IMG/VR virus record: IMGVR_UViG_3300046009_003451 | Span: 1-27,775 of that record | Reading direction: 5' to 3' (one strand) | Length of the DNA stretch: 27,775 nucleotides | Origin: a virus | In this document: piece by piece, positions 1 to 27,775 of the stretch | Position numbering within the stretch: position 1 is the first letter of the stretch | Layout of the letters: every line of letters starts with the position of its first letter | The notes under the pieces: generated by a model | Told to the model about the DNA's origin: nothing | Seen by the model: only the letters and a program-made list of their open reading frames with translations | Databases searched by the model: none | Made by a program: the position numbers and the translations under genes

Positions 1-16
1 TTTATCGATAGGGGGG

Positions 17-172
17 GGGTAAACCCTTACTGGTAAACCCTACCCTTACGTAGAAACCCTTAAGGGTAAACCCCTAGGTACTAACCCTATTAGGGTAAAC
101 CCTACTGTGTTTTGGTCCAGTACTGTACATCCCTGCAGCCTGGCCTTCCATACAGTAGTAGAAACCCTTAGA
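17..172. repeat. Array of GGGTAAACCC-type elements
   Basis: Copies or partial copies of a GGGTAAACCC(T/C) core begin near positions 17, 31, 51, 64, 92 and 161. The best copy, at 90-105, reads TTAGGGTAAACCCTAC. The outer GGGT and ACCC are an inverted pair, so each unit is a near palindrome suited to a dimeric DNA-binding protein. CTACTGT at 102-108 and ACAGTAG near 153-159 form a further inverted pair. Iterons of a replication origin or clustered operators are both possible. A G9 run at 11-19 starts the array. Confidence 0.6.
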
Positions 173-448
173 TCCAAGGTTATGCATTTTTTGCATAGTT
201 TGTCTCACTAGCGCAAAGAGGTAATGTGCATCAGTCTTTGTAGAGTTTCTTTCAGTTAGTTTTCTTTATGTCTAACCAAATCCCTATCTCCTTATCTATC
301 ACTCTATAAACCCCTATCTAATCCCTTATAAGAGTTGAAGCCCTAGTAATGGGTTATCCCTTTATTTCGGAGGATCATTTGTAGCTACAAAATCAAATTG
401 AAAACTCAGGTTTTAAGGGTAACTACTGATAGGGTTTTGGAGCATCTA
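173..448. promoter_or_regulatory. Gene-free leader of the left operon
   Basis: No convincing gene is seen here. The stretch holds a perfect inverted repeat, TATGCA-N5-TGCATA, at 181-197, and more degenerate AACCCCTA or CCCTTA elements near 307, 325 and 340. The 12-bp palindrome TTGTAGCTACAA lies at 379-390. Promoters for the plus-strand genes that follow must lie in or near this region, but no clear -35/-10 pair can be assigned by eye. Confidence 0.4.
379..399. promoter_or_regulatory. Candidate operator, copy 1 of a shared 21-bp element
   Basis: This 21-bp stretch contains the perfect palindrome TTGTAGCTACAA followed by AATCAAATT. It matches 4229-4249 at 19 of 21 positions. The second copy lies just upstream of a ribbon-helix-helix-like gene, so both may be targets of that protein. 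The role is inferred. Confidence 0.4.
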
Positions 449-502
449 ATGGAATCAACAGCTTACGAGAGTTGGCACGATTCTTTCGCGCTATATATGT
501 GA
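449..502 (+). CDS. Possible 17-aa leader peptide
   Basis: An ATG at 449 is preceded by GGAG at 439-442 with a six-base spacer and opens a 17-codon frame, MESTAYESWHDSFALYM, ending in TGA at 500-502. The stop runs straight into the hairpin at 501-525. That layout is typical of attenuation or translational-coupling leaders, but it could be chance. No family is recognised. Confidence 0.3.
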   Translation: MESTAYESWHDSFALYM

Positions 503-525
503 GAGGGTCAGAAATTGGCTCTCTC
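501..525 (+). terminator. Hairpin before the first left gene (attenuator-like)
   Basis: GAGAGGGTCA at 501-510 pairs with TGGCTCTCTC at 516-525. The result is a 10-bp stem with two G-U pairs around the loop GAAAT, followed by TTTCATC. It sits between the possible leader ORF and the gene at 554. The short T tract makes it a weak terminator or an RNA structure rather than a strong intrinsic terminator. Confidence 0.4.
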
Positions 526-553
526 TTTCATCAACTCAATAGGCGTAAACAAA

Positions 554-739
554 ATGAACTACTCAGATACAGAAATAGACCGCATTGTTAGATCAATGGC
601 TTTAGGCACTCATGGAAGCTTTGCAAGGGCATTAGGTGAGGCTTTTATGGTTGCTGACTCTAACAACCAAGAAATCATCCTTGAATCGTTTAGTGCCTTG
701 TTTTCCAAGGTTGCACGATTCTTAGATATTGAGGAGTAA
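554..739 (+). CDS. Hypothetical protein, 61 aa
   Basis: First clear gene of the plus-strand block. The ATG at 554 is chosen because it follows the 13-base leader AATAGGCGTAAAC, which recurs before the genes at 1036 and 1514; an in-frame TTG at 515 would place that leader inside the protein. The product (MNYSDTEIDRIVRSM...) is a short, probably helical soluble protein with no recognised motif. It is separated by only four bases from the next gene. Confidence 0.65.
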   Translation: MNYSDTEIDRIVRSMALGTHGSFARALGEAFMVADSNNQEIILESFSALFSKVARFLDIEE

Positions 740-743
740 TCAA

Positions 744-914
744 ATGGATAAAAATACCTCCAAATTTATTAGCACAATCAATTGGATCTCTCATGTATTA
801 GGTGAGGATATTAGATATAAAGAAATTGATTACAAGCAAAGACTAATTGAAACCCAGAAACAATTAGAGAAAGCTTTAGAAGATTTTACGAATGATCATT
901 TAAATAGAAAGTAA
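744..914 (+). CDS. Hypothetical protein, 56 aa, helical
   Basis: The start at ATG 744 follows GAGGAG, which overlaps the end of the previous gene. The product has a short hydrophobic first half and a charged C-terminal half (RLIETQKQLEKALEDF) that looks like an amphipathic helix or short coiled coil. No function can be assigned. It is co-directional with tight neighbours, so it is probably part of one transcript. Confidence 0.6.
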   Translation: MDKNTSKFISTINWISHVLGEDIRYKEIDYKQRLIETQKQLEKALEDFTNDHLNRK

Positions 915-917
915 ATA

Positions 918-1013
918 ATGAAAACAGTTATATTTGAAGCTATTTTTGGCATCATCCTTTTTTGTGCAGCAATTGCCTTAATGCTTGCTTATTTTGATGT
1001 CCTAATCCCTTAA
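918..1013 (+). CDS. Small single-pass membrane protein, 31 aa
   Basis: This very short frame starts at ATG 918, four bases after the preceding stop. It encodes MKTVIFEAIFGIILFCAAIALMLAYFDVLIP with one hydrophobic segment at about residues 4-26. Its position between genes, with no spare room, and its membrane-helix composition support it. A phage inhibitor or membrane effector role is possible but unproven. Confidence 0.45.
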   Translation: MKTVIFEAIFGIILFCAAIALMLAYFDVLIP

Positions 1014-1035
1014 TCTTTTTTAATAGGTGTAAATA

Positions 1036-1278
1036 ATGATTAAATCAAAAGCAAAAGACAAAAGACATCCAAAGATTATTAATGAATGGATGGTTTATGA
1101 AGGCATAAACGAAATTAATGATGTATTTGGGGTATTAATTGCCCTGAAATCTTATATTAGAAGCGAAGATTTTAATAAATATCATGCAGAAATGATTGTC
1201 TCTTCTGTTCAATCATTGTTGTGTCATGGTACTGAGACAATTGAAAAATGGATGGATATAGAGGAGGAGGTTAAATGA
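1036..1278 (+). CDS. Hypothetical protein, 80 aa
   Basis: The start at ATG 1036 follows the shared leader AATAGGTGTAAAT at 1022-1034. The product is a charged, mostly helical soluble protein with basic N-terminus (KSKAKDKRHPK) and acidic C-terminus (DIEEEVK). No family is recognised. Its stop overlaps the next start by four bases (ATGA), indicating translational coupling. Confidence 0.6.
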   Translation: MIKSKAKDKRHPKIINEWMVYEGINEINDVFGVLIALKSYIRSEDFNKYHAEMIVSSVQSLLCHGTETIEKWMDIEEEVK

Positions 1279-1487
1279 AACTAGAAATCATTTCCACTGG
1301 TGGAGGTTTTAATGGTTTATCCATGCCTCATCCATTGGGCAAAGATTATGGTTATTTTTTAATAACCGATTCATCAGGAGAGCAGCCACCAATTATTGGA
1401 GGCAAAGCCATCATTGGATGGTATACAAGTGATTCTGAATTTTTAGGATATTTAGACATTCAACAATGGGATGGTTTGCCATCCTAA
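1275..1487 (+). CDS. Hypothetical protein, 70 aa
   Basis: The ATG at 1275 overlaps the upstream stop as ATGA, and GAGGAGG upstream is a strong ribosome binding site. The product is rich in glycine and aromatic residues (STGGGFNGL, GKDYGYFLI, GGKAIIGWY) and probably a small beta-rich domain. No function is assigned. It is followed 26 bases later by the Gp88-like gene. Confidence 0.6.
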   Translation: MKLEIISTGGGFNGLSMPHPLGKDYGYFLITDSSGEQPPIIGGKAIIGWYTSDSEFLGYLDIQQWDGLPS

Positions 1488-1513
1488 TCAATCAACATTT
1501 AATAGGCGTGAAT

Positions 1514-2275
1514 ATGTATAACCCTTACAAATCAATCATAAAAAAAGATGGCCTCATTTATAAAAAGCTTTTAGGCACTGCTTCTACAAAGACAGTAAAA
1601 GGCGAGAAGATGGGTTTCTTAACTGCCATCCTCTACCTAACCCCTAATGATGATCTTTGCCCACTTGCAAGGCTTGCTGGCTGCATGGAAGGATGCCTCT
1701 ACTCATCAGGCCGTGGCGCTTTTAATTCAGTACAGAAGGCAAGGCAAGCAAAAACTGAGTTTTGGTACACCCAACAAAAAAGCTTTTTGTTTTCCCTTTG
1801 TGCAGATATTTGGGAATTGCAAGAAAAGGCAAGTAGAAATAATCAAAAGCTTTTAGTTCGCCTTAATGGAACCAGCGACATCCTTTGGGAGAATTACGAG
1901 GTTATCCCAAATAGGACAATTTTTAATTTATTTTGTAATGTCCAATTTTATGACTATACAAAACACCCATCTAGAAACTTGGAAGGCAAAACTGTAGGCA
2001 ATTATGATTTGACCTATTCATTCTCAAGCATTACCCCAAAGCCAATATCTATTAAAGGATTAACAAATCCTGATAACTCAAGAGTAGCAGTAGTTTTTCA
2101 GAAAAAAGAGGATATTCCCTCAAGCTTTAGATCATGGGAAGTAATTGATGGGGATGATACTGATGTCAGACATATTGAGCCGAAAAATGTAGTAGTGGCT
2201 TTATATGCCAAAGGCAAAGCAAAAAAGGATCAATCTGGTTTTGTTCAAATTAAGGGGCTGCACTATGAGATGTGA
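1514..2275 (+). CDS. Gp88-like phage protein
   Basis: The 253-aa product carries the hallmarks I associate with the phage gene-product-88 family: GTASTKTVKGEK at residues 21-32, a cysteine cluster CPLARLAGCMEGCLYSSGRGAF with C49, C57 and C61, and LVRLNGTSDILWE further on. The cysteine spacing (C-x7-C-x3-C) resembles a metal or Fe-S site, but the molecular function of the family is unknown to me. ATG 1514 is preferred over upstream frames because it follows the leader AATAGGCGTGAAT. It overlaps the next gene by 11 bases. Confidence 0.75.
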   Translation: MYNPYKSIIKKDGLIYKKLLGTASTKTVKGEKMGFLTAILYLTPNDDLCPLARLAGCMEGCLYSSGRGAFNSVQKARQAKTEFWYTQQKSFLFSLCADIWELQEKASRNNQKLLVRLNGTSDILWENYEVIPNRTIFNLFCNVQFYDYTKHPSRNLEGKTVGNYDLTYSFSSITPKPISIKGLTNPDNSRVAVVFQKKEDIPSSFRSWEVIDGDDTDVRHIEPKNVVVALYAKGKAKKDQSGFVQIKGLHYEM

Positions 2276-2570
2276 TTACAAAACTGAATTTAGATATTTT
2301 GATTTTGAGATCCCTCCATTACCAGAGGGTTTTGTAGATATGTCATGGATTAACAATATTTGCCCATCGTTTGAGAGACAATTGAACGAAACTCAAATTG
2401 TCACTTTATGGGTAAATTATAAAAATATGAAAAGAAGAGAAATAAAAACAAAACAGTTTTTTATAACAATTGAAACTATTGATGAAATGGATCACGTATT
2501 AATTTATGAAACTGATTCATGGAAAGTAATTAATAATCAGATCAATAAACTATTTAAAAAGGCCAAATAA
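2265..2570 (+). CDS. Hypothetical protein, 101 aa
   Basis: The start at ATG 2265 lies inside the last codons of the Gp88-like gene, with AAGGGGC upstream as ribosome binding site. The protein begins MRCDYKTEFRYFDFEIPPLPEGF and looks like a small mixed alpha/beta protein with a basic C-terminus (INKLFKKAK). No known domain is recognised. Its stop TAA shares a base with the next ATG. Confidence 0.6.
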   Translation: MRCDYKTEFRYFDFEIPPLPEGFVDMSWINNICPSFERQLNETQIVTLWVNYKNMKRREIKTKQFFITIETIDEMDHVLIYETDSWKVINNQINKLFKKAK

Positions 2571-2707
2571 TGAATAAGGTATTTATATTAACTGAAGAGG
2601 GTGATATTGTGGCAGTTTTCTTTACAAGAGAATTAGCTATTAAATGCGCTAAAGAAAATGAAATAAGAAATTTTCATATTCAAGAATTTAACGTGAGGGT
2701 TAAATGA
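2570..2707 (+). CDS. Hypothetical protein, 45 aa
   Basis: This frame begins at ATG 2570 in a TAATG overlap and encodes MNKVFILTEEGDIVAVF..., ending NVRVK. It could form a small beta-hairpin-and-helix domain of the type seen in phage accessory proteins. It is coupled at both ends to its neighbours by overlapping start and stop codons, which is the main evidence that it is real. Confidence 0.5.
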   Translation: MNKVFILTEEGDIVAVFFTRELAIKCAKENEIRNFHIQEFNVRVK

Positions 2708-2883
2708 TGCACGATATTAGAGAACAAATTAATATTATTTGGGAAGCTTTGCATTCTTATAGAGAAGATTGTATCCCTGAGAGTGATCCAAGTTATAACG
2801 AGGAATGGGAGGATATTTGCCTAGCAATGGCAGTTATTCAAGAGCAGTTAGGCGAGGAGGAGGAGCTAGATAATGCAGCATAA
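2704..2883 (+). CDS. Acidic hypothetical protein, 59 aa
   Basis: The start is ATG 2704 (or the adjacent ATG 2707), overlapping the previous stop; GAGGG lies upstream. The product (MMHDIREQINIIWEALHSY...) is strongly acidic towards its C-terminus, with a glutamate run (GEEEELDNAA). The DNA for that run, GAGGAGGAGGAG, also serves as the ribosome binding site of the next gene. No function is recognised. Confidence 0.55.
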   Translation: MMHDIREQINIIWEALHSYREDCIPESDPSYNEEWEDICLAMAVIQEQLGEEEELDNAA

Positions 2884-3058
2884 TAAAATTGGAGAAATGA
2901 AGGGCGCTATTGGTGTTTTATTATTAGATGCCTCTGATTTATATGAAGTAATAGATGAGCAAGATTGCGCTTATTGGGTTAAATCTTTAGATGATCCCGA
3001 TTCAAAACCTCTTTGCATTTCACCCTCTCTCTTTTGGCAATTATTGCCCTCTCTCTGA
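2873..3058 (+). CDS. Hypothetical protein, 61 aa
   Basis: The start at ATG 2873 lies seven bases after a GGAGGAGG sequence inside the preceding gene. The product (MQHNKIGEMKGAIGVLLLDASDLYEVIDEQDCAYWVK...) is a small acidic protein of unknown function. It is the last plus-strand gene of the block and is followed within 16 bases by a terminator-like hairpin. Confidence 0.6.
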   Translation: MQHNKIGEMKGAIGVLLLDASDLYEVIDEQDCAYWVKSLDDPDSKPLCISPSLFWQLLPSL

Positions 3059-3073
3059 TCAGGGAATCCACAA

Positions 3074-3094
3074 AAAGGGGCTTTTAGCCTCTTT
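3074..3094 (+). terminator. Terminator of the left plus-strand operon
   Basis: AAAGGGGCT at 3074-3082 pairs with AGCCTCTTT at 3086-3094 around a TTT loop: a nine-base-pair stem with one G-U pair, followed by CTTTGGGCTTC. Its place 15 bases after the last gene stop supports termination. With A-rich and T-rich flanks it might also work from the other side. Confidence 0.6.
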
Positions 3095-3268
3095 CTTTGG
3101 GCTTCTTAAGTTAGTTAGGGCTTACTTCATAAAATCTAAGATTTAAGCCATTTTTTGTAGTTGATGCATACCTACCATTGGAAAGTGAAAAAGTAAGCTA
3201 AAAACGGCCTTAAAATCGATTTTAGCGACATTCTGGACCACGACTCACGCACCAGTTTTCGCTGCTAA

Positions 3269-3318
3269 GTTAGTGAGTGCCAACTAACCTCTAGGATGTA
3301 AGTGAGTGCTAACTTACA
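3269..3318. repeat. Two covarying 20-bp inverted repeats
   Basis: GTTAGT-GAGTGCCA-ACTAAC at 3269-3288 and GTAAGT-GAGTGCTA-ACTTAC at 3298-3317 share the central eight bases except one. They differ at the third arm base, where the partner base changes to keep pairing (T-A versus A-T). Centres are 29 bp apart. The region between convergent operons has no other gene; RNA hairpins or protein binding sites are both possible. Confidence 0.55.
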
Positions 3319-3324
3319 AAAAAC

Positions 3325-3340
3325 TAAGGGTTTACCCTAA
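3325..3340. promoter_or_regulatory. Isolated copy of the GGGTTTACCC element
   Basis: TAAGGGTTTACCCTAA is the reverse-orientation form of the leader element at 90-105, matching 14 of 16 bases. It lies 7 bp after the covarying inverted repeats, between two convergent operons. A related site lies in the divergent control region at 10247-10262. Confidence 0.45.
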
Positions 3341-3409
3341 AACAGGACCTTTTTAGAAAAAGTCGCATTTACTTTTTTGGAAGTTGATTTAACCAATTTT
3401 TCAAAGTTC

Positions 3410-3426
3410 AAAGTTTTTGAAACTTT
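3410..3426 (-). terminator. AT-rich hairpin after the minus-strand operon
   Basis: AAAGTTT at 3410-3416 and AAACTTT at 3420-3426 form a perfect seven-pair stem with a three-base loop, just beyond the stop of the HNH gene. A C-G pair extends it across a bulged T. It is AT-rich and therefore weak; it is listed because its position fits the end of the long minus-strand transcript. Confidence 0.3.
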
Positions 3427-3431
3427 TGAAA

Positions 3432-3716
3432 TTAGAAAGGGTTTTCATTTTCAAACCTGGCAGAGAGAAGTCTTTGAATTGTGATGTTCAAGGCATCTAT
3501 CTCGTCCATTTTCTTGATGTGCCACATTCTTTTCTGACCATGCCATCCAAGGGTAGAGTTAGTGTGGCAGTCCTGACATAAAGCTATGCAGGTGTACTGA
3601 AGACCTTGCTTAACATGGTGAGCCTCTGATGGTCCTGACGCATCGCATACTGAACAGGGAAGAGATTTCACCAGAGCTAGGTGTAGTCTTTCCTTGGCGT
3701 TCAGTTTGTTGTTCAT
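3432..3716 (-). CDS. HNH endonuclease, RecA-dependent-nuclease (Ref)-like
   Basis: This 94-aa protein begins MNNKLNAKERLHLALVKSLPCSVC. It has a zinc-type pair of cysteines (PCSVC), the HNH histidines in EAHHVKQG, and a second pair in CQDCH, followed by LGWHG. This pattern resembles short phage HNH nucleases related to the RecA-dependent Ref family, which cut DNA in recombination or packaging. ATG 3716 is chosen because it forms an ATGA overlap with the gene upstream. It is last in the operon. Confidence 0.75.
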   Translation of the reverse strand: MNNKLNAKERLHLALVKSLPCSVCDASGPSEAHHVKQGLQYTCIALCQDCHTNSTLGWHGQKRMWHIKKMDEIDALNITIQRLLSARFENENPF

Positions 3717-4045
3717 TGGGTTGCCCTGACTTCCATTCTTGCTGAGTACTGGTTGGTTCTCCACACTTCCACCCTTGCTTGGGCAGCGGTCATCAACCAA
3801 CGATACTTCTCTTCTTTCTCTACTGCGGCTCTGATGCCTTCTAGAATTTCTATGTATTCTTCATGGGCATAAGCAAAGGTTTCTTGTTTACCCAAGACTT
3901 CTGTCCCTGCCTGGCTCATCAGGTGAGCCTTCTTTGACTTGCGGAACTCCTCCAAGTACAGGCGATCCGCTTTCGCTTTTGCGTACAAGGGTGCGGTATC
4001 GATCAAATACTGAATTGCTTTGTCGGGGCTTATCTGGCTCTCCAT
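3713..4045 (-). CDS. Hypothetical phage protein, 110 aa, helical
   Basis: The start at ATG 4045 has GGAGA eight bases upstream. The product (MESQISPDKAIQYLIDTAPLYAKAKADRLYLEEFRKSKKAHLM...) is charged and almost entirely helical, and resembles conserved phage proteins found beside recombination genes, although I know no function. The first 158 bases overlap the tail of the upstream gene in another frame, and the last four overlap the HNH gene. Confidence 0.7.
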   Translation of the reverse strand: MESQISPDKAIQYLIDTAPLYAKAKADRLYLEEFRKSKKAHLMSQAGTEVLGKQETFAYAHEEYIEILEGIRAAVEKEEKYRWLMTAAQARVEVWRTNQYSARMEVRATQ

Positions 4046-4220
4046 GAATCAATCTCCAATGTTTTTCTGCTAAACGCCTAATTCCTTCGGACAGAGATCC
4101 ATTCCCTGCCAAGGTCAATGCTTGTTCATGGATAGGCGCTACCCTTGCTCGGATAGTCCTACCCTCTTCGCTGATCTTCTTTCGACCAGCGCCTTTTCTG
4201 GAGCCGCCACGTTGTTTCAT
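3888..4220 (-). CDS. Ribbon-helix-helix-like DNA-binding protein
   Basis: The 110-aa product starts MKQRGGSRKGAGRKKISEEG, a basic arm common on small phage DNA-binding proteins, followed by TIRARVAPIHEQALTLAGNGSLSEGIRRLAEKHW. That segment has the strand-helix-turn-helix look of a ribbon-helix-helix regulator. The recognisable part ends near residue 58, exactly where the next gene starts in another frame; the last 52 residues look unconstrained. A palindromic element lies just upstream at 4229-4249, suggesting autoregulation. ATG 4220 has no clear Shine-Dalgarno sequence. A small-terminase role is less likely. Confidence 0.6.
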   Translation of the reverse strand: MKQRGGSRKGAGRKKISEEGRTIRARVAPIHEQALTLAGNGSLSEGIRRLAEKHWRLIHGEPDKPRQSNSVFDRYRTLVRKSESGSPVLGGVPQVKEGSPDEPGRDRSLG

Positions 4221-4228
4221 GGCTTGAA

Positions 4229-4249
4229 TTATAGCTACAGAATCAAATT
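4229..4249. promoter_or_regulatory. Candidate operator, copy 2 of the shared 21-bp element
   Basis: This stretch matches 379-399 at 19 of 21 positions, including TAGCTACA and AATCAAATT. It lies between the methyltransferase stop and the start of the ribbon-helix-helix-like gene, overlapping the last codons of the methyltransferase. It is a candidate binding site for that protein. Confidence 0.4.
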
Positions 4250-4752
4250 CTTTGTAATACGAATCTGATCGTGTCTCCATCATCCTCTTGGAAAACAACT
4301 TCAAAGTCTGCTTTGTAGATGTTCCTGAAGTCAGACATTGGGGTCTTGCCTACTTGTTTCTTGTACTCATTCTGGGATAGAAACACCAATTGTTCTAATT
4401 GGATAATCCTTGTGTGGCTTGGATCACCATAAGCCCAGACTGAGTTTCTGGATGGACAAGTCGCAAAGAAGTATCCATTCGGTTTAAGTAGTCTCCAGAA
4501 CTCTGAGAACTGAGCAAAGAATAGTTTGTAGTCACCCTGTTGACCAAGATGCTCTAGCACCTCGTAGGCATGGATTTCGTCAAACTCTTGGTCTGGAAAT
4601 GGCAGCGGAAGCTCCATCAGATCCCACACAACATCAGGTTTATGGTCCTCGTTGTAGTCCAAAGTGGTCAGGTTAGACCAATCTTTAGTGCCATCAGAGG
4701 CCAATCTTTTTCTGTGATCAGAGCCACAACCAATTAAAAGTTCTTTTTTCAT
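4243..4752 (-). CDS. Class I SAM-dependent methyltransferase
   Basis: The 169-aa protein has the class I fold signature: LLIGCGSDHRKR (motif I, residues 5-16), TLDYNEDHKPDVVWDL (acidic motif II region), FDEIHAYEVLEHL and FWRLLKPNGYFFATCPS. Conserved phage relatives share GDPSHTR and the FLSQ segment. The substrate is unknown; such proteins resemble small-molecule, sugar or tRNA methylases more than DNA methylases, since no (D/N)PPY motif is present. It overlaps the upstream gene by four bases (ATGA). Confidence 0.8.
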   Translation of the reverse strand: MKKELLIGCGSDHRKRLASDGTKDWSNLTTLDYNEDHKPDVVWDLMELPLPFPDQEFDEIHAYEVLEHLGQQGDYKLFFAQFSEFWRLLKPNGYFFATCPSRNSVWAYGDPSHTRIIQLEQLVFLSQNEYKKQVGKTPMSDFRNIYKADFEVVFQEDDGDTIRFVLQRI

Positions 4753-5207
4753 TCTATTTCTACTACCTTATCGCCATTAGATTTAATGTAATTCTTTGTC
4801 TTCTGGATATATTTCTCAAACTCAGACCTGGAAATACTTCCCTGTTGGAGATCTGCATACTCAATCAGATCTCTAATGGACTTGATTCCTTGTCCATCCA
4901 AACCCATTTGCTTTGTATCTTGAAAGCGTAAAGCGGCCTTGTGAAGACTCTCTTGTGCTTTCTCACAGATAGGTAGCACTTCAGGACCCACCCCGCTCTT
5001 GCCCATCATTTCAGACAGATTAAGCACATCAACCAAAACTCTCCAATCATGGATAGTGCCTTGGCCTTTTGTCATAGCTTCTAGTGCGGAGTACTCAAGG
5101 AGTCTGAGTTTGTCTAGCTTGTCCCTCTGGGTTACTGATGCTCCGATTATCCCGTGCTGAATGGGATCGATCAGATTCCACATCTTGCGCTTCGTTCTTT
5201 TTCTCAT
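4749..5207 (-). CDS. Conserved hypothetical phage protein, 152 aa
   Basis: The product starts MRKRTKRKMWNLIDPIQHGIIGASVTQRDKL and contains LRLLEYSALEAMTKGQGTIHDWRVLVDVLNLSEMM, then a region with QGSISRSEFEKYIQKT. I recall this pattern in uncharacterised proteins of several tailed phages infecting proteobacteria. ATG 5207 is selected because relatives begin with a basic KRT/RR tract; an in-frame ATG at 5228 is possible. The first 113 bases overlap the previous gene in another frame. Confidence 0.7.
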   Translation of the reverse strand: MRKRTKRKMWNLIDPIQHGIIGASVTQRDKLDKLRLLEYSALEAMTKGQGTIHDWRVLVDVLNLSEMMGKSGVGPEVLPICEKAQESLHKAALRFQDTKQMGLDGQGIKSIRDLIEYADLQQGSISRSEFEKYIQKTKNYIKSNGDKVVEIE

Positions 5208-5292
5208 TATCTCTGCCGAAAATGGCATCCCATCGGTTTGCGTATTCTTGATTGCTTACATTAAATGGTCTTGGAGAACTGCCCTTGCTCAT
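5095..5292 (-). CDS. Conserved small phage protein (MSKGS/PRPF type)
   Basis: The N-terminal part, MSKGSSPRPFNVSNQEYANRWDAIFG, matches a small phage protein type I recognise (MSKGS.PRP...Y...WD.IFG) of unknown function. The remaining 35 residues are polar and low in hydrophobics and mostly overlap the next gene in a different frame, so they are probably shaped by that gene. ATG 5292 forms an ATGA overlap with the upstream gene. Confidence 0.65.
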   Translation of the reverse strand: MSKGSSPRPFNVSNQEYANRWDAIFGRDNEKKNEAQDVESDRSHSARDNRSISNPEGQARQTQTP

Positions 5293-5540
5293 TTTTTCAT
5301 ACCCCTTACAAAAGCACTAAAACTCTGTGCAGTATCACCAAATGACTTCATTAAACTGAACTCATGGGCAACCTCATCTAAAGTCTGGTTGCGTACTGGA
5401 CAGTTCCTTCCTTGGGTACAGTCATAAGTGCAACAGTCCATGCCACTAGATTTGTTTGCTCTCAATATCTGTTTTCCAAGGTTACTGTTTTGCTCAACCA
5501 TGTTGAAGGCTTCATCTTCCTCTGGAGTCCAATCAGTCAT
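5289..5540 (-). CDS. Small Cys-rich phage protein, 83 aa
   Basis: The product begins MTDWTPEEDEAFNMVEQ and contains CCTYDCTQGRNCPVR near residues 36-50, a tight cysteine cluster that could bind zinc or form a disulfide. The NCPVR/QGR arrangement recurs in small phage proteins of unknown role. ATG 5540 is chosen because it overlaps the upstream stop as ATGA. Confidence 0.65.
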   Translation of the reverse strand: MTDWTPEEDEAFNMVEQNSNLGKQILRANKSSGMDCCTYDCTQGRNCPVRNQTLDEVAHEFSLMKSFGDTAQSFSAFVRGMKK

Positions 5541-5686
5541 GTCTTCACCTGTAAAGATATAGGGATGTAAATACAAGCCTTGTCTTTACTGTTAATGACA
5601 TGAACTGTCGTTTTATGCTCAGACAATGGCCTTTTGCAGTTTGCACACTTTGCATCAGGATGAGATGGTTTGCAATTTAGCATCAT
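5537..5686 (-). CDS. Small zinc-ribbon-like protein, 49 aa
   Basis: The frame starts at ATG 5686 in an ATGA overlap with the upstream gene and ends in an ATGA overlap with the next. It encodes MMLNCKPSHPDAKCANCKRPLSEHKTT..., with three cysteines and nearby histidines (C-x8-C-x2-C) that could bind one zinc ion. Being coupled at both ends supports translation. Function is unknown. Confidence 0.55.
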   Translation of the reverse strand: MMLNCKPSHPDAKCANCKRPLSEHKTTVHVINSKDKACIYIPISLQVKT

Positions 5687-5928
5687 GGCTCAAAGTCCGA
5701 TGTTTGTTTGTAATTACTTTTGTGCTCATGGAACCGCATTGCAGCTTCCATTTCAAGCTCTTTGAATTGTTTATCAGCGAACAATCCAATCACATCATGG
5801 CCTTTAAACAAAATCTCTTTGATGCCTTCGTTGTAAGTGCCATCTTCGTCTTTTTCGTACTCGTAGACTATTGTGACAAGCTCACTGCCTTCGCCTACCA
5901 ATGTATTGAATTCCCAAGTTTGTTCCAT
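5683..5928 (-). CDS. Acidic hypothetical protein, 81 aa
   Basis: The start ATG 5928 is preceded by CAGGAG at good spacing. The product (MEQTWEFNTLVGEGSELVTIVYEYEKDEDGTYNEGIKEILF...) looks like a beta-rich N-terminal part followed by a helix. No known family is recognised. A 65-base gap upstream suggests that a secondary promoter may start here. Confidence 0.6.
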   Translation of the reverse strand: MEQTWEFNTLVGEGSELVTIVYEYEKDEDGTYNEGIKEILFKGHDVIGLFADKQFKELEMEAAMRFHEHKSNYKQTSDFEP

Positions 5929-5993
5929 GATTTACTCCTGTTAAAAAATTACACTTTATCAATTATTTTGTATTTTCATACTAGGACTTACCC
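5929..5993 (-). promoter_or_regulatory. Short intergenic region, possible internal promoter
   Basis: This is the only AT-rich gap of its size within the minus-strand operon. Read on the minus strand it holds CTAAGGGTAAGTCCTAG, a degenerate relative of the GGGTAAACCC element, then AT-rich sequence and the AGGAG of the next gene. No clear -35/-10 pair is seen. Confidence 0.25.
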
Positions 5994-6422
5994 TTAGATT
6001 AAGTCCTCTTTCACCATTACTTCTACTGCAGGTGTCTCTGCATATACCTTTGTGATGTGCAAACTCACTACTTGCTTGTCATCCAGATACACAATCCCGT
6101 TCATTCCATCTAAAAAGCACTTGGCAATGTTGTCAATGTCTGGCTTCTTTGTTGGCCTCTCAATGTTTGCCAAAGAATCTTTGCGCTTCTGCTTGGAGAA
6201 CGATGTGGGTATTCCAACTCTGATGTAGATTGCTACTGTTACAGGCGTTTCTAGCGGCTCTGATGCACCCATTGCAGCTTTAGCCATCATCCTGATTTCG
6301 TCTTCGTAGGTTTTAGTTTTTTGTGGGGTATATGTAGACACAAAATTGCCTCGTTTAGCAAATCTGGGCCGTCCTTTACCTACTGGTTCTCCATAAACTG
6401 AGTACACAATCATCATTGTCAT
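5994..6422 (-). CDS. RusA-family Holliday junction resolvase
   Basis: The 142-aa protein has the RusA signatures: GEPVGKGRPRFAKRG near the N-terminus, which binds DNA, and KKPDIDNIAKCFLDGMNGIVYLDDKQV, which carries the acidic metal-binding residues of the active site. RusA cuts four-way junctions made during phage recombination and replication. ATG 6422 (MTMMIVYSV) overlaps the methylase stop as ATGA, which decides the start. Length matches the family at about 120-140 aa. Confidence 0.9.
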   Translation of the reverse strand: MTMMIVYSVYGEPVGKGRPRFAKRGNFVSTYTPQKTKTYEDEIRMMAKAAMGASEPLETPVTVAIYIRVGIPTSFSKQKRKDSLANIERPTKKPDIDNIAKCFLDGMNGIVYLDDKQVVSLHITKVYAETPAVEVMVKEDLI

Positions 6423-7294
6423 TTCAGGAGTTCCCATGCTGTGGCGGCACAGAGAGGGACTTGTCCATTACCAATGGCTTTAAGTCTGTCCACCCTAGCG
6501 TCCATCCCATTAACCACTCTACGAATATCGGGTTCAGTTGACCACCAGGTACTGTCGGCTCCATAAATGTTTTGTTCTTCGTAGCGCCCCTTTCGGCAGC
6601 GTAGTCCAATCTGTCCCTCAGTTGTCCTGTTTGACCCGATCCCTTGTAGTCTGTTGAGCATGGAGTTGGAAACATCTCCTTCGGTGGAGGATAGACCACT
6701 TGCTCTCTCAGAGTTGAGTGAGTTGTTCTGCCCTTCCTGTTGTTCTGGTATTGGCGTTCCAAGGCTTCTGGATTTCTTGCGGGTAGTCCATCCATTACTG
6801 TTGGAGTGAGCCACAATCCAGATTCTGTCCCTTTGGTGGTTTGCACCAACGTCTTTTGCTCCCACAATTCCCCATTTCGCATCAAACCCCATTGAGGATA
6901 AGTCTCCGAGAACGGCTCCAAGTCCCCTAGAAACGAGCATTGGTGAGTTCTCCACAAAGACGTACTCTGGTCCCACTTCGCAAATGATCCTCGCCATTTG
7001 TTTCCACATTCCTGATCGCTCTCCATCAAGTCCATCTCCTTTTCCTGCAATGGATATGTCTTGACAAGGAAATCCTCCCGAAATGACTTGAGCAACTCCT
7101 CTCCAAGGTCTTCCGTCAAAGGTTTGAACGTCATCCCAAATCGGGAAAGGCGGGAGAAGGCCGTCATTTTGTCGGGCGGCAAGTACGCAAGCTGCGTATG
7201 GCTCCCATTCAACGGCACAGACTGTTCTCCATCCGAGAAGTTGTCCCCCAAGTATTCCTCCACCAGCACCTGCGAATAAAGCCAACTCATTCAA
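6419..7294 (-). CDS. DNA cytosine-C5 methyltransferase
   Basis: The motifs of a C5 methylase appear in order: FAGAGGGILGG (motif I, residues 7-17), GGFPCQD with catalytic C77 (motif IV), ENSP at 115-118 (motif VI, usually ENVP), QRDRIWIVA at 154-162 (motif VIII) and GNGQVP at 275-280 (motif X). It transfers a methyl group from SAM to cytosine, probably shielding phage DNA. At 291 aa it is short, with a hydrophilic target-recognition region of about 100 residues. The start is TTG 7294, only four bases after AAGGA. Nearly the whole gene is open in a second frame. Confidence 0.85.
   Translation of the reverse strand: MNELALFAGAGGGILGGQLLGWRTVCAVEWEPYAACVLAARQNDGLLPPFPIWDDVQTFDGRPWRGVAQVISGGFPCQDISIAGKGDGLDGERSGMWKQMARIICEVGPEYVFVENSPMLVSRGLGAVLGDLSSMGFDAKWGIVGAKDVGANHQRDRIWIVAHSNSNGWTTRKKSRSLGTPIPEQQEGQNNSLNSERASGLSSTEGDVSNSMLNRLQGIGSNRTTEGQIGLRCRKGRYEEQNIYGADSTWWSTEPDIRRVVNGMDARVDRLKAIGNGQVPLCAATAWELLK
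6424..7290 (-). CDS. Overprinted protein in the methylase gene
   Basis: A 288-codon frame runs on the same strand as the methylase, shifted by one base. It is not random-looking: it holds FGMTFKPLTEDLGEELL (51-67), SFAKWDQSTSLWRTHQCS (102-119), YPQWGLMRNGELWE (131-144), LWLTPTVMDG (159-168) and GGQLNPIFVEWLMGWTLGWTDL (249-270). I recall this motif series in phage proteins linked to such methylases; function is unknown. Its ATG 7290 overlaps the previous stop (ATGA) and lies eight bases after AAGGA, better placed than the methylase start. M42 (7167) is an alternative start. Confidence 0.6.
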   Translation of the reverse strand: MSWLYSQVLVEEYLGDNFSDGEQSVPLNGSHTQLAYLPPDKMTAFSRLSRFGMTFKPLTEDLGEELLKSFREDFLVKTYPLQEKEMDLMESDQECGNKWRGSFAKWDQSTSLWRTHQCSFLGDLEPFSETYPQWGLMRNGELWEQKTLVQTTKGTESGLWLTPTVMDGLPARNPEALERQYQNNRKGRTTHSTLREQVVYPPPKEMFPTPCSTDYKGSGQTGQLRDRLDYAAERGATKNKTFMEPTVPGGQLNPIFVEWLMGWTLGWTDLKPLVMDKSLSVPPQHGNS

Positions 7295-7499
7295 TTTGTC
7301 CTTCTTTCATTCTTGACATATAGGTCCTGACTCGATCTCTTGCTCCAGTTCCGTAGATTCTTTCGCAACGCTCAAGCCTGGCACGAACAAAATCGTTATC
7401 TCTGTTTGTTTGCCAAGTTCGGAATATCTCCCTTGCTTCGGCTTTCTCCAGAACAACTCTGTCGCCCTCATTGGATATGTTTTTTCGGCTGTATGCCAT
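7287..7499 (-). CDS. Conserved small phage protein, 70 aa
   Basis: The product (MAYSRKNISNEGDRVVLEKAEAREIFRTWQTNRDNDFVRARLERC...) is basic and helical. The segment RTWQTNRDNDFVRARLERCERIYG resembles a recurrent small protein encoded next to cytosine methylases in phages; no function is known to me. It ends in an ATGA overlap with the overprinted frame. The start ATG 7499 lies six bases after the previous stop. Confidence 0.65.
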   Translation of the reverse strand: MAYSRKNISNEGDRVVLEKAEAREIFRTWQTNRDNDFVRARLERCERIYGTGARDRVRTYMSRMKEGQIE

Positions 7500-7505
7500 A
7501 GGGGT

Positions 7506-7613
7506 TTACTCTAGGTCACCAGTAAGCTCTAAAGCTTTGTTTATCAGGTGGAGAGGGTAAGGAACACCCTCTTTAACCTTGTCTAGCAGTCTCATTGCTT
7601 CAAAGTGGGACAT
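7506..7613 (-). CDS. Conserved microprotein, 35 aa
   Basis: This frame encodes MSHFEAMRLLDKVKEGVPYPLHLINKALELTGDLE. The pattern of a helix, VKEG..YP and LINKALELTGDL matches small phage proteins I have seen annotated as hypothetical. Its start at ATG 7613 overlaps the transporter gene by 14 bases. Function is unknown. Confidence 0.55.
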   Translation of the reverse strand: MSHFEAMRLLDKVKEGVPYPLHLINKALELTGDLE

Positions 7614-8082
7614 TTTTTAGTTTTTTCTCTAAAACATAAGACCAAATAGCACCGCCAGAAACCTTGGCTACAAACTGAAGTGCAACAATTTCAGGCATCA
7701 AAACGCCAAACGCAATAGTTGGGAAAAGCAAAGAGTCAACGGCAGCGCCAGCAGTATTTGAAACATTGGCTCGTTTGATCCATGAGCCTGTGGTTTTTAC
7801 AAAAACTGCCCAATCTACCAAAGCCGCCACTAAGAACGAGACCGCAGAAGCTACTGCAATCATTCCTGCCGCAGGGTTTAACAAATAGGTTAAAGCACCT
7901 GTTCCCAATATCAAGCCTCCCATTTGCCATGTTTTGAGTCGAACATGAAGCCAATCACGCAATGTAAGGTCTAATCCAATTAGTAAAAAAGCGTTTATTG
8001 GGCTGATTGCTGGCCCAAATGTAGCCACCAAAAGGTTTGCGGCAATCATTGCCACGGAATATGTAATTAAAGCAAAAATCAT
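7600..8082 (-). CDS. VUT-family (YhhQ-like) queuosine precursor transporter
   Basis: The 160-aa product is almost wholly membrane-spanning, with about five or six hydrophobic helices. It has PINAFLLIGLDLTLRDWLH, TYLLNPAAGMIAVASAVSF, SNTAGAAVDSLLFPTIAFG and FVAKVSGG, as in VUT-family proteins; E. coli YhhQ of this family imports preQ0/preQ1. It is shorter than cellular members (about 220 aa). ATG 8082 is chosen because it forms an ATGA overlap with the transglycosylase stop. Together the two suggest salvage of a 7-deazaguanine precursor. Confidence 0.8.
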   Translation of the reverse strand: MIFALITYSVAMIAANLLVATFGPAISPINAFLLIGLDLTLRDWLHVRLKTWQMGGLILGTGALTYLLNPAAGMIAVASAVSFLVAALVDWAVFVKTTGSWIKRANVSNTAGAAVDSLLFPTIAFGVLMPEIVALQFVAKVSGGAIWSYVLEKKLKNVPL

Positions 8083-8819
8083 AAAAGTGTTTCCTGTTCC
8101 ATTGGTTGATAAAAATTCCATTGAGAAGGGGCATTAAATGCCTCGATCCTAGAACGCATGACTTGCGCTCTTGCTTCCTTAGTTGGTGGCAAATAATTTC
8201 CATGCTTCCAATGCACATCAATACCAACATTTCTGCCAATATTTGTGCTGTCAGCTGATGAAAATGGTAATTTGGTGAAAATTGCAGGGTCTAGCATTCT
8301 TAAACCATGCAGTTTGCAAGCAGGTCTTCCCATGTCATCACAAATGACTCTCATGGCTTGACTCATCTTGACCCACCAGTTTGATGTTCCTACTGTAGAA
8401 AACTCCCCAGAGCTACCAATACAGACTCGCAAATAGGTGTTCGCAAGTTGTTCAAGTCTCTCAAGGGATTCATGCATATGCCAAACTGGTGCGCCAAACC
8501 ATGTCGGCAGCGGGCAGTCTTTTAGCAAGGCATCGTTGTCTGCTTCAGTTCCATCAATAACGTCAGGAATTACCGCAAAGTCGCAAGAAGGGACTTTTTT
8601 GAGATTTAGTGACCAATCGTAGAAAGGTTGCCAATCTTGGATTGGATTCCCAGATCGCCAGGCAGAGAATGCTCCATTGTCTATCGCAAAGGACTGACAC
8701 ACCTCAATTGCTGTTGAAAGTTGGTCAGAATGAGCAAACGAAACAAACGCATGACCATTTTCAATTGCTTTGACAGAGGCTGTTAATGGAGTAATTGGCA
8801 AGCCGTGATAGTGGATCAT
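8079..8819 (-). CDS. DpdA/TGT-like 7-deazaguanine transglycosylase
   Basis: The 246-aa protein carries a conserved phage pattern compatible with the tRNA-guanine transglycosylase fold: MIHYHG, SFAIDNGAFSAWRSG (D47), FAVIPDVIDG (D86, D89), GAPVWHMHESLERL, GSSGEF (135-140), KLHGLRML (170-176) and SSADSTN (D190). The aspartates are candidates for catalysis. DpdA proteins swap guanine in DNA for preQ0 or a derivative; TGT does so in tRNA. The adjoining transporter, the DNA-metabolism context and the absence of tRNA genes favour DNA. Assignment to a DpdA subfamily is from memory. Confidence 0.65.
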   Translation of the reverse strand: MIHYHGLPITPLTASVKAIENGHAFVSFAHSDQLSTAIEVCQSFAIDNGAFSAWRSGNPIQDWQPFYDWSLNLKKVPSCDFAVIPDVIDGTEADNDALLKDCPLPTWFGAPVWHMHESLERLEQLANTYLRVCIGSSGEFSTVGTSNWWVKMSQAMRVICDDMGRPACKLHGLRMLDPAIFTKLPFSSADSTNIGRNVGIDVHWKHGNYLPPTKEARAQVMRSRIEAFNAPSQWNFYQPMEQETLL

Positions 8820-9565
8820 GCCTTTCTCCTTAACTCAGCCATTTTTGCCAAAACTTCAAGCGGAATTGGTGCTGCTTTTTTGTCATCAGCCTTAATCTTT
8901 TCTAAAGCCGCATCAGGCTCATTTGATGGTGGAACTGTGACCCTACCAATGTCAGCAGGATTAAGTTTTGGTGCATTAGTGTTTCTCACCCAATTACGCC
9001 AAGTAGCAAACCAATCTAGCTTTACACCTTTCTGACCAGCTTGGGCTATCCAATAATCTTTGAATTGATCAAAGGTTCTGGTGGGGTGAAGTTCTGGCCT
9101 TGTCTCTTTACAAAACTGCTCCCATTCCAATGGAAAAGAAAAATCATTGGCGAGGCGTTTGCCGAGTGTCTTCTTATCTTGGTTATTGGTTATTGGTTTA
9201 TGGTTATTGGTTGCTATTGGGGTAGCATTAGGGGGGCTATTAGCCTCCTCATTAGGGGGTGTTCCCCACCTCTTAGCCGCCCCACGTTTTCCAGCAGCAG
9301 AGAACTCTTTGTATTGCTTAATCTCTTTGTCAGCCCTTGGATTAACAAAACCTTCTGGTGTTGAAATAAAGAACTCATTGAGGACAGTCATTACATCTTC
9401 CTCATGGTCACGCATACCAATCTGACGAGCAATATCTCTATGCTTTATTGGTTGCTCATGCAAGAAGTAGAAATCAAGCAAACGTCTATATGCCAAGTCC
9501 TCGTAATGAGAAAGATGGTGCGTGTGACTCTTGTAGTCACCTATGTGAAACTGATAGTAGTGCAT
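8816..9565 (-). CDS. DUF1376 replication protein
   Basis: The 249-aa product starts MHYYQFHIGDYKSHTHHLSHYEDLAYRRLLDFYFLHEQP, typical of DUF1376 (YdaU-like) proteins of phage replication modules. A polar linker follows at about 95-135 and a C-terminal domain with FKDYWIAQAGQKGVKLDWFATWRNWVRN, as in lambda O-like and primosomal proteins. It probably recruits the helicase to the phage origin. Tandem seven-base repeats lie in the linker. ATG 9565 is preceded by a C4-like RNA and a possible 10-codon leader frame at 9541-9573. It overlaps the next gene by four bases. Confidence 0.8.
   Translation of the reverse strand: MHYYQFHIGDYKSHTHHLSHYEDLAYRRLLDFYFLHEQPIKHRDIARQIGMRDHEEDVMTVLNEFFISTPEGFVNPRADKEIKQYKEFSAAGKRGAAKRWGTPPNEEANSPPNATPIATNNHKPITNNQDKKTLGKRLANDFSFPLEWEQFCKETRPELHPTRTFDQFKDYWIAQAGQKGVKLDWFATWRNWVRNTNAPKLNPADIGRVTVPPSNEPDAALEKIKADDKKAAPIPLEVLAKMAELRRKA
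9181..9208. repeat. Tandem 7-bp repeats inside the DUF1376 gene
   Basis: GGTTATT, GGTTATT, GGTTTAT and GGTTATT follow head to tail, then GGTTGCTATTGGGG. They fall in the linker of the replication protein. In lambdoid phages origin iterons lie inside the initiator gene, so these are candidate iterons, though simple slippage in a linker is possible. Confidence 0.35.
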
Positions 9566-9601
9566 TTCTGCATCCTCGCAAACCCTCCAGAAAGAAACAA
9601 T

Positions 9602-9653
9602 CGGCAGGCGGGAGGTTCGCTTTTCGTGTCGGGTAATTAGTCCGAACTAGCCG
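9602..9653 (-). ncRNA. C4-like antisense RNA candidate
   Basis: Read on the minus strand, CGGC (9653-9650) pairs with GCCG (9605-9602) and GTTCG (9647-9643) with CGAAC (9619-9615), around a segment holding CCCGACACGAAAAG. The segment GCGAACCTCC could also pair with the GGAGGGTTTGC at 9588-9578 just downstream (about ten pairs with one bulge), covering the ribosome binding site. That is how C4 RNAs of P1/P7-like phages act on antirepressor genes. Sequence resemblance to the C4 family is from memory. Confidence 0.5.
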
Positions 9654-9670
9654 TGTTTCAAAACATTGTA

Positions 9671-10036
9671 TCAAATAAATTGATTGTTGGTAATTTCAAT
9701 TGCAGGTTTTGGTCTGCCAAGCAATCGTTTAGCCTGTGCGTTCATCACCGCATACTCTGATTTACTGAAGATACCTTTTGCGTTTCTGATGTCAAAAGGG
9801 TTTAGTAAGCAGCGAGTTTCGTCTTTTGGCTTGCTTTCAATCAAGTGATCTGCAAGGGTGTACTTGGCAACTCTATATCGGCCTACCTTAACCTCTTCTG
9901 TAGTTAGCTCACCTTTGTATCTCAACTTCTTAGCTGTAGACAGCACAGATGATTTATGCATCCCTGTTAAATCACAGACTTCTTGTGAAGTAAGTGGCCC
10001 ATTCTGTAGAGCTTTAATGATCATGGCTTGAGTCAT
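9671..10036 (-). CDS. Winged-helix transcriptional regulator
   Basis: The 121-aa protein begins MTQAMIIKALQNGPLTSQEVCDLTGMHKSSVLSTAKKLRYKGELTTEEV, a clear helix-turn-helix with the wing following (VGRYRVAKYTL). The C-terminal part (IFSKSEYAVMNAQAKRLLGRPKP) is unassigned. It likely regulates this operon or the divergent one; palindromic sites lie close upstream at 10247-10262. ATG 10036 overlaps the preceding stop as ATGA. Confidence 0.7.
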   Translation of the reverse strand: MTQAMIIKALQNGPLTSQEVCDLTGMHKSSVLSTAKKLRYKGELTTEEVKVGRYRVAKYTLADHLIESKPKDETRCLLNPFDIRNAKGIFSKSEYAVMNAQAKRLLGRPKPAIEITNNQFI

Positions 10037-10212
10037 TGGTACATTTCCTGAATATTTATTGGGCGGTTTAGATGATTCTCTAAAGCCCTGGCTAAAAGAG
10101 CGACTACAGCGGCATTAAAGTCCTCTGGTTCGTCCACGTATGCACTGCACATTGTGATTGCGTAATCAAGCAATGTTTCAGCACATTTTTGTTCAATTTG
10201 TTCAATGTTCAT
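10033..10212 (-). CDS. Hypothetical protein, 59 aa (first gene of operon)
   Basis: This frame encodes MNIEQIEQKCAETLLDYAITMCSAYVDEPEDFNAAVVALLARALENHLNRP..., a small helical acidic protein. It opens the leftward operon from the divergent control region and overlaps the regulator gene by four bases. No function is recognised; a small partner of the regulator is possible. Confidence 0.55.
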   Translation of the reverse strand: MNIEQIEQKCAETLLDYAITMCSAYVDEPEDFNAAVVALLARALENHLNRPINIQEMYQ

Positions 10213-10322
10213 GCGGTAAATATAAGAGTTTTAATGGCCATGTCTATTAGGGTTTGTCCTAATATTTTTATTGAAAAAAGTAGTTTACAGTCCATACACC
10301 TTAACAAAACAGGAGAAGGTTA
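10213..10322. promoter_or_regulatory. Divergent control region with palindromic site
   Basis: This 110-base AT-rich gap separates leftward and rightward early operons and must hold promoters for both. At 10247-10262 the sequence TTAGGGTTTGTCCTAA has perfect five-base arms and matches 3325-3340 at 13 of 16 positions, making it a likely operator. TTGAAA at 10271 with ATACAC 17 bases later could be a weak rightward promoter. Confidence 0.55.
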
Positions 10323-10478
10323 ATGAATGTTCAAGTACTCCGTCATGTGCGTCAATTGTTTCAAGGATATAGCGTTGACAAGCAGACAAAGAGATCATAC
10401 GAGCGCCAATGGGTTCGTTCAGTACGTCACTTAGGTGACAAGTATTTGTTAGCAAAAAAGGTAGAGCGAGTTCAATAA
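10323..10478 (+). CDS. Conserved small phage protein, 51 aa
   Basis: The start ATG 10323 follows AGGAGAAGG. The basic product, MNVQVLRHVRQLFQGYSVDKQTKRSYERQWVRSVRHLGDKYLLAKKVERVQ, has the N-VRQLF...D..T.R....WV.SVR.LGDKYLLAK pattern I recall from hypothetical phage proteins at the start of recombination operons. It is likely DNA-associated given the charge, but function is unknown. Confidence 0.65.
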   Translation: MNVQVLRHVRQLFQGYSVDKQTKRSYERQWVRSVRHLGDKYLLAKKVERVQ

Positions 10479-10496
10479 AAGTTAACAGGAGTGAAT

Positions 10497-10697
10497 ATGC
10501 CGATATTGAATGGAAAAAATGTTGTAAATCTTCAGGTGGATGGAGTTGACAGTAGAGACTATCCAGACTTCTCTGATGCTTACTTCTCAAGTGGATCTTA
10601 TGAAGATGGAACACTATTGACAGACGATGAGTTGGAAAGACTTAACGATCTGGCGGCAGATGTTCTATGGGAAATGGCTTACGACAGTCTCACATGA
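10497..10697 (+). CDS. Hypothetical acidic protein, 66 aa
   Basis: AGGAG at 10487-10491 is five bases before ATG 10497, which is preferred over an in-frame GTG at 10491 that overlaps the AGGAG. The product (MPILNGKNVVNLQVDGVDSRDYPDFSDAYFSSGSYEDG...) is acidic, with LTDDELERLNDLAADVLWEMAYD at the C-terminus. Similar short proteins occur in phages of proteobacteria, function unknown. It overlaps the next gene by four bases. Confidence 0.65.
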   Translation: MPILNGKNVVNLQVDGVDSRDYPDFSDAYFSSGSYEDGTLLTDDELERLNDLAADVLWEMAYDSLT

Positions 10698-10876
10698 AAA
10701 CACTATTCCAAACCTATGTGGAAGAGTTTTCTGACATCCACTACTGCCCTTATTGCTTGACAACTAAAGGGAATAAAATAGTTTGCTGCCAAGAAGCAGA
10801 CTTTATTGGGTTCAAAGATTTATATCTGGACCAACAAAAGCAAATCATTGAAGACGAGTTAAATAATCATTTTTAA
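10694..10876 (+). CDS. Hypothetical protein, 60 aa, with CPYC motif
   Basis: The start ATG 10694 overlaps the previous stop (ATGA), which decides against an upstream ATG. The product (MKTLFQTYVEEFSDIHYCPYCLTTKGNKIVCCQEADF...) has CPYC and CC, a possible small zinc knuckle. No function is known. It precedes the ERF gene by nine bases. Confidence 0.6.
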   Translation: MKTLFQTYVEEFSDIHYCPYCLTTKGNKIVCCQEADFIGFKDLYLDQQKQIIEDELNNHF

Positions 10877-10885
10877 GGAAAAATC

Positions 10886-11506
10886 ATGGGCGTACATAAG
10901 AAGTTAATGGAAGCAAGAATTGCACTGCAAGCGGCTCCACTTAAGAAGTCTGGTCACAACAAGTTCGCAGGTTATCAATACTTTGAACTTGGTGACTTTC
11001 TCCCAACAATCAATCAGATCTTCCACAAGGTTGGATTGTGTGGCGTAGTTTCGTTTGACAAAGAACTGGCTACTCTGTGCATCACAGATACAGAAGATGG
11101 CTCTCAGATCGTTCTGACAAGCCCTATGGCAGAAGCTAACCTTAAGGGTTGCCATCCCATCCAAAATTTGGGCGCTTCGGAGACTTACACTCGGAGGTAT
11201 TTATGGGTATCAGCCCTTGAAATTTGTGAGCATGACGCACTAGATTCGTCCCCTCCTTTGAAGGAAGAAAAACAAGCCCCTGTGATCACACCAACACAAG
11301 GTGCAACAGACAATATTCCTCCAGAGGAATTACAGTACTTGCAAGAGTTAGCAGTTGAACTGATTGCTACTTGTGAGCAAGGTGATCCCAAGGCAGCTTG
11401 GGTTAAGTTGGAAGGAGAGAACTTGGATGATCAACAAAAGATTGCCCTGTGGACACTCCTGCCTAGTAAAGTGCGTAGTTCTTTGAAAAAAGCTAAAGAG
11501 CTGTAA
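10886..11506 (+). CDS. ERF-family single-strand annealing protein
   Basis: The 206-aa protein has the ERF signatures: KLMEARIALQAAPLKKSGHNKFAGYQYFELGDFLP at the N-terminus and NLGASETYTRRYLWVSALEI around residues 96-115. ERF proteins anneal complementary single strands in phage recombination, as P22 Erf does. The C-terminal third is an acidic linker and a helical end. The downstream SSB-like gene and the leftward RusA gene complete a recombination set. Confidence 0.9.
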   Translation: MGVHKKLMEARIALQAAPLKKSGHNKFAGYQYFELGDFLPTINQIFHKVGLCGVVSFDKELATLCITDTEDGSQIVLTSPMAEANLKGCHPIQNLGASETYTRRYLWVSALEICEHDALDSSPPLKEEKQAPVITPTQGATDNIPPEELQYLQELAVELIATCEQGDPKAAWVKLEGENLDDQQKIALWTLLPSKVRSSLKKAKEL

Positions 11507-11594
11507 AATGGTGGCATGGCTAGGGTCTGCAGCCCGAAAAGAAACTCATCATTTCCTGCCATAACTTCCTTGATGACACTTGATGGAGTGAACC
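11507..11594 (+). other. Gap between ERF and homing endonuclease genes
   Basis: No real gene is seen. TGGCA at 11512-11516 can pair with TGCCA at 11557-11561, enclosing a GGCT/AGCC hairpin at 11518-11534. The end holds GGAG, the ribosome binding site of the next gene. The structure may be chance or the remains of sequence displaced by endonuclease insertion. Confidence 0.3.
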
Positions 11595-12098
11595 ATGCTT
11601 ACGCAAAAAGACGTTCAAGAATGCTTTGATTACAAAGATGGAGTCTTGTATTGGAAAATTAAAACTGCAAATCGTGTAAAAGTTGGAAGTCCAGCAGGAT
11701 CAGTGGATCCATCAACTGGATATCACAAAATACACGTTTACAAAAAATTTCATAAAACACATAGAGTTATATTTTTGTATCACTATGGATATATGCCTGA
11801 CTTTGTTGACCATATAGATGGTGATAAGTTAAACAACAAAATAGAAAATTTAAGAGCTGCAACAAAATCACAAAATTGTATGAATCAAAAGATTAGTACA
11901 AGAAATACAAGTGGAATGAAAGGAGTTATGTGGCACAAAAGAGATAAAAAATGGTTAGTAGCATTAAGAGTTAATTCAATACTTTATAACTTTGGCAGGT
12001 TTGATGATAAAGAGTTAGCAGAGTTAGTAGCATTAGAAGCAACAAACAAGTTGCATAAAGAGTTTTCAGCATACAAAGGAGTGTTACATGGAAAATAA
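11595..12098 (+). CDS. HNH homing endonuclease with AP2 domain
   Basis: The 167-aa protein contains [47 protein letters not shown], the HNH_3 nuclease core, and [39 protein letters not shown], an AP2-like DNA-binding repeat. Such free-standing enzymes cut cognate alleles and spread with repair. The gene is more AT-rich than its neighbours, which suggests separate origin. It splits the ERF and SSB-like genes and overlaps the latter by 11 bases. Confidence 0.9.
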
Positions 12099-12339
12099 TC
12101 GACAGGTAAGAGACAACTCAGGCGTTTTGTTTCGCAACGACAAAAAAGACAATGATCGTGCGCCAGAATACAAAGGCAACATTACAGTCAATGGTCAAGA
12201 TTTTTGGCTATCTGCATGGATTAAAGAGGGTAAGGGAGGCAAGTTCATGGGACTAGCACTCTCACCTAAAGAGCCACAAGCAAAACCATCAGCAAGGTCT
12301 AAAGCAACAGGCTTTGATGACGAAGACTTGCCGTTCTGA
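12088..12339 (+). CDS. SSB-like ssDNA-binding protein, 83 aa
   Basis: The product includes [38 protein letters not shown], a beta-barrel-like segment found in small phage proteins of recombination operons, and ends in DDEDLPF. That acidic tip resembles the C-terminal tail of bacterial SSB, which recruits repair partners. It probably binds single strands beside the ERF protein, but the full SSB fold cannot be shown by eye. Confidence 0.65.
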
Positions 12340-12344
12340 TATAC

Positions 12345-12418
12345 GGGGGGAAAGCGGATGCTGTGCCAGTTGCAATGACAAGCATCTGACTTAATGCACA
12401 GACGCAGCGAGTACCCCC
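12345..12418 (+). ncRNA. Possible structured RNA after the SSB-like gene
   Basis: GGGGG (12346-12350) can pair with CCCCC (12414-12418), GCG (12354-12356) with CGC (12403-12405), and CTGTGC (12361-12366) with GCACAG (12396-12401), all nested in order. The G/C blocks stand out from the AT-rich surroundings. No T tract follows, so it is not a standard terminator. The family is not recognised. Confidence 0.35.
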
Positions 12419-12442
12419 ACCACAATTCAACAGGAGTTAATG

Positions 12443-12757
12443 ATGGACTATAAGAAAATATTTAAGACGATGTTCCCAATTGGTGAGTTTCCACGAGTTA
12501 GAAGCTCAGATCCAGTAACATCTTTTGAGGCGGCAGACCAGATTAAAGAGTCTGCTAAACAACATCACCAGGTCATTCTAGAGTGCCTAAGAACACATGG
12601 TGCTTTGGGCAAAGATGGTATCGCTAGTCTAACCAAACTAGATGGCAATCAAGTTGCCAGAAGGTTAAGTGAGCTTAAAACGCTAGGACATATTCATCTC
12701 ACAGGTAAAACAGTTAAATCAAACTCAGGCAGAAACGAAAGAGAGTGGTCAATATGA
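12443..12757 (+). CDS. Winged-helix DNA-binding protein
   Basis: The 104-aa product has FPRVRSSDPVTSFEAADQIKESAKQHHQVILECLRTHGALGKDGIASLTKLDGNQVARRLSELKTLGHI, a helix-turn-helix with a following wing, a common phage type. ATG 12443 lies six bases after AGGAG, while ATG 12440 would leave three. It overlaps the MazG-like gene by four bases. It may control this operon or late genes. Confidence 0.75.
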   Translation: MDYKKIFKTMFPIGEFPRVRSSDPVTSFEAADQIKESAKQHHQVILECLRTHGALGKDGIASLTKLDGNQVARRLSELKTLGHIHLTGKTVKSNSGRNEREWSI

Positions 12758-13068
12758 GTTATGCAGATTTAGAAATGAAAGTTGTGCAGTGGGGTGAGGC
12801 TCGTGGCATCGTCCAGAACAGCACAGCATTTGCTCAAGCACTCAAAACTAAAGAAGAGTTAGATGAGTTGTTTGACGCTATCAACAATGAAGATAGAGAG
12901 GCCATCAAGGATGCCTATGGAGACATCTTAGTGACCCTTATCTTGGGTTGTGCTTGTATTGACCTTGATCTCGTAAGTTGCTTAAAAGGTGCTTATTTAG
13001 AAATCAAGGACCGCAAAGGATATCTCAATGAATATGGGATATTTGTTAAGCAGTCAGAACCTGCATAG
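12754..13068 (+). CDS. MazG-like nucleotide pyrophosphohydrolase
   Basis: The 104-aa product holds AQALKTKEELDELFDAINNEDREAIKDAYGDILVTLILGC, matching the all-alpha NTP pyrophosphatase fold with its EE..E and D..GD metal ligands. MazG enzymes remove NTPs or ppGpp-like alarmones, which phages use to adjust host metabolism. The start ATG 12754 forms an ATGA overlap. Its end overlaps the convergent endolysin gene by 23 bases. Confidence 0.8.
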   Translation: MSYADLEMKVVQWGEARGIVQNSTAFAQALKTKEELDELFDAINNEDREAIKDAYGDILVTLILGCACIDLDLVSCLKGAYLEIKDRKGYLNEYGIFVKQSEPA

Positions 13069-13642
13069 CGTGATTTATGTGCTTAATTCTGTCGTCTAGA
13101 CCAATAAAACCACCATTGATCTTTTTGGTCATGGTTTTATAGTCTCGAACATCTGCAAATTGGTTGAGTTTCTGGGTATTCCAGAACCAACCAGCAGTGA
13201 GAGCCGCATACATTGGAGTGGCAACCAAATCGGGCTCCATCACAAAATCTACCCCAAGAGCTTGCCCTGCATGATAGTAATTAGCATGGCCTGTCAACTG
13301 GATACAACCTCTGCCTCTAAAACGATATCCATCACCAGAGGCTTCATCCCTGTTGCCCATACGTGAGCTGTAAACAGTATTGGCAATAGCCTTTGGATTA
13401 CGAGCGCACATCTGTGCTTTGGTAGCATCAAATCGTTTAGGCCATAACTTCTGTAGAGCCTCTGCACGATAGTTCAAGTTCTCTTCTAAGATATTAAAAT
13501 TACCACACTCATGGCTACATTGACCAATAAACGATGCTTGGCGTACTGGAGTACTGATATCAAAACGCTCAAAAGTTGCGTTCAAAGCATCAACCCATTG
13601 CTCACCAATGTGTAGCTTTGCAAGTTGTTCTTTATTTACCAT
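13046..13642 (-). CDS. GH19 endolysin (chitinase-like muramidase)
   Basis: The 198-aa protein has the GH19 signatures: RQASFIGQCSHECGNFNILEENLNYRAEAL with E45 and E53/E54 as candidate catalytic residues, and YRFRGRGCIQLTGHANYYHAGQALGVDF. Phage GH19 enzymes hydrolyse the peptidoglycan glycan chain to release virions. No signal peptide is evident, so it needs a holin. It follows the spanin genes in the same transcript. Confidence 0.9.
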   Translation of the reverse strand: MVNKEQLAKLHIGEQWVDALNATFERFDISTPVRQASFIGQCSHECGNFNILEENLNYRAEALQKLWPKRFDATKAQMCARNPKAIANTVYSSRMGNRDEASGDGYRFRGRGCIQLTGHANYYHAGQALGVDFVMEPDLVATPMYAALTAGWFWNTQKLNQFADVRDYKTMTKKINGGFIGLDDRIKHINHAMQVLTA

Positions 13643-14126
13643 TTAACAAATTCCTTACATCGTTATAAGCATCTATACAGGCATTTAGTTGGGCAGTGTT
13701 TCTATCACCTTGGGCAACTATTTCTGCGATGGCTTGGAGGGTTGCTCGCTCGGCATCAGAAGCTTGGTCAACCTGTCTGTCAGGTTCACTTCTTGTTTCT
13801 GGATTTGTGGGGGCAGCGGGGGTACTTGCGGGGGCTTGTACACAACTGGGGGCGGGGAGGCGCACCCTGCCAGCACGAATGGCAGAATCCAAAGCACTTT
13901 GTTTTTGATTGACAACATTTGTAGTCTCCTGAAGTTTGGTAGCAGTAGAGTTGATTTGTTCAGTAAGTTTCAGTTCAGTCTGACGAGATTCCTCATTCTT
14001 CCGAGCAATCTCAATCTGCATTTCAGCATCACGATCTGACCAACCGAAATGGTATCCACCACGATATGTACCAAATAAGATCACGAATGACCCAACCAGT
14101 AGCCAAGGAAGTGGTATGCCAAACAT
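13632..14126 (-). CDS. Rz-like inner-membrane spanin
   Basis: The 164-aa product has an N-terminal hydrophobic segment (PLPWLLVGSFVILFGTY, residues 6-22) and a long periplasmic helical region with many Q, E and K residues, typical of i-spanins. With its Rz1 partner it fuses inner and outer membranes at the end of lysis. A TAATG overlap joins it to the upstream gene, and it overlaps the endolysin start by 11 bases. Confidence 0.8.
   Translation of the reverse strand: MFGIPLPWLLVGSFVILFGTYRGGYHFGWSDRDAEMQIEIARKNEESRQTELKLTEQINSTATKLQETTNVVNQKQSALDSAIRAGRVRLPAPSCVQAPASTPAAPTNPETRSEPDRQVDQASDAERATLQAIAEIVAQGDRNTAQLNACIDAYNDVRNLLNGK
13718..13918 (-). CDS. Rz1-like outer-membrane spanin lipoprotein
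   Basis: This 66-aa frame lies wholly inside Rz, in another frame, as in lambda. It has a signal peptide with the lipobox LAGC (C19), then a proline-rich stretch (SPPPVVYKPPQVPPLPP), both defining features of Rz1. It should be lipidated at C19 and moved to the outer membrane, where it binds Rz. Confidence 0.85.
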   Translation of the reverse strand: MLSIKNKVLWILPFVLAGCASPPPVVYKPPQVPPLPPQIQKQEVNLTDRLTKLLMPSEQPSKPSQK

Positions 14127-14632
14127 TAGTCAACCTCTTTTCTTGCCATAGCTAAATGCTCACGATATTCATTGTCTTCCATGTGGTCTGGAGGAGTGCT
14201 TGGCGGTGGCGGTGGAGTCCAAGATTCATCCAACTCAGGATTAACCCACTTAGGAAGGTCACTAGAAGGCGCTGTCCATGTGTAAGTTGGTTGTTGACCA
14301 GAAACGCTTGTAACGCTCGTTTGTGGTGGGCAGGTAGGTTGTGTTGTACTGGGTGGATTTGAAGGCTTGATGGCGTTATTAACGGCTCCTACAGCCCTTT
14401 TGGACATAACTCCACCAATTCCACCAACAATCAGCAGAACAATGTCGTTCAACATCTTGGTATACGCTTGGTCAATAGGAGCCATTGACTTGATTGGTTG
14501 TGTCACAAAGGTGACAGAGTACAAAAGTGCAATAACAATAAAACACAAGATCAGGGTGACTATGACAACCACAAAGCCCCAAACTCGTACTTCAATGTCT
14601 TCAGGGGTTAGGTTTTTCTGATTGGACATCAT
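14126..14632 (-). CDS. Two-TM membrane protein, holin candidate
   Basis: The 168-aa product has a long hydrophobic segment at about residues 17-42 (VWGFVVVIVTLILCFIVIALLY) and a second shorter one near 67-80 (IVLLIVGGIGGVMS), then a proline- and polar-rich tail. Location beside the spanins and endolysin suggests holin or lysis control, but the long tail is unusual for a holin. ATG 14632 and the next codon, ATG 14629, are both possible starts. Confidence 0.55.
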   Translation of the reverse strand: MMSNQKNLTPEDIEVRVWGFVVVIVTLILCFIVIALLYSVTFVTQPIKSMAPIDQAYTKMLNDIVLLIVGGIGGVMSKRAVGAVNNAIKPSNPPSTTQPTCPPQTSVTSVSGQQPTYTWTAPSSDLPKWVNPELDESWTPPPPPSTPPDHMEDNEYREHLAMARKEVD

Positions 14633-14807
14633 TAACTTTTTTCTCCAAGATTGGTGCTACCAGATATTCTGGACACATTTGAGTAAATAGACACTTAGGC
14701 TTCTGACATTGCTCTAAATGGAAGTTGTCTGGGTTCTGACATGGATATCGATAAACATCTTTGCATCCAGTTAAGAACAATACTGATATCAAAAAGATAT
14801 ATTTCAT
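14601..14807 (-). CDS. Cys-rich phage lipoprotein, 68 aa
   Basis: The product begins MKYIFLISVLFLTGCKDVYRYPCQNPDNFHLEQCQKPKC, with lipobox LTGC (C15) and several later cysteines. The YRYPCQ(D/N)P pattern recurs in small lipoproteins of tailed phages of proteobacteria, possibly for superinfection exclusion, though this is not established. ATG 14807 is chosen from an ATGA overlap with the upstream gene. Confidence 0.7.
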   Translation of the reverse strand: MKYIFLISVLFLTGCKDVYRYPCQNPDNFHLEQCQKPKCLFTQMCPEYLVAPILEKKVNDVQSEKPNP

Positions 14808-14980
14808 GCCATCACATCCACTTGTGAGGCTTTGACCCATTGAGTCTTGATCTCTTGGGCTTTTTGTTGGTGTTGGACCTGATGGTTCAACTCTGCCAAC
14901 CTTTGCATATTTTGTTGGTGGATCACCCTATGAGCCTCCCATAGCATACGAGCATTCTCTTGATAAGTGGTAATTTTCAT
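14804..14980 (-). CDS. Hypothetical helical protein, 58 aa
   Basis: The frame encodes MKITTYQENARMLWEAHRVIHQQNMQRLAELNHQVQHQQKAQEIKTQ..., rich in Q and H and probably a single long helix. It is joined by ATGA overlaps to both neighbours, which supports translation. No function is recognised. Confidence 0.55.
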   Translation of the reverse strand: MKITTYQENARMLWEAHRVIHQQNMQRLAELNHQVQHQQKAQEIKTQWVKASQVDVMA

Positions 14981-15126
14981 AACCCAATCTTTCCAAGTAA
15001 AAGGTTAACAATCTTGTCTGACAAGTCATCAGGCAAGAACCTCAAGAATCCTAGAAACCACCAAGCAGCGCACCCGTAGCAGAACACCCTGCAAAACAAG
15101 TCGAATTGCTTCTGGTACTCGTTCAT
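14977..15126 (-). CDS. Small membrane-associated protein, 49 aa
   Basis: This frame encodes MNEYQKQFDLFCRVFCYGCAAWWFLGFLRFLPDDL..., with an aromatic, cysteine-containing hydrophobic segment near residues 10-30. Both ends form ATGA overlaps. It may be a membrane or virion microprotein; nothing further can be said. Confidence 0.5.
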   Translation of the reverse strand: MNEYQKQFDLFCRVFCYGCAAWWFLGFLRFLPDDLSDKIVNLLLGKIGL

Positions 15127-15620
15127 CTACCACAACCACCCTTTGGACATAAGCTCATCAATTCATTTATACCAATAAAGACTAACAGTAGAACAAAAGC
15201 AATACCGCCAATAATCATGGCTATCTCTTGCATTTCTTCTTCTTTAGCCTTGGCCTTCTTTTCCTCGGCTCTCAACGCTGCCATCTCTTTGGCATCATCC
15301 CTGTCCATCTCAGCTTGTCTAGCCTTGATCTTGTTCCAGACATCTATCTTGCCTGTCTGCATGAACAACATCTTCAACTCTTCTTCAAAGGCTCTGGCTT
15401 GCTCTAGTGCCATCTCAATCTGGAGAGCGGCTCCCATGTTTGAGCCTTTCTTCTCCCTCTTGGCCTGAAGCATAGCCTTTGTTGCTTGACTCTTAGCGTC
15501 AAACATCTTGCCAATCATGGGGGCAAGACCACCTAAATCATTGGCTACCTTACTAGCCTTCTTGACCATCGAAATGGCGCTTTGTAGGCCATTTAGGGCA
15601 CTCAATGGATCGATAATCAT
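15123..15620 (-). CDS. Coiled-coil phage protein with C-terminal TM
   Basis: The 165-aa product starts MIIDPLSALNGLQSAISMVKKASKVANDLGGLAPMIGKMFDAKSQATKAM and continues as a charged helix rich in E, K and A (residues 50-128), ending in one TM segment (IAMIIGGIAFVLLLVFIGI). I have seen similar proteins downstream of ejection genes in podovirus-like phages, function unknown. ATG 15620 is chosen over 15641 because it forms an ATGA overlap with the microprotein upstream. Confidence 0.65.
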   Translation of the reverse strand: MIIDPLSALNGLQSAISMVKKASKVANDLGGLAPMIGKMFDAKSQATKAMLQAKREKKGSNMGAALQIEMALEQARAFEEELKMLFMQTGKIDVWNKIKARQAEMDRDDAKEMAALRAEEKKAKAKEEEMQEIAMIIGGIAFVLLLVFIGINELMSLCPKGGCGR

Positions 15621-15736
15621 TTCTTCTCTACCTTTTTCCATTCAATACAGTAGACCCTGCGGTTGTAAACATCTCCAACCCAAGTCCACTTAACACACCT
15701 GTATTCAATAGATACAGCCAGTAAAAAACTAATCAT
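15617..15736 (-). CDS. Microprotein, 39 aa
   Basis: The frame encodes MISFLLAVSIEYRCVKWTWVGDVYNRRVYCIEWKKVEKK: a short hydrophobic start, then a polar, aromatic and basic region with two cysteines. ATGA overlaps at both ends tie it to its neighbours. Function is unknown. Confidence 0.5.
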   Translation of the reverse strand: MISFLLAVSIEYRCVKWTWVGDVYNRRVYCIEWKKVEKK

Positions 15737-15825
15737 ATCCAAGCCCAAATTATTATGGATAAACTCCAAATGACAAGGGCAACCATACTGACTGCCGCAA
15801 TGAATGCAAGCAGCCAGTCTTTCAT
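15733..15825 (-). CDS. Single-TM microprotein, 30 aa
   Basis: This frame encodes MKDWLLAFIAAVSMVALVIWSLSIIIWAWI, one transmembrane helix with almost nothing else. It begins one base after the stop of the lytic transglycosylase gene and overlaps the next frame as ATGA. It could be a small lysis or pore-modulating peptide; that is speculation. Confidence 0.5.
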   Translation of the reverse strand: MKDWLLAFIAAVSMVALVIWSLSIIIWAWI

Positions 15826-15826
15826 G

Positions 15827-18286
15827 TTATCTAAACAGGTCTAAAAGACCCTTAATAGGTTTCTGTGGAACAAATTGATCTGGGTTATTTACAGATTCAT
15901 TCATTGCTTGACCCATTGCTGTCCCCATACCGCCAGCTCCTTGTAATTGTTCACCAAGTAAGAATCGAGTTCCAGTTTGGCTAGATAGTGCATTAGCTAA
16001 TCTGTTTGCACCTACTGGCACAGCGGCAGCAGATGCGGCACTAATTAATCCAGTGCCAAATCCACCCATCCCTAAACCTTCAGCAATCTGACCACCGAGG
16101 CCAAAACCACCTGCAATACCACTTCCACCCGCTACATAAGGCAATAGTGCTGCACCAGTTGCAGGTGCTACCTTTGGTGTAACAGCACCACGAGTTGTAT
16201 CAACAATGTCTCTCAACAAAGTTATTTCATCTAAAAGTGCAGGGTTATCTGCAAATGCAACACGTTGTGCAGTTGGACTATCTGGTCTGCCAAGATTCAA
16301 AGTTCTTGTAAATGCAGGTGCTGAGAAACCAGTAGCCGCATCAGGATTAATAGCTCTGTTTCTAGCTTCATTCAAGATAGAGTATTGAGCCGCTTGTTTA
16401 CCAGTTGGTGACATCAAGCTAAAAGCAAGTTCTGCCGTTGTAGGATTCTTGTCAAAACTAAAGTTTTGCGCTACCAAATCAATATCATTTTGTGGTGTCT
16501 TGCTAGATACAAGCTTGTAGATGTTTGAATCTTGTCTAAAAGGCAAAACAGTCTCTTTAAATTGAGCCATTGCCTTTTGGTGTTGTGCGCCAGCAGGTGT
16601 GGTCAATGGAAGACCATCAGGACCAAATCCAGGCGTTGCCCATACATCCACATCATCAGCTAAACCTTTGTATAGTTGATTTATTGAATTTAACTGTTTC
16701 TCGCTATAAGAGCCAGGCACAAGACCCTTGCGAACACGTTCCATTTCAGAAAAAACTGTAGATTGCAAATCACGCAATTCTCTGTAAGAACCACCGCCAT
16801 TTTGAATCAATGTATTTAGCTTCTCAATAGTTTTTTCAATGACAGGAGTTTGAGAAGTAGATGGAAATTGATTGATAACATCAATTGTTGCTTGGTTTGT
16901 ATTACGCAACGGGATAATGTCATTACCAGCCAACGCCTCTGCTTGCTTAAATTCAGGGCTTACATTTGATTTAGCAGTTTGATATTGTTTACGTAAGTCG
17001 TCAGCAATGATCTTCTTCTCGCCACCTTCAGACATTCTTGATGGCTTAAGATTTTCAGTAGTTTTTTCAATTAACTTTTTAACTTGATCTGCTTTTATTT
17101 GATTTGAGGATTCTTTTGAAAAACCCAATTGACGCAATTTGTCAATAGTCCCTGCAGCTGGGCCACCAACATCACCAACATCTACATTAACACCACGTTG
17201 GCGAGCAGATTCAATAAGTTGTCCTGATACTGGTTCACGATATTGTGTGCCTGTTGGAACATTACCCGCTCTAGCGGCAACAGCACTAGCAGGTAAACCT
17301 GCCGCCAAGTTAATACCAAGCAATGCCAATGGGTTATTGATATCAAACTGACTACGAGCAGTTTCAGCAGCTCCAGTACCAACAGTAGCACCTGCCACTT
17401 GAGCAACAGGTTGAGCCGCTAAACCCTGACCAACTGCCTGAGTAGTCGCTCTTCCAGATTGTTGCAATATGCCACCAAGACCACCAGTTGCAGGGATACC
17501 TGCTACCGCACGAGTCACATTACCAATCCCACGTTCAAAGTTTGTCTGTGGTTGTGGCAAACCAAGCATGGTTGCAATGTTTGACATGGACTGACTTGGA
17601 GTACCAAGTTGACTACCAGTAGCCCTGTTAATCAACATATTCAAAGGTGTGCCAACAATGTCAGCAACCTGACCAATACCTTCTAATCCATAGCGAGCAG
17701 TTAAGCCTACCTGACGGGCAACAGAGTCTTGATTCTGTCTAACAGGAGCTTTTGGGACTATTTGTTGTCCAAGTTGAGCTGGATCAACATCACGATAACC
17801 AGCATTTTGCTGTTGCTCTGGTGTAGCCATGCCTCTCAGATCAATTTTGGGTGTTGCTTGACCAAGCATAGATGGGTCAATATCACGAAAAGTAGCCATG
17901 TTTGTACCTACAACTTTCTGTACGTAGTTTTGCGTTTCTTTGAATGGAGGAACACCACCATACTTCTCAACATTGCCAGGACCTGCGTTATAAGCGGCAG
18001 CAACCAATGTAGGATCTTGAAATCTTTGTGTTAACTGGCCTAGATATTTAACACCACCTCTGATGTTATCTTTCCAATCCATTCGATTAACACCAAGATC
18101 TTTGGCAGTTGCACTCATCAACTGCATAGGTCCATAAGCACGATCATTAAATCTTGTTTTAGGACCAATAGCGTTAAACGAACCACCAGACTCAGTTTCT
18201 ACAATCTTTTGAACCAAAGAAAAAGGAACGCCTTGCCTTTCGGCTTCTTGCCTAGCAAATTCGTAAACTTGTTCTTTGGTAGCCAT
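15827..18286 (-). CDS. Ejection protein with lytic transglycosylase domain
   Basis: The 819-aa product starts with an SLT domain: FSLVQKIVETESGGSFNAIGP with catalytic E32, YGPMQLMSATAKDLGV, and LVAAAYNAGPGNVEKYGGVPP around 94-114. The rest is long, with glycine/alanine-rich and helical stretches and small hydrophobic segments, like the large internal proteins of podoviruses (T7 gp16, P22 gp16 type). It probably enters the host with the DNA and cuts peptidoglycan. Its start overlaps the upstream stop (TAATG). Confidence 0.85.
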   Translation of the reverse strand: MATKEQVYEFARQEAERQGVPFSLVQKIVETESGGSFNAIGPKTRFNDRAYGPMQLMSATAKDLGVNRMDWKDNIRGGVKYLGQLTQRFQDPTLVAAAYNAGPGNVEKYGGVPPFKETQNYVQKVVGTNMATFRDIDPSMLGQATPKIDLRGMATPEQQQNAGYRDVDPAQLGQQIVPKAPVRQNQDSVARQVGLTARYGLEGIGQVADIVGTPLNMLINRATGSQLGTPSQSMSNIATMLGLPQPQTNFERGIGNVTRAVAGIPATGGLGGILQQSGRATTQAVGQGLAAQPVAQVAGATVGTGAAETARSQFDINNPLALLGINLAAGLPASAVAARAGNVPTGTQYREPVSGQLIESARQRGVNVDVGDVGGPAAGTIDKLRQLGFSKESSNQIKADQVKKLIEKTTENLKPSRMSEGGEKKIIADDLRKQYQTAKSNVSPEFKQAEALAGNDIIPLRNTNQATIDVINQFPSTSQTPVIEKTIEKLNTLIQNGGGSYRELRDLQSTVFSEMERVRKGLVPGSYSEKQLNSINQLYKGLADDVDVWATPGFGPDGLPLTTPAGAQHQKAMAQFKETVLPFRQDSNIYKLVSSKTPQNDIDLVAQNFSFDKNPTTAELAFSLMSPTGKQAAQYSILNEARNRAINPDAATGFSAPAFTRTLNLGRPDSPTAQRVAFADNPALLDEITLLRDIVDTTRGAVTPKVAPATGAALLPYVAGGSGIAGGFGLGGQIAEGLGMGGFGTGLISAASAAAVPVGANRLANALSSQTGTRFLLGEQLQGAGGMGTAMGQAMNESVNNPDQFVPQKPIKGLLDLFR

Positions 18287-19737
18287 TAGTCATAAACCCT
18301 GAAAACGCCACTTGGCAATTGATAAGCAGTTTTACCCCTGTCAGGACCACTTGTCACAGGGAAACTAGGCAAATACTTACGCAATTTAGGATCTTCAAAA
18401 ATTGATGCACTACCTTGTGGGGTCTGTGACCATTTCTCAACAACATCAGGCACAGGATTCTTGGTTACATAGTTGTAATAATCCTTCTTGCGCTGATTTG
18501 CAACCCTAGTAAGATCTAAATAATATTGCACTGCTTCTTTAGGATTTGTAATCTGTGGTCCACGAGATGCACTAAATAAAATATCTTTGTCAGAAGTTGC
18601 ACCAACTAAATCTTGGATGTTGGCAGAAGCTACATCAGCAACAGATTGCAAGAACAAAGGAGAATCAACAGCCACTGCTTTGGCTCTTTCACCACCAATT
18701 CCCAAGCCACTTGCAATAGCCGCAGCTTCAGACTTAAATGCCGCAAACTTACCTGGCTCAAACGCACCACGATTGATAATGTTTTGCAGGTTTTGCAAAC
18801 TTGCATCAGAACTTGAAGCCGCTTGGAATCCTTTAAAAGCCGCTTCTCTGATTGGCTTGTAACCTTCAAAAGCTTGAACTTCAGAAGGAGACAATGCTGT
18901 TGGCTGACCAAGTGCCTCAGCTTCTGTAACACGCTTTGTTCTGCCTGTACCTGGAACAACAATATTAGTAGGCGTTGTTTGTAAAGAAGCTTGTCCTTCT
19001 CCAAATCGCCTATCAAAACCTAATTGCTGAGTAACTGAGCGCATACCTGGCAACAGATTTGTTTGCATTAATCCTGCATCATTAAAACTTAGTTGCGCTC
19101 CTACTGGCACTTCAGGCAATGTAGTACCAACTTTTGCTTGTAATGCTCCTGCAACTGGTTTGGCTTCAAATTGACCAGTTCTACTGTTGTATTGCGTTTG
19201 AATTAAATCTCTTTGTTGTGGCAAAGAACCAATAATATTTCCTTGGTTGTCAACACGCAAACCATCAACAAATGTTGGTTGCATTGCTTTCAATGTTTCA
19301 CGAATTTGTGGTTGTGCAGGATTGCCAGACAAGCGCAATGAGTCTGATAATGCTCTGTTGAAATCAATAGGTGCATTTAGCCTGTCTATTTGTCTTTGAG
19401 CAGCCTGTGGAGATGGTCCATAATCTGTTGAAGTTCGAGTAGGTGCGTTTACAAACGATTGTTGACCTGCTTGAAATGGAGTAGGAGCATATTGCTCTAA
19501 AAAGCTAGAAACCTCACCACGCTGGCGTTGTTTCTCTTTCATCTCAGAAATAGCTTTTTGACCACTAATGTACTGATCAGGTACAGACATAGCAGACCTT
19601 AAGCCCATTGCAGGATCATTGCTTAACAAAGAGCCTAGCAAGAACTGAGTTGTAGCTTGCTTTTGCAAACTTTCTTTCTCAGTATCACTAAGACCAGTAA
19701 GTGCCGCATCAGACAGCAAACCAAAATTGAAAGCCAT
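18286..19737 (-). CDS. Putative ejection/internal virion protein, 483 aa
   Basis: The product begins MAFNFGLLSDAALTGLSDTEKESLQKQATTQFLLGSLLSNDPAMGLRSAM and is mixed helical, with Q- and A-rich regions and the segment SASRGPQITNPKEAVQYYLDLTRVANQRKKDYYNY. No catalytic motif is seen. Its place between a repeat-rich long protein and the SLT protein matches the middle member of a podoviral ejection-protein trio. AAGGAG precedes the start. Confidence 0.6.
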   Translation of the reverse strand: MAFNFGLLSDAALTGLSDTEKESLQKQATTQFLLGSLLSNDPAMGLRSAMSVPDQYISGQKAISEMKEKQRQRGEVSSFLEQYAPTPFQAGQQSFVNAPTRTSTDYGPSPQAAQRQIDRLNAPIDFNRALSDSLRLSGNPAQPQIRETLKAMQPTFVDGLRVDNQGNIIGSLPQQRDLIQTQYNSRTGQFEAKPVAGALQAKVGTTLPEVPVGAQLSFNDAGLMQTNLLPGMRSVTQQLGFDRRFGEGQASLQTTPTNIVVPGTGRTKRVTEAEALGQPTALSPSEVQAFEGYKPIREAAFKGFQAASSSDASLQNLQNIINRGAFEPGKFAAFKSEAAAIASGLGIGGERAKAVAVDSPLFLQSVADVASANIQDLVGATSDKDILFSASRGPQITNPKEAVQYYLDLTRVANQRKKDYYNYVTKNPVPDVVEKWSQTPQGSASIFEDPKLRKYLPSFPVTSGPDRGKTAYQLPSGVFRVYD

Positions 19738-19746
19738 ATAAACTCC

Positions 19747-21816
19747 TTAAAGACCAAGCACACCAAGCAAACCTTGGCGTGAACCAGAAGTTGTTTGCAT
19801 TCCAGATCCACCACCAATGTTGAGTCCCAACGCCTGATTGATAATCTGTTGTTGTTCCAAAGGCAGATTGCGGATTGCATCCAATTGCTGTTGTGTGTAC
19901 TGCTGTTGGAATTGACCTTGAGCCGCCAAGTTTTGAGCGCCTTGGAAGCCCATCTGTTGAGCATTCTGAGCAATACCTGCCATCTGACCTGCGGCAGCCA
20001 AGTTCTGCTGATTACCCGCTAAACCTGCTTGTTGGTTAGCCAAGTTTGCTTGCAAGAAGTTTTGCTGATTAGCTAAACCTGCTTGTTGTGTCAAACCTGC
20101 TTGTTGAGCATTAGCCGCATTAATTGCTGCTTGGTTAGCCAAACCTGCCTGATTAAATGCAGAAGCACCAAACTGACCTGCTTGATTCAAAGCACCCATG
20201 TTTGCCAAGTTGGTTGCTTGTTGATTACCCGCATTAAACTGAGCCATCTGGTTCTGAGCGGCCTGATTAGCCAATGCCGCTTGATTAGCAGAAGCCGCAC
20301 CGAATTGACCAGCTTGATTCATTGCCGCAGCGTTTGTTAAACCTGCTTGTTGCAAGTTACCTGCATTGAACTGAGCCAATTGATTCTGAGCGGCAGCGTT
20401 CTGAGCGGCAATAGTGTTTTGAGCGCCAGCACCAAACTGAGCGGCTTGGTTTGCAGCGGCCTGAGTTGCCAGACCTGCTTGCTGAAGTTGTTGGGCATTA
20501 AACTGAGCCATTTGGTTCTGTGCCGCTTGGTTTGACAAGTCTGCAACATTACCTGCTTGAGCGCCAAACTGAGCCGCCTGATTAGCCGCAGCTTGAGAGG
20601 CCAATCCCGCTTGTTGGAGATTACCAACATTGAATTGAGCCATCTGATTTTGAGCCGCTTGGTTAGCCAGATTAGCTTGTTGTTGGGCTTGCATATTAGC
20701 TTGACCAGTAGTGACATCAACACCTTGATTAGCCAATGCCGCACGTAGACTTGCATCTTGATTAGCCAAACCAAACTGACCAGACAGAGCCAAAGCCTGT
20801 TGGGTAGTGGCGGCATCTTGTGCCTGGTTGAGTTGTTGAGCTTGCATTGATCTAGACAAATCAGCCTCAGAAGCTTGTTGTGCGGCTTGATAAGCGGCAG
20901 CATTCTGTTGAGCAACCAAACGAGCGGCATTCTCACCAAAGGCTCGATTAGTCTCTGCTTCAGCAACACCTTGGCGTGAACCACCAAAGGCTCCAGCCGC
21001 AGTAGCACTAGCTGAAGTCTGTTGTTGTTGCAACTGTCTAGAACGCTCTAGATCTCTCAAAGACTGATCTGTAACAGCCTGAGTATAAGGATTCATGTAC
21101 TGCTGAACATTCTGATTTAAGAATGAACCTGCCTGTACATCACGAATATTCTGACGAGCTTGTGGAGCAATCTGACCCAGAGCAGTAGAGGCTACTTGTT
21201 GACCAGAAACACCTGCCGCACCAACTTCACGAACAGTATCTCTATTCATCTGAGCGGCAAGAGCTTGTGCTGAAGGACCTGCTTGTTGTCCAGTAAATCC
21301 TAATGAGGTATAACCTTGACCCCTAGCAGTAGCGGCAGGACCTGCCTGTTGACCAGTAAAGCCAAGAGACTGATAACCAGTGGCTTGTGCTTGTGTAGCA
21401 GGACCAGCTTGAGCGCCACCGAATGTTGCGGCATTGTAGCCTTGTGTAGCGGCAGTAGCGGCAGGACCAGCAGAAGCTGATTGAGCCGTAGCAGGGTTAT
21501 AGCCTGTCTGAGCCGCCATAGCAGATGGAGCTACTTGAGCGCCACCAAATTGCTGTGCTTGGACATTCTGAGGCTGATAGTTTGCCGCTCTGTTAGCGAC
21601 ATCAAATGAAGCACCAATACCTTGGAATATGGCATTGTTTGGATTAGCAAAGTCTCTGGTTAACTGAGCTGCACGTGCTTGATCTGGGTTGTATCCCGCA
21701 AACTGGCGAGGAGCTAATTCTCCAGCAACATCTCTAGATGTTTGCACATTTTGCAAGTAAGCATCACGCAATGCAGGATCAAGCTGCGCTGTTTGTTGAC
21801 TAGAACCACCAGACAT
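19747..21816 (-). CDS. Repeat-rich putative ejection/internal virion protein
   Basis: The 689-aa product is very rich in A, Q, N and G. Residues about 90-180 hold four 21-aa units of the GY.SLGFTGQQAGPAA.A type, and the middle holds four tandem 44-aa units (NQAAQNQMAQFNAGNLQQAGLA and a degenerate second half). A long alpha-helical rod is likely. It is first of three long proteins ending with the SLT protein, as in ejection cassettes. ATG 21816 is chosen because GGAGG sits seven bases upstream; eight extra N-terminal residues are unlikely. Confidence 0.7.
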   Translation of the reverse strand: MSGGSSQQTAQLDPALRDAYLQNVQTSRDVAGELAPRQFAGYNPDQARAAQLTRDFANPNNAIFQGIGASFDVANRAANYQPQNVQAQQFGGAQVAPSAMAAQTGYNPATAQSASAGPAATAATQGYNAATFGGAQAGPATQAQATGYQSLGFTGQQAGPAATARGQGYTSLGFTGQQAGPSAQALAAQMNRDTVREVGAAGVSGQQVASTALGQIAPQARQNIRDVQAGSFLNQNVQQYMNPYTQAVTDQSLRDLERSRQLQQQQTSASATAAGAFGGSRQGVAEAETNRAFGENAARLVAQQNAAAYQAAQQASEADLSRSMQAQQLNQAQDAATTQQALALSGQFGLANQDASLRAALANQGVDVTTGQANMQAQQQANLANQAAQNQMAQFNVGNLQQAGLASQAAANQAAQFGAQAGNVADLSNQAAQNQMAQFNAQQLQQAGLATQAAANQAAQFGAGAQNTIAAQNAAAQNQLAQFNAGNLQQAGLTNAAAMNQAGQFGAASANQAALANQAAQNQMAQFNAGNQQATNLANMGALNQAGQFGASAFNQAGLANQAAINAANAQQAGLTQQAGLANQQNFLQANLANQQAGLAGNQQNLAAAGQMAGIAQNAQQMGFQGAQNLAAQGQFQQQYTQQQLDAIRNLPLEQQQIINQALGLNIGGGSGMQTTSGSRQGLLGVLGL
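20137..20664 (-). repeat. Four tandem 132-bp coding repeats
   Basis: Within the preceding protein, units starting at 20664, 20532, 20400 and 20268 encode 44 residues each. Each unit consists of two related 22-residue halves, so the series is eight 22-mers, the period expected for an 11-residue (hendecad) helical coil. Recombination between units could change rod length. Confidence 0.7.
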
Positions 21817-21818
21817 AA

Positions 21819-22223
21819 TTACACCTCCGTAGAAAGCCAATAATGTGTTGGCTTCATGTTAAATTTAGATACAAAAGTTCTTGACCAACCCCTACGTCCT
21901 GTCAGGGTGATTTTTTGGCATCCCATGTCTTCAGCGAACTTCTGAATACGGGGGGTGATGGTTTCTAGATCTGCTAGATCACCTGCCGCTAAAAATATGT
22001 GCAATACCCTCATTCTTGGGAATATCTGCACTTGAGTGACTACTGCGCTGTTATCACTTGTCCATAATTGCATCGTACTACTGTCAATACAGTCGGCTAC
22101 ATCTTGCATATTATGCGTATTATCGTATTCTAAAGCAGGTTCTAAAATTTTCTCTACTTTTTTAAAATATACAGCCCATAGTGGTAGTTCACCATCTACT
22201 TTATATTTCTCGTAGTCAATCAT
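21819..22223 (-). CDS. GNAT-like acetyltransferase fold protein, 134 aa
   Basis: The product (MIDYEKYKVDGELPLWAVYFKKVEKILEP...) contains IFPRMRVLHIFLAAGDLADLETITPRIQKFAEDMGCQKITLTGRRGWSRTF, which fits the core of a GNAT fold with a strand, loop and helix and the GRRGW segment known from phage homologs. The cofactor loop is not textbook, so activity is uncertain. It lies inside the structural operon and overlaps the upstream gene by four bases. Confidence 0.6.
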   Translation of the reverse strand: MIDYEKYKVDGELPLWAVYFKKVEKILEPALEYDNTHNMQDVADCIDSSTMQLWTSDNSAVVTQVQIFPRMRVLHIFLAAGDLADLETITPRIQKFAEDMGCQKITLTGRRGWSRTFVSKFNMKPTHYWLSTEV

Positions 22224-23695
22224 CTCAAACTGCCAGGTTTCCCATCAAATCTGATAACACCAACTCGCCAATCTGTTAAAGCAACACCTTCAATCTTTAC
22301 TGCAATTTGTCTACCAGTTAAACGAACCGATGTAGGAGAAGACAAGGTATATGGACCATGCGTGTATTTAGTGGTATTTGGGTAGAACTTAGTACTAAAA
22401 CTAGCCCTAACATCACCTGCAGTCTTCTCATCAGGAACTAATCCTGTAAGACTCATTACCCTGTCGCCATTACCTAATTCAATTGGTCCTGACTCGGCAA
22501 ATAGTGTCTGGGAGTCATAGTTGTTACCAACCTCATGCTCATAGACATACCCATCTGAGGAAACCAGAATAGGGTTGCTAAAAATACCTTTGTCTGTACC
22601 GCAAGTACGATCTAAAGTGCCAATAGACCAATGATTCTCACGATAGTTATAGGTCACATAGGAATCTACCTCATTGGTAGACACACTTGGGTAATACCAC
22701 CAAATCTCACCAAATGTTGAGTTATGGACGCAATAAACTTTAGAGGCTTGAGTAGTGTTCAGATTGCCAAAAACAAAGTCAGAGACATCTGATGGCAAAG
22801 GTTTAACAAAACCATCGTATATCCAGAATCCTGATCCAGACATCCAGATACAGGCATTGTCAGTAGCCGCTACTGATTGTTTAGAGATAACTCCACAACC
22901 TGTACCAACACGCTCAAAACTGTAAATAAAGGGTGGGCCAATGTAAGTGGCAGTATGGACATCCACATCTGTAAACAAGATGGTAGTGCCACGAATCCGC
23001 TTAGAACACTGCAAAGAGCCAATGGTTGTTAGCTCAAAATCACCTGCTTGGTTGGTAGCCAAAGGAGTCCATACAGTATTGTTTTCTTGGTCACACCACT
23101 GTACTTTACGAGGATTACCACCTGCACCCAGAGCAAACAAGAATCTCTCTTGAGTGACAATTAAACCAGTGCAACCAGTTGGAGCATTTGTGATGGCGGC
23201 AGCATCTGTACCAGTATCCAACTGCCATTCAAGGAGCTTTCCATCCTTAGATGAGCAAGCAACTAAATACTCACCCCATGTATCCATAGACCATGTAGTA
23301 GCGGGAGTGACTGATCCTAAGTCTGGTCTAGCAACACCATAGGCAAAACTTCCATAAGTGCCATAGCCATAACCAATCTTTTGAACAGCATCTGCATCAC
23401 CAACAGTAAATCCTGTGGGAGTAATGTCTGTTAAAGTATTACTTTCACTCAGAACATAGAGCTTTGAGTGTGTGCCAATGCCAATTCTTCGGTTATTGGA
23501 GTTATCACGCCAGTTAAGAAGACCTCTAGCTTTACCAGTTAATTGAGTGGCTGTACGCTTTCTCCATCCACCAACAGGGCGAATAGTGCCTTCAAACCAA
23601 CGAACTAGGTTAGAGCTGTTCCAACGTCCTTTAGCCTGATACTCTGTACCATTCTTGAATACACCTGGAGGAATTTGGAGCGGAATGTAGGCCAT
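22220..23695 (-). CDS. Structural/tail protein, propeller-like, 491 aa
   Basis: The product begins MAYIPLQIPPGVFKNGTEYQAKGRWNSSNLVRWFEGTIRPVGGWRK, a pattern I recognise in podovirus-like structural proteins. It is beta-rich with repeated aromatic-glycine strands, suggesting a beta-propeller, possibly analogous to packaged-DNA stabilisation (P22 gp10-type) or tail hub proteins. Exact function is unproven. It sits between a jelly-roll-like protein and the GNAT-like gene. Confidence 0.7.
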   Translation of the reverse strand: MAYIPLQIPPGVFKNGTEYQAKGRWNSSNLVRWFEGTIRPVGGWRKRTATQLTGKARGLLNWRDNSNNRRIGIGTHSKLYVLSESNTLTDITPTGFTVGDADAVQKIGYGYGTYGSFAYGVARPDLGSVTPATTWSMDTWGEYLVACSSKDGKLLEWQLDTGTDAAAITNAPTGCTGLIVTQERFLFALGAGGNPRKVQWCDQENNTVWTPLATNQAGDFELTTIGSLQCSKRIRGTTILFTDVDVHTATYIGPPFIYSFERVGTGCGVISKQSVAATDNACIWMSGSGFWIYDGFVKPLPSDVSDFVFGNLNTTQASKVYCVHNSTFGEIWWYYPSVSTNEVDSYVTYNYRENHWSIGTLDRTCGTDKGIFSNPILVSSDGYVYEHEVGNNYDSQTLFAESGPIELGNGDRVMSLTGLVPDEKTAGDVRASFSTKFYPNTTKYTHGPYTLSSPTSVRLTGRQIAVKIEGVALTDWRVGVIRFDGKPGSLR

Positions 23696-23701
23696 ACTTT
23701 G

Positions 23702-24352
23702 TCAATCAGGTAGGTTAGAAACAAAGCTCATTGTAGCAATAACGCTAGGAACTGCGGGTCTTGTTGGGCTTGTGCTTGTCCCAAAATGCTCAATATTTAC
23801 ACCAGTATTTTCAGTTCTCCACATAATCTCAATGTAATCATTAGCCGCCATGTCAACAAAGAAATTCAATGCAGCAATGATATGACTTGGATCACCAGTG
23901 CCTTTTCTCGCTACTAGGTGAAATCTGCTATTTGAGTTGTCAATGTTTGTCCCATTCTTGCGAAACCAAACATCCACATCTTGACCATCGTTTGTGGTGT
24001 TTTTAAACTGAATGGAAAACTGTAAATTGTAAAGACCTGGGTTACTTACATTTAATCTTGAAGAATTAGATAAAGTTACACCATTAGAGAAATCTGTTGT
24101 GTTAAATGTAATCGCATAGGCAACAGTTGTACTAGCGGCAGTTTGGTCTGTAGAGTCTTGAAACGCACCATAAGGAAAGTTGATGTACTTGCCACCAACT
24201 CTAGCAGTTAAGGCTTGAACAGCGTTAAGCAACTTAATGAAAAACAACCTCAATGTGCCATTATTCTGGTTCTGTACTTCTTGAGAGTAAGAAACACCAG
24301 AAGTTCCCAAATTAGGAACTGGTGGTACATCTAGTTGTTTCTGACTAGACAT
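23702..24352 (-). CDS. Jelly-roll (C1q/TNF-like) structural protein
   Basis: The 216-aa product has an N-terminal helical part with QNNGTLRLFFIKLLNAVQAL and then a beta-sandwich-like domain: SNSSRLNVSNPGLYNLQFSIQFKNT, DVDVWFRKNGTNIDNSNSRF and AANDYIEIMWRTENTGVNIEHF. This is typical of C1q/TNF-like jelly rolls on phage fibres or head decorations that bind receptors or surfaces. It joins the next gene with a TAATG overlap. Confidence 0.65.
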   Translation of the reverse strand: MSSQKQLDVPPVPNLGTSGVSYSQEVQNQNNGTLRLFFIKLLNAVQALTARVGGKYINFPYGAFQDSTDQTAASTTVAYAITFNTTDFSNGVTLSNSSRLNVSNPGLYNLQFSIQFKNTTNDGQDVDVWFRKNGTNIDNSNSRFHLVARKGTGDPSHIIAALNFFVDMAANDYIEIMWRTENTGVNIEHFGTSTSPTRPAVPSVIATMSFVSNLPD

Positions 24353-24576
24353 TACTTTTTAATCCAAGTTTGCCAAACAGCACCTGCTGCCAAGATCAAA
24401 CCACCAACCCACAAAACAGGTTGAGCAATAGAAGCTATCCAATTCAAAACCTTGACAGCACCTTTAGCCGCTTCAATAGCGCCTACTAGATCACTGGTGT
24501 TTTTATCAATGGTATCTACTTTGGCTTCAACTGCAACCAGTCTTTCGTAGATTTGTGCATGGGTAACTTCTTGCAT
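24352..24576 (-). CDS. Small coiled-coil/TM protein, holin candidate
   Basis: The 74-aa product (MQEVTHAQIYERLVAVEAKVDTIDKNTSDLVGAIEAAKGAVKVLNWIASIAQPVLWVGGLILAAGAVW...) has an N-terminal coiled coil and one C-terminal TM segment. This resembles XhlA-type haemolysin-like and small holin proteins. It lies in the tail-gene region, separated from the endolysin, so the role is uncertain. Confidence 0.6.
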   Translation of the reverse strand: MQEVTHAQIYERLVAVEAKVDTIDKNTSDLVGAIEAAKGAVKVLNWIASIAQPVLWVGGLILAAGAVWQTWIKK

Positions 24577-24579
24577 TAT

Positions 24580-24723
24580 TCACTCCGATGGCTCTTTAGG
24601 AAGTTGTGCGTCAGCCTGTTCTTTGATCTTGACAATTAGAGGCCATACACCAGACTTAGCTGGCATCTCACCCAATACATTTAAGATGAATTGGACTTCG
24701 TTTGTTTCCAACTCTAATTTCAT
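24580..24723 (-). CDS. Hypothetical protein, 47 aa
   Basis: ATG 24723 (MKLELETNEVQFILNVLGEMPAKSGVWPLIVKIKEQADAQLP...) is used because it overlaps the upstream stop as ATGA; the longer upstream frame is an artefact. I recall the FILNVLGE.P...GVWPL..KI..Q pattern in small phage proteins near tail genes. Function is unknown. Confidence 0.65.
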   Translation of the reverse strand: MKLELETNEVQFILNVLGEMPAKSGVWPLIVKIKEQADAQLPKEPSE

Positions 24724-25025
24724 GCTTGACCCCAAGGCGTACCAGTAGCTTTTACAGGATTCTTCAGCAAAGCAATCTGAGCCGCCAAAGAAGCCTCTGT
24801 AGCGTCCTTGTCTACGCCATTCGCCCAGCACCAATCAAGAACTTCTTGTTGGGTAACGCTTGCGTAGGGGATAGAAGGTGTAGCCAAAGCAAAACTGCAA
24901 GTTGAATATGCAGATGCTGTGTAGTCGCCATCAACTGCTGTGCAAGTCCAGTGGGCTGTGGTGATGAAACCATCAGCAACCAAGTAGTCAGTTTGTGTGA
25001 TTGTCCAAGTGTTAACGATAGCCAT
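24720..25025 (-). CDS. Conserved tail-region protein, 101 aa
   Basis: The product starts MAIVNTWTITQTDYLVADGFITTAHWTCTAVDGDYTASAYSTCSFA and ends with a helical part (QEVLDWCWANGVDKDATEASLAAQIALLKNP). The pattern is known from small proteins next to tail-fibre genes in cyanophage- and podovirus-like genomes; it may be a fibre accessory or assembly chaperone. It directly follows the fibre gene in the transcript. Confidence 0.7.
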   Translation of the reverse strand: MAIVNTWTITQTDYLVADGFITTAHWTCTAVDGDYTASAYSTCSFALATPSIPYASVTQQEVLDWCWANGVDKDATEASLAAQIALLKNPVKATGTPWGQA

Positions 25026-25042
25026 GATTTACCTTTCAGTGA

Positions 25043-27190
25043 TTAAAGATTTGCGGCATCCAAACGTGCCTTGAGTGATTCAATGATTGCTTGTTGTTCT
25101 TGGATGGCTTTAACCATTGCGGCATAAATACCATCTTTTTCAAGACCAAATCTAGTTACTGTTTCTTCACCATTTTTAGTTTCAAATTCACGAACCAAGT
25201 CTGGCATGACAGTTTGCACTTCTTGAGCAATAAAGCCATATTGCGTACCCTGATTTATGTGATTGTTTTTCCATGCGTAGGAAACTGGTCGCAAAGCAAG
25301 AATTTGAGACAATCCCCAAGACAAATCTTGAACATCAGTTTTAAGACGTAAGTCAGATGGGTTTGTGTTAGTTAAGACACCAGAGTTTGAATAGACTGTG
25401 CCTGTACCAAGCGAATACAGTTGCACATCATCATTGTTGTAAACTTGCAATGCTTTTTTAGTTCCATTTGAAGAAACTTCAAACAATGCGTTTGTTGCGA
25501 CTGTGGTTGTATTGATTAAAAGCGCACCGCCTGAGGTTATACGGGCACGTTCTGAATCATTGGTAATAAACAAAAAAGGTGAAGATGTTTTTGAGCCAAT
25601 GCCCGACTCTGTTGAAGCAGAATACCAATAGCCAGTCAATGTGTTAGCCGCATATAAACGAATATAACCACCTGATGTACCATCTACCTCAAGCATTTTG
25701 TAAGTGCTAACTGCTGTTGGTGCACGCCCCAAGCCCATGTTACCGCTTGAGTCTATACGGGCACGCTCAGAGCCATTGGTTTCAAAGTTAATGTAGTCGC
25801 CAGCGGCTAGTGTGCTGTACAAAGTATTTGCCGCACCACCGCCAACACCTACACGCAATCTTGAAGCTGGGCTTGCACCATTTGTAACATCAAGTTTAGC
25901 GGCAGGACTTGTAGTCCCCACACCCAAATTCCCACTAGCATCCAGAGTCATTGCCTGAGTAAAGGTAATAGCGTTACCTGCTGTGCCTGATGGGGCTGTG
26001 TAAAAACGATGCTCAGAATTTAATTGCAAATACTGTGATGCGTAGCCGTTGTTTACGTAAGTTGAACCACTACCACCAACATACGAATTTTGCCCAATGC
26101 CCATTCGGTCAGAGCTAACGTTATAAATAAATACAGAACCGCCTTTCATTTGCAGGGCTGTATAAGAACTTGCCCAAGCACTAGGAGTAACTCCCAAGCC
26201 TAGATTGCCTAAGGAGTCGATGGTGGCTTGAACTGTGTTGTTAGTGCCAAGTGTTAAAGTATTTGTAGACAATGAGCGCAAGAACAAAGAATTGGCAGGG
26301 CTGTTTGCTGAACTTGTCAAAGAAATAGCGCCAAAGTCTCCACCATTGTTGGTGAACAAGACACCAGCCGCCGCACCTGAACCAGTATTGGTGTTGGCTA
26401 CTTTTATCCAAGTGGATGAATTTGCATTGTTCTCAACATGAAGTTTCTGGCTAGGACTACTTGTACCAATACCCAGACCTGTGCTGGTTAGGCGCATTTG
26501 TTCTGCGTTGTTGGCGTACCATGCCCAGAAGTTGTTGCCGCCACCATATGCATAACGCGAAAGAGTGTGCGTAGCAAACTTCACATCCCAAAACGGGTTT
26601 GCACTTCCGTCTGTGGTGACCAACTGGTCAACGTAATAGTTGTTTGCGCTGTCACCGATACGCATACCGCCTGACGCATTCGTGGTGAATACGGGGACAA
26701 CTACATTCAAACGCTGTTGGCTGTTGCTACCACCAACCGACAAATTCGTCCCATCAAACACCAGCGCAGAACCGCTTGTAACAACCTTAGAGCCGTTTAA
26801 ATACGCTACTCCGTTAGCAGTACCTCCAGAGAGGGTTACTGTGCTAGAAGCCGCTAAAGTCGTGAAAGCACCAGTCGTAGGAGTTGTAGCACCAACAGTA
26901 CCATTGATGTTAAAACTTGTTGCTGTGCCTGTGATGTTTGTGCCAACTAAAGCAGATGGAGTTCCAAGAGCAGGGGTGACTAATGTTGGACTGTTAGATA
27001 AAACATTGTTGCCAGTACCTGTACTTGTACCAACACCAGTACCGCCTTTTGTGACTTTGAGCAAAGGACCCGCATCAAATAATGCGTCAATCGTGTCTAA
27101 GTCAGTATTGATCTTGCCACCCCATGTGTCGGTGGATGCACCAACTTCTGGTTTGGTAAGTCCTAAGTTCGTTGTGGTTGTATCAGCCAT
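25043..27190 (-). CDS. Tail fibre with peptidase S74 chaperone domain
   Basis: The 715-aa product starts [38 protein letters not shown], the usual fibre N-terminus, followed by a beta-rich shaft with repeated [15 protein letters not shown] / [14 protein letters not shown] motifs. The last 104 residues ([30 protein letters not shown]...) are an S74 intramolecular chaperone, with S612 and K617 as the predicted self-cleavage dyad. It trims itself after trimerisation and gives the receptor-binding fibre. GAGGTG precedes the start. Confidence 0.9.
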
Positions 27191-27198
27191 TTTTCACC

Positions 27199-27775
27199 TC
27201 ATGCGGCAATTTGCCAAGATTCACTATTATCTGCCACTGCAGTCCAAGATTTACTTGAATCATCAATTGCAGTCCATGCTTCAGATCCATCTGTAATCGG
27301 AGTCCAAGTCTCGTCTACATCGCTAATTGCAGTCCAAGTCTCAGATACATCATTCTCTGGCAACCATTTTAAGTTACCAGAAACACTCATGCTAGATGTG
27401 CAAGAAATACTTAAAGAAGCACTCTGTCTTCTCTGTCCATTAATAACCAGACTGCTAGAAGCAACTATCGGGAACTGAGCATTAGCAACTACCTGAGAGC
27501 CAACAACCATTGTTGAAGCATCAGCAACAGTCATTGCCGCAAATGCAACCCTAACCCCATTAACTACCAATGTACTAGCATCATTAGCCGCCAATGCTCC
27601 AATGGCAACACGCCTAGCCGCAACAGACATACTGCTTGCGCTAGAAATACTTGCCGCACCAATTCCAACTCTAATTCCAGAAGCAGACATGGAGCTAGAG
27701 CTAGATATAGCTTCAGACCCAATAGCCACCCGTCTTGCAGATACACTTACAGAACTAGAAGAGCTAATTGCAAAA
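27199..27775 (-). CDS. Partial repeat-rich structural protein (5' end missing)
   Basis: The frame runs off the right edge, so the true start is not visible; an in-frame GTG at 27729 is not the start, since the repeat pattern continues upstream. The visible product has seven 20-aa units of the ISSSSSVSVSARRVAIG type, then five 10-aa units of the W-T-x-I-x-D type (SETWTAISDV), ending SESWQIAA. The exact periods suggest a beta-solenoid or beta-helix tail protein. It lies 8 bases upstream of the fibre gene. Confidence 0.7.
   Translation of the reverse strand, partial: FAISSSSSVSVSARRVAIGSEAISSSSSMSASGIRVGIGAASISSASSMSVAARRVAIGALAANDASTLVVNGVRVAFAAMTVADASTMVVGSQVVANAQFPIVASSSLVINGQRRQSASLSISCTSSMSVSGNLKWLPENDVSETWTAISDVDETWTPITDGSEAWTAIDDSSKSWTAVADNSESWQIAA

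Follow-up and report, generated by a model that had tools for sequence, protein, structure and literature searches.

Tandem 20-bp dyads between converging phage genes resemble SlmA-binding sites

A pair of tandem inverted repeats lies between two converging sets of genes in a phage genome, and the question which this locus raises is what reads them. The repeats could act as RNA, through the pairing of their arms, or as DNA, through a protein encoded by the phage or by its host. The DNA analysed here, all 27,775 bases of a virus record, is referred to as the window. An earlier reading made from the letters of the window (the sequence-only reading) took the pairing of the arms to be under selection, and proposed RNA hairpins, processing sites, or a replication or partition site.

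The repeats and the convergent gap

Both repeats are real. They are 20-bp inverted repeats, GTTAGTGAGTGCCAACTAAC at 3269-3288 (P2) and GTAAGTGAGTGCTAACTTAC at 3298-3317 (P3), with starts and centres 29 bp apart, and both copies retain the core GAGTGC(C/T)A as had been described. The reported base change in step between the copies is also present, with arm position 3/18 changing from T-A to A-T. Both copies fit GTWAGTGAGTGCYAACTWAC, and at three mismatches or fewer this joint pattern is seen twice, against 0.02 expected per shuffled window (100 dinucleotide shuffles, maximum 1). The sequence-only reading overlooked a degenerate third copy, GTTAGTTAGGGCTTACTTCA (P1, 3110-3129), whose start precedes that of P2 by 159 bp and which many relatives show more clearly.

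The gap is indeed convergent, the rightward ORFs ending at 3058 and the leftward ORF at 3432. It is bounded on the left by a run of small rightward ORFs (515-3058, + strand), which includes a GP88-family gene (PF17338; 1466-2275), and on the right by an ORF on the - strand (3432-3800; phrog_1588; start codon provisional) that served as the query for relatives. A Pfam search with the protein of the latter found no match; from its Cys/His spacing, judged by eye, we take it to be HNH-like. The rightward operon ends in a terminator-like hairpin with a T-rich tail (3077-3098, + strand; the stem in the window was read by eye), which precedes sites P1-P3. In relatives, 47 of 58 distinct hairpin forms before the T-run fold at -5 kcal/mol or better, and the printed examples differ in both arms. 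A scan of the gap for consensus promoters found none. Promoter control at the window cluster is disfavoured because the cluster lies in a convergent gap with no evident promoter.

To the right, P3 is adjoined by the palindrome GGGTTTACCC (3328-3337), a second recurrent motif in this phage group, and then by a conserved non-coding tract (3342-3431) which is 73% A+T, a value reached by 1.9% of 90-bp windows in the record. That such a tract adjoins the pair, and that the terminator of the + operon precedes the sites, are both compatible with the gap being a replication origin, in which the tandem dyads would be iterons and the A+T-rich tract next to them the place of melting. However, in full relatives the GC skew tracks the strand of the genes and carries no sign of an origin, and no initiator family common to the carriers was found. 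We regard an origin as quite improbable.

Conservation of the sites in related phages

The search with the phrog_1588 ORF protein gave 442 relatives on viral contigs. The best 80 of the 442 were used, and these loci yielded 71 distinct gaps, with identical gaps counted once and two loci too short. Two sites 28-29 bp apart occur in 68 of the 71 and a single site in the other three, and no site pair occurs in the reversed sequences of the same gaps. An aligned set of 81 gaps, drawn from all loci available and including a few picked by motif, contains 77 pairs and four singles. Throughout, duplicates among the gap or upstream sequences entered the counts once, and loci whose flanks were short were excluded.

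The claim that pairing is under selection does not survive this comparison. Arms which vary in related phages without compensation had been named beforehand as the observation that would speak against it, and that is how the arms vary. Of 80 aligned gaps, 18 have no pair at position 3/18 of the first site, and 42 have none at that position of the second. In distinct sequences, the outermost two pairs of the first site form in 10 and 10 of 36 (shuffles 9.1 and 9.5), and those of the second site in 6 and 7 of 27 (shuffles 6.0 and 6.2). Position 3/18 itself is paired in 23 of 36 at the first site (shuffle mean 18.1) and in 13 of 27 at the second (14.0). Pair counts for P1 were excluded from this analysis. 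Covariation thus amounts at most to a small surplus of pairs at a single position in one of the sites, and the inference from pairing fails because the arms of relatives vary unpaired, with little or no covariation relative to shuffles.

The same counts bear on the proposal that selection on pairing maintains the repeats as RNA hairpins, processing sites or terminators. In its favour are the one change in step between the window copies and their position between converging operons. The relatives offer little or no supporting covariation, however, with the 3/18 pair so often broken, and other properties of the sites also argue against it. There is no T-run (the bases after P2 are CTCTAGG and those after P3 AAAAAACT) and the terminator scan lists none there, the stems of P2/P3 type reach only about -4.7 to -4.9 kcal/mol, and an Rfam search gave no match. 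An RNA role of this sort is extremely improbable.

What is constant lies elsewhere. The AGT and ACT arms together with G9 and C12 are fixed or nearly so (at the second site the final T of ACT is present in 23 of 27). G9 and C12 fall within the supposed loop, and they are as invariant as the inner arms. The invariant element is the dyad AGTnAGyrCTnACT, of a form typical of the site of a dimeric protein. The alignment therefore supports a site of the kind that proteins bind, with no evident promoter near it.

The dyad is widespread among phages. An exact-pattern scan of viral contigs found 80 stretches (one contig twice), and the same pattern reversed had no match; in species genomes of bacteria and archaea, 257 Gb in all, a related pattern found 22 stretches. 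At four mismatches or fewer, the 80 viral loci contain 269 sites against three in reversed sequence, each locus having been preselected for one exact site. Two sites 16-99 bp apart, most often 28-29 bp, are seen in 66 of the 80. A pattern built on the SlmA consensus, discussed below, matched at least 120 viral stretches, of which the 80 listed, giving 77 new loci, were the ones analysed; among the matches listed, 52 of the 77 new loci have two sites 16-99 bp apart. BLAST gave no match for the gap among phages, nor for a T2 array among phages and plasmids.

The carriers include two large phage groups with unlike small terminases. That of group T1 belongs to PF20901 and that of group T2 has no Pfam hit (protein tested), and the large terminases of both form one BLAST cluster. 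In T2 (80 loci found via the small terminase gene, terS), three or more core sites are present in 56 of 62 distinct regions upstream of terS, and none in the reversed sequences. In T1 (80 loci found via terS), a dyad array is upstream in one of 60 and GGGTWWACCC repeats in 43 of 60. With motif-picked loci added, these counts become 9 and 59 of 89, the nine dyad arrays coming mostly from the motif-picked loci. The window is of the GGGTWWACCC type: it begins within the terS-side gap, and the repeats at its left end (17-102; exact copies start at 17, 64 and 93) occupy the position where some relatives carry a 20-bp dyad array beside terS. Gene content in 10 full T1 records revealed no clear swap partner.

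Arrays directly upstream of terS in many relatives would fit a packaging (pac/cos) site to which the small terminase subunit binds. Against this, near-identical terS genes accompany either the dyad array or the GGGTWWACCC repeats, and the same dyad goes with two unlike terS families; this mismatch of terS type applies to the terS-side arrays, not to the convergent-gap cluster. We consider a packaging site very improbable.

Several other features of these regions were seen. GGGTWWACCC stands in several copies at the terS-side gap of most T1 relatives and once beside P3, and such palindromes are also found in phage L050 at 6530-6560. A leftward terminator fold at GGGTWWACCC reaches -3 kcal/mol or better in 31 of 68 distinct forms, and no terminator is claimed. 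In the T2-type phage L106 (MW202483; ~28100-28700), GTTTAYGTAAAC-like palindromes in the terS-side gap stand where the dyad array would be; the one place can thus hold arrays of different palindromes. The control regions of T2 phages (L297, L310 and L322 upstream of terS; L104 at ~640-690) contain repeated TTGCCCACA / TTGTCCACA nonamers, which we take to be close to DnaA boxes and which are present also where the dyad array is absent. In L341 (G045) the gap and its HNH-like module occur twice (11735-13118 and 16069-17451), the copies forming an 86% identical inverted repeat of ~1.39 kb that flanks a small segment.

Resemblance to SlmA sites and the search for a reader

The known role of SlmA sites is to mark the chromosome, so that the division ring is kept away from the nucleoid. 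SlmA itself is described as a TetR-like nucleoid-occlusion protein (PMC3573117) which binds the 12-bp palindrome GTGAGTACTCAC (PMC3116907). The reported chromosomal SlmA-binding sites (SBSs) of E. coli and V. cholerae share this dyad core within the 20-bp consensus GTAAGTGAGCGCTCACTTAC, and a TetR-family protein binds them as a dimer of dimers (PMC3116907; PMC4423959). The in vitro values reported for SBScons, AAGTAAGTGAGCGCTCACTTACGT, are an apparent Kd of 25 nM with two dimers per site, and for SBS17 and SBS12 they are 190 nM and 270 nM (PMC4423959).

The phage dyads resemble this consensus far beyond chance. The three sites in the window had been listed before the SlmA consensus was looked up, and they give the best matches to the SBScons 20-mer in the whole window: P3, the top match, agrees at 18 of 20 positions, P2 at 15 and P1 at 14. 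The 14/20 of P1 is on its own within chance, and an unrelated place at 19031 ties with it. In 60 shuffled windows no match reached 16/20, and the means were 0.03 at 15/20 and 0.6 at 14/20. Across the 81 gaps the best match per gap is 15-18/20, against 10-12/20 in reversed sequence. The commonest form of the second site in relatives, CGAAGTGAGTGCTAACTTAC, agrees at 17 of 20 positions with the published SBS12. The layout differs from that of the chromosomal sites as published, which are scattered singly, whereas the phage sites stand in tandem at a fixed pitch of 28-29 bp in non-coding gaps. A literature search over titles and the starts of abstracts of open-licence PMC papers, in which 'SBS' is an ambiguous term, returned no report of SlmA sites in phages. 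The 'partition site' of the sequence-only reading was near in spirit to this result, since the best match is to the site of a nucleoid-bound division regulator.

Which protein reads the dyad can be approached through the genes beside it. At 21 non-phage bacterial loci the neighbour is often an ORF of ~200 aa, and TetR_N was found in 9 of 10 tested cellular neighbour ORFs. Among phage records, many of them fragments, TetR_N was found in 0 of 37. TetR neighbours in cells and phages without TetR_N together make a host TetR-family protein the candidate reader. Scattered actinobacterial and other genomes (L083-L103) carry the same 20-bp palindrome beside TetR-family genes, and an NCBIfam scan of five cellular TetR neighbours found none that reaches the SlmA cut-off. 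Other TetR regulators may share the 20-bp palindrome as their target.

Phage-encoded candidates were also considered. GP88 is present in 10 of 37 phage records and does not track the sites, DUF7227 is present in 8 of 23 and DUF1376 in 5 of 23, and a GAGRK-type small protein likewise does not track the sites. A 62-aa neighbour gene was counted in both groups. In T1 it accompanies 9 of 9 dyad arrays at the terS gap, 3 of 58 with GGGTWWACCC and 4 of 18 with neither; in T2 it occurs in 15 of 53 with the array and in 4 of 7 without. We dismiss it as the reader because of its inconsistent presence in T2, and take it to be merely carried along with the array. The family has no Pfam match and adjoins the T1 dyad array (L002:7292-7486; L048:199-432). 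Relatives of GP88 and DUF7227 lie beside the arrays in the operon of many phages (window 1466-2275; L061:4266-5249; L068:4010-4684; L072:3851-4606), and GP88 type does not follow array type (G004, G041).

These observations bear on the main alternative, that the sites are operators of a phage-encoded regulator, or of another dimeric regulator of the host, and resemble SlmA sites as a result of a shared way of reading a dyad by several dimers. One version of it has paired operators, with a cluster at each end of the small rightward operon, and three T1 phages (L037, L050 and G041) do have a window-type cluster and a terS-side cluster ~3 kb apart. The palindrome beside cellular TetR-family genes that fall below the SlmA cut-off also agrees with this alternative. 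In phage lambda, OL and OR are operator clusters of two or three close-pitched dyads near both ends of the early segment. Unlike them, the window cluster has no phage-encoded reader that we found and no evident promoter. With no tested phage family tracking the sites and no consensus promoter in the scan of the gap, operators, paired or otherwise, are an unlikely explanation, the two versions being one reading in this estimate.

Our preference is for host SlmA as the reader of the phage sites, which we hold with moderate confidence. The sites are probably a phage-borne cluster of SlmA type, a new setting for a known kind of site.

A possible use of the sites and the candidate hosts

If SlmA is the reader, the tandem pair and the one outlying site in the convergent gap would be a docking place for the host protein. 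Each site would hold two SlmA dimers, and both the spacing of AGT at every 4 bp and the tandem arrangement would accommodate several adjacent dimers. Replication of the phage would spread many SlmA-loaded copies through the cell. These copies would draw SlmA off the nucleoid, oppose FtsZ and block assembly of the Z-ring, and division would be held back during infection, in the manner of multicopy plasmids with two tandem sites in E. coli. Alternatively, bound SlmA may place or regulate the phage DNA; in V. cholerae, SlmA is reported to activate chb (PMC5519180).

The laboratory plasmids pHC534 and p2SBSK are a close known likeness, being multicopy DNA with two tandem SlmA sites, and a multicopy plasmid with tandem SBSs is reported to cause an SlmA-dependent block of division (PMC3573117; PMC4117426). 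They differ from the phage arrays, which are natural and carry putative sites, in that they are described as engineered, and the division tests with them had SlmA at ~4 times the native level (PMC3573117; PMC4117426). Fourfold SlmA is stated to block colony formation with such a plasmid, and fortyfold without it (PMC4117426). Phages which target host division during infection are on record in lambda Kil and T5 Hdi, described as FtsZ-blocking proteins (PMC3961180; PMC10714956), whereas the agent proposed here would be a DNA site acting via a host protein.

Given SlmA as the reader, we put the chance that division control is the use of the sites at about even. That phage DNA acts as a division inhibitor by trapping and activating host SlmA away from the nucleoid, with no phage protein required, is a more tentative proposal and on the doubtful side; we lowered its probability slightly because the plasmid tests used raised SlmA. 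SlmA-type sites conserved in tandem across many phages would imply that viruses have adopted a code by which the host marks its chromosome, and restraint of division by viral DNA alone would become directly testable. Such sites would also account for a class of site common to phages with no evident shared regulator.

A candidate host family comes from L104, a T2 phage contig found within the metagenome bin G053 and the sole betaproteobacterial match among the 22 stretches. In this bin, 4 of 4 sites at two mismatches or fewer, and 5 of 6 at three or fewer, are on the phage contig. The link between the window phage and the G053 family rests on this one binned contig. Of 60 genomes of the family, 52, among them G053, encode a SlmA that scores above the curated NCBIfam cut-off, and one family SlmA aligns with the solved SlmA 4gct (E 9.4e-50), which we take to be the V. 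cholerae protein. Residues T31 and E43 of SlmA are reported to act in DNA binding, and F63 and R71 in the interaction with FtsZ (PMC5519180). All ten family SlmAs that were read retain T31, E43, F63 and the helix SEAALYRHF, and have L or A in place of R71. The recognition helix of SlmA is thus unchanged in the family. The step from binding to inhibition of FtsZ is weakened by the loss of R71.

Chromosomal site counts in this family show no general excess. The strict 12-mer, which would miss SBS12 and SBS17, has 37 sites in 60 family genomes against 46 reversed, and in 40 family genomes there are 35 against 36. The full 20-mer at two mismatches or fewer occurs in 2 of 399 G053-family genomes, against 11 with a control hit. 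These counts are weak evidence either way, the 12-mer being strict and the counts having no E. coli control. The idea that the full 20-mer is a repeat element or regulon of the host was rejected, with 2 of 399 genomes, 22 stretches in 257 Gb, and L104 a phage. An excess is seen only in G086 (11 against 2 reversed) and in its genus (21 against 7 in four genomes, short core). G086, in which L343:1501-1520 is an example site, may be nearer the true host range.

The window also contains, on the - strand, a gene like that of queuine tRNA-ribosyltransferase (8079-8819) and one for a DNA methyltransferase (6424-7290), which suggests DNA modification in this phage.
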